From Streptomyces umbrinus (lineage in GTDB: Bacteria; Actinomycetota; Actinomycetes; Streptomycetales; Streptomycetaceae), in contig NZ_JAUSZI010000002.1 of the NCBI RefSeq assembly GCF_030817415.1, forward strand, positions 10,701,501-10,765,500: a stretch of 64,000 nt of DNA, in the 5' to 3' direction. Each line of letters opens with the position of its first letter. Within the stretch, counting starts at the first letter, position 1. Below are positions 1-64,000 of the stretch, piece after piece. The position numbers and the translations under genes are program-made. The notes beneath the pieces were generated by a model. That model was not told where the DNA came from and did no database searches. It saw only the letters and a program-made list of their open reading frames with translations.

Positions 1-975
1 AGCCCGCGTGAACTGGAGCAGGCGCTGCGGGCGGGGGTGCCGCTCGACCGGATGCACTACGGCAACACCGTCAAGTCAGACCGGGACATCGCCGACGCCC
101 ATCGTCTCGGCGTCAGGGACTTCGCGACCGACAGCCTGGAGGACGTGGCGGCCATCGCCGTCCATGCCCCGGGTGCCCGGGTGTTCTGCAGGCTGACGAC
201 CAGCGGTGAAGGGGCGCTGTGGGGCCTCAGCAACAAGTTCGGCTGCTCACCCGCCGACGCCGTACAGGTGCTTGAGGCGGCACGGGCACAGGGACTGACA
301 CCGTCGGGTCTGTCCGTGCACGTCGGGTCCCAGCAGATGACGGCGGACGCTTGGCACAGCGCCGTCGAGTCCCTGGCGGACGTCCTGACCGCCCTGGGCC
401 GGCGCGGGATGTCCCTGGACCATGTCAACCTCGGCGGCGGTCTCCCGGCCCTCGGATACCTCGACAGGTTCGGCATGCCCCTGGATCCGCCGATGGACAA
501 GATCTTCGCCGTGATCCGCGAGGGGATGCGGTACCTGAGGGGCGTTCACGGCGACCACCTCCAGTTCGTCATGGAGCCCGGACGCCATCTGGTCGCCGAC
601 CAGGGAGCCATCCGGGCCCATGTGGCCCGGCTCGCAGAGCGGCGGGGACCGGACGGCGAGCGGCAGCACTGGCTCTATCTGAGCTGCGGCAAGTTCAACG
701 GCCTCTACGAGATGGACGCCCTGCAGTACCGGCTCGTGTTTCCCACGCACCACGACGCCGAGTACGTTCCCGCCGTCGTGGCGGGTCCCACCTGCGACAG
801 CGACGACGCCTACCTCCATGAACACGGCGGTCTCGTCCACGTACCCAAGGACCTGGCGTCGGGGGATCCGGTCTGGGTGATGTCCAGCGGTGCCTACGCG
901 ATCAGTTACATGACCCAGGGCTTCAACGGTTTCGATCCGCTCCCGTACACCTCGACGAGGGCGGGCCGGCCGTGA
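1..975 (+). CDS. PLP-dependent decarboxylase, ornithine/diaminopimelate decarboxylase fold (5' truncated)
   Basis: The frame is open from base 1, so the gene starts outside the window; 324 residues remain. It belongs to the fold type III PLP decarboxylases acting on basic amino acids (ornithine, lysine, diaminopimelate). Visible family motifs are YGNTVKSD (second block of the barrel), HVGSQ, the glycine-rich phosphate loop LGGGLPALGY, EPGRH, and GPTCDSDD, which carries the active-site cysteine supplied to the partner subunit. The PLP lysine lies in the missing part. It ends in a 4-base overlap with the acetyltransferase, which is followed by an MFS exporter, so it probably makes an amine intermediate in a small biosynthetic operon. 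Substrate is not predictable from what is visible. Confidence 0.85.
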   Translation, partial: SPRELEQALRAGVPLDRMHYGNTVKSDRDIADAHRLGVRDFATDSLEDVAAIAVHAPGARVFCRLTTSGEGALWGLSNKFGCSPADAVQVLEAARAQGLTPSGLSVHVGSQQMTADAWHSAVESLADVLTALGRRGMSLDHVNLGGGLPALGYLDRFGMPLDPPMDKIFAVIREGMRYLRGVHGDHLQFVMEPGRHLVADQGAIRAHVARLAERRGPDGERQHWLYLSCGKFNGLYEMDALQYRLVFPTHHDAEYVPAVVAGPTCDSDDAYLHEHGGLVHVPKDLASGDPVWVMSSGAYAISYMTQGFNGFDPLPYTSTRAGRP

Positions 976-1577
976 CCGACGTCGTACACATACGCCACAT
1001 CACCGAGGCCGACTGGGACGGCATCGTGGCGATCGAGTCCCGTGCGTACGCCGGACTCGGCCTGTCGGAGGGCCGCGCGGCACTTCGGTCGCGGGCGGAG
1101 ATCTCGCCGGGTACGTGCTTCGTCCTGGACGTCGGGTCCGGACCGGCCGGCTACCTCCTGGCGTTGCCCTATCCGGCCCTCAGTTACCCGGACCTGGAAC
1201 GGGCCGAGGAGGCGGTGGTCCCGCCGCTTCCTGCATCCGCCTCCCGCAATATCCACTTGCACGACATCGTTGTCGCGGAGGGCCTTCGCGGCAGGGGACT
1301 GGGGCAGCGCCTTCTTCACCACTTCACCCTGACGGCCCGGTCGCGCGGGTACGAACGGATCTCGCTGATCGCCGTCGGCCGCAGCGACACGTTCTGGTCG
1401 GCCCGCGGCTACACCGCACACCCGGGGATCTCGCCCGGCGGCTACGGCGCGAACGCCGTCTACATGTCCAAGGCGGTGCCGACCGACCTGGGTGCACAGC
1501 CTGAGCCGACCGGCGTGGTGCCGCGCGGCCCCTCCGTCCCGACGAAGCGAGCTGATGCGCGTGTCCCGTGTCCATGA
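972..1577 (+). CDS. GNAT family N-acetyltransferase
   Basis: A 201-residue protein of the GCN5-related acetyltransferase superfamily, which transfers acyl groups from acyl-CoA to amines. The acetyl-CoA pyrophosphate loop is seen as LRGRGLGQRLL near residue 110, preceded by the beta4 strand HLHDIVVAE. The GTG start sits in a GTGA overlap with the decarboxylase stop, so the two are translationally coupled. A product amine of the decarboxylase is a natural candidate substrate, but this is inference. The C-terminal 35 residues after the GNAT fold are proline- and arginine-rich, and the 3' end overlaps the start of the following MFS gene by 23 bases. Confidence 0.85.
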   Translation: MTDVVHIRHITEADWDGIVAIESRAYAGLGLSEGRAALRSRAEISPGTCFVLDVGSGPAGYLLALPYPALSYPDLERAEEAVVPPLPASASRNIHLHDIVVAEGLRGRGLGQRLLHHFTLTARSRGYERISLIAVGRSDTFWSARGYTAHPGISPGGYGANAVYMSKAVPTDLGAQPEPTGVVPRGPSVPTKRADARVPCP

Positions 1578-2718
1578 CCCCTTCCTTCGCAGCCAGTTGG
1601 CGATCGCCGCGCTGTTCTGCTCCCTCGGCTTCCAGTACGCCACCTGGGCCGCGCGGATCCCGGCCATCAAGGCGGACCTCGGCCTGACCGCGGCCGAGGT
1701 GGGTGTGCTGCTGATGGCGGCCGGGATCGGCGCGGTGGCGTCGTTCCCCGTGGTCCCGGTGCTCATGAAGCGGCTGGGTTCGGCGCGGCTCGCGCTCCTG
1801 TCGGCCCTCTGCCTGACCCTCCTGCTCCTGGCGCTGGCCGCCGCGCCGAACTATCCGGTCGCCCTGCTGGTCATGTGCGCGGACGGCATCTTCGTGGGAT
1901 GCCTGAACGTCGCCATGAACGCGCAGGGCGCGGCCCTTGAGTCGCGGCACGAACGCAACACCATGGCCAGACTGCACGCGACCTTCAGCGGTGGCTCGTT
2001 GCTCGCGGCGCTCCTCGCCTCCGGCATGAACGCGGCGACGTCGTCGGTGGCGGCGCACTTCGGAGTGGCGGCCGTGATCCTCGTCCTGCTGACCGCCGCC
2101 GCGCGCCCCGGGCTTCTCGCCGAGGACGCGCCCGCCGAGGAGAAGGAGCAGAAGATCCGCGGCAGTTGGAACCTTCCGTCCCGTATGACGCTGTGGATGT
2201 GCTGCGCCATGGTGTTCGGCACCCTGACCGAGGGTGCCATGACGGACTGGTCCGCCCTCTACATGAAGGACGTCGCCAAGGCGTCGGCGGAACTCGCGCC
2301 CATGGGCATCGCCGTGGTGTCGGGGATGATGGTGCTGGCCCGACTCTTCGCCGACGGCTGGCGCAGCCGCTGGGGTGACGGACGTGTTGTTCTCCTCGGC
2401 AGCGCGCTGGCCGCCGCCGGGCTGGCCTTCGCCCTGGTGAGCGGGGGAGTGGTCCCCGCCCTCATCGGGTTCGCCTGCGTCGGACTGGGATGCGCGGCCG
2501 TGACGCCCTGTGTCTACGTGGCCGCCGCCAAACAGGGCTCGGACGCGCTGGCTCTTGTCGCCGCCACGGGCACGGCGGGCCTGCTGGCCGGCCCGCCGTT
2601 CATCGGTTTCGTGGCGAATGCCAGCAGCCTGGTGTGGGGGCTGGGGGTGGTCGCGGCCGCGGCGGTCGTGGTGTCCCTGTGCAGCACCCGGATCCGCTGG
2701 ACACCGGTCAGCAGCTGA
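1555..2718 (+). CDS. MFS transporter
   Basis: A 387-residue, twelve-helix major facilitator. The N-terminal helix pair (FCSLGFQYATWAARIP then LGLTAAEVGVLLMAAG) resembles the YbjJ-type sugar/drug subgroup. An upstream GTG in the same frame at 1492 would add 21 arginine- and proline-rich residues lying wholly within the acetyltransferase gene. I prefer ATG 1555, which is preceded by a purine-rich GAAGCGAG. It is the last gene of the decarboxylase/acetyltransferase operon and probably exports the pathway product. Substrate unknown. Confidence 0.85.
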   Translation: MRVSRVHDPFLRSQLAIAALFCSLGFQYATWAARIPAIKADLGLTAAEVGVLLMAAGIGAVASFPVVPVLMKRLGSARLALLSALCLTLLLLALAAAPNYPVALLVMCADGIFVGCLNVAMNAQGAALESRHERNTMARLHATFSGGSLLAALLASGMNAATSSVAAHFGVAAVILVLLTAAARPGLLAEDAPAEEKEQKIRGSWNLPSRMTLWMCCAMVFGTLTEGAMTDWSALYMKDVAKASAELAPMGIAVVSGMMVLARLFADGWRSRWGDGRVVLLGSALAAAGLAFALVSGGVVPALIGFACVGLGCAAVTPCVYVAAAKQGSDALALVAATGTAGLLAGPPFIGFVANASSLVWGLGVVAAAAVVVSLCSTRIRWTPVSS

Positions 2719-2839
2719 CCCAATACGCCGGTCGTCGATTCAGTCATGGACAGGTCCCGTAGGCAGTGCCGCCTGCGAGACCTGCCCCGGCATGTGCCGG
2801 GGACGAGTCGTTCTCCGCTTACGGGGAACCTGGAGACGA

Positions 2840-3349
2840 ATGGAGCACAACGACACGAACTCACACGACCCAGGAGTCCCGCCCGCCGTGACCGTCCCCG
2901 AAGAGAAACGTCACAGGACCGAGAACAGCGCCCCGGTGCCCGAGCAGCCCGAGACCGCGAGCAGACTCACCGGTCTGGAACGGGCGATGGAGCGCTTCGG
3001 AGCGTCGCTGCTCGCACAGTTCCGCCACAAGGAACCGGTGGAACTGGTCGCCGCTCTGCGCAGGGAGTGCGACGACCACGCCGTCGTGTGCAGCGAGAGC
3101 CTGGTCGTCGTCCCCAACGCCTACGGCGTCGAACTGCCCGAGTCCGTTCATCGGGAACTGGAGCGGAACGGCGGTCGCGTCGACCAGGTGCTCACCGACA
3201 GCCTGCTCCGGCACGGCGAGAGCCGGGGCTACGCATGGGCCGGACCTCTCGCGGTGCATGTCACCCGGTCGCCCTCCGTGCCGAACGGCCGGTACCGGGT
3301 GACGAGCAGCGTGATGCGCCACGTACGGGCCGAATCGTTCCACCACTGA
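2840..3349 (+). CDS. Stand-alone DUF3662 (FhaA N-terminal domain) protein
   Basis: A 169-residue protein. Residues about 40-165 match the N-terminal domain of actinobacterial FhaA: LERAMERFGASL, then EPVELVAALRRECDDHA, LVVVPNAYGVELP, and RGYAWAGPLAVHV, followed by the terminal GRYRVTSS strand. In FhaA this domain is followed by a linker and a phosphothreonine-binding FHA domain in the cell-wall/Ser-Thr kinase locus. Here the FHA domain is absent and the gene is away from that locus. The start is chosen at ATG 2840, which has a GGAG six bases upstream. The first 35 residues are polar and probably disordered. Role unknown. Confidence 0.8.
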   Translation: MEHNDTNSHDPGVPPAVTVPEEKRHRTENSAPVPEQPETASRLTGLERAMERFGASLLAQFRHKEPVELVAALRRECDDHAVVCSESLVVVPNAYGVELPESVHRELERNGGRVDQVLTDSLLRHGESRGYAWAGPLAVHVTRSPSVPNGRYRVTSSVMRHVRAESFHH

Positions 3350-3401
3350 CCCCCGGTCCGGGAGCGTCCGGCCCGAGGCGTTCGGCCGGGGTGTCCGCCC
3401 G

Positions 3402-3788
3402 TCAGTTCGTGAGGGTGACGCAGGGCAGGCCGACGCTCGCGCCGCCGCGGAAGCCCTCCGCGCAGAGCCGGGTGCCCGCGGGGAAGTGGCGCTGGGGGTA
3501 GGCCTGGTCCCGGTAGGTCCTGAACGCGGAGACGTCCTCCACCTTGGTGTTGGCGGCCCAGCCGCTGGTGGTCCAGACGCGGGCGCTGATGGGGTGCGGC
3601 TGGTTGGTGTTGGTGACCGACACCTCGACTCGGCCCAGGTAGGTGCCCGTGTCGTACGTCTTGATGCAGACGGAGTTGTTGCACCACTTGCCGTCCGCCG
3701 CCGCGGGCGGCCCCGCGACGACGACACAGCCGAGTGCCGCGGCAAGGGTTCCGATTCCCGCAGTGATCTTCTTGGTGATGCTGCGCAT
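3402..3788 (-). CDS. Small secreted protein, function unknown
   Basis: A 128-residue protein with a clear Sec signal peptide: MRSITKKITAG, a hydrophobic stretch to CVVVAGPPAAA, and cleavage near residue 33. The mature part is about 95 residues, rich in aromatic residues and Thr, and has four cysteines (two in WCNNSVC, two near the C-terminus), suggesting two disulphides in a compact beta fold. An in-frame upstream ATG at 3869 would put the signal peptide 27 residues inside the protein, so 3788, with GAGG upstream, is preferred. No recognised family. Its two-disulphide small-domain architecture recalls Streptomyces secreted inhibitors, but I cannot assign it. Confidence 0.7.
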   Translation of the reverse strand: MRSITKKITAGIGTLAAALGCVVVAGPPAAADGKWCNNSVCIKTYDTGTYLGRVEVSVTNTNQPHPISARVWTTSGWAANTKVEDVSAFRTYRDQAYPQRHFPAGTRLCAEGFRGGASVGLPCVTLTN

Positions 3789-3855
3789 GTGAAGCGACCT
3801 CAAGCAGTCTTCCGGGCCCGACGGGCGTCGTGTTCGATGTCCGGCCGGACCAACG

Positions 3856-3884
3856 AGGGGCATGATCACGAGTTACGTGCCCCT
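3856..3884 (-). terminator. Candidate terminator downstream of the lipoprotein gene
   Basis: Arms AGGGGCA (3856-3862) and TGCCCCT (3878-3884) are exact reverse complements with a 15-base loop. They lie about 55 bases past the stop of the leftward lipoprotein gene at 3938. There is no T-tract, which is usual for Streptomyces terminators. Confidence 0.4.
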
Positions 3885-3937
3885 GCGCCCAACGCCTGCC
3901 TCGCTTGTGAGCCCCCTGCCTCGCTCGGCCTGCGAGG

Positions 3938-4579
3938 TCAGTGCCCCGGCAGCCATTCGCTGAGCGCGTCGATGAGGCGGTCGAGCGCGGGCTGCTCCGC
4001 GGAGCGGTCCGTCATGACCGTGCGTCCGTTGAACTGCAGCGCGTACTGGAACATGTCGGCCGCCCCCGTGTCGATCGTGAACTCGGGGACATCGGCGAGG
4101 GCCGGATCGCCGAGCAGCGTGCGCAGCTCCGTGAACTGGTCCTTGCTCGTCCGGCGCACGACGGGGTCGCCCTTGTCCTCGGCGAGGACCGTGCCGTCGC
4201 CCCGGAGAACCACCTTCTGGTTGACCCCCGCGAAGCCACCGGTGACCGTCATGGTCACCAGTTTCTGTTTGGGCCCGGTGACGGGCACCGGAGACGGGCT
4301 CCTCGAAGCCGAAGCCGAAGCCGAAGCCGAAGCCGAAGCCGAAGCCGAAGCCGAAGCCGAAGCCGAAGCCGAATCGGACGGGGAGGGCGTGGGTGAGTCC
4401 GGCGGCGAGGCGGAGGAAGGAGGCGCGGTACTGACCGCAGTACTCGCCGTGCCTGCCGTTCCCGCCGCATCCGGCGACTCCGCCGAATCGCCGCCCGACC
4501 CGGACGTGCAGCCGGTCAGTCCCAGTACCCCGACCGCGATCACCGACGCCGCCATCGCGGCCGTACGCCCTCCGAACAT
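3938..4579 (-). CDS. Lipoprotein with a Ser-Ala repeat linker
   Basis: A 213-residue exported lipoprotein. The signal peptide ends in the lipobox LTGC (Cys about residue 24). A Ser/Pro/Ala-rich linker follows, containing about twelve Ser-Ala dipeptides encoded by the hexanucleotide tract at 4305-4370, then a globular domain of about 125 residues. That domain opens with VTMTVTGGFAGVNQKV, which recalls the emfourin-type protease-inhibitor fold; this resemblance is weak and needs a profile search. Start 4579 is chosen because it puts a normal signal peptide first; an upstream start at 4639 adds 20 polar residues. It lies outside the membrane, tethered by lipid, with the repeat acting as a spacer through the wall. 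Confidence 0.75.
   Translation of the reverse strand: MFGGRTAAMAASVIAVGVLGLTGCTSGSGGDSAESPDAAGTAGTASTAVSTAPPSSASPPDSPTPSPSDSASASASASASASASASASASASRSPSPVPVTGPKQKLVTMTVTGGFAGVNQKVVLRGDGTVLAEDKGDPVVRRTSKDQFTELRTLLGDPALADVPEFTIDTGAADMFQYALQFNGRTVMTDRSAEQPALDRLIDALSEWLPGH
4305..4370. repeat. Hexanucleotide tandem repeat, (GAAGCC)x11
   Basis: Eleven perfect copies of GAAGCC on the plus strand lie inside the lipoprotein gene and encode alternating Ser and Ala on the minus strand. Because the unit is six bases, copy-number change keeps the reading frame and only alters the linker length. Confidence 0.95.
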
Positions 4580-4692
4580 CGTGCCCCGCCCGTCACCGTC
4601 GCCCGACTCAACCGGACTGTGAGTACCACGGAACCGCAATCGTCATGTCCGGTGCCATGCTGTCAGTTCCGCGCTGCCTCATGGAGGTCTTC

Positions 4693-5478
4693 ATGCCCGA
4701 GCCGTCCGTCCTCGCCTCGCTGGTGTCCGCGCTGCGGAGCGGGGCGATCGAAGTCGTCGACCTGACAGCGCCGTTGTCGTCGTCGACGCCGGTACTCCAG
4801 TTGCCGCCCGAGTTCGGCCAGACGGCGGTGTTCGAGCTGGACGAGATCAGCAGGTACGACGACCGGGGACCGGCCTGGTACTGGAACAACTTCCGCAGCG
4901 GGGAGCACACCGGCACCCACTTCGACGCCCCGAACCACTGGGTGACCGGGAAGGACCTGGCCGACGTGGCGTCCGTACCGGTGAACCGGCTGGTCGCACC
5001 CGCCGCAGTGCTGGACTTCACCGCGGAGGCGGAGGAGAACCCGGACTTCCTCGTGGAGGTCGACCATGTGAAGGCATGGGAGGCGAAGCACGGGCCGCTG
5101 CCCGACGGCGGCTGGCTGTTGGTGCGCACCGGCTGGGACACGCGCTCGCATGCGCAGGAGCCGTTCCTGAACGCGGACGAGAACGGCCCGCACACCCCCG
5201 GCCTGTCGTCGGAATGCGCCCGTTGGGTGGCACAGGAGTCGCCGGTCATCGGCCTCGGGGTCGAGACGGTGGGCACCGACGCCGGTGGGGCGCACTCGTT
5301 CGACCCGGCCTTCCCATGTCACTCGTACCTCATGGGCAGCGACAAGTACGGGCTGACCCAGTTGCAGAACCTGGCGGCGCTGCCCGTGACCGGCTCCGTC
5401 GTCGTCGCGGGACCGCTGCCGATCGTCACGGGATCCGGGTCTCCCGCGCGGGTGCTCGCCCTGGTGGAACGTTCGTGA
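4693..5478 (+). CDS. Cyclase-family / kynurenine formamidase-like metal hydrolase
   Basis: A 261-residue protein of the putative cyclase family, metal-dependent amidases or lyases that include KynB. The signature HTGTHFDAPNHW (around residue 75) supplies the metal-binding histidines and aspartate. The supporting segment VVDLTAPLSSSTPV is the usual N-terminal strand. ATG 4693 is chosen because GGAGG lies six bases upstream; ATG 4645 in the same frame has no ribosome binding site. Its stop overlaps the GTG of the ThDP enzyme (GTGA), so the two should act in one pathway, perhaps hydrolysis of an amide or lactone linked to a 2-oxo-acid step. Substrate unknown. Confidence 0.8.
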   Translation: MPEPSVLASLVSALRSGAIEVVDLTAPLSSSTPVLQLPPEFGQTAVFELDEISRYDDRGPAWYWNNFRSGEHTGTHFDAPNHWVTGKDLADVASVPVNRLVAPAAVLDFTAEAEENPDFLVEVDHVKAWEAKHGPLPDGGWLLVRTGWDTRSHAQEPFLNADENGPHTPGLSSECARWVAQESPVIGLGVETVGTDAGGAHSFDPAFPCHSYLMGSDKYGLTQLQNLAALPVTGSVVVAGPLPIVTGSGSPARVLALVERS

Positions 5479-7160
5479 AGGTCGCCGAGGCCGTCGGACG
5501 GGCGCTGTACGCGGCCGGGGTCGGTCAGGTCTTCGGCGTGGTCGGCTCGGGCAACTTCCATCTCACCAATGCCATGGTCGCGGCGGGCTCGCGGTTCGTG
5601 GCCGCACGTCATGAGGGCGGCGCGGCGACCATGGCCGACGCGTACGCCCGGATGAGCGGGACGGTGGCCGCGCTCAGCGTTCATCAGGGACCCGGCCTGA
5701 CGAACGCCATGACCGGTATCGCCGAGGCGGCCAAGAGCCGTACGCCGCTGCTCGTGCTGGCGGCCGAGGTGACCGAGCCGCGGTCCAACTTCTACGTCGA
5801 CCAGGAGGCGTTGGCTCGATCGGTGGGCGCGGTCTCGGCGCGGGTCACGTCGGCGGAGGACGCGGTCACACAGGCCCTCGACGCTGTTCGCCGAGCCGCG
5901 TGCGAGCGGCGGACCGTTCTGCTCAACCTCCCGTTGGGCGTACAGGCCCTCGACGTACCCGACGACGTGTCGACCCTCGCCGTCGCGCCGCCCGAACGGG
6001 CGCCTGTGGAGCCGGAGTTCGCCGAAGTGGAGGCGCTGGCGCGGGTGCTGGAGAAGTCCCGGCGACCGGTCTTCGTGGCCGGCCGGGGAGCGCGTTCGCC
6101 CGGTGCCCGGGACGCTTTGGCGGCGCTCGCCGAACGCCATGGCGCGCTGCTGGCGACGTCGGCCGTGGCCCGCGGCCTGTTCCACGGCGATTCGTGGTCA
6201 CTCGACGTGTCCGGAGGCTTCGCTTCGCCCCTGGCGGCCGAACTGATCCAGGAGGCCGACCTGATCGTCGGCTGGGGTTGTGCGCTGAACATGTGGACCA
6301 TGCGGCACGGCCGGCTGATCGGCCCGGACACCACGGTCGTACAGGTCGACGACGACGCGTCGGCCCTCGGCGTGCACCGGGAGGTGCACCTCGGAGTCAC
6401 CGGCGACGTGGAACTCACGGCCCGGCGCGCGCTGGAGACGGACGACGCGAACCGGCAGGCCCAGCAAGGTCCACAGGCTCAGAGAGACCAACAGTCCCGG
6501 CAGGGCTTTCGGACCGCCGACATCGGCGCGGCCATCGCCGCACGCGTGCGCTGGCGGGATGTGCCGTACGAGGACACGAGCACCCGCGAGCGCATCGACC
6601 CGCGCACACTGAGCATCGCGCTCGACGACATCCTCCCCGCGGAGCGGGTGATCGGCGTGGACTCCGGCAACTTCATGGGCTACCCGAGCATGTACCTGTC
6701 GGTGCCGGACGAGAACGGCCTGTGCTTCACCCAGGCGTTCCAGTCGATCGGCCTGGGCCTTGCGACCGCGATCGGCGCGGCACTGGCACGGTCGGACCGG
6801 CTCCCCGTGGCCGCGCTCGGGGACGGCGGCGCGATGATGGGCGCCGCGGAACTCGACACCGTACGCAGGCTCGGACTGCCCATGGTGGTCGTCGTCTACA
6901 ACGACGACGCCTACGGGGCGGAGGTCCACCACTTCGGGCCGGACGGGCATCCGCTGGACACCGTCGAGTTCCCGCCGACGGACATCGCCGCCGTGGCGCG
7001 GGGCTACGGCTTCGACGCGGTCACCGTACGTACGCGGGTGGATCTGAAGGCCGTCGAGGACTGGCTCGCCGGGCCACGCTCCGCGCCCCTGCTCATCGAC
7101 GCCAAGGTGGTCGCGGACCGAGGCGCCTGGTGGCTGGAGGAGGCGTTCCGCGGACACTGA
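5475..7160 (+). CDS. Thiamine diphosphate-dependent enzyme (acetolactate synthase/decarboxylase family)
   Basis: A 561-residue ThDP enzyme with the usual three domains. The N-terminal pyrimidine-binding domain has GVVGSGNFHLTNAM and the catalytic glutamate context AARHEGGAATMADAYAR. The middle domain spans about residues 190-330. The C-terminal pyrophosphate domain carries the metal motif GDGGAMMG through to YNDDAYG. Start is the GTG overlapping the cyclase stop. The family covers acetolactate synthase, benzoylformate decarboxylase and related 2-oxo acid enzymes; no specific motif lets me choose. A Gln/Arg-rich insertion lies near residues 330-345. The pair with a cyclase-family hydrolase is the main clue to function. 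Confidence 0.85.
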   Translation: MKVAEAVGRALYAAGVGQVFGVVGSGNFHLTNAMVAAGSRFVAARHEGGAATMADAYARMSGTVAALSVHQGPGLTNAMTGIAEAAKSRTPLLVLAAEVTEPRSNFYVDQEALARSVGAVSARVTSAEDAVTQALDAVRRAACERRTVLLNLPLGVQALDVPDDVSTLAVAPPERAPVEPEFAEVEALARVLEKSRRPVFVAGRGARSPGARDALAALAERHGALLATSAVARGLFHGDSWSLDVSGGFASPLAAELIQEADLIVGWGCALNMWTMRHGRLIGPDTTVVQVDDDASALGVHREVHLGVTGDVELTARRALETDDANRQAQQGPQAQRDQQSRQGFRTADIGAAIAARVRWRDVPYEDTSTRERIDPRTLSIALDDILPAERVIGVDSGNFMGYPSMYLSVPDENGLCFTQAFQSIGLGLATAIGAALARSDRLPVAALGDGGAMMGAAELDTVRRLGLPMVVVVYNDDAYGAEVHHFGPDGHPLDTVEFPPTDIAAVARGYGFDAVTVRTRVDLKAVEDWLAGPRSAPLLIDAKVVADRGAWWLEEAFRGH

Positions 7161-7264
7161 ACGACGGCCGGTTGTCGGCCGGGGGTGCAGCCGACACATA
7201 TGGGTATCGGCGTGACCGGGCAGCGGCGTTGCTCCTCGCGGGCCGCCCGGCCACGCCGAACCGC

Positions 7265-9571
7265 CTACGGCAGTCCCCAGGGCTGTCCCGGCTCGCTCGG
7301 GGTGACCGGGGCGATGACGAGGTCGGGTCGCCTGCCCGCGTACAACAACACCTCGCGTCCCTTGGGCAGTTCGACGGCGAGGACGCCGTCGTCCGCAGTG
7401 TGGGTACGGGCCGGGGTGCCGTCGTCCAGGACCGCGGTCACCCGCCCGCCGGTCAGACCGTGCCGGAGGCGCAGCGGTTCGCCCGCCAGACTTCGTACGC
7501 GTACGAAGCGGGTGACGCCGCCGCTGCGGACCGCGCTGACCAGGAAGGCTCCCTGGGTGCGGAAGTCGTGCAGGGTGACATCGGCCCAGGAGTCGGGCAC
7601 GGCGGGAAAGATCCGTACGACGCCGTCCCAGCTCTGGCAGAGCATGTCGTGCAGGGACTGCGACGCCGACAGTGGTGTCTCGATGACCGGCCCGGCCTCG
7701 GTGTAGTGGGTGTTGGCCCGGCACGGGTAGCGGGTTGTGGTGTCGAAGAACTTCTTCAGGTACGAGAGAGCCGTGTCGCCGCGGCCCATCATGGCGTACA
7801 GCGACGCGGCGCCCGTATAGCTGTAGCCGCGGTGGGAGCCGGTCAGCGCGTGCCAGTGGACGACCGACTTCTCGATCAGCTCGCGCTGCTCCGGCTGTTC
7901 CCAGTTCACGAGATACAGCGGATAGACCATCAGCAGATGCGAGTAGTGGCGGTGTGACTGCGCGTACGGCGTGTCCGCGCCGATCATGAAGCCGTTGCCG
8001 TCCACCGGATACGGCGTCAGCCTGGCCAGCACCTCCTGCCAGCGCGGCACGAGCGGGTCGTCGACACCCAGGCGCTCGGACGCCTCCAGCAGCGTGCCGC
8101 AGCCCCAACGGATCAGCGCCAGATCGTAGTTGGTGTCCTTCGGCGGGACCACCGGATACTCCGGGGACAGCGTCGACGGCAGATGCAGCTTGCCGTCGTC
8201 GCCCGGCTGGAGGAAGTGCAGGTAGTAGTTGATCGCGCGGCGCAGCAGCGGGTACACCGTGTCGCGCAGCAGATCCTCGTCCATGCTGTGGCGGTAGCTC
8301 AGCCATACGTTGTGCAGGGCCCAGGTCAGATTGCCCGCCTCGCCCCCGCTGCCAGGCACGGGGACACCGCGGTTGGCGAACATGTCGGAACTGCGGCCCA
8401 CTCCGGCACTGTCCGCCCGGTACGCGGCGGGCACGTTCGCGATCAGCTGTTCCTGGTTCTGCCTCAGCGTGCTTGCGAGCGAGTCGAGTTCCAGGTGGTT
8501 GGAGCCGTGGATGAGCCAGTACTCCAGCTGGATGTTGAGGTTCCACCACACGGCGGGCCAGGGGGTGGGTTCGAGCCAGGGCCCACAGGTGGCCATCGGG
8601 GGGCCGCCCTCGCGGCTGGCCGACGCGATCTTGTAGAGCTGGATCCAGTGGAAGCTCTGCAGCCGTTCGTCGGGGATCGAGACGAAGCTCCGGCGGTAGA
8701 ACGCGTGCCACCAGCGGGTGTGCTGACTGCGGAGCGCTCCGTAAGCAGCCGCACGCTGGATCTTCCTGAGCGAGGCCTCCCCGGCCCGGGTGTCCGAGGG
8801 GTGGCTGTGGGCCACGTTGAGCAGCAGGGTGTCGCCGGTGCGGCGGTAGGCGGTCGCGGTCTGGCCGCCGCCGACGAGCGGCTGGAGCACCTGCTCGACG
8901 TCACCGGTGGTGCGGGTGGTCCAGGGCGGGTTGGCGACGTAACCCGTCGGCGGTGCCTCGCTGATCTTCCGGGGGCTGACGGCCTCCTCGGGGTGGAACG
9001 TCCAGCGCACCTCCTCGTCGCCGTCGGCCGTGACGCGTGCGGCGAGGATTCCGTCGTGGATGAGGGCGGAGAGCGTCAGGGTGCCCTTGTCGGTGGTGAT
9101 GGTGCCGGTGAGTTCGGCGTTCCACAGGCTCAGGCGCCAGTCGACCGTGCCGATGGTGCCGACCGGATCGAGGGTCAGATGCCCGACGGGCAGTCGGCAG
9201 GTGCCCCAGCCGCTGCCGAACTCGGGCCGGTGGTCCTGCACTTCGCCGTGCTGGACGGTGAATCGGACGCTGTTCGCACCCGGCTCCTTGTAGACCATGC
9301 TGCCCAGCCGGCCGTCACCGAGGAACGGCCCCTCGTGCCACAGCGTGGGCATCCTGTGCCACACCAGGTCCTGCTTGCGCAGGAAGTCGGTCCACGCGCC
9401 GTCCGAGCCCATGCGGTTGCGGAGCTTCCAACGGCCGCCGGTGGACCAGGCTGTGAGGTCCGCGCCCATTGCGTCCGGGACTTGGGCGGGCGCCGCCTCG
9501 GCGACTCCTGGCAGCGCGGCGGCAGCCGTGCCGCCCAGCACCGAACCGAGCACAACTCTTCTAGAGGTCAT
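7265..9571 (-). CDS. Secreted GH95-like glycoside hydrolase (alpha-L-fucosidase family)
   Basis: A 768-residue enzyme with a Tat-type signal (MTSRRVVLGSVLGG, cleavage about residue 27). The N-terminal beta-domain carries GPFLGDGRLGSMVY, close to the GNGRLGAMV signature of GH95 fucosidases. An (alpha/alpha)-barrel follows (WWNLNIQLEYWL; HYSHLLMVYPLYLVN), then a C-terminal beta-domain with LHDMLCQSWDGVVRIFPAVP, also typical of GH95. Start 9571 is preceded by GGAGG; the longer frame would add 32 residues before the signal. It lies 28 bases downstream of the lyase-like gene on the same strand, so both probably degrade one polysaccharide outside the cell. Substrate linkage cannot be read from sequence. 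Confidence 0.8.
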   Translation of the reverse strand: MTSRRVVLGSVLGGTAAAALPGVAEAAPAQVPDAMGADLTAWSTGGRWKLRNRMGSDGAWTDFLRKQDLVWHRMPTLWHEGPFLGDGRLGSMVYKEPGANSVRFTVQHGEVQDHRPEFGSGWGTCRLPVGHLTLDPVGTIGTVDWRLSLWNAELTGTITTDKGTLTLSALIHDGILAARVTADGDEEVRWTFHPEEAVSPRKISEAPPTGYVANPPWTTRTTGDVEQVLQPLVGGGQTATAYRRTGDTLLLNVAHSHPSDTRAGEASLRKIQRAAAYGALRSQHTRWWHAFYRRSFVSIPDERLQSFHWIQLYKIASASREGGPPMATCGPWLEPTPWPAVWWNLNIQLEYWLIHGSNHLELDSLASTLRQNQEQLIANVPAAYRADSAGVGRSSDMFANRGVPVPGSGGEAGNLTWALHNVWLSYRHSMDEDLLRDTVYPLLRRAINYYLHFLQPGDDGKLHLPSTLSPEYPVVPPKDTNYDLALIRWGCGTLLEASERLGVDDPLVPRWQEVLARLTPYPVDGNGFMIGADTPYAQSHRHYSHLLMVYPLYLVNWEQPEQRELIEKSVVHWHALTGSHRGYSYTGAASLYAMMGRGDTALSYLKKFFDTTTRYPCRANTHYTEAGPVIETPLSASQSLHDMLCQSWDGVVRIFPAVPDSWADVTLHDFRTQGAFLVSAVRSGGVTRFVRVRSLAGEPLRLRHGLTGGRVTAVLDDGTPARTHTADDGVLAVELPKGREVLLYAGRRPDLVIAPVTPSEPGQPWGLP

Positions 9572-9599
9572 TGCGGGTGCCTCCAAGATGCGACACGGC

Positions 9600-10286
9600 T
9601 CACCGAGTCCAGTACGTGAGGTTGCGGAAGCGTGCCTCGGCCCGGCCGCTGCCGTGGTGGTAGACACCGTTCTTGAAGTGGCGGGTGGCGGGCCCCCGGT
9701 CCTGGGTCGTCAGGACCAGTTCGTCGTCGAAGTAGACCTTGACGCTGCGACTGGAGGCGTTGTGTTCGAGCTTGACGTTGAACCACGTGTTGTAGGCGTT
9801 CGTCCTGAGGACCGTGCTGTCGTACGCCCTCACCGTGCCGCCGCTCGCGCTGTAGGCGTTGAGCATGAAGTCCGTCGCGGGCGTGCCCGACGGGTGGATC
9901 ACACGGAGGATCTGCACGAAGGTCGCGCCGTTCGTGCCGGACGGAAGGTACACGTCGGCGTCCCACATGTGCTGTCCGGACGTGTACTCCTGCCTCCAGC
10001 GCATCTCGGTGCGCGGGTCGGTGGAACTGCCCTGCGACATGGGCTCGTCGCTGTCGTAGACCCACATGCGGTGGACGCCGCCGCTGTTGCTGTACCGGTC
10101 GCCCAGGTCCAGGTTCCACGGCTTCTGCATGCCGTACGTGAAGGCGGTCTTGTTCCAGCCGTCCGTGGGCGACGCGGAGGAGGCGGCGGCGGAGGACGTC
10201 GACGGAGTCATCGCCCAGGCGGCCCCTCCGGCGAGTAAGCCTCCGGCGGCGAGAACGGTACGTCTCGATGGGTTTGATGGGGGCAT
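9600..10286 (-). CDS. Secreted polysaccharide-lyase-like protein (PL7/PL20-type jelly roll), TTA codon in signal
   Basis: A 228-residue protein with a Tat signal (SRRTVLAAGGLLAGG). The mature domain has motifs of concanavalin-like alginate/glucuronan lyases: DPRTEMRW (strand with the Arg-Thr-Glu triad), FVQILRV where PL7 usually has QIH, and HFKNGVYHH close to the PL7 YFKxGxY motif. Identity as PL7 or PL20 is uncertain. Codon 17 is TTA (10236-10238), the rare leucine codon read by bldA tRNA, so expression is probably linked to development. Start 10286 is chosen so that the Tat motif is N-terminal. It leads a two-gene operon with the GH95-like enzyme. Confidence 0.7.
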   Translation of the reverse strand: MPPSNPSRRTVLAAGGLLAGGAAWAMTPSTSSAAASSASPTDGWNKTAFTYGMQKPWNLDLGDRYSNSGGVHRMWVYDSDEPMSQGSSTDPRTEMRWRQEYTSGQHMWDADVYLPSGTNGATFVQILRVIHPSGTPATDFMLNAYSASGGTVRAYDSTVLRTNAYNTWFNVKLEHNASSRSVKVYFDDELVLTTQDRGPATRHFKNGVYHHGSGRAEARFRNLTYWTR

Positions 10287-10332
10287 GCCAATCCAATCCT
10301 CGAAGCGGATACACGCGCGATACGAGCGATTC

Positions 10333-10412
10333 ATCGGATCTATTGCCTGTCGAAGGGTAGAACTGGCCGCCTGAGGCGTCAATGATGGTGATGGGTCGAA
10401 GATAGATCCGAT
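10333..10412. promoter_or_regulatory. Spaced 11-bp inverted repeat upstream of the lyase/GH95 operon
   Basis: ATCGGATCTAT at 10333-10343 and its exact reverse complement ATAGATCCGAT at 10402-10412 flank 58 bases. They lie 47-126 bases upstream of the lyase-like start and just after the stop of the MFS gene. They could be two regulator sites (GntR/LacI-type sugar repressor) or the stem of a large terminator for the upstream operon. The A/T content in a GC-rich genome favours operator sites. Confidence 0.45.
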
Positions 10413-10422
10413 GTGAAGGGGT

Positions 10423-11694
10423 TCAGTTGTCGGTCTTGGGACCGGGGCTGAGGCGGCGCAGTGTGTGGATCAGCAGCGGGGGCAGCAGCGCGCACTGAAC
10501 CGCGACTGCGGCCCAGAAGAGACCGGGGTAGCCCGAGCGCTCGGCCAGTCCGTAGCCCTCGCCTCCCGCGATGCCGCTGGCGAACGCACCGATTCCGGCG
10601 GCCAGCCGCTGGTGGCCGAAGACGACGGCGGGGGCGCGGGGAGACCGGGCCAGGGCTTCGAGGTCGTTCTTGAGGAAGAGGACGATCTCGCCGAGGCAGA
10701 TGAGCAGGGCTCCGGCCAGCAGGGCGGCGGGATGGCCGAAAGCGAGCGTGGCCATGCCGACGGCCATCGCGGCGAAGCCGAGTCGCAGGGCACGGGCGTA
10801 CGGCATGCGGGCTATCCGGCCCGACAGGAGTGGCTGGGCCACCACCAGGAGCACGGCGTAGAGGGCGAGGACCAGACCGTAGAACTCCGTCGAGGTCCGG
10901 GGCACGGCGTACACCGCGAGGTAGTGCTGGAAGAACATGAAGACGTACACGCTCAGGACGGTGACCGCGAAGGGCAGGACCGGCAGTCCGGCGAATGGCT
11001 TCTGTTGGTGGCGGGGCGGGTGTTGGGGGTCGATGCCTTCCTTTTCCGGGTGGTGGTCCGGGGCTTCGACGGGCAGCAGTGCATGGCCCACGGTGATGGC
11101 CGCGAACAGTACGGCGACCGAGGTGAAGAGCCCTGTGGAGGCGCTGAGTACGAAGGGGGCGGCGGCGAGCGGACCCAGTGCGATACCGGCGTTGAGGGCG
11201 GAGCCGCTCGCGGACAGCAGCAGCGGGCGCTGCTCGTCCGCGACGCGGTGCACCAAATACGCCTTGTTGGCCGGCAGATAGAGCGCGGCGCCGCAGGAGA
11301 CGAGGAACAGCGCGGTGACGGCCGCGGCGGGATGGGCGAGCCCCGGCACGAATCCGGCGAAGCCCGCCGTACGGATCACCAGGGCGAGCAGCATGGTGCG
11401 TTGCAGCCCGATGCGCTCGGCGACCACCGCGCCCACGACACCGCCGGCGAACTGTACGAACGAGGCGATGGCGAGCACCACGCCGACGGCGCCGAGGCCC
11501 ATCCCCAACTGCTGGTGCAGCAGTACCGACATGAAGGGCAGTACCGCGAAGCTGCCCAGCGGGATGAGGAACGATCCGGCCAGCAGGAAGTACTGCGGAC
11601 CGCTGAGGCCGGTCAGCCCTTTGAGGCCTTTCAGCCCGGTGAGCCGTGCCGGGCGGGACCGCAGTCGGCCGGGCGGCTCGGTCGGCGGTGTCAC
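10423..11694 (-). CDS. MFS transporter, last gene of the PLP/ATP-grasp operon
   Basis: A 423-residue twelve-helix major facilitator of the drug/metabolite exporter type; the central loop (about residues 215-240) is histidine-rich (DHHPEKEG, PPRHQQ). Its GTG start overlaps the ATP-grasp stop by four bases. The N-terminal tail carries a small tandem repeat, LTGLKGLKGLTGLSG, from a 12-base DNA repeat at about 11610-11645. Its place after the ligase and the PLP enzyme suggests export of their product. An alternative is re-import or general efflux. The histidine-rich loop would suit a metal-chelate substrate but is only suggestive. Confidence 0.8.
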   Translation of the reverse strand: MTPPTEPPGRLRSRPARLTGLKGLKGLTGLSGPQYFLLAGSFLIPLGSFAVLPFMSVLLHQQLGMGLGAVGVVLAIASFVQFAGGVVGAVVAERIGLQRTMLLALVIRTAGFAGFVPGLAHPAAAVTALFLVSCGAALYLPANKAYLVHRVADEQRPLLLSASGSALNAGIALGPLAAAPFVLSASTGLFTSVAVLFAAITVGHALLPVEAPDHHPEKEGIDPQHPPRHQQKPFAGLPVLPFAVTVLSVYVFMFFQHYLAVYAVPRTSTEFYGLVLALYAVLLVVAQPLLSGRIARMPYARALRLGFAAMAVGMATLAFGHPAALLAGALLICLGEIVLFLKNDLEALARSPRAPAVVFGHQRLAAGIGAFASGIAGGEGYGLAERSGYPGLFWAAVAVQCALLPPLLIHTLRRLSPGPKTDN

Positions 11695-12968
11695 CCCTCC
11701 CCGTCGGCCGCGACGACCGCTCGTACGCTCCCGGCCGCGCTGAGCGCCCGGTGCAGGGCCAGTTCGGCCGTCGCGGCCTCGGCCAGCACGATCCCCGTGC
11801 AGCCTCGCTGGTCAGCCAGGTGTTCCACACGCCGGCCCGGGACGGCCGTCGGATACCACTCGGGCGAGCCGGGGAAGGCGGACAGGGTGTCGAGGCCGGT
11901 CCAGCCGGTGAGCGTGCCGCGCCGGTCCGGGTGGACGAGCACGAAGCCGGTGGCGGGACCGGAGGCGGAATCGACCGGGCTGTCCAGCAGTGCGGGGCGG
12001 CGGCCGAGAGCCGTGTCGACCACGGCCTCGTAGACATTGGTGCCCAGGGCCCGGCACAGCGCCTCGCCGACGAGCGCACCGCCGATACGGCGGTTGATCT
12101 CCACCAGTTCCGGTCCCTCGGCGGTGAGGACGAACTCCACGTGCGCGAAGCCGGAGTCATGGCCGGCGGTCACCAGCACTCGCCCCACCCAGTCCTGGAG
12201 CAGGCCGAGTTCGGGATCCGGGAAGGCCACGGGGAACGCCGCGGCCTCCTCCCGGACGGACGGCTCGGGGGACATCTGGCGGCTGAGGACGCCCAGCAGC
12301 CTTGTCTCGCCCTCCCAACTCAGGGTTTCCGCGCTGTAGACGGGGCCGGAGAAGAAGGGCTCCGCGAACAGCCGCCCGGCGAAGGCGCGTTGGGCTGCCT
12401 CGGCGAGGGCGGCGTGCAGCTGCTCTTCGTCGCGTACCGGCCAGACGTTGCGGGAGGAGGTGCCCGCCGAGTCCTTCAGGACCGCGGGCAGGCCGATCTC
12501 GCGGAGGATCTCGGCGGCCGCGAAGGCCACGGAGGCACGGGTGGGATCGGCGGGATCGGCGGGATCGATGGGGACGGTCAAGGCGCGGCCACGGCTCAGA
12601 CCGCGCTCGTGCAGGAGAGTACGCACCCGGCTCTTGTCGCGCAGCAGCCGGACCGCGGCCGGGTCCGGCCCGGGGAGGCCGAGTCTGGCGGCCAGATCGG
12701 CGCCCGGAACGCTCCAGGTGTCGGTCGAGTTGACGAGCCCCCGAAGGTCGGGCACTGCGGCCAGCGCGGCCGCGCAGGCGGACTCGTCGAACGTGTCGAC
12801 GTCGACGAGGTCGAGCACCGCGAGCGCTTCGGGCGTGAGGTGGGCGAGTTCGTGGCGGTAGACGGCCCGGTCCCCGGTGAGCAGGCACAGCCGGTGCCCG
12901 GCGCCGCCGGCCGCTTCCGCCAGGCGGCCCAGTCCGAAGGTGAGTGCTTCCAGGGCGGCGATGGTCAC
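11691..12968 (-). CDS. ATP-grasp ligase (carboxylate-amine ligase)
   Basis: A 425-residue enzyme of the ATP-grasp superfamily, which forms amide bonds through an acyl-phosphate. The nucleotide-binding segment is seen as LPAVLKDSAGTSSRNVWPV (about residue 165) and the metal-binding end of the fold as FVLTAEGPELVEINRRIGG (about residue 285). The C-terminal 110 residues have the layout seen in L-amino acid ligases. It starts with GTG in a GTGA overlap with the PLP gene and ends in another with the MFS gene. A 9-base repeat (GGGATCGGC, about three copies near 12540-12570) encodes DPADPADPT. Likely role: condensing an amino acid made by the PLP enzyme with a second acid or amino acid. Confidence 0.8.
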   Translation of the reverse strand: MTIAALEALTFGLGRLAEAAGGAGHRLCLLTGDRAVYRHELAHLTPEALAVLDLVDVDTFDESACAAALAAVPDLRGLVNSTDTWSVPGADLAARLGLPGPDPAAVRLLRDKSRVRTLLHERGLSRGRALTVPIDPADPADPTRASVAFAAAEILREIGLPAVLKDSAGTSSRNVWPVRDEEQLHAALAEAAQRAFAGRLFAEPFFSGPVYSAETLSWEGETRLLGVLSRQMSPEPSVREEAAAFPVAFPDPELGLLQDWVGRVLVTAGHDSGFAHVEFVLTAEGPELVEINRRIGGALVGEALCRALGTNVYEAVVDTALGRRPALLDSPVDSASGPATGFVLVHPDRRGTLTGWTGLDTLSAFPGSPEWYPTAVPGRRVEHLADQRGCTGIVLAEAATAELALHRALSAAGSVRAVVAADGEG

Positions 12969-14143
12969 GATGCCCGGTCCTCCTTGTTCGTTGAGGCGGC
13001 CGATATGTCAGCCGAAACGTCGGTCGATACGTCGGTCGGTGTGGCGGTCGGCGCGGCGAGAGGTGCCGGCACCTGTGCGGGCACGGCGGTCCGGCGTACG
13101 TCGTAGCGCCGCCGTTCCCATGCCATCACCGACCAGGGCGGGGCGAGATCGGCGAGCCCCGTGATCTGGTGGGGCTTGAGGACGCTCGGGTCGAGGGCCT
13201 CCTGGTGGCGGGCGAAGACGCGCTCGGTGTAGCGGTGTCCCGTGTCGGCGCCGATCACCACATGCACCCGCTCGGGGTGCCGCGCGGCCTCCCAGCCGGC
13301 GACGAGGTGGGCGGCGCCGGTGGACAGGCCGGCGAACACGGCGTGTTCCCGCAGCAGGCCGACGGCACCGGCCATGGCGTGGCGGAAGTCGAGCCAGTGG
13401 AGCGTGTCGTAGAGGTCGTGGCGGACGTTGTCGAACTGGATCGAGCTGCCGATGCCCGCGATGATCGCCTCGGGGTCGCTGAACCCCTCGCTGCCGAAGG
13501 TGACGCTCCCGAAGGGCTGCACCCCCAACAGCCGTACGCCCCGGCCGCGTTCGCGCAGCGGATCCACCAGACCGCCGGTGGACGACCCCGTGCCCACGGC
13601 GCCCACGACGGTCAGCGGGGTGTCGGGAAGCGCACGGTCGACCAGGTCGGCGAACTCGCGGTAGCCCGTGTAGTGGACGGCGTCGTGGTACTGCCGCATC
13701 CAGTGCAGACCGGGCCGCTCGGCCAGCAACTGCCGCACCCGGCGCACCCGCCGTTCCTGGTCGAGTCTCAGATTCTGTGAGGGCGGCATCTGGTCCACGG
13801 TCGCCCCGAGGATCTCCAACTGGGCGCGCATCGCGGCGTCGACGGTGGTGGAGGCGACGATGTGACAGTTCAGCCCGTACCGGTGACACGCCATCGCCAG
13901 GGCCAGCGCGTAGATGCCGCTGGAACTGTCGACCAGGGTCTGGCCCGGCTGGACGGTCCCGCGCTCCAGCAGCGTACGGACCGCGCCCAGTGCGGCGTAG
14001 ACCTTCAGGGTCTCGAAGCGGGCGAGCACCACGTTGTCGGACAGCCGCAGCAGGTCGGGGGCCTTCATCGCGTCGGTGATGTGCTCGTGGACCGGGGGAG
14101 CAGGTGACGGTGCGGGTGCGGTACGCGTCGGAGTCACCGTCAC
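12965..14143 (-). CDS. Divergent PLP-dependent enzyme, cysteine synthase fold
   Basis: A 392-residue fold type II PLP enzyme (cysteine synthase/diaminopropionate synthase superfamily). The presumed Schiff-base lysine is K47 in RFETLKVYAAL. The usual Asn-Pro-Thr-Gly-Ser before Lys-Asp-Arg is not present, and the substrate loop reads SSSGIYALALA instead of TSGNTGIALA. The phosphate-binding loop is conserved as GTGSSTGGL. The C-terminal 45 residues are Ala/Thr/Ser-rich and low in complexity. GTG start 14143 gives a GTGA overlap with the binding-protein gene; a longer upstream frame is antisense-like noise. By analogy with SbnA or DcsD it may make a beta-substituted alanine from O-phospho- or O-acetylserine for the ATP-grasp ligase. 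Confidence 0.75.
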   Translation of the reverse strand: MTVTPTRTAPAPSPAPPVHEHITDAMKAPDLLRLSDNVVLARFETLKVYAALGAVRTLLERGTVQPGQTLVDSSSGIYALALAMACHRYGLNCHIVASTTVDAAMRAQLEILGATVDQMPPSQNLRLDQERRVRRVRQLLAERPGLHWMRQYHDAVHYTGYREFADLVDRALPDTPLTVVGAVGTGSSTGGLVDPLRERGRGVRLLGVQPFGSVTFGSEGFSDPEAIIAGIGSSIQFDNVRHDLYDTLHWLDFRHAMAGAVGLLREHAVFAGLSTGAAHLVAGWEAARHPERVHVVIGADTGHRYTERVFARHQEALDPSVLKPHQITGLADLAPPWSVMAWERRRYDVRRTAVPAQVPAPLAAPTATPTDVSTDVSADISAASTNKEDRAS

Positions 14144-15147
14144 CGCCCGACCGAGCGCAGGTAACGGCCCAGGTCCTCGGCGCCCTTGACGTTGCGGGGA
14201 CCGCTGACGGCGTCGCCGTACGACATCACGAAGAAGCGGTTGTCCTTCACCGCCGGTACCGACTTCAGGCTCTTGAGCGACTTGAGGTAGGCGATCTTGT
14301 CCTTGGCGGGCTGGTCGGCGTAGTCGACGATCACGATCACTTCGGGTTTCGCCTCGATCACCGGTTCCCAACCGACCGTCGTCCAGCCCTTGTCGAGCCC
14401 GTCGAAGACGTTGGTCGCTCCGGCGGCGGTGATGATGTCGTTCGGTGCGGCATGGCGGCCGGCGGTGAACGGCTGGTCGGTGCCCGAGTCGTAGACGAAG
14501 ACCTTGGCCGGGTCGCCCTTCTCGGGCCAGGTCTTCTTCAGCGCGGCGGCGCGGTCCTTGAGGTCGGTGACGAGCTCGGCGGCCCGCTTCTCGACGTCGA
14601 AGATCCGGCCCAGGTTCTCCAGGTCGGTGTAGAGCGCGTCCAGCGGTGTCACGTCGACGCTCTTGTCGCCGTAGTCCCAGCAGGTCTCGGTGTGCAGATA
14701 ACTGTCGACGCCGACCTTCTCCAACAGGGCCGGTGTGATGCCCCGTTCCTCACTGAAGCCGGAGTTCCAGCCCGCCAGCACCCAGTCGGCCTTGGCGTCG
14801 ACGACGATCTCCCGGGTGATCCGCTCGGTGCCCAGCCGCTCGACCCCGGTGTAGTCCTCGCGCCAGGGCGAACCCTTGATGGCAGGGTCGCCGAGCTTGT
14901 TCATGACGTAGCCGCGCATCCGGTCGGCCAGCCCGAGGGAGAACATCTTCTCGGCGCCGCTGACGTCGTAGGCCACCGCGCGCTTCGGGCGGGTGTACGT
15001 GACGTCCTCGCCGCAGTTGGAGACGGTGACGGTGTCGTCCTTCTTGTTCTTCGCCGCGGACTCGACCTCGGCGCCGCAGCCGGTGGTCAGGAGCCCGGCC
15101 GCGAGCAGTACGGCGGCCAGGGTCCGGGGCAGCGGTGGTCGCATCAT
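14140..15147 (-). CDS. FecB/BtuF-type ABC transporter substrate-binding lipoprotein
   Basis: A 335-residue class III (cluster A-II) binding protein for chelated metals or corrinoid-like ligands. The signal peptide ends in a lipobox (LLTTGCGAE, Cys about residue 23). Typical features are the KRAVAYDVSGAEKMFSLGL strand-helix after the lipobox and a single long central helix (about residues 165-190). CWDYGDKSVDVTPLDALY is an internal segment often seen in siderophore-type binding proteins. ATG 15147 overlaps the ATPase stop (ATGA). It captures the ligand imported by the next two products. Ligand identity is unknown; nothing in the sequence separates a ferric siderophore from other chelates. Confidence 0.85.
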   Translation of the reverse strand: MMRPPLPRTLAAVLLAAGLLTTGCGAEVESAAKNKKDDTVTVSNCGEDVTYTRPKRAVAYDVSGAEKMFSLGLADRMRGYVMNKLGDPAIKGSPWREDYTGVERLGTERITREIVVDAKADWVLAGWNSGFSEERGITPALLEKVGVDSYLHTETCWDYGDKSVDVTPLDALYTDLENLGRIFDVEKRAAELVTDLKDRAAALKKTWPEKGDPAKVFVYDSGTDQPFTAGRHAAPNDIITAAGATNVFDGLDKGWTTVGWEPVIEAKPEVIVIVDYADQPAKDKIAYLKSLKSLKSVPAVKDNRFFVMSYGDAVSGPRNVKGAEDLGRYLRSVGR

Positions 15148-15959
15148 GAGTGCCGTCCTTCTGGTGGGGCGTCGGGGAGTGCGGAAGGTGCCGTGGCGGT
15201 CAGGTCGTAGATCAGGTGGGGTGCCCCGGTGCGCGGATGGTGGACGACCGTGACGTCGACGCCGAACACCTTGCGGACCAGCTCGGGGGTCAGGACTTCC
15301 GCGGGGCTGCCGGTGGCGACCAGGGAGCCGGAGCTCAGTACGGCGATCCGGTCGCAGGCGGCGGCCGCCAGGTTGAGGTCGTGCAGGGCCGTGAGCACGG
15401 TCAGTCCGGAGCCGCGCAGGAAGGACAGCAGCTCCACCTGGTGCCGTACGTCGAGGTGGTTGGTGGGCTCGTCCAGGACCAGGACACGCGGTTCCTGGAC
15501 CAGAGCGCGTGCGACGAGCACGCGTTGGCGTTCCCCGCCGGAGAGAGTGAGCACACTGCGGTCCGCGAGGTGGGTGACGTCCAGCCGTTCCATCGACTGC
15601 CGGCACAGGGCGCGCTCGCGGGCGGTGAGAGGGTGATTGCCCCGTGCGTGCGGAGCGCGGCCCAGGGCCACCACCTCCTCGACGGTGAAGTCGAGTTCGG
15701 TCTGGCTCTCCTGGGTCAGTGCGGCGATCGACCGGGCGCTGTCCCGCGGTTTCAGTGACGTCAGGTCGGTGCCGTCGAGCAGGACGGCCCCGGACGTCGG
15801 CCTCAACGCCCGGTAGACACAGCGCAGGGCGGTCGACTTGCCGCTGCCGTTCGGACCGACGAGTCCGACGATCCGGCCGGCCTGCACGTCGATGTTCAGC
15901 CGGTCCACCAGGGCACGCCCGGCCGCCTCGACCGACAGGTCACGCAGGGAGAGGACCAT
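15144..15959 (-). CDS. FecE/BtuD-type ABC transporter ATPase
   Basis: A 271-residue ATP-binding subunit. Walker A is GPNGSGKST (about residue 36), the Q-loop is ALTQESQTELDF, the signature is LSGGERQRV, Walker B is VLVLDEPTNHLD, and the H-loop is LTALHDLN. It is typical of ferric-siderophore and cobalamin importers. It starts one base after the permease stop and its own stop overlaps the binding-protein ATG, so permease, ATPase and binding protein form one translational unit. Confidence 0.9.
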   Translation of the reverse strand: MVLSLRDLSVEAAGRALVDRLNIDVQAGRIVGLVGPNGSGKSTALRCVYRALRPTSGAVLLDGTDLTSLKPRDSARSIAALTQESQTELDFTVEEVVALGRAPHARGNHPLTARERALCRQSMERLDVTHLADRSVLTLSGGERQRVLVARALVQEPRVLVLDEPTNHLDVRHQVELLSFLRGSGLTVLTALHDLNLAAAACDRIAVLSSGSLVATGSPAEVLTPELVRKVFGVDVTVVHHPRTGAPHLIYDLTATAPSALPDAPPEGRHS

Positions 15960-17105
15960 CTACCGGCCTCCGAACAGATAGCCGCGGCGGCGCATCAGCG
16001 TGATGAACACCGGCACCCCGATCAGCGCGGTGATCACCCCGAGCGGCAGTTCCTCGGGCGCGAAGGCGGTACGGGCCACCAGGTCGACCCAGACCATGAA
16101 GCAGGCCCCGGCGAGCGGCGTGACCGCGAGCACCCTGCGGTGCGTGGAGCCGACGAGGATCCGCACCACGTGGGGCAGGACGAGACCGACGAAGGCGATC
16201 GCGCCGCTGACCGCGACGATCAGCCCGGTGACGGCAGCGGTGAGCAGGAACAGCCCGCGCCGCAGCGCGTCCGCGTCCACGCCCAGGCTGGCCGCGGTCT
16301 CGTCGCCCAGCGCCAGCACGTCCAGCGACCGGCTCTGCCGCAGCAGCACCACGATCGCCACCAGGACCGCCGCCGTCACCAGCGGCAACGACTCCCAGGA
16401 CGCCGCCCCGAGACTGCCCAGCAGCCAGAACAGCACCGTCCGTGCGGCCTGGCCGTTCGGCGAGAGGAAGACCAGGACGCTCATCAGCGCCTGGAAGCCG
16501 TACGCCAGCGCCACTCCGGTCAGCACCAGCCGCAGTGGTGTCAGCCCCAGCGGGCCGAGCGCGGCCAGATGCACCAGCAGCGTGGCGCCGAGCGCGCCGA
16601 GGAAGGCCGCGGCCGACAGCGCGTGGACCCCGAGGCTCGCGAAGACCCCGAACACCACCACGGCGGTCGCCCCGACGGACGCGCCGGACGAGATGCCCAG
16701 CACGAACGGGTCCGCGAGGGCGTTGCGCACCAGCGCCTGGATGGCGACTCCGACGACGGCCAGCCCGGCTCCCACGACCGAGGCGAGCAGCACCCGCGGG
16801 GTGCGCACATGCCAGACGATGGAGTACCCGGTGACCTCGTCGGCCCCGATGCCGCCGCCGGTGAGGGCAGCCCACAGGAAGTGCACGACATCGGCCGGCG
16901 GCACGACGGTCGGCCCCAGGGCGATACCGGCCAGGACGGAGACCACCAGCGTCACGGAGAGCACCACCAGCGCGGTCAGCAGTCTGCCGCGACCCGCACC
17001 GCGACCGTCCGGCTCCTGACGCGGCTCCTCGTGAGGCGTCTCGTCCCGCGAGGGTGCGGTGGTTCCGGGCTCGGCGGAGGGTGTCCCGGATACGGCTTCG
17101 GCCAT
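15960..17105 (-). CDS. FecCD-family ABC transporter permease
   Basis: A 381-residue permease of the FecCD/BtuC family with about ten membrane helices. Recognisable blocks are RTPRVLLASVVGAGLAVVG, NPLADPF-like RNALADPFVLGISSGAS, and GAIAFVGLVLPHVVRIL. The first 50 residues are a polar, disordered cytoplasmic tail. ATG 17105 is chosen because AAAGGGA lies just upstream; an in-frame GTG at 17165 has none. The gap to the methyltransferase stop is 81 bases, the only sizeable gap in the seven-gene run, so a second start point for transcription there is possible. Confidence 0.9.
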   Translation of the reverse strand: MAEAVSGTPSAEPGTTAPSRDETPHEEPRQEPDGRGAGRGRLLTALVVLSVTLVVSVLAGIALGPTVVPPADVVHFLWAALTGGGIGADEVTGYSIVWHVRTPRVLLASVVGAGLAVVGVAIQALVRNALADPFVLGISSGASVGATAVVVFGVFASLGVHALSAAAFLGALGATLLVHLAALGPLGLTPLRLVLTGVALAYGFQALMSVLVFLSPNGQAARTVLFWLLGSLGAASWESLPLVTAAVLVAIVVLLRQSRSLDVLALGDETAASLGVDADALRRGLFLLTAAVTGLIVAVSGAIAFVGLVLPHVVRILVGSTHRRVLAVTPLAGACFMVWVDLVARTAFAPEELPLGVITALIGVPVFITLMRRRGYLFGGR

Positions 17106-17186
17106 GAAGTCCCTTTGTCCGTACGGCAGTTCGGGCGCGGGCAGCCCCAAACGCCGCCCGCTCACCAGTAGTCGGCCGCGACCGCC

Positions 17187-17954
17187 TCAGAGTTCCCGCG
17201 TATCGGCGGAGAGTTCAGGCCGGGTCCCGCGCACGATCAGCCGCTTCGCGTGGTTGTCGTACGGACCGCCGCCGAAGTCGCCGTAACAGCACACGTCGGT
17301 GAAGCCGGCCGCCTCGAACATCGCGCGCAACTCGGCCGCGCTGTAGAGGAAGGAGGTGATCGACGCCTCCCGTGCGATCCCGTCGCGCACGAGCGTCCAG
17401 TCGGTGCGCAGCCGCGTCCAGTGGTCCAGCACGGTGTCGCGCTGCACCACGTACGCGCCGCCGTCGAGCTCGACGACCTGGGGTCGGCCGATCCAGCCCG
17501 CGAGGACCTCCTTGCCCATCACGTCGACGAGCAACTGGCCACCCGGCACGAGCGAGTCGTACGCGTTGCGCAGCACCCGCTCGTTGTCGTCCGGGGCGTC
17601 GAAGTAGCCGAACGAGGTGAAGACGTTGAGCACCACGTCGTACGACCGGGGCTCGACATGCGTCAGCATGTCCGCCCGTACCAGCCGGACTTCGGCCCCG
17701 GCCTCCTCGCACACGGCACCGGCCCGCTCCAGCATGACCGGACTGAGATCCACCCCTGTCACCGCGTATCCACGACGGGTCAGAGGCACCAGATACACAC
17801 CTGGCCCGCAGCACAGGTCCAGTACCCGGCTCCCGGGCGGGAACTCCAGCAGCGGCGACTTGGCGACGACGGACTCCGTCTCCGTACGCCTGCGCCCGGA
17901 GAACATGGTCTCGGAGAAGTCCGACCAGAATCCGTCGTCCTCGTACCAGTGCAT
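17187..17954 (-). CDS. Class I SAM-dependent methyltransferase, first gene of the PLP/ATP-grasp operon
   Basis: A 255-residue Rossmann methyltransferase. Motif I is RVLDLCCGPGVYLVPL (about residue 50), the acidic end of strand 2 is VTGVDLSPVML, and motif IV is YDVVLNVFTSFGYFD. Start ATG 17954 has GAGG upstream; the longer GTG frame adds 13 residues. It leads the leftward operon ending at 10423 and probably methylates the metabolite or a precursor. The C-terminal domain (FLYSAAELRAMFEAAGF) is the common small-molecule O/N-methyltransferase layout. Nothing indicates an RNA or protein target. Confidence 0.8.
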   Translation of the reverse strand: MHWYEDDGFWSDFSETMFSGRRRTETESVVAKSPLLEFPPGSRVLDLCCGPGVYLVPLTRRGYAVTGVDLSPVMLERAGAVCEEAGAEVRLVRADMLTHVEPRSYDVVLNVFTSFGYFDAPDDNERVLRNAYDSLVPGGQLLVDVMGKEVLAGWIGRPQVVELDGGAYVVQRDTVLDHWTRLRTDWTLVRDGIAREASITSFLYSAAELRAMFEAAGFTDVCCYGDFGGGPYDNHAKRLIVRGTRPELSADTREL

Positions 17955-18107
17955 ACAGCTGCAACCTCGATCCAGGGGCCGGACGAGCCGCACACCACAC
18001 CACAGCGCAACGGCCTCGTCGGTGCGGGGCTTGTTGTTGCAGTGGTCGGACGGGGATGCCCTGGAGTTCCCGACGAGCCGGAGACCAACTCGGAGAAGGG
18101 GGACACG
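17955..18107 (-). promoter_or_regulatory. Presumed promoter region of the seven-gene operon
   Basis: This stretch separates the operon from the tctA terminator and must hold its promoter unless transcription reads through. I looked for a DmdR/IdeR iron box, a Zur box and a cobalamin riboswitch and saw none. No convincing -35/-10 pair is visible either. Confidence 0.35.
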
Positions 18108-18156
18108 ACTGTGCCCGTCGGGGGCGGATGGTTCGTCCCCTCCCGACGGGCACAGT
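18108..18156 (-). terminator. Strong hairpin after tctA
   Basis: ACTGTGCCCGTCGGG (18108-18122) and CCCGACGGGCACAGT (18142-18156) are a perfect 15-bp inverted repeat around a 19-base loop, and further G/C pairs extend it with one bulge. It starts 11 bases past the tctA stop and separates the tct operon from the methyltransferase operon. Confidence 0.8.
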
Positions 18157-18167
18157 GGACGGATCGA

Positions 18168-19661
18168 TCAGGCCTCCGCGCGGCCGCGCATCACCAGCTT
18201 CTTGAGGAGCGGCCAGGCCAGCAGCAGCACGATCACCGCGTACACGGTCACCGAGAAAGGCGTGTTGACCAGTCCTGAGACGCTGCCGTCGCTGATCTGC
18301 AGGGCACGCCGGAGCTGCTGTTCGGCGTTCGGGCCGAGGATGACGCCGATGACGGCCGGCAGCACCGGAAGCCCGTAGCGCCGCATACCGAAGCCGATCA
18401 GGCCGATGATCAGCAGGATCACCAGGTCGATGACCTCGCCGCCGACCGCGTACGCGCCGACCGCCGCGAAGAACATGATCCCCGCGTAGAGGTACGGCCG
18501 CGGGATGCGCAGCAGCTTCGCCCACACCGGCGCCAGAGGCAGGTTGAGCGCGAGCAGCAGCACCATGCCGACGAAGAGGGAGGCGATCAGGCCCCACACC
18601 AGGTCGGGTTCGCGCTCGAAGAGGAGCGGTCCGGGCTGAATGCCGTACTGCTGGAAGGCGGCCAGCATGACCGCCGCGACCGCCGTGGTCGGCAGTCCCA
18701 GGGTCAGCATGGACACCAGCGTGCCCGCCGCCGAGGCGGACGCCGCCGACTCCGGTCCCGCCACACCCTCGATCGCGCCCTTGCCCCAGTCGTCCTTGTG
18801 CTTCGACAGGCGCTTCTCCGTGACGTACGACAGGAAGGTGGGGATCTCGGCGCCGCCTGCCGGGATCGCGCCGAACGGGAACCCGATGACCGGTCCGCGC
18901 AGCCACGACTTCCAGGTCCGCCGCACATCGGCCTTGCCCAGCCAGGGCCGGCCCACCGGGATCGGCTCGCCCGGGCTGCGCCGCAGATGCGCCGCCACCC
19001 ACAGGGCCTCGCCGATCGCGAAGAGACCGACCGCCACGATCACCACGTCGATGCCGTCGGCGAGTTGGAGCGAGCCGAAGGTCAGCCGCTGCTGCCCGGT
19101 CATCTGGTCGAGGCCGACCAGCCCGATCGTCAGCCCGATCAGCAGGGACGCGAGACCCCGGATACGGGACGAGCCCAGCACGGACGTCACGGCGATGAAC
19201 GCGAGCACCATGATGGCGAAGTAGTCCGGCGCACCGATGTCCACCGCCAGTTCGGCCACCGTCGGCGCGAGCATCACCAGCAGGATCGTGCCGATCAGGC
19301 CGCCCGCGAAGTGGCCGATGGCGGCGGCCGCGAGCGCCTGCGCGCCGCGCCCCGACTTGGCCATCGGGTTGCCCTCCATGGCCGCGACCACGGCCGCGCT
19401 CTCGCCCGGCGTGTTCAGCAGGATCGAGGTGGTCGAGCCGCCGAACATCGCGCCGTAGTAGATCCCGGCGAACATGATGAACGCGCCGATCGGATTCAGG
19501 CCGTATGTCACCGGCAGCAGCAGGGCGACCGCCATCGCGGGGCCGATACCGGGCAGCACACCGATCGCCGTGCCGAGCAGCACGCCGATGGCGGCCCACA
19601 GCAGGTTGATCGGGGTGAGCGCCGTACCGAACCCGTCCATCAGGGAGTTGAGGGCGTCCAT
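18168..19661 (-). CDS. tctA: Tripartite tricarboxylate transporter large permease TctA
   Basis: A 497-residue membrane protein with about eleven helices. It has the TctA hallmark [20 protein letters not shown] near residue 36 and a second conserved block [16 protein letters not shown] (about residue 265), plus [20 protein letters not shown]. It forms the transport pore of a proton- or sodium-driven carboxylate uptake system with TctB and the periplasmic-type binding protein TctC. It lies one base after the tctB stop and is last in the operon. The substrate (citrate, tartrate, other di/tricarboxylate) is set by TctC and is not readable here. Confidence 0.92.
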
Positions 19662-19662
19662 G

Positions 19663-20205
19663 TCACAGCACTCCCATCAGCGGGCCGCCGGGCAGCGGTA
19701 CTCCGAGCAGGTTGTTGAAGATCACGTACGTGACGAGGGAGAGCACGGCCGCGATGAGCGGGTCCCGATCGAAGCGGCGGCTGCCGAGCGCGAAGGCCGC
19801 TCCCCAGAAGAGGAGCGCACCCGCGACGGGGAAACCGGCGGGCTCGATGAGGACGGCCGCGCCCAGGAACACCCCGGCGAGCAGCAACACCGTGCGCCAG
19901 TCGGCCGGTTCGGACAGATCGATGTCCTCACCGCCCTCGGCCTCGCCACGGCCGCCGCGCAGTACGTCGACGGCGAGCAGGGCGGCGATGACGAGCAGCC
20001 CGATGCCGACCACGATCGGCACGGTCTTCGGCCCGACGGGACCGCGCTGGGTTATCTCGACGTCCATGGTGAGCGCGTCGCCCAGGACGAGTGCGCCGAG
20101 GGCCAACAGCAGGACGCAGACACCCAGTTCGGAGTGGTCGCGCAGCCACGAGCGCCGTTCGTCCGCGGGTGGCGTCGGGGAGGCTTCGGTGGTCGGCGTC
20201 GTCAC
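19663..20205 (-). CDS. tctB: Tripartite tricarboxylate transporter small subunit TctB
   Basis: A 180-residue membrane protein with four helices and a polar N-terminus; it fits TctB in length and in position between tctC and tctA. It has the usual [17 protein letters not shown] entry to helix 2 and a final helix pair ending at [14 protein letters not shown], a stretch found at the end of many TctB proteins. GTG start overlaps the tctC stop (GTGA). TctB sits beside TctA in the membrane; its exact role is not settled for the family. Confidence 0.88.
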
Positions 20206-21188
20206 AGTCCCAGCTCCTTCAGTACCGAAACCACGCGCTTGTCCTGGGCGTCGAGGAAGTCACCGAACTTCTCGCCGGTGAGGAAGGCGTCGTCCCAGCC
20301 GTTCTGCTGCATCGACTTCTGCCACTCGGGGGAGTCGTGCAGCTCCTCGACGAGGCGTACGAGCTTGTCGCGCTCGGCGTCGGACAGGCCGGGCGGGGCC
20401 ACGATGCCCCGCCAGTTGGTGAAGTCCACGTCGTAGCCGGACTCCTTGAGCGTGGGTGCCTCGGACAGTTCGTCGACCCGCTCCGGGCCGGTGACCGCGA
20501 GAATCCGGAGCTCGCCCGCCTTGATCTGGTCGAGGTACTCGCCGACACCCGACACCCCGAAGGCGACCTTGTTGCCGAGGATCGAGGCGAGCAGCTCGCC
20601 ACCGCCGTCGAAGGGCACGTAGTTGACGTCCTTCGGGGCGATACCGGCGGCCTTCGCCATCAGCATGGGCGCGAGGTGGTCGGGCCCGCCGGGCGAGGAA
20701 CCGCCGCCCACCGGAAGCTTGCCGGGGTTCTTCTTCCAGGCCTCGACGAGCTGGTCGATCGTCTTGTACGGGGAGTCCTTGCCGACCACCACGACGTCCT
20801 GCTCCTCGGTGAGCCGGGCGATCGGGGTGGTGTCGGCGAGAGTCTTGGGCGCGTCGTTGGAGCGGACCGCGCCCACCACACCGAGGCCCATCGACATGGC
20901 GAGCTTGCCGTTGCCGTGCTCGCTCACCAGCCGGCTCAGTCCGACGGTGCCGCCGGCGCCGGGAAGGTTGAACACCTCGATGTTGTGCGTGAGTTCGGCG
21001 TCCTCGGCGTTCTTCGCGGCCGTACGGGCCGTGATGTCATAGCCGCCGCCGGGCGTGTTGGGGACCATGAAGCGCAGGCCCGGGATCTGCGTGCCCGTCG
21101 CGGAATCGCTGCCCGCCGTGAGCAACGGAGGGCCCACGAGCACGAGCACGGCGGCCCCGAACAGGGCGAGGAGGGTGCGCAGGCGCAC
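20202..21188 (-). CDS. tctC: Tripartite tricarboxylate transporter binding protein TctC
   Basis: A 328-residue Bug/TctC-type extracytoplasmic binding protein. The signal sequence is VRLRTLLALFGAAVLVLVG with no clear lipobox. The family segments are RFMVPNTPGGGYDITART, GAGGTVGLSRL, and VNYVPFDGGGELLASILG. GTG 21188 is chosen because it places the signal peptide first. The in-frame start at 21344 would translate the repeated regulatory DNA at 21193-21278. It is the first gene of tctCBA and is divergent from the two-component genes that probably control it. Confidence 0.88.
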   Translation of the reverse strand: MRLRTLLALFGAAVLVLVGPPLLTAGSDSATGTQIPGLRFMVPNTPGGGYDITARTAAKNAEDAELTHNIEVFNLPGAGGTVGLSRLVSEHGNGKLAMSMGLGVVGAVRSNDAPKTLADTTPIARLTEEQDVVVVGKDSPYKTIDQLVEAWKKNPGKLPVGGGSSPGGPDHLAPMLMAKAAGIAPKDVNYVPFDGGGELLASILGNKVAFGVSGVGEYLDQIKAGELRILAVTGPERVDELSEAPTLKESGYDVDFTNWRGIVAPPGLSDAERDKLVRLVEELHDSPEWQKSMQQNGWDDAFLTGEKFGDFLDAQDKRVVSVLKELGL

Positions 21189-21192
21189 GAAT

Positions 21193-21278
21193 GCCACCAC
21201 CTGTCGGTACGTCGATGAGGTCGGGGGAAGCCCTGTGGGGAGGGTGACGTGGGCCACATGTTGCCTGTACGTCGAACG
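21193..21278. promoter_or_regulatory. Imperfect direct repeats in the tctC / sensor kinase intergenic region
   Basis: Two related 26-base segments start 60 bases apart (21193 and 21253). Each begins GCCAC and ends in TGT-x-x-TACGTCGA or TGTACGTCGA. Sixty bases is close to six helical turns, so a dimeric response regulator could bind both on one face. They lie just upstream of the tctC start and are candidate sites for the neighbouring CitB-type regulator. Confidence 0.45.
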
Positions 21279-21411
21279 TCTGTCTCTCTTCCGGAACCAA
21301 CGGAGGTTGTGGTCTTTGTGGCCACCGGCGTGGGTCACGTGCACGGATCGTAGGGTGCCTCGCCTGTCCCGGCTCCCTGCTCACCCCTTTTCCCGGCCAC
21401 GGGAGGGGTCC

Positions 21412-23136
21412 ATGATGGTGCGACCCCAGGACGAGCCGCCCAACGCCGTGTCGGCCCGAGAGATTGAGTACGTCGTGGTCGCCACCTTCCGCCGTCAGAC
21501 CCTCGCGGGCGAGATGCTGGTGCTCCAGCTCGCCATCGTCGTGGTGGTGCTGCTGGCCGTCGCCGCGGTGTCCCTCGCGCAGTCGGAGGCGACCTTCAAC
21601 CGTGTGGAGGGCCGCCGGGTCGCCGCGCTGGCCGAGCAGCTGGCGGCCAACCCCCTGGTCCGCAGCCAGCTCGTACGGCCCGCGCCGCTGGAGGCCCTCG
21701 CCCCGCTGGTGAACTCCACACAGACCCAGTCCGGGGTCACCTCCGTGACGGTGACCGACGCCGACGGCCGGATCGTCAGCTCCACGAACCCCACGGCGCT
21801 CGGCGACCGACTGGCGCTCGGCGAGGGCGCCGCCGAGGGCCGGGGCTGGTCGGGTTCGCTGACCCTGGACGGCAGCCGCCAGCTCGTGGCCCAGGTGCCG
21901 GTACTCGGCGCGACACAGCAGAACCTCGGTCAGTACCTGGGAACGGTGATGATCGGCGAGGCCGACCCGACCGTGTGGCAGCGGCTCAACGGCGCGTCCT
22001 CGTACCTGCTCGCCTACCTCGGCATCGCCAGTGGACTCGGCCTGGTGGGCTCCTGGCTGCTGGCCAGACGCGTCAAACGGCAGACCCTGGGCCTCGAACC
22101 CCGCGAGATCGCCGGCCTTGCCGAGCACCGTGAGGCGATGCTGTACGGGATCGCCGAGGGCGTGATCGCCCTGGACCCGCAGCACCGGCTCACCCTGGCC
22201 AACGACATGGGTCTGCGCCTGCTCGACCTTCCCGAGGACTGCGTGGGCCAGAGCCTGGCCGAGCTCGGCATCGAGGGACGGCTGCGGGACGTCCTGGTGG
22301 GCGACCGCAAGGGCGCGCCCCACGAGCGCGACGAGGTCGTGATCAGGCACGGCCGGGTGCTGGTGATGAACCGGATGACCGTGACCAAGGACGGCCGCCC
22401 GCTCGGCTCGGTCACCACCCTGCGCGACCGGACCGAACTGGCGCGGCTGGAGCGGGAGATCGGCTCCTTCCGCAGCTCGTCCGAGCTACTGCGCGCGCAG
22501 GCCCACGAGTTCGCCAACCAGCTGCACACCATCTCCGGGCTGATCGAGATCGGCGAGGAGGACGAAGTCGTGTGCTACATCCGCGCGTTGAACCAGCGCC
22601 GCCAGTCGCTGGACGTCACCCTCAGCCGCCGAGTCCGTGACACCGCCGTCGCCGCCCTGCTCATGGCGAAGGCGTCACTGGCCGCCGAACGGAAGGTGCG
22701 GCTGCGGATCTCCGACAGCACCGCGCTCGACCGGCTCGTTCCCGAGGACGCCGCCGATGTGGCGACCGTGGTCGGCAACCTTGTCGACAACGCCGTGGAC
22801 GCCGCGTCCGTCGCCGGGGTCGCGGGCGAGGCGGACGGCCACGAGGCCTGGGTCGAGGTCGAACTGAGGCAGGACGCCTCCAGCGTGGAGATCGTGGTCC
22901 GCGACTCCGGGCCCGGCGTCGCCCCGGAACTCGCCCGGGAGGTCTTCCTGCACGGCTTCACCACCAAGGCGGCCCAGGAGGGCGAGCGGGGTATCGGCCT
23001 GGCGCTCACCCGGCTGGTCTGCGAGCGTCACGGTGGTGAGATCTCGGTGACCAACACCCCCGAGGGGGCCATGTTCACCGCACGCATGACCGTCAGCCAC
23101 CTCACCGACGCGGTGGCGGAAGGAGCGGCCCGATGA
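21412..23136 (+). CDS. Sensor histidine kinase, CitA/DcuS family
   Basis: A 574-residue sensor. A first helix (VLQLAIVVVVLLAVAAVSLA) and a second near residue 205 (YLLAYLGIASGLGLVGSWLLA) bound an extracellular PDC-type sensing domain. A cytoplasmic PAS domain follows, then an H-box AQAHEFANQLHTISGL with H365, and an ATPase domain with the N-box NLVDNAVDAA, DSGPGVAP and GIGLALTR. This is the CitA/DcuS/DctS arrangement that senses di- and tricarboxylates. ATG 21412 follows GGGAGGGG. Its stop overlaps the regulator's ATG. It probably controls the divergent tctCBA. Confidence 0.92.
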   Translation: MMVRPQDEPPNAVSAREIEYVVVATFRRQTLAGEMLVLQLAIVVVVLLAVAAVSLAQSEATFNRVEGRRVAALAEQLAANPLVRSQLVRPAPLEALAPLVNSTQTQSGVTSVTVTDADGRIVSSTNPTALGDRLALGEGAAEGRGWSGSLTLDGSRQLVAQVPVLGATQQNLGQYLGTVMIGEADPTVWQRLNGASSYLLAYLGIASGLGLVGSWLLARRVKRQTLGLEPREIAGLAEHREAMLYGIAEGVIALDPQHRLTLANDMGLRLLDLPEDCVGQSLAELGIEGRLRDVLVGDRKGAPHERDEVVIRHGRVLVMNRMTVTKDGRPLGSVTTLRDRTELARLEREIGSFRSSSELLRAQAHEFANQLHTISGLIEIGEEDEVVCYIRALNQRRQSLDVTLSRRVRDTAVAALLMAKASLAAERKVRLRISDSTALDRLVPEDAADVATVVGNLVDNAVDAASVAGVAGEADGHEAWVEVELRQDASSVEIVVRDSGPGVAPELAREVFLHGFTTKAAQEGERGIGLALTRLVCERHGGEISVTNTPEGAMFTARMTVSHLTDAVAEGAAR

Positions 23137-23882
23137 AGGGGATGAAAGGCACGTCGGGCAGGCCGGAAACGCCCCGTGGGCCGGGAACGTCCGTCGCGAC
23201 CGACACGATCGACGTGCTCGTGGTCGACGACGACTTCATGGTGGCCCGAGTCCACCGCACCTTCGTCGAACGCGTCGAGCCGTTCCGGGTCGTCGGTGTC
23301 GCCAACACCGGCGAGCAGGCCACCCGCGCCGTCGACGAACTGCACCCGGACCTCGTCCTGCTCGACCTCTACCTGCCGGACGTCTTCGGCCTCGACGTCA
23401 TCCCCCGCCTGCGCACCTCCGGCCACGACTGCGACGTCATGGTCATCAGCGCCGCACGGGAGGCCGACACGGTCCGCGGCGCCGTCCGCCACGGCGTCGT
23501 CGACTACCTCCTCAAACCGTTCGAGTTCGAGGACCTGCGCGCCCGCCTGGAGCGCTACGCCGTCCAGCGCGGCCGCCTGCTCGCCACCGTCGTGCACGGC
23601 CAGGCCGACGTGGACCGGGTCCTGGCCGGAGCGACCGTCCCGGCCTCCGCCGCCGGCACCCTCCCCAAGGGCATGAGCGTCGAGACCGCCGAACTGATCG
23701 AACGCACCCTCCGCACCGCCGAGGGCACCCTCTCCGCCGCCGAGTGCGCCACCCTGGCCGGCATCTCCCGCGTCAGCGCCCGCCGCTACCTGGAGCACTT
23801 CCACACCATCGGCAGCGCGGACGTGACGTTGCGGTACGGGGCGGCGGGGCGGCCCGAGCGGCGGTATCGGTTCCAGAGGTAG
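23133..23882 (+). CDS. Response regulator, CitB/DcuR family
   Basis: A 249-residue regulator. The receiver domain (about residues 27-145) has the acidic pocket VVDDD, the phosphoacceptor D78 in LLDLYLPD, and the conserved lysine in LLKPFEF. The C-terminal domain has a helix-turn-helix of the CitB type (AAECATLAGISRVSARRYLE). ATG overlaps the kinase stop. The cognate pair is expected to activate tctCBA when substrate is present; the direct repeats at 21193-21278 are the obvious binding candidates. Confidence 0.92.
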   Translation: MKGMKGTSGRPETPRGPGTSVATDTIDVLVVDDDFMVARVHRTFVERVEPFRVVGVANTGEQATRAVDELHPDLVLLDLYLPDVFGLDVIPRLRTSGHDCDVMVISAAREADTVRGAVRHGVVDYLLKPFEFEDLRARLERYAVQRGRLLATVVHGQADVDRVLAGATVPASAAGTLPKGMSVETAELIERTLRTAEGTLSAAECATLAGISRVSARRYLEHFHTIGSADVTLRYGAAGRPERRYRFQR

Positions 23883-23901
23883 CCGGTTCCGGTGTGGTGC
23901 G

Positions 23902-24681
23902 TCAGACGGCGACGACCGTGACGCCCGCCTCCTCGAACCGTCGCACCATGTCCCCGCTCACCGCCACGTCCGTGACCAGCGTGTCCACGGATTTGGTCGC
24001 GCAGATCCGGGCGAAGGCCCGTTGCCCCAGCTTGCTGGAGTCGGCGGCGACGATCACGCGTTCGGCCCGCTCGCAGAGCAGGCGGTTGATCGCGGCCTCC
24101 GCCTCGTCGGTCGCCGCCGCGCCGTGGGTCACGTCGAGGGCGACCACGCCGAGGACGGCCACGTCGAGGGTGATCTGGCCGAGCACGCCGTCGGCCAGGG
24201 GGCCGACGAGCTCGTAGGACTGGGGGCGGGCGACGCCGCCGGTCAGCACGATCTTGAACTGGGGCCGCACCGCCAGCTCGTTGGCGATGTTGAGGGCGTT
24301 CGTGACGATCGTCAGGGCGGGCGATCCGGACGCGAGATCACTGCGTACGGCCAGCGCGCGGGCCACCTCGGTGGTGGTTGTGCCGCCGGTCAGGCCGACC
24401 GCCTCGCCGGGCGCGACGAGGTCGGCCACCGCCTTCGCGATGCGCTGCTTCTCGGAGGCGTGGCGGGCCGTCTTGTAGCGCAGCGGCAGCTCGTACGAGA
24501 CGCCGTGCACGACCGCGCCGCCCCGGGTGCGTACGAGCATCTGCTGCTCGGCGAGCTGGTCGAAGTCGCGCCGGATCGTGGCCGCCGACACCGACAGCTC
24601 GGCCGCCGCCTCCTCGACGTCCAGCCGGCCCCGCTCCACGAGCAGCTCCAGCAGTGCCTGCCAGCGGGCGTCGCGCGACAT
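23902..24681 (-). CDS. DeoR-family transcriptional repressor
   Basis: A 259-residue regulator. The N-terminal winged helix (LDVEEAAAELSVSAATIRRD) has the DeoR signature. The C-terminal sugar-phosphate sensing domain has GLTGGTTTTEVARAL, IVTNALNIANEL and VLTGGVARPQSYELVG. ATG 24681 is preceded by GGAGAG; a GTG two codons earlier is possible. It is divergent from an SIS isomerase and a class II aldolase, so it most likely represses them and itself until a phosphorylated (amino) sugar binds. The operator candidate lies at 24800-24841. Confidence 0.9.
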   Translation of the reverse strand: MSRDARWQALLELLVERGRLDVEEAAAELSVSAATIRRDFDQLAEQQMLVRTRGGAVVHGVSYELPLRYKTARHASEKQRIAKAVADLVAPGEAVGLTGGTTTTEVARALAVRSDLASGSPALTIVTNALNIANELAVRPQFKIVLTGGVARPQSYELVGPLADGVLGQITLDVAVLGVVALDVTHGAAATDEAEAAINRLLCERAERVIVAADSSKLGQRAFARICATKSVDTLVTDVAVSGDMVRRFEEAGVTVVAV

Positions 24682-24798
24682 CCGCACTCTCCGTCCGTCG
24701 ATCCGCGTATTGATCCGAACGATCCGTGCGTCGCTCCGTGCAGCGGCCGTTCCCTGATCTTTCGGCGACCCTAACGCACACCGTTCACCCAGGAATGC

Positions 24799-24841
24799 TT
24801 GATTGTGCTCGAAAGCTGGCTATATCTTGCACGAACAATCA
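24799..24841 (+). promoter_or_regulatory. Promoter with overlapping inverted-repeat operator for the SIS/aldolase genes
   Basis: TTGATT (24799-24804) and TATATC (24821-24826), 16 bases apart, make a sigma-70-like promoter. TGATTGT (24800-24806) and ACAATCA (24835-24841) form inverted half-sites bracketing the -10, and the similarity continues inwards with C-x-AAG on both arms. A repressor bound here would block transcription. The DeoR protein next door is the natural ligand. Confidence 0.55.
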
Positions 24842-24862
24842 TCATGACAGGGAGGTCACGGC

Positions 24863-25747
24863 GTGAGCCACGTGGAGAACGAGCTGAAGAGCCAGCCCGA
24901 GTGCTGGGCGCGGGCCGCGGGGGAGGCCGCGCTCCGCGGGGACGTGCTACCCGCCGCCGGGGAGCGGGTAGCCGTCGTCGGCTGCGGCACGTCGTGGTTC
25001 ATGGCACAGGCCTTCGCGGTGCTGCGCGAGCAGGCGGGGCAGGGCGAGACGGACGCCTTCGCCGCCTCCGAGTTCCCGCACGGCCGCGCGTACGACCGGG
25101 TGGTCGCCCTGACCCGCTCCGGCACCACCACCGAGGTGCTCGAACTGCTCGGCCGGCTGAAGGGGCGTACGCGGACGGTCGCGATCACCGCTGATCCGCG
25201 AACTTCCGTGATGGAGGCGGCGGACGACATCGCCGTGCTCGACTACGCCGATGAGAAGTCCGTGGTGCAGACGCGGTTCGCGACCACCGCGCTCACCCTG
25301 CTGCGGGCGCACCTCGGGCTGCACGGCGACGCCGTTGTCGCCGACGCTCGTACCGCGCTGGCGGAGCCGCTGCCCGAGGGGCTCGTCGACTGCACGCAGT
25401 TCACGTTCCTGGGGCGCGGCTGGAGCGTGGGGCTCGCGAACGAGGCCGGGCTCAAGATGCGTGAGGCCTCGCTCGCGTGGACCGAGGCCTATCCGGCGAT
25501 GGAGTACCGGCACGGGCCGATCAGCGTGACCACCGCGGGAACCGCGACCTGGATGCTCGGCGACGCACCCGAGGGGCTGGCCCAACAGGTCCGTGACACG
25601 GGCGCGTTGTGGGTCGGGGGCACGCTCGACCCGCTCGCCGAACTCGTCCGCGCCCAGCGCCTCGCCGTGGCCGTCGCCGCGGCCCGGGGCCTCGATCCCG
25701 ACCAGCCCCGCCACCTCACCCGCTCGGTCATCCTCACCACGCCCTGA
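24863..25747 (+). CDS. SIS-domain sugar isomerase (AgaS/FrlB-like)
   Basis: A 294-residue protein with two SIS (sugar isomerase) domains. Family motifs are VVGCGTSWFMAQAFA (first phosphate-binding loop), TRSGTTTEVLELL, and MEYRHGPISV near residue 210, a loop shared with AgaS, FrlB and the isomerase half of GlmS. These act on amino-sugar or fructosamine 6-phosphates. GTG 24863 follows GGGAGG. With the class II aldolase downstream it fits galactosamine/tagatose-phosphate degradation: deamination and isomerisation, then aldol cleavage. Exact sugar is inferred, not shown. Confidence 0.85.
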   Translation: MSHVENELKSQPECWARAAGEAALRGDVLPAAGERVAVVGCGTSWFMAQAFAVLREQAGQGETDAFAASEFPHGRAYDRVVALTRSGTTTEVLELLGRLKGRTRTVAITADPRTSVMEAADDIAVLDYADEKSVVQTRFATTALTLLRAHLGLHGDAVVADARTALAEPLPEGLVDCTQFTFLGRGWSVGLANEAGLKMREASLAWTEAYPAMEYRHGPISVTTAGTATWMLGDAPEGLAQQVRDTGALWVGGTLDPLAELVRAQRLAVAVAAARGLDPDQPRHLTRSVILTTP

Positions 25748-25758
25748 AGGGGGAGTCC

Positions 25759-26616
25759 ATGTCTCTCGCAGCAGCCGGAGAGCTGGTCGCCCGGGCGGCC
25801 GCGTCCCGCACCGCCGTCGCGGCGTTCAACGTCATCACGCTGGAACACGTCGAGGCCGTCGTCGCCGGAGCCGAGGTCGCGGACGCGCCCGTCATCCTCC
25901 AAGTCAGCGAGAACGCGGTGAAGTTCCGCGGCGGACGGCTGCTCCCGCTGGCCCACGCCGCGAGCGCCGCCGCCGAACACGCCTCCGTACCCGTCGCGTT
26001 GCACCTCGACCACGTCCAGAGCGACGAGCTCCTGAGGCAGGCGGCCGGCGCCGGCTTCAGCTCCGTGATGTACGACGCGGCCCGCCTCCCGTACGCCGAG
26101 AACCTCGCGGCCACCCGGGCCGCCACCGACTGGGCGCATGCCCAAGGACTGTGGATCGAGGCCGAGTTGGGCGAGGTCGGCGGCAAGACGGGGCAGCCGC
26201 CGCTGGACGCCCACGCGGCGGGTGCCCGTACCGATCCGGCCGAGGCGCGCGCCTTCGTCGCCGACTCCGGCGTGGACGCCCTGGCCGTGGCCGTCGGCAG
26301 CACACACGCCATGACCACCCGCACCGCCGCCCTCGACCACGACCTCCTCAAACGTCTCGCCGCGGCCCTCGACGTGCCGCTCGTGCTGCACGGCTCGTCC
26401 GGTGTGCCGGACGCCGAGCTGAGAGCGGCCGTCGCGGGCGGCATCACGAAGGTGAACGTCGGCACCGCGCTCAACATCGCGATGACCGGTGCGATCAGGG
26501 ATTACCTCACCGCCCATCCCGAGGCGGTCGACTCCCGCAAGTACCTGACCGTGGGACGGGCGGCGATGGCGGAGACGGTGACCCGGATCATCCGAGTCCT
26601 GGGCACCACCGGCTGA
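25759..26616 (+). CDS. Class II ketose-bisphosphate aldolase (tagatose/fructose type)
   Basis: A 285-residue zinc aldolase of the FbaA/KbaY/GatY family. The metal and catalytic segments are ALHLDHVQ (His-Asp-His), EAELGEVGG, VGSTHAM, LVLHGSSGVPD and VNVGTALN, in the normal order. ATG 25759 has GGGGGAG upstream and lies 11 bases after the isomerase stop. It is expected to split a ketose 1,6-bisphosphate into triose phosphates in the cytoplasm. Its length and context suit a tagatose-bisphosphate-type aldolase more than the housekeeping enzyme of glycolysis. Confidence 0.88.
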   Translation: MSLAAAGELVARAAASRTAVAAFNVITLEHVEAVVAGAEVADAPVILQVSENAVKFRGGRLLPLAHAASAAAEHASVPVALHLDHVQSDELLRQAAGAGFSSVMYDAARLPYAENLAATRAATDWAHAQGLWIEAELGEVGGKTGQPPLDAHAAGARTDPAEARAFVADSGVDALAVAVGSTHAMTTRTAALDHDLLKRLAAALDVPLVLHGSSGVPDAELRAAVAGGITKVNVGTALNIAMTGAIRDYLTAHPEAVDSRKYLTVGRAAMAETVTRIIRVLGTTG

Positions 26617-26620
26617 CACC

Positions 26621-26896
26621 TCAGCCCGCGTCCACGAGCTTCTCGAAGAAGAACTCGTGCTTGAGGAACGACACGTCGTACTCGCTCCCCGGGTACGGCG
26701 GGATCAACTGGGCCGCCTGGAACAGCCGCCAGCCGTCCCGAAGGGCGTCCACCCCGGACTTGTACGGGGGTTCGTCACTGTCGCCGGTGGTGGGCGACGT
26801 GCGCCCCGTGCCGTCGTACACCGACCAGCCGACCACCGGCGAGTCCAGTGCCGACGTGGCGAGATAGAGCACCAGAACCTGCTGACGGGTTGTCAT
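26621..26896 (-). CDS. Small conserved-type hypothetical protein coupled to PhyH
   Basis: A 91-residue soluble protein with no recognised domain and no signal peptide. It contains a hydrophobic N-terminal strand (VLVLYLATSAL) and an aromatic-rich end (YDVSFLKHEFFFEKL). ATG 26896 overlaps the PhyH stop (ATGA), so the two are made together. The size and coupling suggest an accessory subunit for the oxygenase, but I do not recognise it. It ends four bases from the convergent aldolase stop. Confidence 0.65.
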   Translation of the reverse strand: MTTRQQVLVLYLATSALDSPVVGWSVYDGTGRTSPTTGDSDEPPYKSGVDALRDGWRLFQAAQLIPPYPGSEYDVSFLKHEFFFEKLVDAG

Positions 26897-27759
26897 GCGA
26901 CCCTCTCCTGAGGGCGGTTGGAGACGCGCGTCACCCAGTGCTCCAGGTCGAAGGACTCGTCGCCGGTCAGGGACCGCCACAGCAGCACGCGGTTGTAGAT
27001 CTCCAGCCGGCCGGTGGCGGGCTCGTACCAGGGGAAGGTCGTCGAGAGCTCCTCCGCCACCCGGGGATCACCGAGGGCCGAGGTGTCCCAGAGCCGTCGC
27101 TGCCGTACGGTCGGATTGAAGCGGATCTTGAACATGTACCGCACCGCGTCGCTGTCGTTGCGCCGCCCGCCGTGCCACAGGCCGTGGTGCAGAAACACCA
27201 CGGTGCCGGCCGGGCAGACGAGCCGGGACTGGCCGAGCAGGTTCTGATAGCGGCCGGTGTCCGTTTCGTTCGTGCGCCGCAGATGGCTGCCCGGCACGCT
27301 GAGGGTGCCGCCCATGTCGAGGGTCACGTCCTGCGGGTAGTACATCAGCTGGACGTCGAAGGCATCGGTGCGTACGTCGATGATCGCGTCGCCGTGCAGC
27401 GGCTGCGCCGCCCCCTCGCGGGGCTCACGGACGTGCACCGCGTGGTGGTCGACGCGCGGGTCCGGTCCGACGAGGCTGCGCAGGGCCCCGGCCACGGCCG
27501 GGATGTCGAGGAGCCGCCGGGCGAAGGAGCCCTCGGGGTAGGCGTCCGCCACCGCGCTGCCGTAGGGCACGCCCGGGACGCCCCGACCCAGGAACCCGAT
27601 CGCCTCGGCGTTCATCTCCGCCGGCACCACCGCGTCGAGGCGCAACGAACCGTGGGCCACGAAATGCGCCATCCGCACCGAGCTCAACAGCGGAGGGACA
27701 GGGAGAGGGGCAAGGGCGGCGGGAGGGAGAGGCGGCGGGGGATGCTCGGGATTCGTCAT
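26893..27759 (-). CDS. Phytanoyl-CoA dioxygenase (PhyH) family protein
   Basis: A 288-residue Fe(II)/2-oxoglutarate-dependent oxygenase. The first two iron ligands are in PLHGDAII (His-x-Asp) and the third is the histidine of HHGLWHGG, followed by the 2-oxoglutarate-binding arginine in RYMFKIRF. The N-terminal 30 residues are proline-rich. Substrate unknown; PhyH enzymes hydroxylate diverse small molecules. It is divergent from an AraC-family regulator and followed by a coupled 91-residue protein, forming a small independent unit. Confidence 0.85.
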   Translation of the reverse strand: MTNPEHPPPPLPPAALAPLPVPPLLSSVRMAHFVAHGSLRLDAVVPAEMNAEAIGFLGRGVPGVPYGSAVADAYPEGSFARRLLDIPAVAGALRSLVGPDPRVDHHAVHVREPREGAAQPLHGDAIIDVRTDAFDVQLMYYPQDVTLDMGGTLSVPGSHLRRTNETDTGRYQNLLGQSRLVCPAGTVVFLHHGLWHGGRRNDSDAVRYMFKIRFNPTVRQRRLWDTSALGDPRVAEELSTTFPWYEPATGRLEIYNRVLLWRSLTGDESFDLEHWVTRVSNRPQERVA

Positions 27760-27829
27760 GGTCCGAACGTACGGAGCGGGGCCCGTCCGGCGCGTTGGCC
27801 CGTTTCACCACCGCTGGTAGTTTTTCACC

Positions 27830-28606
27830 ATGCGGGAGACGGAGATCCACCTCGGGGAGCCGCCCGTCGTCGCCAACGCGGGCGTCGGCGTGCACGGCGT
27901 CGCGAGCCGTACGGACGTCTTCCGGCTGCCGGAGCTGTGGCAACTGCATCTGTACCAGTACGAGGCCGAGCTGACCGTCGACGGCACGGCGCACGTCATC
28001 CGCCCCGGCCGAGTCAGCCTCGTACCGCCCGGCGCGACGGTCCGTTACCGCTACCGGGGCCGCTCGGAACACCTGTACGCGCATCTGCGCATCGCCCCCG
28101 CAGGGTCGCCGCGCACCGTGCCCGTGATGCAGGACGCCGGACCCGAACTGCCCATGCTGACCGGGCTGTTGCTCCAGGCGGTCGCCTCCGTGCCGGGCGA
28201 GCCGGAGCGAACCAGGGCGGAGATCTGGACCGCCCTGTGGCGCATCGCCCATCTCGCTCCGGCGGCCGAGCGGCCCGGACCGCACCCCGCCGTCACCGCC
28301 GCGATCGCCTACGTCGAGGCGAACCTCGCCGCCCCGCTCACCGTGCCCGCCGTGGCCCACGCCGCGGGCGTCTCGCACAACCACCTGACCCGGCTCTTCC
28401 GCGCCACCACGGGAGGCACCGTCGTCGCGTACATCCGGCGCCGCAGGCTCGACCGCGCCCACCACCTGCTGCGGGCCTCGACCCTGTCGATCCCGGCGGT
28501 CGCCGCGTCGGTCGGCATCCCCGACCTCCAGGCCTTCAACAAGGCGTGCCGACGAGAACTGGGAGCGTCCCCGCGAGCCCTGCGCGGCGAGCCGAGCGCC
28601 GCCTGA
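27830..28606 (+). CDS. AraC-family transcriptional regulator
   Basis: A 258-residue regulator with an N-terminal cupin-like ligand domain (HVIRPGRVSLVPPGATVRYR) and a C-terminal pair of helix-turn-helices: LTVPAVAHAAGVSHNHLTRL then LSIPAVAASVGIPDLQAFNK. ATG 27830 is 70 bases from the PhyH start on the opposite strand, so the shared promoter region is very short. It most likely activates the PhyH pair. Confidence 0.88.
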   Translation: MRETEIHLGEPPVVANAGVGVHGVASRTDVFRLPELWQLHLYQYEAELTVDGTAHVIRPGRVSLVPPGATVRYRYRGRSEHLYAHLRIAPAGSPRTVPVMQDAGPELPMLTGLLLQAVASVPGEPERTRAEIWTALWRIAHLAPAAERPGPHPAVTAAIAYVEANLAAPLTVPAVAHAAGVSHNHLTRLFRATTGGTVVAYIRRRRLDRAHHLLRASTLSIPAVAASVGIPDLQAFNKACRRELGASPRALRGEPSAA

Positions 28607-28640
28607 GCCCCATCGCGCGCCTGCCGCCTGCGAACGCCCC

Positions 28641-29810
28641 TCAGGACTCCGCGGACTCCTTGACAGCCTTCAGAACCACGAACTTCGCGTCGCTCGCGAC
28701 CAGTCGGCTGTTGCCGAAGAGACGGCGCAGCTTCACGTGGTAGCCGAGATGGCGGTTGCCGACGACCCACAGCTCGCCACCCGGCCGCAGCGCCCGGCGT
28801 GCCCCGGTGAACATCCGCCAGGCGGTGGCGTCGGACGTCGCCTGGTGCGAGTGGAAGGGCGGATTGTTGAGTACGAGGTCGACGCTCGCGTCCGGAACGC
28901 CCTCCAGCCCGTCGCCGACGCGGAACTCCGCCTTGCCGTACTCCACCGTGTCGTCGGTGTTCGCCCAGTACGTCGCCTCCGCCGAGGTCACCGCCTGGTA
29001 CGACTCGTCCAGGAACAGCGTCTCGGCCCGAGGCCGCGCCAGCGCCATCGCCGTACCGACGACTCCGTTGCCGCAGCCCAGGTCCACGACGCGCTCGGCC
29101 CCGCCCTCGTACGGCAGGTGCTGGAGGAAGAACCTGGTGCCGATGTCGAGTCGCTCGGCGCAGAAGACGCCCGCGTGGTTGACGACCTTACGGCCGGAGG
29201 CGGGACCGATTCCCTCGGGCAGCGTGTAGCTGTGCGGCCACGGGTTGGCCTGTCTGGTGATCCCCGGATTCGGCGTGCAGAAGATCAGCCGGGCCTTCTT
29301 CTCGGCCAGCGAGGTCCGGGTGGGGCCGATGATCCGCTCGAAGAGCTTCAGCGTGGAGGTGTGGATCTCCTTCACCATGCCGGTGCCGATGACGACCGTC
29401 CCCTCGTGCACGGCGGGCGCCAGGCGCAGCAACTGGTCCTCCAGGAGCGCGAGGCTCTTAGGCACCCGCACCAGCAGCACGTCGACGCGGTCGACCGGCG
29501 GGTCCTGGGTGGTGAGGAGGCGTACGGAGTCCTGGTCCGCGCCGTTGCGCGCCAGATTGGCGCGGGTCGCCTCCCGGGTGAGGAACGAGTCGGTGATCTG
29601 CACCGGCCGGTGCGCCTGAAGGGCTGTGGTGAGGGCACCCCACCGGTCGCCGACCACGACCACCGTGCCGTCGAGTGCCTGGTCGCCGTCCGCGAGATGC
29701 TTCAGCAGATACTCGTCGGAGGCGTCCCACGCTCGGAGCTGGTCACGGGAGTCCTCGGGGAAGCGGGCCAGCTGCAGCTCGGCCGAGGGGGTCGTCATAC
29801 GGTCGGTCAT
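28641..29810 (-). CDS. Class I methyltransferase of the RlmG/RsmC type
   Basis: A 389-residue protein made of a degenerate N-terminal methyltransferase-like domain (VVVVGDRWGALTTALQAHRP) and an active C-terminal one. The latter has motif I VVDLGCGNGVVGTAMA and the amino-methyltransferase motif NNPPF in LVLNNPPFHSHQA. Two-domain enzymes with this NPPF motif methylate guanine N2 in rRNA (RsmC, RlmG). Start 29810 is slightly favoured over ATG 29798; neither has a strong ribosome binding site. Convergent with the AraC gene, divergent from alkB. Confidence 0.82.
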   Translation of the reverse strand: MTDRMTTPSAELQLARFPEDSRDQLRAWDASDEYLLKHLADGDQALDGTVVVVGDRWGALTTALQAHRPVQITDSFLTREATRANLARNGADQDSVRLLTTQDPPVDRVDVLLVRVPKSLALLEDQLLRLAPAVHEGTVVIGTGMVKEIHTSTLKLFERIIGPTRTSLAEKKARLIFCTPNPGITRQANPWPHSYTLPEGIGPASGRKVVNHAGVFCAERLDIGTRFFLQHLPYEGGAERVVDLGCGNGVVGTAMALARPRAETLFLDESYQAVTSAEATYWANTDDTVEYGKAEFRVGDGLEGVPDASVDLVLNNPPFHSHQATSDATAWRMFTGARRALRPGGELWVVGNRHLGYHVKLRRLFGNSRLVASDAKFVVLKAVKESAES

Positions 29811-29885
29811 TGAGTCCAGGCTATCCGAGGCGCAGCTCAGGGGGTTCCCGGCGTCCATCGGGGGCCGTGCGCGAGGATGGGAGCC

Positions 29886-30536
29886 ATGGACGCCGAGTTG
29901 TTCCCCCGCGCCCGTACGGAGATCGCGCCGGGCGCCGTGCACCTGCCGGACTGGCTGAGTCCCGCGCGCCAGAGCGAGCTCCTCGACGCCTGCCGTGCCT
30001 GGGCACTCCCGCCCGCGGGGCTGCGCACGGTCCGCACACCGGGCGGCGGCACGATGACGTCCCGGCAGGTCTGCCTCGGCTGGCACTGGTACCCGTACGG
30101 GTACGCGCGCGCGGTCGTCGACGGGGACGGGACGCCGGTGAAGGAGTTCCCCGAGTGGCTGGGGGAGCTGGGGCGCCGGGCAGCCACCGACGCGCTCGGA
30201 CCGGAGGCGGCCACGACGGCGGCGTACGACATCGCACTGATCAACTTCTACGACGCCGACGCCCGCATGGGCATGCACCGCGACAGCGACGAGAAATCCG
30301 ACGCCCCGGTGGTGTCGCTGAGCCTCGGCGACACCTGCGTCTTCCGCTTCGGCAACACTGGGTCGCGGACCCGCCCCTACACCGACGTGGAACTGCGCAG
30401 CGGCGACCTGTTCGTGTTCGGCGGCGCCGCCCGGCTCGCGTACCACGGGGTGCCGCGCGTGCACGCGGGCACGGCGCCACCAGAGTTGGGCCTGACCGGC
30501 CGCCTGAACGTCACGTTGCGGGTGAGTGGCCTCTAG
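29886..30536 (+). CDS. alkB: AlkB-like DNA repair dioxygenase
   Basis: A 216-residue Fe(II)/2-oxoglutarate dioxygenase that removes methyl groups from alkylated bases (1-methyladenine, 3-methylcytosine). Iron ligands are in GMHRDSDE (His-x-Asp) and the histidine of YHGVPRV; the 2-oxoglutarate arginine is in RLNVTLR. The length and the ending match bacterial AlkB. ATG 29886 has GAGG ten bases upstream; ATG 29877 would add three residues. Divergent from the RNA methyltransferase, with about 75 bases between. Confidence 0.9.
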   Translation: MDAELFPRARTEIAPGAVHLPDWLSPARQSELLDACRAWALPPAGLRTVRTPGGGTMTSRQVCLGWHWYPYGYARAVVDGDGTPVKEFPEWLGELGRRAATDALGPEAATTAAYDIALINFYDADARMGMHRDSDEKSDAPVVSLSLGDTCVFRFGNTGSRTRPYTDVELRSGDLFVFGGAARLAYHGVPRVHAGTAPPELGLTGRLNVTLRVSGL

Positions 30537-30621
30537 GCCGGTGGGTTCATCCGGCTCGTCCGGCTTCGTTGAGGTCGTTGCCCTGGCCACGGGACGACCG
30601 GATCATGGGAGACTCGCCCTC

Positions 30622-31863
30622 ATGAGCGGCAATGCGGCCCCCAGAGCGGCGGGAGAAGGAAGCACCAGGACACGCCTGGACCGGGGGCGGGGTGCGCTGG
30701 GGCCCGCCCTGGAACTCGTGCACACCGGACGCGCGCCCACACGGGCCGTACTCACCGCAGAGCTCGGCGTCACTCGAGCGACCGCAGGCGCGGTCGCCGC
30801 GGAACTCGAAGCGCTCGGACTGATCCACGTCGACGCGCGCCCCGGCGCGGCCGCCGGCTCGCAGGGCCGCCCCTCGCACCGTCTCGAACTCGCCGAGGAC
30901 GGCCCCGTGGCCCTCGCCGCCCAGGTGCACGCCGACGGCTTCCGCGCCGCCCTGGTCGGCCTCGGCGGCCGTCTCGTCGCGACCGCCCCCGGCTGCGAGA
31001 CAGTCGACGCCGACCCGGCCAAGGTGCTCGGCTCGGTCGTCGAGGCGGGCGCCGAACTGCTCCGGGAGACCGGACGCCGCTGCGTGGGCGCGGGCCTCGC
31101 CGTACCGTCGGCCGTCGCCGAACCCGAGGGCACCGCCCTCAACCCCCTCCACCTGGCCTGGCCCGCCGGCGCACCCGTACGGGAGATCTTCGCGGAGCGC
31201 GTCCGCGCCGCCGGGATCACCGGGCCGGCGTTCGCGGCCAACGACGTCAACCTCGCCGCACTCGCCGAGCACCGCCACGGCGCGGGCCGCGGCTCCCGCG
31301 ACCTGCTGTGCGTGGCGACCGGACACCGAGGAGTCGGCGGCGCGCTCGTCCTCGACGGGCGTCTGCACATGGGCAGTTCTGGGCTCGCGCTGGAGGTCGG
31401 ACACCTCACCGTCAATCCGGAGGGGCGCCCCTGCCACTGCGGCAGTCGCGGCTGCCTGGACGTCGAGGCGGACCCGCTGGCGTTCCTGACGGCGGCGGGC
31501 CGCGACCCCGGCCCCGAGGTGTCGCTGCTCCAGCAGTCCAACGACCTGATCCGCAACCAGTACGCCGACCCGACCGTACGCACGGCCGTCGAGGCCCTCA
31601 TCGACCGGCTCGGCCTGGGCCTCGCGGGCCTGGTCAACATCCTCAACCCGGACCGCATCATCCTCGGCGGGCTGCACCGAACCCTCCTCGACGCGGACCC
31701 CGAGCGGCTGCGCGCCGTGGTGGCCGACCGGAGCCTGTGGGGCCAGAGCGGCGGCGTCCCGATCCTCGCCTGCACGCTGGACCACAACAGCCTGGTGGGA
31801 GCGGCCGAGCTGGCGTGGCAGCCGGTCCTCGACGACCCGATCGCGGCGCTGGCCCAGGTGTGA
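30622..31863 (+). CDS. ROK-family transcriptional regulator
   Basis: A 413-residue NagC/XylR-type repressor. An N-terminal winged helix (RAVLTAELGVTRATAGAVAAEL) is followed by a sugar-kinase-like ROK domain with the zinc motif GRPCHCGSRGCLDV and an ATPase-type GLNPDRI-like segment (LNPDRIILGG). ATG 30622 has GGGAG upstream; the earlier ATG at 30526 lies in the alkB 3' end. No sugar genes adjoin it, so its target is elsewhere or outside the window. A palindromic Streptomyces repeat follows its stop. Confidence 0.88.
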   Translation: MSGNAAPRAAGEGSTRTRLDRGRGALGPALELVHTGRAPTRAVLTAELGVTRATAGAVAAELEALGLIHVDARPGAAAGSQGRPSHRLELAEDGPVALAAQVHADGFRAALVGLGGRLVATAPGCETVDADPAKVLGSVVEAGAELLRETGRRCVGAGLAVPSAVAEPEGTALNPLHLAWPAGAPVREIFAERVRAAGITGPAFAANDVNLAALAEHRHGAGRGSRDLLCVATGHRGVGGALVLDGRLHMGSSGLALEVGHLTVNPEGRPCHCGSRGCLDVEADPLAFLTAAGRDPGPEVSLLQQSNDLIRNQYADPTVRTAVEALIDRLGLGLAGLVNILNPDRIILGGLHRTLLDADPERLRAVVADRSLWGQSGGVPILACTLDHNSLVGAAELAWQPVLDDPIAALAQV

Positions 31864-31870
31864 CACCTGT

Positions 31871-31912
31871 GGCCCCTTCAGGGGCGCGGGGAACTGCGCG
31901 ACCAGCCGCAAC
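31871..31912. repeat. Streptomyces palindromic intergenic repeat (copy 1)
   Basis: GCCCCTTCAGGGGC (31872-31885) is a perfect stem and is followed by GCGGGGAACTGCGCGACCAG, a sequence recognised from many Streptomyces intergenic regions. It begins eight bases after the ROK stop and may act as that gene's terminator. Confidence 0.7.
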
Positions 31913-31978
31913 CAGTCCGCAGCCGAAGAACGCACACGCAGTACCCGCGCTCGCACGAACACACTCGCAGCGGACCCC

Positions 31979-32935
31979 TCACCACTCGACAGCGAAGGCC
32001 AGTCCGGGGTTGACCGTCAGAACCCGCTCCACCAACGCCGCCCCCAGGGCGAGTTCGAGCCGAGGGCGAACCCGACGCAGCAGATACGGCATGCCGGGGC
32101 CGCCGTCGACCGATCGGGCCCCGGCCGTCGTCGTGTCCCCGCCGAGCAGCAGCCGATCCCCGAACCCGGCCTCGGCGAGGGCCCGTACGGCATCGGGCAT
32201 CCGCCAGTCCGTCGCGTGGTTCGCCCGTGAGGGCCCGTCAAAAGCCAGATAGGCACCGGCCTCCGCGGCCTGCCGGTGCACCATCAGATCAGGCGAGCGG
32301 TTGAGGTGCCCGAGGATCACCCGGTCCGGCGGCACCCCCAACTCACCGCACAGCAGGTCGAGTACGTCGAGCGCGCCCGTACCGAGTTCCAGATGTACGG
32401 CGATGGGCGCCCCCGTCGCGTGATGCGCCTCGGCCGCCGCGGTCATCGTCCAGCGGGCGTGCGCGTCGAGGGCGTGGAAGCCGCCGGCGACTTTGATGAA
32501 CCCCGCCCGGACCCCTGACGTGGCCAGGCCCTCCGTCAGCTCGGCCACGAAGAGGTGCGCGAGACCGTTCCGTAGTCGGTCGATCAACTCGGGGGCGTAG
32601 TGGGCGGCTTGGTGCAGTCCGGTGGCGGCCACGATGTGGACCCCGGTGGCGCGGGAGAGCAGCGGAAGATCGGCGGCCCGCCGCCCCAGCCCGTACGGCG
32701 TCCACTGCACGACGCTTCCGCCGCCCGCCTCGCGGAACGCCACCAGCTCGGCCGTCGCCGCGGACGCGTCACGCAACTCCTGACCAGGGAGTCGCGGACT
32801 GCTGAGGAAGAGATGGTCGTGCGCGTCGCACACCCCCAACTCCGTTGGGAGGACGTCACCGAGAACCGTCCGCACGGTACCGGCCGCACGGACCGGACGC
32901 GCCCCAGGCGCCGCCGCAGGCGTCGTGTTCACCAC
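31979..32935 (-). CDS. Phosphotriesterase-family metal hydrolase
   Basis: A 318-residue member of the phosphotriesterase-like amidohydrolases. Binuclear metal ligands are seen in order: CDAHDHLF (His-x-His), the lysine of GFIKVAGG that is carbamylated in the family, VHLELGTG, GHLNRS, and the aspartate in LGGDTTT. Natural substrates of the family are mostly lactones or phosphoesters. The start is GTG 32935 or the adjacent GTG 32932, which gives a GTGA overlap with the DUF4865 gene. Likely the second gene controlled by the TetR regulator upstream. Confidence 0.85.
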   Translation of the reverse strand: MVNTTPAAAPGARPVRAAGTVRTVLGDVLPTELGVCDAHDHLFLSSPRLPGQELRDASAATAELVAFREAGGGSVVQWTPYGLGRRAADLPLLSRATGVHIVAATGLHQAAHYAPELIDRLRNGLAHLFVAELTEGLATSGVRAGFIKVAGGFHALDAHARWTMTAAAEAHHATGAPIAVHLELGTGALDVLDLLCGELGVPPDRVILGHLNRSPDLMVHRQAAEAGAYLAFDGPSRANHATDWRMPDAVRALAEAGFGDRLLLGGDTTTAGARSVDGGPGMPYLLRRVRPRLELALGAALVERVLTVNPGLAFAVEW

Positions 32936-33513
32936 TGCCGCCCCCGCCGGAGCCGGTCACGCTCCGGCGCCGAGAGATGCAGCACCCGGTACACCTCACC
33001 GGCCGCCTTGGGCGGGTCATGGGCCCAGAGCGAGAAGTGCACGACCTCCCAGTGACGCGGGTCGACGGCGACAGCGGCACAGACGACTCCGTCCAGCGAG
33101 GCCAGCCGCCCGGTCACCCGCATCGCCTCCTCCGTCACCTCGGCGAGCGGTGCCCCCTCCGGAATGCTCACGCGCCGACGCACCGCGACCTCGGGTGTGG
33201 CACCGGCGGCGTTCCCGTCCTCGTACGCGAGACCCGTCCAGTGCTGCACCTCAGGGCGCCCGAAATCGTTCACGAGGCCCTGGAATCCCGGCCCCCAGAG
33301 GAAGGAGTTCATGCCTTCCGGCGTGTGCCACAGATAGAACGGCGCGTACTGGTTGACCTGGGAGCCGTGCACTCCGCGTTCGCGCAGCAGGTAGGCCTTG
33401 AGGCCGAGTCCGTCCCAGCCGTCGAGCAGATGTCCGACGCGGGCGACCCGGCCGCGGATGATGTCCATGTCGTAGTCGGCGGGCAGGTTTATCTCGTACT
33501 GCATGGCGTGCAT
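32929..33513 (-). CDS. DUF4865 family protein
   Basis: A 194-residue protein that begins MHAMQYEINLPADYDMDIIR, the typical N-terminus of DUF4865. The fold is probably a dimeric alpha/beta barrel with the internal segment YAPFYLWHTPEGMNSFLWGP. ATG 33513 has GGAGG seven bases upstream. DUF4865 genes are regularly found beside TetR regulators, as here. Function unknown; a monooxygenase-like or stress role has no direct support in the sequence. Confidence 0.8.
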   Translation of the reverse strand: MHAMQYEINLPADYDMDIIRGRVARVGHLLDGWDGLGLKAYLLRERGVHGSQVNQYAPFYLWHTPEGMNSFLWGPGFQGLVNDFGRPEVQHWTGLAYEDGNAAGATPEVAVRRRVSIPEGAPLAEVTEEAMRVTGRLASLDGVVCAAVAVDPRHWEVVHFSLWAHDPPKAAGEVYRVLHLSAPERDRLRRGRQW

Positions 33514-33587
33514 CGATGCCTCCAACGGCTCACGGCTGACGGCTCACGGGTTGACGGTTCAACGGCCGCAACCGGCTTTCGTCGGCT

Positions 33588-34166
33588 CTAACCGTCCGTA
33601 GGTGCAGGGGAGTTGAGGGCCAGCAGCGACAGCAGTCCGCGAACTCCCGTGTCGAACGCGGCGGTCGAGCCGGAGGCGCGCGCCAGCACATAGCCGCCCT
33701 GGACCGTGGCGACGATCGTCGCGGCGATCTCCTCGCCGTCCAGCGAGGGCGCGAACTCGCCCCGCTCCTGCCCCTCCTCGACAAGCCCCGCGAGCCGCTC
33801 GCGCAGCCAGTCCAGCGTCTCGTCGACGGGCGCGCGCAGCTCCTCGCTCGCGATGACGTCCGGGTCCATGGTCAGCCGCCCGATCGGGCAGCCGCGCAGG
33901 ACATCGCGCTCACGACGCAGATACGCCTCGACACGCTCGTACGGAGAACCCGGGCCGCCGAGTACTCCCTCGGCGGTAGCGCGCATCTCCTCCGCCGTAC
34001 GCCGGATCGCGGCGAGTGCCAGATCGGGCTTGCCCGCGAAGTGGTGGTACATGCTGCCCTGCCCCGCCCCGGCCTGCTGCTGGATCGCCTTCGGGCTCGT
34101 GCCCACGTACCCCCGCTCCCACAACAGCTCGCGCGTGGCCTCGATCAACCGCTCCGGAGTGCTCAT
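33588..34166 (-). CDS. TetR-family transcriptional regulator
   Basis: A 192-residue repressor. The N-terminal helix-turn-helix (LLWERGYVGTSPKAIQQQAG then GSMYHHFAGKPDLALAAI) is standard. The ligand domain includes CPIGRLTMDPDV, a cysteine-bearing segment seen in NemR/AcnR-type members, so a reactive electrophile signal is possible. ATG 34166 lies 8 bases from a near-perfect 22-bp palindrome that should be its own operator. It is the first gene of a leftward set with DUF4865 and the phosphotriesterase-like gene. Confidence 0.88.
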   Translation of the reverse strand: MSTPERLIEATRELLWERGYVGTSPKAIQQQAGAGQGSMYHHFAGKPDLALAAIRRTAEEMRATAEGVLGGPGSPYERVEAYLRRERDVLRGCPIGRLTMDPDVIASEELRAPVDETLDWLRERLAGLVEEGQERGEFAPSLDGEEIAATIVATVQGGYVLARASGSTAAFDTGVRGLLSLLALNSPAPTDG

Positions 34167-34173
34167 GAAATCA

Positions 34174-34195
34174 CTGTACATACTAGTAGGTACAG
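34174..34195. promoter_or_regulatory. 22-bp palindromic operator for the TetR regulator
   Basis: Outer arms CTGTAC (34174-34179) and GTACAG (34190-34195) flank a perfect inner palindrome TACTAGTA (34181-34188); only the A/G pair at 34180/34189 mismatches. It is AT-rich against a GC-rich background and lies immediately upstream of the TetR start, as expected for autoregulation. Confidence 0.75.
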
Positions 34196-34346
34196 AATCG
34201 AGAGGGCAGCCGAGGGAGCAGCGGAGCACCCCGTTCCTACTCCCGCGGAGGTACGCGTACTGCCGCTGGCCGTACGACGACCCGGACCCCCTCCCGGCGC
34301 GAGTCTCGAAGCATCACCGGAACACCCACCGAGGAGATGACTTCAG

Positions 34347-34670
34347 ATGCAGACCCTGGCGCACTGGGACGGCGGGCCCGGCCCGTGGATCCTTCTCTTC
34401 CCGCTGATCTGGGCGGCCGTCGTGATCGGCGTCGTGACCGTCCTCCGCCGTACCGTCTGGCGCGGCCGTCGTGGCCCGTGGCGCGGTATGGACCGCACCG
34501 CGATGGACGTCCGCCCGACCGGCGACTCGCCGATCGCGATGCTCGGCCGGCGCTTCGCCTCCGGCGAGATCGACGAGGACGAGTACTGGCGTCGGCTCTC
34601 CGTCCTGGACGAGCAGTTCGGACGCACCGACCTCGGTCGTACGGGTATGGGCAAGGGCGGTGCGGCATGA
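34347..34670 (+). CDS. SHOCT-domain membrane protein
   Basis: A 107-residue protein with one N-terminal membrane helix (WILLFPLIWAAVVIGVVTVL) and a C-terminal SHOCT motif, SPIAMLGRRFASGEIDEDEY, a short helical domain usually found at the end of membrane or secreted proteins. Its stop overlaps the ABC ATPase ATG (ATGA), so it is made with the transporter and may be an accessory or sensing component. ATG 34347 follows GAGGAGATGA. Confidence 0.8.
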   Translation: MQTLAHWDGGPGPWILLFPLIWAAVVIGVVTVLRRTVWRGRRGPWRGMDRTAMDVRPTGDSPIAMLGRRFASGEIDEDEYWRRLSVLDEQFGRTDLGRTGMGKGGAA

Positions 34671-35446
34671 GCACCGCGACCGCCACGAAGGCCACGCGGA
34701 CCGCGGCACGTGTCGCCGACGCCGTGAAGGTGTACGGCAGCGGCGACACCGCCGTCCGGGCCCTGGACGGGGTGAGCGTCACCTTTCGGGCCGGACGCTT
34801 CACCGCGATCATGGGGCCCTCGGGCTCCGGCAAGTCCACCCTGATGCACTGCGCGGCCGGCCTGGACACCCTCACCTCGGGCGCGGCGTTCATCGGCGAC
34901 ACCGAACTGAGCAGCCTCGACGACCGCCGCCTCACACTGCTGCGGCGCGACCGCATCGGCTTCGTCTTCCAGGCCTTCAACCTGGTACCGACGCTGACCG
35001 TCGCGGAGAACATCACGCTGCCCATGGACCTCGCGGGCCGCCGGGGCGACGCCTCGTCGCAGGAGTGGATCGACGCGCTGGTCGATGTCGTCGGACTGCG
35101 CGACCGGCTGCACCACCGGCCCTCCGAACTCTCCGGCGGCCAGCAGCAACGCGTGGCCGTGGCAAGGGCGTTCGCCGGACAGCCCGACGTCGTCTTCGCC
35201 GACGAGCCCACCGGCAACCTCGACTCGCGCTCCGGCGAGGAGGTCCTGAACCTTCTCGGCCGGGCCGTACGCCAGATGGACCGCACGGTCGTCATGGTTA
35301 CCCACGACCCGGTCGCCGCCGCACATGCCGATGAGGTCGTCTTCCTCGCCGACGGCCGACTCGTCGACCGGATGGAAGCCCCCACGGCCGACAAGGTCCT
35401 GGACCGCATGAAGGCCTTCGACAGCAAGGGGGCGCCGCCGTCATGA
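34667..35446 (+). CDS. ABC transporter ATPase, MacB/LolD type
   Basis: A 259-residue ATPase. Walker A is GPSGSGKST, the Q-loop is FVFQAFNLVPTLT, the signature is LSGGQQQRV, Walker B is VVFADEPTGNLDSRSG, and the H-loop is MVTHD. This pattern marks the MacB/FtsE/LolD group, which works with FtsX-fold permeases in lipoprotein, peptide or antibiotic handling. Overlaps the SHOCT gene at its start. Its last twelve codons (MKAFDSKGAPPS) are copied in a mini-ORF immediately downstream. Confidence 0.92.
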   Translation: MSTATATKATRTAARVADAVKVYGSGDTAVRALDGVSVTFRAGRFTAIMGPSGSGKSTLMHCAAGLDTLTSGAAFIGDTELSSLDDRRLTLLRRDRIGFVFQAFNLVPTLTVAENITLPMDLAGRRGDASSQEWIDALVDVVGLRDRLHHRPSELSGGQQQRVAVARAFAGQPDVVFADEPTGNLDSRSGEEVLNLLGRAVRQMDRTVVMVTHDPVAAAHADEVVFLADGRLVDRMEAPTADKVLDRMKAFDSKGAPPS

Positions 35447-35493
35447 ACGCCTTCGACAGCAACAGCAACAGCAAGGGAGCGCAGTCGTCATGA
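35443..35493 (+). CDS. 16-codon mini-ORF from duplication of the ATPase 3' end
   Basis: ATG 35443 overlaps the ATPase stop (ATGA), and its stop TGA 35491-35493 overlaps the permease ATG at 35490 (ATGA). The peptide would be MNAFDSNSNSKGAQSS, clearly related to the ATPase tail MKAFDSKGAPPS with two extra Asn-Ser pairs. Both copies carry the ribosome binding site AGCAAGGGnGCGC before their ATGA. It probably arose by tandem duplication and now acts as a translational bridge; the peptide itself need have no function. Confidence 0.6.
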   Translation: MNAFDSNSNSKGAQSS

Positions 35494-38051
35494 ACGCCTC
35501 CGTGCGCATCAGCGTCTCGTCCCTGCGCGCCCACAAGCGCCGCTTCGCCGGTACGTTCCTGGCGGTGCTCCTCGGTGTCGCCTTCCTGGCCGGCACCCTC
35601 GTCATGGGCGACACCCTGCGCGCCAGCTTCGACACGATGTTCGGCAACGCCACGAGCGGCACCGACGCCGTCGTCCGCAGTGCCGGCACCATCACCACGC
35701 CGGGCGAGAACCAGGGCGTACGGCAGCCCGTCGACACCGACCTGGCGACGGCCGTCGAGAAGGCTCCGGGGGTCGCGGCCGCCGAGCCCGACATCCAGGG
35801 TGCAGGACAGCTCGTCGGCGCCAACGGCAAGCCCATCGGCGGCCAGGGCCCGCCCACCCTCGCGGGCAACTGGATCGACGACCCGAAGCTCAACTCGTAC
35901 CAACTGGCCGAAGGCCGCGCCCCATCGAAGTCCGGCGAGGTCGTCGTCAACCGCGGTGCCGCCGAGAAGGGCGACCTGAAGATCGGCGACACGACGACCC
36001 TGCGGACGCCCGACCCGGTCAAGGTGACCATCGTCGGCCTGGCGACCTTCGGTGGCGAGGACGGCATGGCCCAGGTGACCTACACCGGCATGACGCGGTC
36101 CGACGCCGAGAAGTACCTGACCGCGAAGCCCGGCGAGGCCGCGAGCATCCTGGTGCGGGCCGGGCCCGGCACCGGTCAGCAGGAACTCGTCGACGCCCTG
36201 ACTCCCGTACTGCCCAAGGGGGTTGAGGCGATCACCGGCCAGGAGCTGGCCGCGGAGAACACCGACATGATCTCCGGCCAGTTCCTGTCGCTCTTCACCA
36301 CCTTCCTGCTGGTGTTCTCCGGTGTGGCGCTGCTGGTCGCGACCTTCTCCATCCACAACACCTTCGCGATCGTCGTCGCCCAACGCACCCGCGAGAACGC
36401 CCTGTTGCGCGCTCTCGGCGCCTCACGCCGGCAGGTCACCGCGTCGACCCTGGTCGAGGCGAGCGTCGTCGCCGTGGTCGCGTCCGCCGCTGGGCTCGCG
36501 GGCGGCATCGGAATCGCGGCGGGACTCCAGGCACTGTTCCCGGCCATCGGATTCCCGTTCCCCGAGGGCGACTTGGTGATCAGCGGACTGTCCATGACCC
36601 TTCCGCTCGCGGTCGGTATCGTGGTCTGCATCGGCTCCGCGCTGCTGCCCGCAGTACGCGCCGGGCGCACCGCACCACTGGCAGCCCTGCGGGAGACGGC
36701 CGTCGACCAGTCCGGCGCGTCCCGCACCCGCGCCGTGGTGGGCACCGGTCTCGCGGCGCTGGCGGTCGCCGTCACGCTGACCGGCGTCATCGTCAGCCCG
36801 TCCCTGTGGCTCGCGGGAATCGGCGCGATCCTGGCGCTCGCCGCCTTCGTGGTCCTCGGCCCGGTCGCCTCGACCACCGCCGTACGTGTCCTCGGCAGCC
36901 CGCTCGACAGGCTGCGTGGAGTCACCGGCGGCCTGGCCAGGCGCAACGCCCTGCGCAGCCCCAAGCGGACCGCGGCCACGGCCAGCGCGCTGATGATCGG
37001 CGTCGCCGTCGTCTCCTTGTTCACCGTCTTCGGCGCCTCGCTGAAGGCCACCATGGACCAGACGGTGTCCCGGTCCTTCGCGGGCGACGTCGCGGTGAGC
37101 ACCCCGTCGTTCGGCGCGGGCGGCAGCGGACTGAGCCCGCGGCTCGCCCCCGCGATCGCCGAGCGGCCCGAGGTCGACACGGCGGTCGGACTCGGCCGCG
37201 GTGTCGCCGAAGTCGACGGCAAGGGGCGGGCGTTGACCGTCACCGACCCGGTCGCGCTGGAGCGCACCTTCGACCTCGGCGACGTACAGGGCTCGATGCG
37301 CGACCTCGGCGACGACGGCATCGCCATCACCGAGAACGAGGCCGACAAGCAGGGCCTCAAGACCGGCGACACCGCCCGACTGGCCTTCACCGACGGCAAG
37401 AAGCAGACCTTCACGGTCCGCGCGGTCTACGGCCGGTCCGAGCTCGCGGGCGACTACGTCATCACCCGCGACGCCTGGGCCCCGCACCGCACCCAGGACT
37501 CCGACACGCTCGTGGCCGTCACCTTCAAGGACGGCGTGAGCGCGGCCGACGGGAAGGCGGCGGTGGAGAAGGTCGCGACGGCGTACGGCAATCCGGAGGT
37601 GCAGACCCGCGACGAGTACGCGCAGTCCTCGGCCGGCGGCATCGACATGATGCTCACCCTGGTCTACGCGCTCCTCGCGCTCGCGGTGCTCATCGCACTG
37701 CTCGGCATCGCCAACACGCTGACCCTCGCGGTCCACGAACGCACCCGCGAACTCGGCCTGTTGAGGGCCGTCGGGCAGACAAGGGCGCAACTGCGGGCCA
37801 TGGTCCGCTGGGAGTCAGTGCTGGTCGCCGCGTTCGGCACGGTGGGCGGACTCGCACTCGGCGGATTCCTCGGGTGGGTGCTCGTCAAGGCATCCGACGG
37901 AGCGTCCGACAGCGCCTTCGCCTTCGCGATGCCGCCGTTCCAGCTCACCGTGGTGGCCCTCGTGGGGGTCGCGGCCGGAGCCCTCGCGGGCCTGCGCCCG
38001 GCCCGGCGGGCGGCACGCCTCGACGTACTGCGCGCCATCGCCACCGAGTAG
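35490..38051 (+). CDS. FtsX-family ABC transporter permease
   Basis: An 853-residue permease with two FtsX domains. Helix 1 (FAGTFLAVLLGVAFLAGTLV) is followed by a large extracellular MacB-type domain. Three helices near residues 265-395 include RENALLRALGASRRQV, then come a pair of helices, a second extracellular domain, and three final helices with RTRELGLLRAVGQTRAQLRAM. It ends RAARLDVLRAIATE, a common last motif. It partners the ATPase upstream. Such actinobacterial permeases export or remodel lipids, peptides or drugs; the substrate is unknown. Confidence 0.9.
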   Translation: MNASVRISVSSLRAHKRRFAGTFLAVLLGVAFLAGTLVMGDTLRASFDTMFGNATSGTDAVVRSAGTITTPGENQGVRQPVDTDLATAVEKAPGVAAAEPDIQGAGQLVGANGKPIGGQGPPTLAGNWIDDPKLNSYQLAEGRAPSKSGEVVVNRGAAEKGDLKIGDTTTLRTPDPVKVTIVGLATFGGEDGMAQVTYTGMTRSDAEKYLTAKPGEAASILVRAGPGTGQQELVDALTPVLPKGVEAITGQELAAENTDMISGQFLSLFTTFLLVFSGVALLVATFSIHNTFAIVVAQRTRENALLRALGASRRQVTASTLVEASVVAVVASAAGLAGGIGIAAGLQALFPAIGFPFPEGDLVISGLSMTLPLAVGIVVCIGSALLPAVRAGRTAPLAALRETAVDQSGASRTRAVVGTGLAALAVAVTLTGVIVSPSLWLAGIGAILALAAFVVLGPVASTTAVRVLGSPLDRLRGVTGGLARRNALRSPKRTAATASALMIGVAVVSLFTVFGASLKATMDQTVSRSFAGDVAVSTPSFGAGGSGLSPRLAPAIAERPEVDTAVGLGRGVAEVDGKGRALTVTDPVALERTFDLGDVQGSMRDLGDDGIAITENEADKQGLKTGDTARLAFTDGKKQTFTVRAVYGRSELAGDYVITRDAWAPHRTQDSDTLVAVTFKDGVSAADGKAAVEKVATAYGNPEVQTRDEYAQSSAGGIDMMLTLVYALLALAVLIALLGIANTLTLAVHERTRELGLLRAVGQTRAQLRAMVRWESVLVAAFGTVGGLALGGFLGWVLVKASDGASDSAFAFAMPPFQLTVVALVGVAAGALAGLRPARRAARLDVLRAIATE

Positions 38052-38206
38052 ACGGGTGGGCGTGCCGGCTCCGTCGCATGGACGGACCGGTACGCCCTCG
38101 CCACCGAGTGGACCGAACAACGGGCCTTCGCCACCGAGCGGCGGACCTTCGCCAACGATCGGCGGACCTTCGCCACCGAGCGGCGGACCTTCGCCAACGA
38201 TCGGCG
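38037..38206. repeat. Degenerate and tandem repeats derived from the permease 3' end
   Basis: Four tandem copies of a 21-base unit run from 38126 to 38206, alternating CTTCGCCACCGAGCGGCGGA-C and CTTCGCCAACGATCGGCGGA-C (the last one shortened). Two partial copies precede them: TCGCCACCGAGTAGAC at the permease stop and TCGCCACCGAGTGGAC near 38098. The tract fills the gap between the convergent permease and ATP-binding protein genes. Confidence 0.85.
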
Positions 38207-38230
38207 CAGGAGGCCCCGGTCACCGCCCGG

Positions 38231-38764
38231 TCAGCCGGCAACGGCCGACCGGGCGGGAGCGTGTCCGGTGCTGAGCGTGCCGGCGGCGTGCTCCACCTCC
38301 GCGAAACTGCGCGCGGGCGACTCGGCGGCCGCGCCGTACGGAGGACAGGCCGGCAGACCCGCCGTGGCGGAGGCGGCCGGAAGAGTGAACCACACGACCT
38401 TGCCCGACTCGCCGTCCGGCCGCACACCCCAGCTCTCGCTGAACGCGGCGACCATCGCGAGACCGCGTCCGCAGGTCGCGGAGGAGTCGGCCTCCCGCAC
38501 CTCGGGAAGGCGCGGGTCGTTGTCGTGCACCGAGACCGTGAGCCGGTCGAGCAGCAGCTCGATCTCCACGGTGCACAGCTTGTCGGGCACGGCGTGCCGG
38601 TGGACGTTGGTCAACAGCTCCGTCACACCGAGCGCGGCCCGGTCTATCAACGGATCGAGATGCCAGTAGCGCAACTGCGCAGATACGATTCTGCGGACCT
38701 GGCCGATCCGCGACGGCAGGGCTTGGAGCTCCACCGTGCAATGCCTGCTTGGCTGGCTGATCAC
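38231..38764 (-). CDS. RsbW-like anti-sigma/regulatory ATP-binding protein
   Basis: A 177-residue GHKL ATPase-fold protein of the kind abundant in Streptomyces (HATPase_c_2). The N-box is VTELLTNVHRHA, the G1 box is SVHDNDPRLP, and the G2 region is CGRGLAMVAAFSESWG. The C-terminal 45 residues are Ala/Pro-rich. GTG 38764 is preceded by GGGGAG. The family inhibits sigma factors by serine kinase activity or works with anti-anti-sigma partners; no partner lies next to it. Confidence 0.85.
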   Translation of the reverse strand: MISQPSRHCTVELQALPSRIGQVRRIVSAQLRYWHLDPLIDRAALGVTELLTNVHRHAVPDKLCTVEIELLLDRLTVSVHDNDPRLPEVREADSSATCGRGLAMVAAFSESWGVRPDGESGKVVWFTLPAASATAGLPACPPYGAAAESPARSFAEVEHAAGTLSTGHAPARSAVAG

Positions 38765-38991
38765 GGCTGCGACTCCCCGAATTGAGGTCCGGAAGAAGAC
38801 GGAGTACGGATCCAGCGGGCGGCCTGAGTGCAAACGACCGCCCGCGGTTGGTGCCCGGCGGGCTGGTTCGCAGCGTTATCGCCGGTAAACCCAGAGTGAC
38901 GTGAGAACAGCGTGACGCAGGAGGTGCGGTCTCGCAACTCGCGGTGTCCGCGGCGGTGTCCCTGGTGACCGGCCCGGCAACGGGAGGGCGC

Positions 38992-39315
38992 TCAGCGCCC
39001 GCGCCCCGCCGCCTTGCGCACGGCCTCGATGAACCGGCTGGCAGCCGGTGGACCCGGTTCCCCCGGAGCCGGGTCGTGGTCCCTCAGTGTGAGCAGATAG
39101 CGCGTGCCGTTGACGTCCGCCATGGCCCGGTCGTCATGGGCGAACCAGGGCTTCGACGCCCGGACCGCCTGCACCGGCGCGCTGTCGATCTCGCTGCCGT
39201 AACTGGTGAGCAACTCCAGCCTGCCGTCGCTGATCCGGACCTGTCCGGCCCGGGTGAGCGAACGCAGCCTCTTTCCGATCCGCACGCCCGTGGCCGTGAA
39301 CTCCGGCTCCGCCAT
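38992..39315 (-). CDS. Hypothetical protein
   Basis: A 107-residue soluble, beta-rich protein (VRIGKRLRSLTRAGQVRIS, LELLTSYGSEIDSAP, TRYLLTLRDHD). I recognise no family. ATG 39315 has a G-rich ribosome binding site, and the 74-residue in-frame extension upstream looks non-coding (Arg/Gly-rich). The C-terminus is basic. It stands alone between the RsbW-like gene and a divergent cysteine-synthase-family gene. Confidence 0.6.
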   Translation of the reverse strand: MAEPEFTATGVRIGKRLRSLTRAGQVRISDGRLELLTSYGSEIDSAPVQAVRASKPWFAHDDRAMADVNGTRYLLTLRDHDPAPGEPGPPAASRFIEAVRKAAGRGR

Positions 39316-39677
39316 GTGCCCCGCCCCCTTGTGCGCTTCGGCCCGTGTGTTTCGGTCCTGCCAGGCCTGCTTCGGTCCGGCCACGCCGCGACCCGGGTGG
39401 ATCCCGCTCCAGTGTGCGTCCCCGCCCGGAGCGGCGTCCCATGCGGTGCAGTCTGCCCGCCTTCGGTGTCGAGCACCAGTGCGCATGACGACGTCACGGG
39501 TGCTCTCCGGCGCACTCGCGCGAATGCGCCCCCCCATCGCCCGACGCGGGCTGCGCCAGGGGTTCCTTTGAGGTGCTCAAAGGTGTGTTTATGCAGGTGA
39601 GAAGCGTGCGGAAGGTGCATATGATCGAGGTGTCCGATCGCGTGAACCGGCGTCGGCACAACCGAAGGAGCCCCGCC
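39316..39677. other. Intergenic region, 362 bases
   Basis: Divergent gap between the hypothetical gene and the cysteine-synthase-family gene. It holds a perfect 19-base hairpin/palindrome at 39565-39583 and a CATATGAT (39618-39625) that could be a -10 element. I see no further gene. Confidence 0.5.
39565..39583. promoter_or_regulatory. Perfect 8-bp inverted repeat upstream of the cysteine-synthase-family gene
   Basis: CCTTTGAGGTGCTCAAAGG has exact 8-base arms around GTG and lies about 95 bases before the start. It is a likely repressor or activator site, possibly sulphur-responsive given the gene it precedes. Confidence 0.5.
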
Positions 39678-40811
39678 GTGACCACCCCACAGCAGGCCCG
39701 CACCCATGAGCCGATGGCCACGCTCGATGTCGATCACAGCGACGCGGAGTACCGGCACTGGCTCAAAGAAGCCGTACGGAAGGTCCAGGCCGACTCGAAC
39801 AGATCGGCAGACACCCACCTCCTGCGCTTCCCGCTGCCCGAGAAGTGGGGCATCGACCTCTACCTCAAGGACGAGTCCACCCACCCCACCGGCAGCCTCA
39901 AGCACCGCCTGGCCCGCTCACTGTTCCTGTACGGCCTGTGCAACGGCTGGATCCGCCGCGACCGCCCCGTCATCGAGGCGTCCAGCGGCTCCACCGCCGT
40001 CTCCGAGGCCTACTTCGCGAAGCTGATCGGGGTGCCCTTCATCGCTGTCATGCCCCGCACGACCAGCCCCGAGAAATGCCGCCTGATCGAATTCCACGGC
40101 GGACAGTGCCACTTCGTGGACGACCCGCGGACGATGTACGAGGAGTCGGCGGCCCTCGCGGCCGACACCGGCGGGCACTACATGGACCAGTTCACCTACG
40201 CGGAGCGGGCCACCGACTGGCGCGGCAACAACAACATCGCCGAATCGATCTACCGCCAGTTGGAGTTGGAGCGCTACCCGGAGCCGGCCTGGATCGTCGC
40301 CACGGCAGGCACGGGCGGTACGTCGGCGACCATCGCCCGGTACGTGCACTACATGCAGCACAACACCCGTATCTGTGTGGCCGATCCGGAGAACTCCTGT
40401 TTCTTCGAGGGCTGGACCACGGGCGACGCGGACGTCACCACCGACTGCGGGTCGCGCATCGAGGGCATCGGCCGACCGCGGATGGAACCGAGCTTCGTGC
40501 CGGGAGCCATCGACCGGATGATGAAGGTGCCGGACGCGGCGAGTGTGGCCGCCGTGCGGGCGCTGGAGGCGGCCATCGGACGCAAGGCGGGGGGCTCGAC
40601 CGGGACGGGGTTGTGGAGTGCGCTGAAGATCGTGGCGGAGATGGTGGGTGCGGGGCGGACGGGGAGTGTGGTGACTCTGTTGTGCGACCCCGGGGATCGG
40701 TATCTGGACAAGTACTACTCGGATGAGTGGGTGGCCGGTCAGGGGCTGGACATCGAGCCGTACGCTGCCGCGATCGAGTCGTTGTTGGCCACGGGGGTCT
40801 GGCCGGATTGA
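39678..40811 (+). CDS. Cysteine synthase-family PLP enzyme (Cds1-like)
   Basis: A 377-residue fold type II PLP enzyme. The Schiff-base lysine is K75 in [11 protein letters not shown], the substrate loop is [15 protein letters not shown], and the phosphate loop is GTGGTSATI. Length and motif wording resemble the actinobacterial Cds1 (L-cysteine desulfhydrase) group rather than CysK. It would handle cysteine or a serine derivative in the cytoplasm. GTG 39678 follows GAAGGAG by seven bases; the in-frame ATG at 39573 has no such site. It retains the standard lysine motif that the PLP enzyme of the 10.4-18 kb operon lacks. Confidence 0.82.
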
Positions 40812-40850
40812 GGAGTTCGCTGGGCGTGCAACCGCGTCTGAGGGCTGTCT

Positions 40851-40914
40851 GTGGCTGGTCGCGCCCACGCGGCGGAGCCGCATGATGTAACAGCCCCGCG
40901 CCCCTTCAGGGCGC
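40851..40914. repeat. Streptomyces palindromic intergenic repeat (copy 2)
   Basis: Begins GTGGCTGGTCGCGCCCACGC and ends in the hairpin GCGCCC-CTTCA-GGGCGC (40898-40914), a sequence recurrent between Streptomyces genes and related to the repeat at 31871. The SRPBCC stop codon (40906-40908) lies inside the hairpin loop, so it probably terminates both convergent genes. Confidence 0.7.
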
Positions 40915-41388
40915 GTGCGTGGAGCTCAGTTTCCGGTCCAGCTTCGTCACCGCGTCGCGGAACGCCCTGCCCAGGCCCGCGCGGCCCAGCTTTATCGCGA
41001 AGCGGAACGGGGCGGTTCCGTCGGCGGCCCAGGTCCACTGGACTCTCGTACCCGTGCCGTCCCGGGTGAGGCGCCACTCCTCGACGAGGGCGCGGGTGCC
41101 GGGAGCGTTCGTCACGTCGACGCGGTACGTGTAGACCTCGGAGGGCTCGGCCGCGAGGATCGTCTCCTCGAAGCGTGTTCCGCCCTTCAGCCGGACCTGC
41201 CGCCCGGTCCCGTCCTCGGTCGGGCGGGCCGTTCTCACCGCAGAGAACCACTCGGGCCAGTCGGCCACGTCCTCGGCCAGCGCGCGATAGACGGTCTCGG
41301 GGGACGAGGCGATCCCTCTCGCGAACACGAGGCGCAGGGGAGCGGTCTCGACGAAGTCGAGTCCCACCGGACGCAGTCGGTGTGCCAT
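40906..41388 (-). CDS. SRPBCC (START-like) family protein
   Basis: A 160-residue protein of the polyketide cyclase/dehydrase superfamily, which forms a helix-grip cavity for hydrophobic ligands. Typical blocks are IASSPETVYRALAEDVADWP at the N-terminus, VEEWRLTRDGTGTRVQWTW in the beta sheet, and the long C-terminal helix. ATG 41388 has GAGGGGG upstream. Streptomyces has many such proteins; no pathway is implied by its neighbours. Confidence 0.8.
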   Translation of the reverse strand: MAHRLRPVGLDFVETAPLRLVFARGIASSPETVYRALAEDVADWPEWFSAVRTARPTEDGTGRQVRLKGGTRFEETILAAEPSEVYTYRVDVTNAPGTRALVEEWRLTRDGTGTRVQWTWAADGTAPFRFAIKLGRAGLGRAFRDAVTKLDRKLSSTHAP

Positions 41389-41576
41389 GTACGGACCCCC
41401 TCGCGGGAACAACTCGCGGGAACAGACGGGGAACCAATCCGAACGCAGCCCCGCAACGCGGCGGTTGACGAGGCATCGTCACCATAGCTGGCGGCCCGTC
41501 AGCTGTCTGTACCGCCCACCGATGCCCCGCCGCTGTCAGACGTCCGCAGTCGTCAGTCGTCAGACGTCCGTCTCCG

Positions 41577-42479
41577 TCAGGCGTCCGTCTCGCTCTCGTC
41601 CTCGAGCTCGCCCGCCACCACCAGCCGCCGCAGATGCTCGGAGATCTCCGCGCGCGCCCCGGAGGGCAGCCCGTCGTCCGTGACCAGAGTGTCGATCTGT
41701 TCCAGCGCGGCGAACGAACTCAGACCCACCGTGCCCCACTTGGTGTGGTCCGCGACCACGACGACACGCCGTGCCGACTGGACGAGCCGCCGGTTGGTCT
41801 CGGCCTCCGCCAGGTTCGGCGTGGACAGGCCGGCCTCCACCGATATGCCGTGCACACCCAGGAACAGCACGTCGAAGTGGAGCGCCGCGATCGCCTGGTC
41901 CGCGACCGGCCCCACCAGCGAGTCCGACGGCGTGCGCACGCCACCGGTCAGTACGACCGTCGCCGCCCCCTGCCGCTGTCCCGAGGTGCGCTGCGCCGCG
42001 TGGAAGACATCGGCCACCCGCACCGAGTTGGTCACGACCGTCAGATCCGGCACGTCGAGCAGCTGGTGGGCGAGCGCGTAGGTCGTCGTGCCGCCCGACA
42101 GGGCGATCGCCGTGCCCGGTGCGACCATCGCCGCGGCGGCTCGAGCGATGTCCTCCTTGGCGGACAGCTCAAGACCCGACTTGGCCTCGAAGCCCGGCTC
42201 GTGCGTGCTCGCCTCGACCACCGGGACCGCTCCGCCGTGCACCTTCTCCACCACGCCCTGGCGGGCGAGCGCGTCGAGATCGCGGCGGACCGTCATGTCC
42301 GACACGCCTAGTTTCCTGGTGAGTTCGTTGACGCGGACACCGCCGCGCCGCCGGACCTCGTCGAGGATCAGAGCGCGCCGCTGCTCCGCGAGGAGGTTCT
42401 GATTCTCACTCACGTCCGCTCCGGTTCCCTTCGCCTCGACACGTCCGGCAGGTCCCCGAACCCCCTCCGACAAGGACAT
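41577..42479 (-). CDS. DeoR-family transcriptional regulator
   Basis: A 300-residue regulator with the DeoR winged helix (VRVNELTRKLGVSDMTVRRD) and sugar-phosphate sensing domain (ALSGGTTTYALAHQL, VVTNSVRVADV, VLTGGVRTPSDSLVG). ATG 42479 has a strong ribosome binding site (GGAGGTGA). GTG 42413 is an alternative that would remove 22 polar residues and match the usual family N-terminus. No sugar genes adjoin it, so its regulon lies elsewhere. Confidence 0.87.
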   Translation of the reverse strand: MSLSEGVRGPAGRVEAKGTGADVSENQNLLAEQRRALILDEVRRRGGVRVNELTRKLGVSDMTVRRDLDALARQGVVEKVHGGAVPVVEASTHEPGFEAKSGLELSAKEDIARAAAAMVAPGTAIALSGGTTTYALAHQLLDVPDLTVVTNSVRVADVFHAAQRTSGQRQGAATVVLTGGVRTPSDSLVGPVADQAIAALHFDVLFLGVHGISVEAGLSTPNLAEAETNRRLVQSARRVVVVADHTKWGTVGLSSFAALEQIDTLVTDDGLPSGARAEISEHLRRLVVAGELEDESETDA

Positions 42480-42704
42480 TCACCCTCACCTCCGGTCCAT
42501 GGGATGCCCCATACTCGCATGGGTCACCGCAGGTCGCGCCACTGCCTGTGGCGACGCGCACACGTCACGCTGCCATCTTCCGTACGTCACTGTCACACGG
42601 ATCGGGGAGATTCCGTGACGAGTGGTGCGCAACGAACCCGGAGGCGGGATCCTTGTACCTGAACATGACATGTGCCGTACGGGCATCACGGGGGAAGCAG
42701 AACA

Positions 42705-45098
42705 GTGGAGCGTCCACAGAGGCATGCCTCGCCGCATGAGGCGCACGAATCCGAGCCGCGGCCCGCGGAGGCCGACACCGCACTCGAACTCCTGGTCCAC
42801 GGCGTCGGCGGTACGACGCCCCAGGAGATGCTCAACGATCCGCGCACCGTCCGGATCACCGGCGACGACACGGCCGCGGTCTTCCGCCGCGCCGACGACG
42901 TCGAAGCGGAGAAGGAGGCGGCGAAGCGACTCGACGAGGACCCGGGCAAACCGGTCCCCGAGGCGTACGTCTGGTGCAATCTCACCTCCGGCAACGGCTC
43001 CCGCGCCCTGTGGCTGCTGCTCCTGCCGTTCATGGTGGTCAACCTCGCCCACTGGATGCGCCCCACGGTCAGGGACAACCGGAAGCGCATGGTGCGGCTC
43101 TACGGATTACTCGTCCGCCTGGCCGGCCTGACCCTCACGGTGCTGCTGGTCGCCGCCGCCTGCGAGGTAGCCCTTGACCTGGCCGCCTGGCAGTGCGCGG
43201 GCACCGGCGGGTGCGCCCAGGAGCACTCCTGGCTGGGTTTCCTCTCCCCGGCCCGCCCGGACGCCGGCTGGTGGAGCCTGCCGGGCCGCCGGCTCGCCCT
43301 CGCCGCCCTGGTGCCCGCCGCCCTCACCGTCCTCCTCTGGTATCTCTCGCACCGCACCTGGAGCGCGTACGAGTCCCAGCCGCCGATCGAGTACGGATCC
43401 GAGTCCGACGATGAGACCGGCCGGGCCGGTCTCGGGCGCCCGGGCTTCTGGTACGGGCGTCGGCTGGTCGCCCGGCTCCGCGCGGCGCACACCGCCGCGG
43501 GTCTGCTGACGATCGTCGCGGCGGTCGGCACCTCCGCCGCGCGCTACGACCGCGAGCCCGGCGGGCCTCCCGTCCTGGAGGCGCTCGGCCGGATCGTGGA
43601 GGCGTCGCTCGTGGTGGGCGGGGTCGTCGTGGTGTGGGTGGTCTGCCGCCGTGGCCGCAGCGAGCACCGGCTCGACCGGCACCTCGACGCCGCCCTGGTG
43701 CGCTGGCTGCCCATCGGCTCACTCGTCCTGCTCGGCCTCACCCTCCTGTACGCCGGCTGGTCGCGCCCCCAGTGGCGGTCGGACGGCCAACTGCCCGGTG
43801 GCGACGCGATCTTCGGCGGCATCGCACTCGTCCAGTGCCTGCTCGTGATCGTGCTCGGCGTGGTGGCCCACCTCCTGTACCGCGCCCATCCGGACCCCCG
43901 TACCGCGATGCGTGGCCTGGCCGGGCCCGCCGTCGCGATGCTGGCCTGTGCCCTGGGCGGCGTGATGTCCGGCGGGGTGGCCCAGCGCGTCGCCGACTGG
44001 CTGGACGGCACCGGAGGAACGATCGAGGGCCCGCCCGTCCTGCTGACCTGGCAGGCCTCAGTCATCCCGCCGCTGCTGATCGTCCTGCTCGCCCTCGTCG
44101 GCTGGCTGGCCAGGCGTACCGTACAGCTGCGCCGCATCGAGACGGCCGCGGTGGAACTCGACTACGAGGACGAGCCCGCCGACGCCGAGCGCACCAACCG
44201 CATCGCCCGCATGCGCGCCATGGCCGCTCTCACCGACCGGGCACCCCGGATCATCGGCATCACCTCCATCGTGACCCTGCTCCTGGGCGCGCTGGCCCTG
44301 GTGGGCGCCATGACCACCGACGAGACTCCCGGCGAGGCCGCGCACGGCTCGTACGCCGTCATACAGGGAGCGGCGGAGGCCGCGCAGGCGCTCGGTTCCT
44401 GGCTGATCGGCGTCGGCTTCATACTGTTCGTCACCTGGGGCCGGCGCGCCTACAAGGACCCCTCGGCCCGGCGCACCATCGGCATCCTGTGGGACGTCGG
44501 TACGTTCTGGCCGCGCGCGGCACACCCCTTCGCGCCCCCTTGCTACGCCGAGCGCGCCGTGCCCGACCTGACCTGGCGCATGGCGACCTGGACCAGTGCC
44601 ACCGAGGGCCGGCGGCTCGTCCTCTCCGGCCACTCCCAGGGCAGTGTCCTCGCGGCTGCCGCGGCCTGGCAGCTCAAGCCGTCGGTGCGCAAGCGGGTCG
44701 CGCTGCTGACGTACGGCTCGCCCCTGGAGCGGCTCTACGGGCGCTGGTTCCCGGCCCACTTCGGGCCCGACGCGCTCAGCGGGCTGCACCGCGAGGTCGA
44801 CTGCTGGCGCAACCTGCACCGGGCCACCGACCCCATAGGCGGCCCCATGCGCCTGCCCGGCGACTGCGGCCCCCAAGTCGACCGGGAGGCGCTCAAGGAC
44901 CCTCTCGCGTACGGCCGCACGGAGGACCACCCGCTCCCCGCGCCGATCCTCGGCCACTCCGACTACCAGGCCGACCCCGCCTTCGCCGAGGAGCGGAAGA
45001 AGCTGCTCGCACGGCTCAGGCCGGAGGTCCCGGGGCCACGGGAGGACAGCGGGCCCGAGGAGCCTCAGGAGTCCCGGCTGGAGCCAACGCCCATGTGA
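42705..45098 (+). CDS. Polytopic membrane protein with C-terminal alpha/beta-hydrolase motif; TTA codon
   Basis: A 797-residue protein. A soluble N-terminal part contains LELLVHGVGGTTPQEML, a lipase-like His-Gly strand-turn. At least nine membrane helices follow (about residues 105-575), then a C-terminal domain with LVLSGHSQGSVLAAAAAWQL, the nucleophile elbow (Ser about residue 643), and LLTYGSPLERLYGRWFP. The lipase fold therefore seems split around the membrane region. Codon 135 is TTA (43107-43109), so translation probably depends on bldA. GTG 42705 follows GGGGGAAG. Substrate unknown, perhaps a lipid. Confidence 0.75.
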   Translation: MERPQRHASPHEAHESEPRPAEADTALELLVHGVGGTTPQEMLNDPRTVRITGDDTAAVFRRADDVEAEKEAAKRLDEDPGKPVPEAYVWCNLTSGNGSRALWLLLLPFMVVNLAHWMRPTVRDNRKRMVRLYGLLVRLAGLTLTVLLVAAACEVALDLAAWQCAGTGGCAQEHSWLGFLSPARPDAGWWSLPGRRLALAALVPAALTVLLWYLSHRTWSAYESQPPIEYGSESDDETGRAGLGRPGFWYGRRLVARLRAAHTAAGLLTIVAAVGTSAARYDREPGGPPVLEALGRIVEASLVVGGVVVVWVVCRRGRSEHRLDRHLDAALVRWLPIGSLVLLGLTLLYAGWSRPQWRSDGQLPGGDAIFGGIALVQCLLVIVLGVVAHLLYRAHPDPRTAMRGLAGPAVAMLACALGGVMSGGVAQRVADWLDGTGGTIEGPPVLLTWQASVIPPLLIVLLALVGWLARRTVQLRRIETAAVELDYEDEPADAERTNRIARMRAMAALTDRAPRIIGITSIVTLLLGALALVGAMTTDETPGEAAHGSYAVIQGAAEAAQALGSWLIGVGFILFVTWGRRAYKDPSARRTIGILWDVGTFWPRAAHPFAPPCYAERAVPDLTWRMATWTSATEGRRLVLSGHSQGSVLAAAAAWQLKPSVRKRVALLTYGSPLERLYGRWFPAHFGPDALSGLHREVDCWRNLHRATDPIGGPMRLPGDCGPQVDREALKDPLAYGRTEDHPLPAPILGHSDYQADPAFAEERKKLLARLRPEVPGPREDSGPEEPQESRLEPTPM

Positions 45099-45117
45099 GG
45101 AGGCTCGACGGCGAGGT

Positions 45118-45148
45118 GTGCATCGCCCGTGTGAGCCGGGCGATGCAC
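45118..45148. terminator. Bidirectional terminator hairpin
   Basis: GTGCATCGCCCG (45118-45129) and CGGGCGATGCAC (45137-45148) form a perfect 12-bp stem with a 7-base loop, between the convergent hydrolase and AAA genes. Confidence 0.8.
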
Positions 45149-45156
45149 GCAGGGCC

Positions 45157-47592
45157 TCAGGGCAGCTCCGGCAGGTCCTCCGCGTACAGCAGGGTGAGGT
45201 CGTCCTTGCTCGGCTCGGGGAGCTGGGCGACCCGCCCCGCGTGCCGCTCCACCATCGCCTCGAAGGTCTGCCGCGCCGTGCGGCCGTTGCCGAACGCGGG
45301 CCCCTTCGGGATCGCCGTGAAGTACTTGATCAGCGCCTCGCCCGCACCCGGCGCGATCCGGTACTCGTGCTCCTCGGCCTGCTGCTCCACGATCCGCAGC
45401 AACTCCTCGGAGTCGTAGTCGCCGAAGGTGATGGTCCGTGAGAAGCGGGACGCCACACCGGGGTTGACGGTCAGGAAGCGGTCCATCTCGGCCGTGTACC
45501 CCGCGACGATCACCACAACCGCCTCCCGGTGGTCCTCCATCAGCTTCACGAGCGTGTCGATGGCCTCGCGGCCGAAGTCACGCCCCGAGTCCTCGGGCGA
45601 GAGTGCGTACGCCTCGTCGATGAACAGCACACCGCCGCGCGCCCGGTCGAAGGCCTCCTGCGTACGGATGGCCGTGGAGCCGATGTGCTCGCCGACCAGG
45701 TCCACGCGGGACACCTCGACGAGATGCCCCTTCTCCAGGACCCCGAGCGAGGCGAGGATCTCGCCGTACAGCCGGCCGACCGTCGTTTTGCCGGTGCCGG
45801 GGGAGCCGGTGAAGACCAGATGGCGTCGCGCCGAGGCCGCCTTGAGGCCCGCCTGCTGGCGGCGGCGGCCCACCTCGATCATGTCGGTGAGGGCCCGCAC
45901 CTCGCGCTTGACGCTCTCCAGGCCCACCAGCGCGTCCAGTTCACCGAGCACGGCCGTCGACGAGCGCGCGGGCTGCTCGGGCTCCTGGGGAGCGACGAGC
46001 GGCTCCTGCTCGGTGATGCGCTGCCCCGGGATCGCCCCCAGCAGACCGGGGGACTGACTCGTGGTCTGTACGGCGGTCTCCCGCGCCGGAGGCCGCACAC
46101 TCGCGCTCTCGTCGCTCGTGCAGTCCTCGACCACGGGACCCGTGCCGGACGCCTGGTCGCCGCCCGCGTCCGCGAACTCGTAACCACCGCGCGCACATCG
46201 CTCCGTACGGCACTTCTTCAGCGTCGTACGGCAGCCGTCGAGTACATGGAAGCCGTAGCCGCCACTGTCCGTGACCCGGCAACCGTGGAAGCTGCCGCGG
46301 CCGCCCGCCGACACATAGAAGCCGGCCTCCGCGGGCGAGGTGACCGTGCACCGTTCGATGGTGGGGTCGGCGCCCTTGGTGACGATCACGCCCGTCTGTG
46401 TGCCGTCCACGGTGCAGCCGTTCAGTGTGCCGCCGCTGCCGTGGTCGCGAAACCAGGCGCCCGTCGCGGCGTCCCGGATCCGGCAGTCGTCGAGCTGCGC
46501 GGTCGCGCCGTCGCTCACCGACACGGCGGTGTTGCGGACTTGAGAGATGTCGCTGTCGACGACGTCCGCGCGCGAGCCGCGGTCGAGGACGAACAGGGCG
46601 TCCGGCACGTCGTGCACCCGGCACGAGTCGAGTACGACCGTCGCGCCGTCGCTGACCCACACCGCGGGGTAGTCGCCCGTACTGTCGTGGATCTCGCACT
46701 GGTTGGCGTCCACGCGCGTGCCCGGGTCCCAGACCGACAGGCCGTTGCGCCCGAACTGCCGCACGGTGGAACGGGTCATGGTGAGGACCGAGCGGGACCG
46801 CAGGTCGACCGCGTTCTCCGGGATGTCGTGGATGCGGCAGTCGGCGAGCGTCAGGACGGCGTCCGTGTCGAGCGTGATGCCGTCCGCCGTCGTACGGTGC
46901 ACATCGCAGTCGGTGAGATGTGCCGTGGCCCGCGCGGTGACCTGTACGCCGCTGCCCCTGACCTCGTACACCTCGCAGCCGATGGCTTCGAGGGCGGACT
47001 GCTCGCCGGTGGCCGACAGGCCCGCGCCCGAGGTGTGGTGGATCCGGCACCGCTCCAGACGCGGATGGGCGCCGCCGCGCACGGAGACGCCCGACTGGCC
47101 GGCCGCCACGACCTCGCACTCCTCGAACACCCCGCCCCCGCCGTCCAGTACGGCGATACCGACACCCGCGGGGTTGTCGACGGTGCAGCGCCGCACCGTC
47201 GGACGAGCGCCGCCGCGCACCTCGATACCGGCCGCGGACCGGGTGACGATCCGGATGTCCATCAGCTCCGGTGTGCCCTCCTCGACGAGCAGGGCGGGCG
47301 CGGCCGAGTCCTGTCCTTCCACGAGCAGGTCCTGGACCACGGCGGAGGCGCGCACGGTGAGCGGTACCCCGTCGACGGGAGCGATGCGCACGGAACCGGG
47401 GGAGCCCTCGGGGCCGCGCAGCGTCACCGCCCGCTGGACGACGAGGTTCTCCCGGTAGGTTCCGGCGGCGACGGTGAGGACGTCACCGTCGGCCGCGGCC
47501 TCCAGGGCGGCGGCGAGCGATGCGTACTCACCCGTGCGGCGCCGCCACCTCGACGTACCGGTGTGCGTCACCTGGACCGTGCCCTGTGCCAT
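45157..47592 (-). CDS. Right-handed beta-helix / AAA ATPase (CbbX-EccA type) fusion
   Basis: An 811-residue two-part protein. Residues about 40-470 are a parallel beta-helix with repeated short turns such as CRIHHTSGAGLSATG, CDVHRTTADGITLD and CRIRDAATGAWFRDHG. A linker of about 70 residues rich in Pro and Gln follows. The AAA domain has Walker A GSPGTGKTT (about residue 593), Walker B GVLFIDEAYAL, and the CbbX-type ALVGLESVKREVRAL entry and SRFSRTI sensor. The AAA half resembles CbbX and type VII secretion EccA. No signal peptide, so the helix is cytoplasmic. Function unknown. Confidence 0.85.
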   Translation of the reverse strand: MAQGTVQVTHTGTSRWRRRTGEYASLAAALEAAADGDVLTVAAGTYRENLVVQRAVTLRGPEGSPGSVRIAPVDGVPLTVRASAVVQDLLVEGQDSAAPALLVEEGTPELMDIRIVTRSAAGIEVRGGARPTVRRCTVDNPAGVGIAVLDGGGGVFEECEVVAAGQSGVSVRGGAHPRLERCRIHHTSGAGLSATGEQSALEAIGCEVYEVRGSGVQVTARATAHLTDCDVHRTTADGITLDTDAVLTLADCRIHDIPENAVDLRSRSVLTMTRSTVRQFGRNGLSVWDPGTRVDANQCEIHDSTGDYPAVWVSDGATVVLDSCRVHDVPDALFVLDRGSRADVVDSDISQVRNTAVSVSDGATAQLDDCRIRDAATGAWFRDHGSGGTLNGCTVDGTQTGVIVTKGADPTIERCTVTSPAEAGFYVSAGGRGSFHGCRVTDSGGYGFHVLDGCRTTLKKCRTERCARGGYEFADAGGDQASGTGPVVEDCTSDESASVRPPARETAVQTTSQSPGLLGAIPGQRITEQEPLVAPQEPEQPARSSTAVLGELDALVGLESVKREVRALTDMIEVGRRRQQAGLKAASARRHLVFTGSPGTGKTTVGRLYGEILASLGVLEKGHLVEVSRVDLVGEHIGSTAIRTQEAFDRARGGVLFIDEAYALSPEDSGRDFGREAIDTLVKLMEDHREAVVVIVAGYTAEMDRFLTVNPGVASRFSRTITFGDYDSEELLRIVEQQAEEHEYRIAPGAGEALIKYFTAIPKGPAFGNGRTARQTFEAMVERHAGRVAQLPEPSKDDLTLLYAEDLPELP

Positions 47593-47769
47593 GGCGCTGC
47601 TGTGCCCCCACCTCGTCGTACGCGGGCCCTGAGAGGCTCTTCCCGACACCCGGCCGCGTCAACTCCGCGCACGGGGAACGAGAACAGCCTCTCACGACGG
47701 TGCCGAACATCTCGGCCGGTCCACCGTAGCGTGCGCGGAGCCGGCCGGTTGACCGGAGCTGCGAGGCCG

Positions 47770-48375
47770 TCAGCTGCCCGTGCCCGTCCTGCCCCAGTCC
47801 GGGCCTGCCTGCGACCATGCCTGGTCGAGGCGGTCGTACCTGCGCCGCACCATGCGCCACACCACCAGCCGCCGGGAACCCTCGACGAGTCCCGCGCAGG
47901 CGACGGCCGTACCGAACCCGGCAAGGACCGCATGCGTCGCCGCCGTCGCCGTGTCCAGCGGCCGGCCGACTATTCGACCGTGCAGGTCCGTCCAGACCGT
48001 GAAGTGGTCGCCGCGCTGCGGGGAGTTCAGGGCCGCCATGACCGTGTCGCGCTGCGTGGTGCCGTCGGGGGCCTTCCAGTCGGCGATGACACGGGTGTGC
48101 GAGTCACGCCCCGAGGACGTCTCGGGATCGGGGTCGAGCGGGGTGCGGTCCGCCTTCTTGACGACGGTCGCCGTCACCGGATGGCGGTCCAGCCGCTGCT
48201 CGCGCACGGACTGCTGCAGGGCGTCCTGGGCGAGCCCGCCGATCAGGACACCGACCAGGGGTGCCGCGACGAGGATCAGCAGCAGTGCCCCCAGCGCAAG
48301 CCATGCCTCGGCGAGATCCGTCGTACGCCGCAGCGGGTTGTGCCGCCAGCGCCAGAGTCCCCTGATGGCCCGCAA
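47770..48375 (-). CDS. Rv1733c-family membrane protein
   Basis: A 201-residue protein with two membrane helices (LALGALLLILVAAPLVGVLI near residue 35 and ATHAVLAGFGTAVACAGLVE near 155) and a soluble loop between, the layout of Mycobacterium Rv1733c. It begins LRAIRGLWRWRHNPLRRTTD, the family's usual N-terminus. No ATG or GTG is suitably placed, so TTG 48375, with a G-rich ribosome binding site, is taken as the start. Function unknown. Confidence 0.75.
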   Translation of the reverse strand: MRAIRGLWRWRHNPLRRTTDLAEAWLALGALLLILVAAPLVGVLIGGLAQDALQQSVREQRLDRHPVTATVVKKADRTPLDPDPETSSGRDSHTRVIADWKAPDGTTQRDTVMAALNSPQRGDHFTVWTDLHGRIVGRPLDTATAATHAVLAGFGTAVACAGLVEGSRRLVVWRMVRRRYDRLDQAWSQAGPDWGRTGTGS

Positions 48376-48536
48376 CGTCCCGACCCCCTTCCGCGTCCGT
48401 GATAACCCCCACCGGAGTCGTTCACGCGCGGTGCCGGCGAAGAGAGAGCGAAGTCACCTCTCGCGCCCGGCCTCTCATGAACTTCTCACACAGGCTCAAC
48501 GGGCATGCCGGGCGTCGGTGTTCCCGGGGCGGCGGC

Positions 48537-49361
48537 CTAATCGAGGAGCCTGACCGGATCGCCCACGCGGACCGATCCGGGGGACTCCGGCACGAGATTC
48601 TGCCCGAAGACGAGCTTGTCGCCGAACCGGCGGTGGCGGGCGAGGGTGCGCAGTGGCTCCCTGCCGCGCTCGGCGGTGCTCTGGTCGGTGGTGGTCACGA
48701 CGCAGCGCCCGCACATCTTCGCGACCCGGAAGGTGACCTCGCCGATGGCGATCCGGGACCAGTCGTCCTCGGCCCAGGGGGCGGTGCCCTCGACCACCAC
48801 GTTCGGCCGGAAGCGGTTCATGGGCAGCGGGCCCTCGCCGGGCCGGTCGCCCCGGGCGATCAGCGCGTTGAGGGCGTCGAGCGAGCCGAGCGTGGTGAGC
48901 AGCAGGGGATAGCCGTCGGCGAAGCTGACCGTCTCGCCGGGCCGGGCGAACTCCGGGTCGATGGGCCTGCGCACGGCGGGGTCGTCGAGGTGTACGAGAC
49001 GCACGCCGATGCCGAGATAGTCGCTGAACCAGGCGTGCGCCGAGGCGTCGGCGGCGACACCCTCCACCTTGTCGTTCCAGATCTCCACCGTCGTCGTGCC
49101 GGCCGGCTCGGGCACGCGGACGGCGAGCGGCTCACGGCCGGGCGCGGACAGCAGAATACCGCCGTCGGGCCCTTGCTCGACGGCGGACAACGCCATGCGC
49201 GGCTGTGGACGTTGGGTGACGACCTTGTCGTTCTTGTCGATCAGCACCCAGCGTCGGTCACCCGCCAGACCCCACGGCTCCACGACGGCCTCGCGCAGGG
49301 CATGACCCCCGGCCGCCTTCAGCGGATAGACGTGGATCGAGTGCAGCAGCGGCTTCGACAT
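48537..49361 (-). CDS. MOSC-domain protein (YcbX/mARC-like)
   Basis: A 274-residue molybdenum-cofactor-binding protein. The N-terminal MOSC beta-barrel begins LLHSIHVYPLKAAGG with GLAGDRRWVLID. The C-terminal MOSC domain has MNRFRPNVVV and KMCGRCVVTTTDQ, where a cysteine is expected to bind molybdenum. The family reduces N-hydroxylated bases and similar compounds with a flavin/iron-sulphur partner; this protein lacks the C-terminal ferredoxin domain of E. coli YcbX, so an external electron donor is needed. Confidence 0.88.
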   Translation of the reverse strand: MSKPLLHSIHVYPLKAAGGHALREAVVEPWGLAGDRRWVLIDKNDKVVTQRPQPRMALSAVEQGPDGGILLSAPGREPLAVRVPEPAGTTTVEIWNDKVEGVAADASAHAWFSDYLGIGVRLVHLDDPAVRRPIDPEFARPGETVSFADGYPLLLTTLGSLDALNALIARGDRPGEGPLPMNRFRPNVVVEGTAPWAEDDWSRIAIGEVTFRVAKMCGRCVVTTTDQSTAERGREPLRTLARHRRFGDKLVFGQNLVPESPGSVRVGDPVRLLD

Positions 49362-49406
49362 GAGGTCATCGTGCCAGCGGACACGGACGACCTCGGCCGA
49401 TTTTCC

Positions 49407-49841
49407 TCAGTAACCGCGGTACTGCTGGTTGTTGTAGGGCTCCTGGTACGGGGCCGGGGCGGGACGCGGGGCGGCGGGGCGCATCGCCTCGTAGCCCGTA
49501 CCGCCCGCCATCGGACGCTGCGGCTGGGGAGCCTGCGGGCCCGGGTAGCCGCGCGGCGCACCGGCCTGCTGAGGGATGTAAGGCGCGGCCTGTTGCAGCG
49601 GCGAGGGCTGTTGGGCCTGCGGGTAGGCGTACGAAGGAGCCTGCTGGGAGGGTCCGGCAGGGAGTGCGGGCAGTGCTGACGGCAGCGCGGGCAGGTGACT
49701 GCCCGTGTCATAGGCCGCGGGGACCCGGATCGGGGCGATCTGCGGGGTTCCCCGCTCGGCCACGAGAGAGTCGTAGATCGGAGTGTCCGGGAAGGAGGCG
49801 GAGTAGTAACCGCCGCCATAGGTGGAGCGGGGGGAGGTCAT
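49407..49841 (-). CDS. Pro/Gln/Tyr-rich conserved Streptomyces protein (DUF6643-like)
   Basis: A 144-residue protein. A conserved-looking N-terminus (STYGGGYYSASFPDTPIYD then AERGTPQIAPIRVPAAYD) is followed by a disordered Pro/Gln/Ala/Tyr-rich tail ending YNNQQYRGY. I believe this N-terminus matches the Streptomyces family DUF6643. ATG 49841 has GGGGGAGG-type purines within the coding side only, and no strong ribosome binding site is visible. Not membrane-bound. Divergent from the TerD-type gene. Function unknown. Confidence 0.65.
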   Translation of the reverse strand: MTSPRSTYGGGYYSASFPDTPIYDSLVAERGTPQIAPIRVPAAYDTGSHLPALPSALPALPAGPSQQAPSYAYPQAQQPSPLQQAAPYIPQQAGAPRGYPGPQAPQPQRPMAGGTGYEAMRPAAPRPAPAPYQEPYNNQQYRGY

Positions 49842-50147
49842 GGCACATAAGTTAAGCCCACGATGTGCTGGTTGGGGAGACCGATAAGAGGGTTGTTTTC
49901 CGTGTCGGCAGTGACGCGGGATCGTCAATGCGAGCGAACTTGGCGAAAAGGGGCGGCGGTCGATACTCAGTTCATGTAAAAGCCGAGTTCCGGGCGGGTT
50001 ACTCGTGGGTTGGTCGTTGATCTCCGGCACCGGGTGATGGGCGTTCGCCGCTCGGGGGATTAGGTTGGCGCAGAACGGCTGAACGAACCGAATGAACTGA
50101 ACGTGACGAGGCGCGGTCGTGCGCGGAGACACCCGATGGGGGCGGAC
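49842..50147. other. Intergenic region, 306 bases, comparatively AT-rich
   Basis: Divergent gap between the DUF6643-like gene and the TerD-type gene. It is visibly richer in A/T than its surroundings (for example 49970-50005 and 50080-50105) and should hold both promoters. I see no third gene and no clear palindrome. Confidence 0.4.
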
Positions 50148-51443
50148 ATGTCAATGCCTAAGGGATCGAACGTTCCGGTGCCGACGACCGGACTGCGAGT
50201 CGAGCTGGGATGGCAGGCGGGCCCGGGCGTGCCCGACGCCGATGCCTCGGCCCTGTTGCTGGCTTCCGGGAAGGTCCGCTCCGACGGGGACTTCGTCTTC
50301 TACAACCAGGCGAACCACTCCTCCGGCGCCGTGCGGCACGAGGGCAAGCGGAATGCCGGTGGTCAGGTGAACGACACGCTGTTCGTCGACCTCGCGCGCG
50401 TGGAGCCCGCGATCGAGACGGTGGTGCTCGCCGCGTCCTCGGACGGCGGCACGTTCGGGCAGGTGCCCGGGCTCTACATCCGGGTCCTCGACGCTCAGCA
50501 GGGGACGGAGGTCGCACGCTTCGACAGCGAGGGCGCGAGCGTCGAGACGGCCTTCGTGCTCGGGGAGTTCTACCGCCGCCAGGGCGCCTGGAAGTTCCGC
50601 GCCGTGGGGCAGGGCTACAGCAGCGGTCTCGCAGGACTGGCCACCGACTTCGGGATCTCGGTGGACGAACCGCAGCAGGCGGCGTCGGCTCCCGTTGCCC
50701 CGCCCGCCCCCGTGGCGCCGCCGGTCACCGTCCCGCCGGTCACAGCCGCGCCGGTGACACCGCCGCCCGCCCCACCCGCACCGCCCGCCCCGCCCACGGC
50801 CCCGGTACGCCTGACCAAGGTCACGCTCACCAAGGAGGCCCCGTCCGTCTCGCTGACCAAGCAGGGCGGCACCTCCGGTGTGATGCGGGTGAACCTCAAC
50901 TGGCAGGTGCGCAAGCAGTTCTCGGGGTGGCAGGCCAAGCTGGGCCGGGCCGTCGCCATGCACGCGGACCTCGACCTCGACCTGTGCGCCCTGTACGAGC
51001 TCTCCGACGGAAGCAAGGGAGTCGTCCAGGCCCTGGGCAACGCCTTCGGAGCACTGCATCAGCCGCCGTTCATCCATCTCGACGGCGACGACCGCACCGG
51101 GGCCTCGACGAGCGGCGAGAACCTCAGCATCAACCTCGACCACACACGGAACTTCCGTCGCGTCCTCATCTTCGTGACCATCTACGAAGGGGCGCGTTCC
51201 TTCGCGGACCTGGACGCGACGGTGACCCTGCAGCCGCTGCACGGGGCGCCCGTCGACTTCTCGCTCGGCGAGTGCACGGTCCCCTCGACGGTGTGCGCGC
51301 TCGCCCTCATCACCAACACCGGCAGCGACCTCGTCGTCCAGCGCGAGGCCCGCTTCCTCGTCCCGGATCGCGGAGTGAGCCCGCAGCGCACCGTCGACTA
51401 CGCGTACGGGTGGGGCATGAACTGGACGCCCGGCAGGAAGTGA
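50148..51443 (+). CDS. TerD-family tellurium resistance/stress protein with two domains
   Basis: A 431-residue protein. The N-terminal TerD domain (about residues 1-175) has calcium-binding-type turns, DGDFVFYNQ and [19 protein letters not shown] Pro/Ala/Val linker (about 178-225) follows, then a second, TerA-like domain with [28 protein letters not shown] and [17 protein letters not shown]. The acidic loops suggest calcium binding. ATG 50148 is chosen for the GGGGG six bases upstream; ATG 50136 is possible. Such proteins accompany tellurite and phage-resistance or differentiation functions; no other ter genes lie nearby. Confidence 0.87.
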
Positions 51444-51476
51444 CCGGCGGGAGCCGTCCGCACCGAGCGTGACAGC

Positions 51477-52652
51477 TCAGGGCTGCTCGGGCGCCGCGTC
51501 GGGGCGGGTGTAGGTGCGGCCCTTCCAGGCCGCACCTCGCCCCCTGTAGTGCTGCACCGCGGAATCCACCGTCATGAGGAGGTACAGGAACGCGGTGACC
51601 GGGAGCGACGGGGCGATCCAGAGCGGCTGGCGGTAGTACCGGAGCATCGGCAGGTACGTCAGGGTCATCAGCAGCCACGCGAGCCCGCCCGCCACCGCAG
51701 CACCGGCGTTGCCGGCCGCGAGGCCCGCGAACAGGGCCACGGGCGGCACCAGGTACACCACGGCGAGACCGGCCACCGTCCCGGCCAGCACCAGCGGGTT
51801 GTGCCGGAGCTGGGCGTACGCGCTGCGCGAGACCATCCGCCATAGATCGTGCAGCCGCGGGTAGGGGCGCACGCTGTCGACGTTTTCCGCGAGCCCCAGC
51901 CAGATGTGCCCTCCGGAGCCCTTCACCGCCCGCGCCACCGCGACGTCGTCGATCACCGCGTGCCGGACGGCGTCCGGAATCCGCGCCCGCTCGGCGGCCT
52001 CGGTACGCAGCAGCACACAGCCGCCCGCCGCGGCCGCGGTCCGCGACCCCTTCACGGCGATCCACCGGAACGGATACAGCTGGGCGAAGAAGTACACGAA
52101 CGCGGGCACCACGAGCCGCTCCCAGACGCTCTCCACCCGCAGCCGGGCCATCTGGGACACGAGATCGAAACCCCCGGCACGGGCCGCGGCCACCAACTTC
52201 CGCAGGCTGTCCGGCGCGTGCGCGATGTCGGCGTCCGTCAGCAGCAGATATTCGGGTGCACGCGCGCGTGCCAGACCGATGCCGTGGCGTACGGCCCAGA
52301 GCTTGCCGGTCCAGCCCGCGGGCGGCTCCCCGGGCGAGCCGACTGTGAGCGGCAGCCCGCCGTACCGCCGCGCCAGTTCACGGGCCAGCTCCCCGGTGCC
52401 GTCCGAACTGCCGTCGTCCACCAGGAAGATCTCGGCCCGCCCCGGATAGTCCTGCGCGAGGAGCGAGGGGAGGCTGTCGGGAAGCACGGCGGCCTCGTCC
52501 CGCGCGGGTACGACGACGCACACGGACGGCCAGTCGTCCGGCTCCCGGCACGGCGGCAACCGCATGTCCGTACGCCAGAAGAAGCCCTGGCCCAGGAGCA
52601 GCCACAGCCAGGCGGCGAGTGATCCGACGGCGGTCCACACAAGGGCGCTCAC
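51477..52652 (-). CDS. Family 2 glycosyltransferase, HpnB-like
   Basis: A 391-residue membrane GT2 enzyme. One N-terminal helix is followed by the catalytic domain with VCVVVPARDEAAVLPDSL, the first DXD-type EIFLVDDGSSDGTGE, the metal-binding YLLLTDADIAHAP, and AVIDDVAVARAVKGSGGHIW. Three C-terminal helices close it. Order and length match hopene-associated glycosyltransferase HpnB, though no hopanoid genes are in the window. Start GTG 52652. Faces the divergent racemase. Confidence 0.82.
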   Translation of the reverse strand: MSALVWTAVGSLAAWLWLLLGQGFFWRTDMRLPPCREPDDWPSVCVVVPARDEAAVLPDSLPSLLAQDYPGRAEIFLVDDGSSDGTGELARELARRYGGLPLTVGSPGEPPAGWTGKLWAVRHGIGLARARAPEYLLLTDADIAHAPDSLRKLVAAARAGGFDLVSQMARLRVESVWERLVVPAFVYFFAQLYPFRWIAVKGSRTAAAAGGCVLLRTEAAERARIPDAVRHAVIDDVAVARAVKGSGGHIWLGLAENVDSVRPYPRLHDLWRMVSRSAYAQLRHNPLVLAGTVAGLAVVYLVPPVALFAGLAAGNAGAAVAGGLAWLLMTLTYLPMLRYYRQPLWIAPSLPVTAFLYLLMTVDSAVQHYRGRGAAWKGRTYTRPDAAPEQP

Positions 52653-52710
52653 CCGTCGCAGTCTGCCCCACCCCGGAGGCCCGCCGAGGCGGATCGTCTA
52701 TGGTGACCGG

Positions 52711-53496
52711 GTGAAGATCGCGCTCATGGACTCCGGAATCGGACTGCTCGCGGCGGCCACCGCGGTACGCCGTCTGCGGCCCGACGCGGAGCTCGTTCTC
52801 TCCTCGGACCCGGGCAGCATGCCGTGGGGACCCCGTACACCCGAGGACGTGACCGCCCGCGCCCTCGCCGTCGCCGAGGCGGCCGCCGCACACCGGCCCG
52901 ACGCCCTGATCGTGGCCTGCAACACCGCCTCCGTGCGCGCCCTGCCCGCGTTGCGTGACCGCCTTGAGCCGGGGGTGCCGGTCATCGGCACGGTCCCGGC
53001 GATCAAGCCGGCCGCGGCAGGCGGCGGACCCTTCGCGATCTGGGCCACGCCCGCCACCACCGGCAGCCCCTACCAGCGCGGCCTCATCCGGGAGTTCGCC
53101 GACGGGGTGACCGTCACCGAGGTGCCCTGCCCCGGCCTTGCCGACGCCGTGGAGCACGCGGACCAGGCCGGCATCGACGCGGCCATCGCCGCGGCCGCGG
53201 CGCGTACCCCCGACGATGTAAGGGCCGTCGTCCTGGGCTGCACCCATTACGAACTGGTCGCCGAGCGGATCCGCTCGGCCGTGCAACGGCCCGGTGTCCC
53301 CCCGCTCGTCCTGCATGGCTCCGCAGGCGCGGTGGCCGCCCAGGCGTTGCGCCGGATCGGAGAGCACCCGGCCCCGGAGGCGCCCGCGCAAGGCAGCCTC
53401 ACCGTATTGCTCGGCGGACGCGAGGGGACGCTGCCCGAGACCGCGTTGACGTACGACGAGGGCCGTTTGCTGCAGGCCATGAGCCCCGCCCGCTGA
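52711..53496 (+). CDS. Aspartate/glutamate racemase family protein (MurI-like)
   Basis: A 261-residue cofactor-independent racemase. The N-terminal ALMDSGIGLLAA is the MurI DSGxGG motif with Leu for the last Gly. The two catalytic cysteines are in VACNTASV and LGCTHYEL, both intact. It would supply D-glutamate or act on a related acid. The second-motif change and its isolation from cell-wall genes suggest a paralogue rather than the main MurI. GTG 52711. Confidence 0.85.
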   Translation: MKIALMDSGIGLLAAATAVRRLRPDAELVLSSDPGSMPWGPRTPEDVTARALAVAEAAAAHRPDALIVACNTASVRALPALRDRLEPGVPVIGTVPAIKPAAAGGGPFAIWATPATTGSPYQRGLIREFADGVTVTEVPCPGLADAVEHADQAGIDAAIAAAAARTPDDVRAVVLGCTHYELVAERIRSAVQRPGVPPLVLHGSAGAVAAQALRRIGEHPAPEAPAQGSLTVLLGGREGTLPETALTYDEGRLLQAMSPAR

Positions 53497-53592
53497 GCCT
53501 CCCGCCACCAAGCGGAAACTTCGCGTCCACCCGGAGCAGTAACAGCCCGCAACCTGGTGCCCGCACCGCGGAACCTGAGTACGCTCTCTGAC

Positions 53593-54150
53593 ATGAGGGA
53601 CCACCCCCACGGCGAACCGGGCGCTGCCGACGCCCCGCACCCCGAGGTGTGGCACGGCCGCGCTTCCAATCGTGTGCAGTGGCTGCTCGCGAGTGGTGGC
53701 GCCGCCTGTCTGGCGCTCGGTATCGAGCTGGCCGTCGACTCGACCTGGACGTCCGGCGTCGCCCCCCTCGTCATGTCCGTCGTCGGCTGCATCGCCGCGG
53801 GACTCCTGGTGCTCTTCGGAACCCTCGCGTTCGTGCACGTCGCCGTGAAGGTCGACAAGGACTGCCTGGAGGTGCGCTGCGGCCACATGGGCCTCCCGCG
53901 CCGCCGCATCCCGCTGTCGCACATCATCGGCGCCGAGTTCGCGCCCCGGGTGACGCCCCGGCAGTGGGGCGGCTGGGGCTACCGCTGGCGGCCCGAACAG
54001 GGGACCGCCGTGGTCGTCCGGCGCGGTGAGGGCCTGGTGCTCCGGCTCGGCGACGGCCATACGTTCACGATCACGGTGGACAACGCGGAGGCGGCCGTAC
54101 GGGACATCCGTCGCCGGCTGAAGGCGGCCGCCTCGGGCACGACCCGCTGA
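53593..54150 (+). CDS. Membrane protein with PH-like domain
   Basis: A 185-residue protein with two membrane helices (LLASGGAACLALGIELAV and APLVMSVVGCIAAGLLVL, about residues 33-85) followed by a beta-rich domain (DCLEVRCGHMGLPRRRIPLS, TAVVVRRGEGLVLRLGDGH, and a final amphipathic helix) of the bacterial PH-domain type seen in small actinobacterial membrane proteins. ATG 53593 has no strong ribosome binding site. Function unknown. Confidence 0.72.
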   Translation: MRDHPHGEPGAADAPHPEVWHGRASNRVQWLLASGGAACLALGIELAVDSTWTSGVAPLVMSVVGCIAAGLLVLFGTLAFVHVAVKVDKDCLEVRCGHMGLPRRRIPLSHIIGAEFAPRVTPRQWGGWGYRWRPEQGTAVVVRRGEGLVLRLGDGHTFTITVDNAEAAVRDIRRRLKAAASGTTR

Positions 54151-54229
54151 CGGCGGAACAGATCCCGCCCCGCCGACTGCGAAAAGGGGTTCGGCGTCCC
54201 GCGGCAAGGGGTTCGGCTCTCCGCGGCCA

Positions 54230-55318
54230 TCACGGGGACAGCGGGTCCTTTCGAGCACGTCCACCGGGCTCCATCGTGTTCTGCGGCACCTCTTCGAGCA
54301 TGGGACGTGCCGTGGCGAGGCCCGCGAGCAGGCCCGCGCCCGCCGTCACCGTGGTGAAGCTCAGCGCGTTGCCGACCGCCGAGATCGCGGCCAGAGCCGT
54401 CAGGGCCGCACCCGCCGTGAGCACGACCGGTGTCGGGCGCGGCGACCGCCACAGCGCGTACAGGACCCAACAGAAGACCGCGGCCAGCAGCGCCACACCG
54501 ACCACGCCCTGTTCGGCCGCCTGCTGGAAGGGCGCAGAGTGGGGTTTGCCGTCGGGCAGCAGCGACTGCGTGACGGTCGGGCTCAGTTCCGAGAACCGGC
54601 CGGGCCCCACGCCCAGCCCCGGCTCACGGCCCGCCATGTCGAGCGCGTCCTGCCACAGCAGTACGCGGTGCGGGGTGAGCTGCCCTTCGAGCGACGTGGT
54701 GAGACCGTCCGGCAGCACGTTCTCGGCGACCGCCCAGGTCGCCCCGGTCACCAGGACCGCGGCCAGGGCGAGACCGCCGAGCCCCAGCCCACGGTGTTGC
54801 ATACGGTCGGCGGCCAGGGAGCACAGCAGCACCGCCAGACAGGCCGCGAAGCCCGACGTCGACCCCAGGACGGCCGCGGTCGCCGCGATACCGGCGGCCA
54901 GCAGGCGGAGAACGAGCCGCAGTCCCGGCGGGCGGGCCGCCCAGGCCGCGCAGCACGCGGACCCCGCGGAGATGGCCAGCAGCGCGGCGGTGGCGCCGGT
55001 CTGCCCGAGCGGCGAGATCACCTGCGGCCCCTGGGTGGTGTGCGGGGAGGCCACCGCCAGGCCGAGTCCGGCGAGCGCTCCCGCGCAGGGTGCGGCGACC
55101 GGCAGCAGCTCTCCGCAGATCCGCCCCGAGGCATAACCGGCGGCGACGGCGAGCACCGCGAGGAGCACGCCTTCGGGGCGTCCGCCGTGTGCCGCGGCCG
55201 TGATCAGGGACCAGGCCGCGCAGGCTCCCAGCACGACGACGCCCACCGCGTCCGACGCGCTGCGTCTCTCGTGAGCCGACGCCGGACCGGCCGCCGACGC
55301 CATTCCTGTGGACCCCAC
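54230..55318 (-). CDS. O-antigen ligase/polymerase-like membrane protein (Wzy_C)
   Basis: A 362-residue protein with about ten membrane helices. It has the Wzy_C signature LWQDALDMAGREPGLGVGPG ahead of an extracellular loop, then HSAPFQQAAEQGVVGVALLA, with the conserved histidine. Such proteins join or polymerise glycans on the outer face of the membrane. Start GTG 55318 or ATG 55303; both have G-rich sites. It lies near a glycosyltransferase, though not in one operon. Confidence 0.8.
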   Translation of the reverse strand: MGSTGMASAAGPASAHERRSASDAVGVVVLGACAAWSLITAAAHGGRPEGVLLAVLAVAAGYASGRICGELLPVAAPCAGALAGLGLAVASPHTTQGPQVISPLGQTGATAALLAISAGSACCAAWAARPPGLRLVLRLLAAGIAATAAVLGSTSGFAACLAVLLCSLAADRMQHRGLGLGGLALAAVLVTGATWAVAENVLPDGLTTSLEGQLTPHRVLLWQDALDMAGREPGLGVGPGRFSELSPTVTQSLLPDGKPHSAPFQQAAEQGVVGVALLAAVFCWVLYALWRSPRPTPVVLTAGAALTALAAISAVGNALSFTTVTAGAGLLAGLATARPMLEEVPQNTMEPGGRARKDPLSP

Positions 55319-55524
55319 CCCGTCGCCCCCCGACCTGTGAAGGGCCCCGACCGCCCGGCCGGCCGCGGCCCGTACGTCAGAGGCTCCGGCACACCGTAAC
55401 GGGTGATGCGCCGGTTTGTGGACGAGTTGCGCAGAAACGATGCAGCAGGTGGGAGGGGGAGTGTCCGGGCAGGTGACCAGGGCCGCGCTGTCGGCGTCGT
55501 GACCACCCGCCGTACACTCCGGGG

Positions 55525-57138
55525 GTGACCGTCACAGCAACCTCCGTAGACGAGCCGGAACAGCTCGAACCGCAGGCCCGGCCCGTTTCGCGCGTGGTCG
55601 GGCTGATGCGGCGGCTCGCTCCGGCCGCCACCGCGGCACTCTCCGGAGTGCTGCTCTACGTCAGCTTCCCGCCGCGCACACTGTGGTGGCTGGCCCTGCC
55701 GGCCTTCGCGGTCTTCGGCTGGTTGCTGCGCGGCCGCACCTGGAAGGCGGGCCTCGGTCTCGGCTACCTCTTCGGCCTCGGCTTCCTGCTGCCCCTGCTC
55801 GTGTGGACCGGCGTGGAGGTCGGGCCCGGTCCGTGGATCGCGCTGGTCGTCATCGAGGCGGTGTACGTCGCGCTCGTCGGCGCCGGTATCGCGGTCGTGT
55901 CGAAGCTGCCCGGCTGGCCCCTGTGGGCCGCCGCCCTGTGGATCGCCGGCGAGGCGGCACGCGCGCGTGCCCCGTTCGGCGGCTTCCCCTGGGGCAAGAT
56001 CGCCTTCGGGCAGGCGGACGGCGTCTTCCTGCCGCTCGCGGCGCTGGGCGGCACCCCGGTGCTCGGATTCGCGGTCGTCCTGTGCGGCTTCGGCCTCTAC
56101 GAGATCGTCCGCCTGGTCGTCGAGACGCGGCGGACCCGTGCCGTACGCCGCGGAGCCGCCGCGGTGGCCCTGCTCAGCTTCCTCCTCCCCGTACTCGGCG
56201 CCTTCGCCGCACGGCCCCTGGTCAGCGACAAGGCCGAGAACGGCACCGCGACCGTCGCCGTCATCCAGGGCAACGTGCCGCGCGCGGGCCTCGACTTCAA
56301 CTCCCAGCGGCGCGCGGTCCTCGACTACCACGCCCGGGAGACCGAGCGCCTCGCCGCGCAGATCAAGGCGGGCAAGGTCGCTCAGCCCGATTTCGTGCTG
56401 TGGCCGGAGAACTCCTCCGACATCGACCCGTTCCGCAACCCCGACGCCTACGCCGTGATCGACAAGGCGGCCAAGGCGATCGGCGCGCCCATCTCGGTCG
56501 GCGGTGTCGTCGAGAAGAACGGCAAGCTCTACAACGAGCAGATCCTCTGGGACCCGCAGAAGGGACCCGGCGCCACCTACGACAAGCGGCAGGTCCAGCC
56601 GTTCGGCGAGTACCTCCCCCTGCGGTCCCTCATCGGAGCCATCAACGACAACTGGACCTCCATGGTCCGCCAGGACTTCAGCCGCGGCACCGAGCCGGGC
56701 GTGTTCACCATGGCGGGCACCCAGGTCGGCCTCGCGACCTGCTACGAGGCCGCCTTCGACTGGGCCGTGCGCGACACCGTCACCCATGGCGCACAGATGA
56801 TCTCGGTGCCGAGCAACAACGCCACGTTCGACCGCAGCGAGATGACCTACCAGCAGCTCGCGATGTCCCGGATCCGCGCGGTCGAGCACAGCCGCACCGT
56901 CACCGTCCCGGTGACCAGTGGCGTCAGCGCCGTGATCATGCCGGACGGGAAGATCACCCAGCGGACCGGCATGTTCGTGGCGGACTCCCTCGTCCAGAAG
57001 GTGCCGCTGCGTTCCTCCGAGACGCCCGCCACGCGGGTCGGAATCGCGCCGGAAATGCTCTTGGTACTGATCGCCGCGGGCGGCCTCGGCTGGGCCGTGA
57101 CGTCAGCGGTACGCGCACGACGCGCCGGTGACGCGTAG
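55525..57138 (+). CDS. lnt: Apolipoprotein N-acyltransferase
   Basis: A 537-residue membrane enzyme that transfers a third acyl chain to the N-terminal cysteine of lipoproteins. Seven or so helices precede and one follows a nitrilase-type catalytic domain. The triad is seen as Glu in VLWPENSSD, Lys in DKRQVQPFGEYLPL (lysine about residue 354), and Cys in GLATCYEAAFD. SNNATFD and the following MSRIRAVEHSR are also conserved. Streptomyces usually has more than one Lnt; this could be either. GTG 55525. Confidence 0.92.
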   Translation: MTVTATSVDEPEQLEPQARPVSRVVGLMRRLAPAATAALSGVLLYVSFPPRTLWWLALPAFAVFGWLLRGRTWKAGLGLGYLFGLGFLLPLLVWTGVEVGPGPWIALVVIEAVYVALVGAGIAVVSKLPGWPLWAAALWIAGEAARARAPFGGFPWGKIAFGQADGVFLPLAALGGTPVLGFAVVLCGFGLYEIVRLVVETRRTRAVRRGAAAVALLSFLLPVLGAFAARPLVSDKAENGTATVAVIQGNVPRAGLDFNSQRRAVLDYHARETERLAAQIKAGKVAQPDFVLWPENSSDIDPFRNPDAYAVIDKAAKAIGAPISVGGVVEKNGKLYNEQILWDPQKGPGATYDKRQVQPFGEYLPLRSLIGAINDNWTSMVRQDFSRGTEPGVFTMAGTQVGLATCYEAAFDWAVRDTVTHGAQMISVPSNNATFDRSEMTYQQLAMSRIRAVEHSRTVTVPVTSGVSAVIMPDGKITQRTGMFVADSLVQKVPLRSSETPATRVGIAPEMLLVLIAAGGLGWAVTSAVRARRAGDA

Positions 57139-57215
57139 CCGTACGCCCGCAGTGCGCTGCCAGTGCGCGTCCGGAATGCGCCGAGCCGGCGAAACCGGGC
57201 CGTTAGGGTCGGCCC

Positions 57216-57689
57216 ATGGCTACTCCTGACTTCATTCGTACGATCCGGGCCACCGCCGGCCAACAACTGCTCTGGCTCCCCGGAGTCACCGCCGTCGTCT
57301 TCGACGACGAGGGCAGAGTGCTGTTGGGGCGCCGGGCCGACACCGGCAAGTGGGCTGTCATCGCGGGAATGTCGGACCCGGGGGAGCAGCCCGCGGCCTG
57401 TGCCGTGCGGGAGGTGTACGAGGAGACGGGCGTCCGGTGTGTCACCGAGCGCGTCGTGCTCGTACAGGCCCTGACGCCGACCACGTACCCGAACGGCGAC
57501 GTCTGCCAGTTCATGGACATCACCATCCGGTGCCGGGCCGTCGGCGGGGAGGCCCGCGTCAACGACGACGAATCGCTGGAGGTGGGCTGGTTCGACGTGG
57601 ACGCGCTGCCGGAGCTGACCGAGCACGGACTGTTCCGGATCAAGCAGGCGCTGTCCGACGAGCCCACGTGGTTCGAACCCATGCCCTGA
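57216..57689 (+). CDS. Nudix hydrolase
   Basis: A 157-residue hydrolase of nucleoside diphosphates linked to another group. The Nudix box is complete: GMSDPGEQPAACAVREVYEE followed by TGV. The preceding strand KWAVIAG fits MutT-type enzymes. It lies 77 bases after lnt and 60 before the dehydrogenase; no operon role is obvious. Substrate not readable. Confidence 0.9.
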   Translation: MATPDFIRTIRATAGQQLLWLPGVTAVVFDDEGRVLLGRRADTGKWAVIAGMSDPGEQPAACAVREVYEETGVRCVTERVVLVQALTPTTYPNGDVCQFMDITIRCRAVGGEARVNDDESLEVGWFDVDALPELTEHGLFRIKQALSDEPTWFEPMP

Positions 57690-57749
57690 GCGCGAAGTGT
57701 GGGTTGCGACCACATCGGTCGGGGCGTGGCCGCTGCCTAGGGTCGGGGC

Positions 57750-58550
57750 ATGACCGCGCCCAGCGCCCTCGCAGGCCCCCACGCCCCGTCCCTCGACCTC
57801 GGCGGCCGTATCGCCCTCGTCACCGGCGCCGCGGGTGGCATCGGCCGTGCCTGCGCACTGCGGCTCGCCGCGGCCGGGGCCAAGGTACGGGCGGTCGACC
57901 GGGACGCCGGGGGACTGGACACCCTCACCGAACAGGCCCGCGGCCTCGCGGGCACGGTCGCACCGCATGTCCTCGACCTCACCGACCTGGACGCCGCGGA
58001 GTCCGCCGCGGCCGGCACCGACATCCTCGTCAACAACGCCGGGCTCCAACTGGTGCGCCCCATCGAGGAGTTCCCGCCCGACACCTTCCACACCGTGCTG
58101 ACCGTGATGCTGGAGGCCCCGTTCCGGCTGATCCGCGGGGCGCTCCCGCACATGTACGGGCAGGGCTGGGGCCGTATCGTCAATGTGTCGTCCGTACATG
58201 GGCTCCGCGCCTCTGCCTTCAAGTCGGCGTATGTGGCGGCGAAACACGGGCTGGAGGGCCTCTCCAAGACCGCGGCCCTGGAGGGCGCCCCCCACGGAGT
58301 CACCTCGAACTGTGTGAACCCCGCCTATGTGCGCACCCCACTGGTCGAGAAGCAGCTCGCCGACCAGGCCGCCGCCCACGGCATCCCCGAGGAGCGGGTG
58401 CTCGGCGAGATCCTGCTGCAGGACAGCGCGGTCAAGCGCCTCATCGAACCGGACGAGGTCGCCGAGGCCGTGGCATACCTGTGCGGCCCGGCCGCGTCCT
58501 TCGTCACCGGGACCTCACTGGTCCTCGACGGCGGCTGGACCGCGCACTGA
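57750..58550 (+). CDS. 3-hydroxybutyrate dehydrogenase (SDR family)
   Basis: A 266-residue short-chain dehydrogenase. NAD-binding TGAAGGIGRA, NNAGLQLVRPIEEFP, and the catalytic Ser-Tyr-Lys set in NVSSVHGLRASAFKSAYVAA with KHG. The wording of the NNAG and FKSAYVAAKHG blocks and CVNPAYVRTPLVEKQLADQA closely match D-3-hydroxybutyrate dehydrogenases, which convert 3-hydroxybutyrate to acetoacetate. ATG 57750. Followed by a GAF/PucR regulator and an MHS transporter. Confidence 0.87.
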   Translation: MTAPSALAGPHAPSLDLGGRIALVTGAAGGIGRACALRLAAAGAKVRAVDRDAGGLDTLTEQARGLAGTVAPHVLDLTDLDAAESAAAGTDILVNNAGLQLVRPIEEFPPDTFHTVLTVMLEAPFRLIRGALPHMYGQGWGRIVNVSSVHGLRASAFKSAYVAAKHGLEGLSKTAALEGAPHGVTSNCVNPAYVRTPLVEKQLADQAAAHGIPEERVLGEILLQDSAVKRLIEPDEVAEAVAYLCGPAASFVTGTSLVLDGGWTAH

Positions 58551-58608
58551 GCACGAGTTGTCCACAGGGCTGGTCAGGCTGTCGGTGCGACGGGTAATCC
58601 TGGTGGAC

Positions 58609-60534
58609 ATGTCTCGCGATCAATTGCAGTCCGCCGAGCGCTCCGAGGCGAGCGCCGAGGCGCCGTTCCTGGAGCTGCTGGCCCGCGGCGCGTCCGCCGA
58701 CGCGTACGAGCAGCCGGTCCTGCTCGCCCGCGCGGACGGGCTGCCGCCCGACCGGATCGCCGCTCTGGAGCGCGCCAAGCTCCTCGCGCTGCGCGTGCGC
58801 TCGGAGATGGAGGGGCGACGCAGACGCGAGGCCGAGCTGTCCGCGCTCTTCGAGACGGCCCACGACCTGGCGGGCCTGCGCGACCTCGACGCCGTGCTCC
58901 AGGCGATCGTGCAGCGCGCCCGCTCCCTGCTGGGCACGGACGTCGCGTACCTGAGCCTGAACGACCCGGCCGAGGGCGACACGTACATGCGGGTCACCGA
59001 GGGATCGGTCGCGGCACGCTTCCAGCAGCTGCGGCTCGGCATGGGGGAGGGCCTCGGCGGACTCGTCGCCCAGACGGCCCGCCCCTATGTCACCGACGAC
59101 TACTTCCAGGACGACCGCTTCCAGCACACCTCGACCATCGACGCGGGCGTACGGGACGAGGGGCTGGTGGCGATCCTCGGCGTGCCCCTCATGCTCGGGC
59201 CACATGTCATCGGCGTCCTGTTCGCCGCCGATCGCCGGGCGCGGGTCTTCGAGCGGGAACAGATCGCGCTGCTCGGCTCGTTCGCCGCCCTCGCGGCCGC
59301 CGCCATCGACACCGCGAACCTGCTCACCGAGACCCGCGAGGCACTGTCGGACCTGGAGCGGGCCAACGAGATCATCCGCGACCGCAGCGGGGTCATCGAG
59401 CGGGCCTCCGACGTCCACGACCGGCTGGCCGAGCTGGTGCTGCGGGGAGGCGGGGTCCACGACGTGTCGGCCGCGGTCTCCGAGATCCTCGACGGCAGCG
59501 TGCAGTTCGCCGACGCCGGTGCCGCACCCGGTGACGCCCTGGAGGTGTCACGGGCCGAGGGACACGCCGTCCGGCACGGGGACGACTGGGTCGCGGCCGT
59601 GACCGCCGGCGGCGAACTGCTCGGCGCGCTGGTGCTGCGCGGCCATCCGGGGCTCGACCCCGTCGACCAGCGCACTCTGGAGCGGGCGGCCATGGTCACC
59701 TCGCTCCTGCTGCTCGCCCGGCGCTCGGCCTCCGAGGCCGAACAGCGCGTCCGCGGTGAGCTGCTGGACGATCTGCTCGACGCGCGGGACCGCGATCCCC
59801 GGCTGCTGCGCGAGCGCGCGGCCCGGCTGGACGCCGACCTCGACGCCACCCACGTGGTGCTGGCCTCCCGCCTGGACGCCACGGCCGCCGACGCCGACCA
59901 CGAGGCCGCCGCCCGCCGCAGGCTATGGTCCGCCGCCTCCCACCTCGCCGCCACCCGGCACGGACTGGCCGCCGCACGCGACGGCGGCACCGTCCTGCTG
60001 CTGCCCCTGAGCCCCGGTGACACCGCGACGGAGCTGGCCCGCCGCACGGCCAAGGAGCTGGGCACCGCCGTGCACGAGGCGGTCACCGTCGGCGCCTCCG
60101 CGCCCGTCCACGACCTCGCCGCCCGCCCGGACACCGTGGCCGAGGCTTACACCGAAGGGCAGCGATGCCTCGAAGCGCTGCGGCTGCTCGGCCGCACCGG
60201 GGACGGCGCCGCCGCGGAGGACTTCGGGTTCCTGGGGCTGCTGCTCGCCGGGAGCAGGGACATCTCCGGCTTCGTCGAGCGCACCATCGGCCAGGTCGTC
60301 ACGTACGACGAGAAGCGCGGCACCGATCTCCTGCACACCCTGGACGCGTACTTCGCCTGCGGCATGAGCCCCGCGCGCACCAAGGACGAGCTGCACGTCC
60401 ACGTCAACACGGTCGCGCAGCGCCTGGAGCGGGTGGGCCGCCTGCTCGGCCCCGACTGGCAGAGCCCGGCCCGGGCGCTGGAGATCCAGCTCGCCCTGCG
60501 GCTCCACCGGTTGACGTCCACCGGACAGCACTGA
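58609..60534 (+). CDS. GAF-domain PucR/CdaR-type transcriptional regulator
   Basis: A 641-residue regulator. A coiled stretch (about residues 35-80) leads to a GAF domain (ARSLLGTDVAYLSLNDPAEG through ILGVPLMLGPHVIGVLFAAD), a long signalling helix, a middle GGDEF-like CdaR domain (about residues 380-510), and a C-terminal PucR helix-turn-helix with ACGMSPARTKDELHVHVNTV. ATG 58609 follows GGTGGAC. It lies 58 bases after the 3-hydroxybutyrate dehydrogenase and is likely to control it and the facing transporter. Confidence 0.85.
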   Translation: MSRDQLQSAERSEASAEAPFLELLARGASADAYEQPVLLARADGLPPDRIAALERAKLLALRVRSEMEGRRRREAELSALFETAHDLAGLRDLDAVLQAIVQRARSLLGTDVAYLSLNDPAEGDTYMRVTEGSVAARFQQLRLGMGEGLGGLVAQTARPYVTDDYFQDDRFQHTSTIDAGVRDEGLVAILGVPLMLGPHVIGVLFAADRRARVFEREQIALLGSFAALAAAAIDTANLLTETREALSDLERANEIIRDRSGVIERASDVHDRLAELVLRGGGVHDVSAAVSEILDGSVQFADAGAAPGDALEVSRAEGHAVRHGDDWVAAVTAGGELLGALVLRGHPGLDPVDQRTLERAAMVTSLLLLARRSASEAEQRVRGELLDDLLDARDRDPRLLRERAARLDADLDATHVVLASRLDATAADADHEAAARRRLWSAASHLAATRHGLAAARDGGTVLLLPLSPGDTATELARRTAKELGTAVHEAVTVGASAPVHDLAARPDTVAEAYTEGQRCLEALRLLGRTGDGAAAEDFGFLGLLLAGSRDISGFVERTIGQVVTYDEKRGTDLLHTLDAYFACGMSPARTKDELHVHVNTVAQRLERVGRLLGPDWQSPARALEIQLALRLHRLTSTGQH

Positions 60535-60549
60535 CCCCCGCGCGCGGAT

Positions 60550-60579
60550 GACCCCCGTACGCGCGGGCGCACGGGGGTC
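60550..60579. terminator. Bidirectional terminator hairpin
   Basis: GACCCCCGT (60550-60558) and ACGGGGGTC (60571-60579) make a perfect 9-bp stem between the convergent regulator and transporter genes. Confidence 0.75.
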
Positions 60580-60611
60580 GGATCCGGGGCCACCGACTCG
60601 GACCGGACGAG

Positions 60612-62009
60612 TCAGACCGTACGGGCGTCCGCGGTGCGGGCGGACGTCTTCGCGGCCTCCGTGTCGGGGCCGGTCTCGCCCGCCACGTCGGCGAGGTCGC
60701 GGTGCCGGGTCTCCTTCGCCACGCCCACCGCGATCAGTGTCAGCACGACCGCCCCGATCACGTACAGGGAGATCGGCGTGGAGCTGTCGTAGTCCGCGAG
60801 GAGCGCGGTCGCGATGAGCGGTGCGGGCGCGCCGGCGGCGACCGACGCGAACTGGGCGCCGATCGAAGCGCCGGAGTAGCGCATGCGGGTCGCGAACATC
60901 TCCGAGAAGAAGGCGGCCTGGGGCGCGTACATGGCTCCGTGCAGGACCAGACCCACGGTCACGGCGAGGATCAGGTTCCCGAAAGTCCCCGTGTCGATGA
61001 GCGAGAAGAACGGGAACATCCACAGACCGATACCGGCCGCGCCCAGCAGATACACCGGCCGACGGCCCACGCGGTCGGACAGGGCGCCCCACAGAGGGAT
61101 GACCGCGAAGTGGACGGCGGAGGCGATGAGCACCGCGTTCAGCGCGGTCTGCTTGGACAGACCGGCCGAGGTGGTGGCGTACACGAGGATGAAGGCGGTG
61201 ATCACGTAGTAGCTGATGTTCTCCGCCATGCGCGCGCCCATGGCGATCAGGACGTCCCGCCAGTGGTGGCGCAGTACGGAGACCAGCGGCAGCTTCTCGG
61301 CGGCACCGTCCTGGGTCGCCTTGCGCGCCTCGGCCTGTGCGAGGGCCGCCTTGAAGACAGGCGATTCATCGACAGACAGACGAATCCACAAACCGACGAT
61401 CACCAGCACACCCGACAGCAGGAAGGGGATGCGCCAGCCCCATGAGGTGAAGGCGGCGTCCGACAGCACGGCGGTCAGCAGCGACAGTACGCCCGTCGCC
61501 AGCAACTGCCCGGCGGGGGCCCCGGTCTGCGGCCACGAGGCCCAGAACCCGCGCCGCCGCGCGTCCCCGTGCTCCGACACGAGCAGCACCGCGCCGCCCC
61601 ACTCCCCGCCCAGCGCGAAGCCCTGCACCAGGCGCAGCACGGTCAGCAGCACCGGTGCCGCCGTACCGACGGTCGCGTGCGTGGGCAGCAGCCCGATCGC
61701 GAAGGTCGCCCCGCCCATCAGCAGCAGACTCAGGACCAGCAGCTTCTTACGCCCGAGCCGGTCGCCGTAGTGCCCGAACACGAGCGCCCCGAGCGGCCGC
61801 GCGGCAAATCCCACCGCGTACGTCAGGAACGACAGCAACGTGCCGACGAGCGGGTCGGAGCCCGGGAAGAACAGCTTGTTGAAGACGAGCGCGGCGGCGG
61901 ATCCGTACAGAAAGAAGTCGTACCACTCGATGGTGGTGCCGATGAGGCTCGCGGCGACGATGCGCTTGAGGCTGGCGGGGGGTGGGGGAGCGGTTGCTGC
62001 GGAGGCCAT
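60612..62009 (-). CDS. MHS-family MFS transporter (ShiA/ProP-like)
   Basis: A 465-residue twelve-helix metabolite:H+ symporter. The MHS signature is visible as GTTIEWYDFFLYGSAAALVF at helix 1 and the loop 2-3 motif GHYGDRLGRKKLLVLSL; helix 4-5 carries RLVQGFALGGEWGGAVLL. ATG 62009 has GGAAGTGG upstream. The group imports shikimate, proline/betaine, alpha-ketoglutarate and other small acids. Facing a 3-hydroxybutyrate dehydrogenase and its regulator, this one could import 3-hydroxybutyrate or a related acid; that is inference. Confidence 0.88.
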   Translation of the reverse strand: MASAATAPPPPASLKRIVAASLIGTTIEWYDFFLYGSAAALVFNKLFFPGSDPLVGTLLSFLTYAVGFAARPLGALVFGHYGDRLGRKKLLVLSLLLMGGATFAIGLLPTHATVGTAAPVLLTVLRLVQGFALGGEWGGAVLLVSEHGDARRRGFWASWPQTGAPAGQLLATGVLSLLTAVLSDAAFTSWGWRIPFLLSGVLVIVGLWIRLSVDESPVFKAALAQAEARKATQDGAAEKLPLVSVLRHHWRDVLIAMGARMAENISYYVITAFILVYATTSAGLSKQTALNAVLIASAVHFAVIPLWGALSDRVGRRPVYLLGAAGIGLWMFPFFSLIDTGTFGNLILAVTVGLVLHGAMYAPQAAFFSEMFATRMRYSGASIGAQFASVAAGAPAPLIATALLADYDSSTPISLYVIGAVVLTLIAVGVAKETRHRDLADVAGETGPDTEAAKTSARTADARTV

Positions 62010-62485
62010 GTGCACCACTTCCGGACAGTTGCGGGGACGTGTACGTGTCGGCACAACCTAGAAAGGCGCATGTCCACGGCACATGTGGTGGGACACCATA
62101 GTTCTGGGTGGGGAAATGCGTGCGACCACCATGAGGGCGCCGCGGCCTCAGCGCGCCGGCTCCTGACGATCCGTCCCGTTGCCGGCGAGAGCCGTTACTG
62201 GTGGGAAACAGGAGCCGGTTGGGCGCGAAACACGTATCGCTCAGGTTTGTCCGTGTCTGCGAGGGCGTCGTCCTGTGCGAGTGACATCGGGAGGGTCGTG
62301 AGCATGTCACCCCATTCATCGACTCTCCTGCCCGGCGCCGGGCGTCCGCATGGGCGTCACGCTTCGGCCCGCGTCCGTCAACGGTCATCCGTCAGGGCTC
62401 TCGCGGGGGTGGACCGGTCCGCCCGGCGTCCGCCCCATGCATGAGGTGCTGTGGGTGACGGGGCTGGTGGGCGGGCTGCTGTGTC
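62010..62485. other. Intergenic region, 476 bases
   Basis: Upstream of the MHS transporter and downstream of the interrupted small gene. The stretch nearest the transporter (62040-62110) is relatively AT-rich and should hold its promoter. Open frames on both strands here are Arg/Pro-rich or lack ribosome binding sites, and I do not support any of them as genes. Confidence 0.4.
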
Positions 62486-62722
62486 TCACCGGTCATCTGC
62501 CGTCTCCCGTGCGGCAGTGGCTGCCGCAGGCCGTCGCGCCGGCAGGGCCGTCGCCAATTCGGCGTCCATGGTGGTGTGCGCCCGCAGATCGGCGAGTGCG
62601 TCGTCCAATTCGGCGAGGTGTTCGCCCAGCGTGTGCCAGCGCTCGCTTTCGCGTTGCACTTCGGGTAACTACTGCAGCCGGGCCTGCAGCAGGGCGTCGA
62701 TTGCCGTCGAAATGTTCGACAT
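62486..62722 (-). pseudogene. Small helical-protein gene interrupted by an in-frame amber codon
   Basis: From ATG 62722, with GGGGGA four bases upstream, the frame reads MSNISTAIDALLQARLQ, then TAG at 62669-62671, then LPEVQRESERWHTLGEHLAE and on to DDALADLRAHTTMDAELATA, ending at TGA 62486. Both halves have the heptad pattern and charge of one long helical protein of about 78 residues, so they were clearly one gene. CAG to TAG is the simplest change. The next codon is TTA, the rare bldA leucine codon. No family recognised. It could be a recent pseudogene, a sequencing error or a readthrough gene. Confidence 0.65.
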
Positions 62723-62888
62723 TGGTCCCCCAGTCGCACAGTGGCACCATTCGTCCCGTCGAATCCGGGATAGGTGCGTCACTCCCCATCTGGTAGGCAC
62801 CGTACCGGTGTGGGTGTGCCTCTGGCCGGTGTTTTGTGATTACCGCACGAAAGGGAACAACTACTCCTGGTTGAGAAGGCTTCAGGCC

Positions 62889-63527
62889 TCACGCCAACGT
62901 CGCGTACACGATGAGGTTGTTCACCGGATGGCCCTGGGCGTCGAAGTCGCCGTCGCAGGTGACCAGTCGCAGGGCGCGGTCCTTCGTCGGGCCATAGACC
63001 TTCTTGGTCGGGAAGGAGTCCTTGCTGACGCTCTCGGTGTCCGTGACCGTGAAGTGCGCCGATTCGCCGCGGTCGTTGGTGACGGTGATGTCCGCACCCT
63101 TGGTGATCTTCTTGAGGTCGTGGAAGACGGCCTTGCCGAAGCGGGTGTCGTTGTGGCCGATGATCACGGCGGGACCGACCTCACCGGGCACGGAGCCGCC
63201 GATGTACCAGCCGGCGGTCATGCCCTTCTCGGCCGGGGGGACCTCCACGGTCCCGTCCGTGTTGCGACCGAGCTCCATCAGGGAACTGGTGATCCCGACC
63301 GAGGGGATGGCGACTTCGGTGGGGACGGCCGGCTGTGTGGCCTCCGGAGCGCCCGGCGAGGCGGTACTGCCGGCGGCGGCAGGGGTGTTGGGAGCGGCCG
63401 GGGCGGGCTTGTCGGCGGCCGACGAACAGCCGGTGAGCACGGCGAGGACCACGGGTACGACGACGGCGAGGCGGGCACGGGCCGGCAACGTGCCGAAGCG
63501 CCGTGCCGGATGGGGTGCAGGTGACAC
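62889..63527 (-). CDS. Class F-like sortase with lipoprotein-type signal
   Basis: A 212-residue exported transpeptidase. GTG 63527 (GGAG upstream) gives a signal ending in LAVLTGCSSA, a lipobox, unusual for a sortase, followed by a Pro/Ala/Thr linker. The catalytic domain has the histidine in VIIGHNDTRFG and the cysteine in LRLVTCDGDF, spaced as in class F sortases of actinobacteria. The conserved arginine expected just before the last strand is not evident (the stretch reads GHPVNNLIVYA). A longer frame to 63629 would hide the signal. It lies downstream of a gene for a protein with a sorting-signal-like tail. Confidence 0.82.
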   Translation of the reverse strand: MSPAPHPARRFGTLPARARLAVVVPVVLAVLTGCSSAADKPAPAAPNTPAAAGSTASPGAPEATQPAVPTEVAIPSVGITSSLMELGRNTDGTVEVPPAEKGMTAGWYIGGSVPGEVGPAVIIGHNDTRFGKAVFHDLKKITKGADITVTNDRGESAHFTVTDTESVSKDSFPTKKVYGPTKDRALRLVTCDGDFDAQGHPVNNLIVYATLA

Positions 63528-63658
63528 AACGGACTCCAGAGCAGAACCAAGGGCAGAGGCAGAGGACCTGAACGGCTTACGGGACCAGGCGCACACGCGG
63601 TGGCGCCGCCCGGAGACGGGCGGCGCCACTGTTGTGCCCGGTGGGGCTGTGCCGAGCG

Positions 63659-64000
63659 TCAGCCGTTGTGACGTCCCGCGGCGCGGCGGCGCAGGACGAT
63701 GGTGCCGGCGCCCGCGAGCAGCAGAGCGCCGGTGGCCGAACCGACGAGGGTGGCGGTGCCGGTGTCTTCGGCCGGGGCCTCGCCCGCGGCGACGCCGCCC
63801 TTCGGAAGGTCCTTGGCGGCCGCGGCCTTCCTGGCTTCGAGCTCCTTCGCCTTCTTGGCGTCCTCGGCCTTCTTCTCGGCCGCGGTCTTGTCTTCTCCCG
63901 TGACCGCGCTCGGCGTGGGCGTCGGGTCGTCGGCGACGGCCGCTCCGACCGGGACGAGCATCGCGCCGGTCGCGACGGCGGTCAGAACGGCGAAACGCAG
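63659..64000 (-). CDS. Surface-anchored protein with degenerate sorting signal (5' truncated by window)
   Basis: The frame is open to the window end; 113 residues are visible. A signal-peptide end (LRFAVLTAVATGAMLVPVGA then AVA) is followed by a Lys/Glu/Ala-rich helical region (AAEKKAEDAKKAKELEARKA) and a C-terminal sorting-like signal: AEDTG, a hydrophobic helix (LVGSATGALLLAGAGTIVL) and RRRAAGRHNG. The pentapeptide differs from LPxTG and from the LAxTG of Streptomyces sortase E substrates. It stands 131 bases upstream of the sortase on the same strand, so the two may be an enzyme/substrate pair. Confidence 0.75.
   Translation of the reverse strand: MRFAVLTAVATGAMLVPVGAAVADDPTPTPSAVTGEDKTAAEKKAEDAKKAKELEARKAAAAKDLPKGGVAAGEAPAEDTGTATLVGSATGALLLAGAGTIVLRRRAAGRHNG

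Follow-up and report, generated by a model that had tools for sequence, protein, structure and literature searches.

A promoter-like block links a small biosynthetic operon of Streptomyces umbrinus to a putative SigC-type copper-starvation regulon

The window analyzed here, a 64,000-nt stretch of the Streptomyces umbrinus genome, carries seven leftward genes between positions 10423 and 17954 on the minus strand. In the direction of transcription, they encode a class I SAM methyltransferase (17187..17954; Methyltransf_25, 68.3 bits), a FecCD-type permease (15960..17105; FecCD, 283 bits), an ABC transporter ATPase (15144..15959; ABC_tran, 116.9 bits), the binding lipoprotein of the importer (14140..15147; Peripla_BP_2, 65.8 bits), a PLP enzyme distantly related to SbnA and CysK (12965..14143; PALP, 105.8 bits), an ATP-grasp ligase with an L-amino-acid-ligase C-terminal domain (11691..12968; LAL_C2, 53.8 bits; ATP-grasp_4, 32.4 bits) and an MFS protein that is probably an exporter (10423..11694; MFS_1, 85.1 bits). 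These genes, their coordinates and their classes had all been given in the original prediction, and Pfam agrees with every class. The tight junctions are also as described there, with ATGA at 15147, GTGA at 14143, 12968 and 11694, and a one-base abutment at 15959/15960. The permease reading frame is open from a GTG at 17165; translation more likely begins at an ATG in the same frame, at 17105.

Two copies of a promoter-like block, GGGAAC-N17-CGAC, lie on the same strand. P1 (18045..18071) is upstream of the methyltransferase gene. P2 (17171..17197) lies over the methyltransferase stop and before the permease, reaching to its first possible start codon, GTG 17165. Since P2 sits between these two genes, the operon may be transcribed as two units. 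The operon itself, as proposed earlier, is confirmed.

The PALP score of the PLP enzyme (cut-off 35), together with a conserved lysine, assigns it to fold type II. This residue, K47, is invariant in an alignment of 26 sequences, aligns with a lysine of CmnB and is the presumed PLP lysine. Against the NCBIfam model of SbnA the enzyme scores 134.8 bits (cut-off 349.95), which is below the SbnA equivalog level. O-ureido-L-serine synthase (3x43) is a high fold match, and the best solved match of the ATP-grasp ligase is an L-amino acid ligase (3vot). The best NCBIfam names for the importer are the 'putative F420-0' ABC family, with BtuC types as well. We rejected an assignment as F420-0 importer, as all models fall below their cut-offs (279/437.35, 284.8/372.4 and 160.6/392.4 bits). 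Among the seven genes, Pfam finds no NRPS, IucA/C-type gene, opine dehydrogenase or nicotianamine-synthase-like gene, as had been predicted.

Relatives of the PLP gene are encoded in 395 stretches of the scanned collection. The full seven-gene order recurs elsewhere, for example in Streptomyces sp. NBRC 110611 (L021), where the seven proteins show 78–86% identity; thus, the arrangement is not due to chance. The conserved core across relatives consists of the methyltransferase, the PLP enzyme and the ATP-grasp ligase, and the methyltransferase gene is present in 74 of 80 related loci. Of the 58 relatives with complete flanks, 29 have a FecCD permease within 10 kb and 29 do not, so the importer is not a fixed member of the cluster. 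The seven genes, whose co-conservation was the check originally suggested, are thus not conserved as one unit beyond the core, and the PLP and ATP-grasp genes of this half of the relatives, with no importer nearby, go part of the way towards the grounds for refutation named in advance. A ferric-reductase-like membrane gene is present in 22 of the 29 relatives without the permease, and in 23 of all 58 fully flanked loci (PF01794, checked with Pfam on one member). A CDF efflux gene was observed close to one cluster (L065). A subfamily of the PLP enzyme with 55–61% identity, examined in five wide loci (L175–L179), occurs without the methyltransferase and ATP-grasp genes. FecBCD genes are present in four of these five loci, and the few block-like matches there fall inside coding sequence.

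Of 73 loci, 68 have the block upstream of the methyltransferase gene, where 0.18 would be expected; it is missing from the other 5, and the spacing is 14 in 18. Second copies resembling P2 precede the permease in L022, L024, L026, L033 and L092. Genome-wide, the strict block has 34 sites in 12 cluster-bearing genomes, compared with 5 for the reversed pattern. In 28 further genomes there are 57 sites, against 10 for the reversed pattern and 8 when the spacing is lengthened by three. For both sets, sites were judged to be inside or outside the cluster from contig coordinates. In the 28-genome set, look-alike sites in G075, G080, G082, G086 and G088 were excluded on the basis of sequence similarity; the G098 site was left out of the block sites examined. 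Outside the cluster, the block precedes CopC, CtaG-CopA, PepSY_TM, isonitrile and FecBCD genes. A gene interpreted as a homogentisate dioxygenase (L166, L167) also contains sites, which were discounted as chance matches in coding sequence. In 18 genomes that lack the PLP gene, the block has 26 sites and the reversed pattern 14, so here the argument is carried by gene content, as judged by the analyst: 19 of the 26 copies are at CopA, PepSY, FecBCD, isonitrile-type P450 or NRPS chalkophore genes. The CopA-adjacent sites in three Amycolatopsis genomes face away from CopA.

Among these PLP-less loci, a diisonitrile cluster (L246; ScoE match, 7.7e-177) carries the block, and CopA, PCuAC and an ECF gene lie upstream of it. 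A staphylopine-dehydrogenase-type opine operon (G072; L172) adjoins the ECF gene and FecBCD, with a non-strict block copy upstream. The ECF gene adjoins the cluster in many relatives. In S. umbrinus a SigC-like ECF gene is present in trans at 1.63 Mb (G000 C2:1633962-1634507), and its best solved match is M. tuberculosis SigC (2o7g, 4.5e-31; best non-SigC match, 6.6e-15). SigC was the best solved match of each of the three ECFs compared. M. tuberculosis SigC is reported to prevent copper starvation and to induce the mycobacterial nrp operon (PMC7924339), and the nrp diisonitriles are described as chalkophores (PMC9600254). A SigC-like ECF sigma factor likely reads the block.

We consider it fairly probable that the operon serves to produce a small methylated copper ligand derived from amino acids, to export it and to take it up again; the ligand would be a chalkophore whose synthesis needs neither NRPS nor isonitrile enzymes. 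The shared upstream block and the SigC-type gene in the genome argue for membership in a SigC-like ECF regulon, and this membership in turn points to the chalkophore class. The regulon link comes from genome comparison, and induction, product and metal are predictions. The metal was left open in the original prediction; the regulon favors copper, which is the most likely one. The operon would form one biosynthetic branch of a copper-starvation regulon. Under copper shortage, the sigma factor would bind P1 and P2, whose conservation is observed, and induce both. The PLP enzyme, judged by its family, could convert an activated serine to a β-substituted alanine, for example 2,3-diaminopropionate, which the ligase would couple to a second amino acid. 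The methyltransferase may act on the product or on a precursor, the MFS protein would send the ligand out, and FecBCD would bring the metal–ligand complex back in. The earlier idea of a non-NRPS metallophore that is made, methylated, exported and re-imported gains mainly from the promoter regulon, and not from a co-conserved seven-gene unit.

The ligand might instead bind Fe(III). FecBCD importers are often siderophore importers, and the ferric-reductase-like protein and the PepSY_TM proteins, whose genes are under the block, would then aid iron release. This is improbable, as the block precedes CopC, CtaG-CopA and diisonitrile genes, and no DmdR/IdeR box exceeds shuffle level in 28 upstream regions, where the best match has 9/19 mismatches and shuffles reach 7. 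A metallophore for nickel, cobalt, zinc or a broad range of metals, under a sigma factor answering to more than copper, is likewise doubtful. Staphylopine-type opines bind several metals, and both the opine operon beside the ECF gene (G072) and the CDF gene near one cluster would fit, but the copper-specific CopC, CtaG and PCuAC genes accompany the block or the ECF gene elsewhere. Upstream Zur-like matches have 5/15 mismatches, against 5–6 in shuffles. Scans upstream of the methyltransferase for boxes of the iron, zinc, nickel, CsoR and Fur types gave nothing convincing (28 regions, one shuffle each).

It is also unlikely that the core makes another small peptide or amino acid, such as an antibiotic or signal, and that the importer takes up something unrelated to it, for instance cobalamin or a precursor of F420. 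Half of the relatives with complete flanks have the core but no importer nearby, which would agree with this, as would the F420-0 and BtuC names of the importer's top models, but the F420-0 scores are below cut-off, and relatives of the importer (roughly 45–55% identity) adjoin isonitrile, NRPS and opine genes. Moreover, core and importer in the window are each preceded by their own block copy. The absence of a local importer in that half still weighs against the copper ligand, as do the 5 loci without the block, the spacing of 14 in 18 loci and the Amycolatopsis sites that face away from CopA. The genes for ferric-reductase-like and PepSY_TM proteins, like the opine operon, would suit iron or another metal just as well.

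On balance we prefer the copper ligand. With about even confidence, we propose an actinobacterial SigC-type copper-starvation regulon with plug-in metallophore modules (diisonitrile NRPS, PvcA-P450 isonitrile, staphylopine-like opine and PLP/ATP-grasp/methyltransferase), the last being an undescribed chalkophore class, a methylated diaminopropionate-type dipeptide made without NRPS. No description of the cluster was found among the titles and abstract starts of the matches listed from the open-licence PMC literature. To our knowledge, few chemical classes of bacterial copper scavengers are known. If the proposal is right, one more class is encoded in many actinobacteria, and SigC-type control, known from M. 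tuberculosis, extends to interchangeable metallophore modules. The block can be used as a search motif to look for other copper-acquisition genes.

Among known systems, the diisonitrile lipopeptide chalkophores (ScoA-E type; mycobacterial nrp operon) share the block, a nearby FecBCD importer and a nearby SigC-like gene, as seen in L246. Their synthesis relies on NRPS, acyl-ligase and ScoE-type oxygenase enzymes, none of which Pfam finds among the seven genes of the operon. SbnA of staphyloferrin B and CmnB of capreomycin belong to the PLP fold family of the window enzyme and are among its solved matches; SbnA is distant, however, as its model score indicates, and SbnB-type and IucA/C-type genes are absent from the seven genes (Pfam). 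Staphylopine-type opine metallophores are linked through the one operon that adjoins the SigC-like ECF gene and FecBCD (L172), but their opine dehydrogenase and nicotianamine-synthase-like genes are likewise absent. DcsD/DcsG of D-cycloserine biosynthesis pair a PLP β-replacement enzyme with an ATP-grasp enzyme as the window operon does; unlike them, the window ligase has LAL_C2, and a methyltransferase and an importer are present. By description alone, the EDDS zincophore of Amycolatopsis resembles the proposed ligand as a small non-NRPS amino-acid chelator, and is set apart by its zinc control and its other enzymes.

The seven genes and their junctions lie where the original prediction placed them, and the domain classes it named are borne out by Pfam and NCBIfam profile matches. 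The assembly that contains the window spans 12.4 Mb over 3 contigs. In the database, the PLP protein is closest to a Streptomyces umbrinus protein, at 94% identity. For the permease start, ATG 17105 would be preferred over GTG 17165, since a second promoter-like block extends to 17171. A tripartite tricarboxylate transporter (TctA, TctB, TctC) is encoded just upstream on the same strand (18168-21344). It was absent from 80 related loci and is therefore no part of the system.

When the GTDB genomes were scanned by a pattern-based method for relatives of the PLP protein, 395 stretches encoding such proteins were identified, and the analysis continued with the best 80. In these best 80 of 395 loci, the counts at E 1e-15 were 80 for the PLP enzyme, 78 for the ATP-grasp enzyme, 74 for the methyltransferase, 45 for MFS, 36 for the ATPase, 33 for the permease and 27 for the binding protein; they are not independent because many loci are close relatives. 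In 58 of the loci the 10-kb flanks are complete; of these, 56 encode the methyltransferase, 57 the ATP-grasp enzyme and 29 any FecCD permease (E 1e-8). A ferric-reductase-like gene (PF01794, checked on one member) was present in 23 of the 58, and in 22 of the 29 without FecCD. Of 61 genomes surrounding that of the window, 29 have a relative of the PLP protein at E 1e-30; in 6 of these the identity is at least 70%. In window-type loci, the importer sits between the methyltransferase and the PLP gene. The FecCD importer of Saccharothrix-type loci is another one (about 33% identity), and it is accompanied by a binding protein of its own, MFS, P450 and a second methyltransferase.

Reading the regions upstream of the methyltransferase revealed a shared promoter-like block, GGGAAC-N17-CGAC, with two copies on the minus strand of the window (18071-18045 and 17197-17171). 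In 68 of 73 loci, including the window, it occurs no more than 350 bp upstream of the methyltransferase (0.18 expected from dinucleotide shuffles); L027, L056, L065, L097 and L100 have no match there. Other spacings from 10 to 24 gave at most 3 loci each, except for spacing 14 (18 loci). The consensus from 179 distinct aligned sites is CGGGAAC(T/C)-N15-(C/A)CGAC(T/C)A-C-T, in which GGGAAC and CGAC were imposed by the search and the flanking columns were free; of the latter, the preceding C is conserved at 83% and a later T at 74%. In Saccharothrix-type loci, the copies (9 in L074, 6 in L081, 9 in L096) precede several transcription units.

The strict pattern gave 34 sites versus 5 for the reversed control in 12 cluster-bearing genomes, and 57 versus 10 in 28 further ones. 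Lengthening the spacing by three in the same 28 genomes gave 8 versus 14, and regulon queries matched none of these 8 loci. The window's genome has three credible sites. Two are the copies in the window, and the third precedes a PepSY_TM gene that neighbours the gene for the SigC-like ECF sigma factor, the presumed reader of the block; a looser pattern gave 10 sites versus 5 reversed. Ten regions outside the cluster were read from the 12-genome set: DJ-1/PfpI (2), CopC (1), PepSY_TM-like (1), P450 with a PvcA-type isonitrile synthase (1), ECF/opine (1), one adjoining a CopA-type ATPase but directed away, and three chance matches in coding sequence. Twenty from the 28-genome set comprised DJ-1 (4, one divergent), a second methyltransferase with MFS and a ferric-reductase-like gene (3), PepSY_TM (2), CopC (1), CtaG with CopA (1), FecBCD (1), a ferric-reductase-like gene (1), isonitrile P450-PvcA with CopA (1), two adjoining CopA and one adjoining an ECF partner gene but directed away, and three that were unclear or chance. 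Streptomyces sp. NBRC 110611 carries both a window-type operon and a block-bearing PvcA-P450/FecBCD/CopA locus. In genome G072 (L172:1725-4764), a staphylopine-dehydrogenase-type opine operon with FecBCD adjoins a SigC-like ECF gene, with a non-strict block copy upstream. In several genomes, exported-looking DJ-1/PfpI proteins are encoded directly under the block (L161:4375-5052, L165:3044-3724, L186, L190). Isocyanide hydratases belong to the DJ-1/PfpI superfamily, and these proteins might therefore act on isonitrile ligands.

The metallophore reading is supported in part, and is sharpened from an unspecified metallophore to a probable copper system. What the analysis demonstrates is the conservation of the genes, the block and its neighbouring genes; induction, sigma binding, product and metal are predictions.

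Lysine K47 of the PLP enzyme is invariant in 26 aligned sequences and aligns with a CmnB lysine. Many structures of cysteine synthases and cystathionine synthases match the predicted model (mean pLDDT 71), those of O-ureidoserine synthase, CmnB and SbnA among them, which is evidence only at the level of fold. A GHMP-kinase-type gene adjoins the PLP gene in L092 and more distant PLP relatives in L175, L178 and L180, suggesting that the substrate is phosphorylated and resembles serine. The nearest solved match of the ATP-grasp enzyme is an L-amino acid ligase. The methyltransferase is of class I. A methylated diaminopropionate-type dipeptide would fit as the product, although this is a guess. 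A second PLP subfamily (59-61% identity) occurs in L175-L179 within another putative metallophore operon, comprising a GHMP-kinase-like gene, the PLP enzyme, DUF364 ('putative heavy-metal chelation'), MFS and FecBCD (FecBCD in 4 of 5; Pfam checks of the remaining parts covered one or two loci). A convincing promoter block was not found in L175-L179.

Of the 58 fully flanked loci, 34 have an ECF sigma gene no more than 10 kb from the cluster. The window's genome encodes this factor in trans, at 1.63 Mb, with 72% identity to the NBRC 110611 protein; a 60% paralogue lies near an HMA/E1-E2 metal ATPase, and the next ECF is only 33% identical. For three such ECFs, the best solved-structure match is M. 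tuberculosis SigC (4.5e-31, 8.3e-34 and 2.1e-29), versus 1e-15 to 7e-15 for the best non-SigC chains. In many loci, a membrane protein family with no Pfam match adjoins the ECF gene (L021:5437-6207, L022:5124-5891, L092:11019-11627, L246:3058-3765). Several copies have a Met/His-rich loop, and this protein is a candidate copper-sensing partner of the SigC-like factor. In the genome of the window (L119, about 6930-7584), its reading frame looks interrupted. Saccharothrix-type loci encode, near the ECF gene, an anti-sigma-like zf-HC2 protein whose tail is His-rich (L074:12512-13228). M. tuberculosis SigC is reported to prevent copper starvation and to induce ctpB and the nrp operon (PMC7924339), and SigC is assigned to ECF36 (PMC8999054). 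In C. glutamicum, copper deprivation is reported to activate the SigC regulon (PMC7337898).

A separate set comprised 18 of the 32 genomes without a PLP match among the 61. Here, 26 strict sites in 16 genomes versus 14 reversed is a modest excess, and gene content carries the argument: PepSY_TM (7), FecBCD immediately following the ECF gene (4), FecBCD adjoining an NRPS (2) with 2 more sites within one of these regions, an isonitrile-type P450 beside CopA (1), CopA (1), an MFS-like gene after FecBCD (2, by eye, without Pfam) and 7 not attributed. One locus (L246), which serves as a positive control, is a diisonitrile lipopeptide cluster, whose oxygenase matches ScoE at 7.7e-177. It also encodes an FcoT-like thioesterase, an AMP ligase, an NRPS and a binding protein, and is immediately preceded by CopA, PCuAC and the ECF gene; by reading, L245 has the same gene order. 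Block copies in L246 precede the first gene after the ECF gene, and also the binding-protein gene. The diisonitriles of the mycobacterial nrp cluster are described as chalkophores (PMC9600254); the promoter type of the window operon is thus one that also occurs in an established class of copper-scavenging systems.
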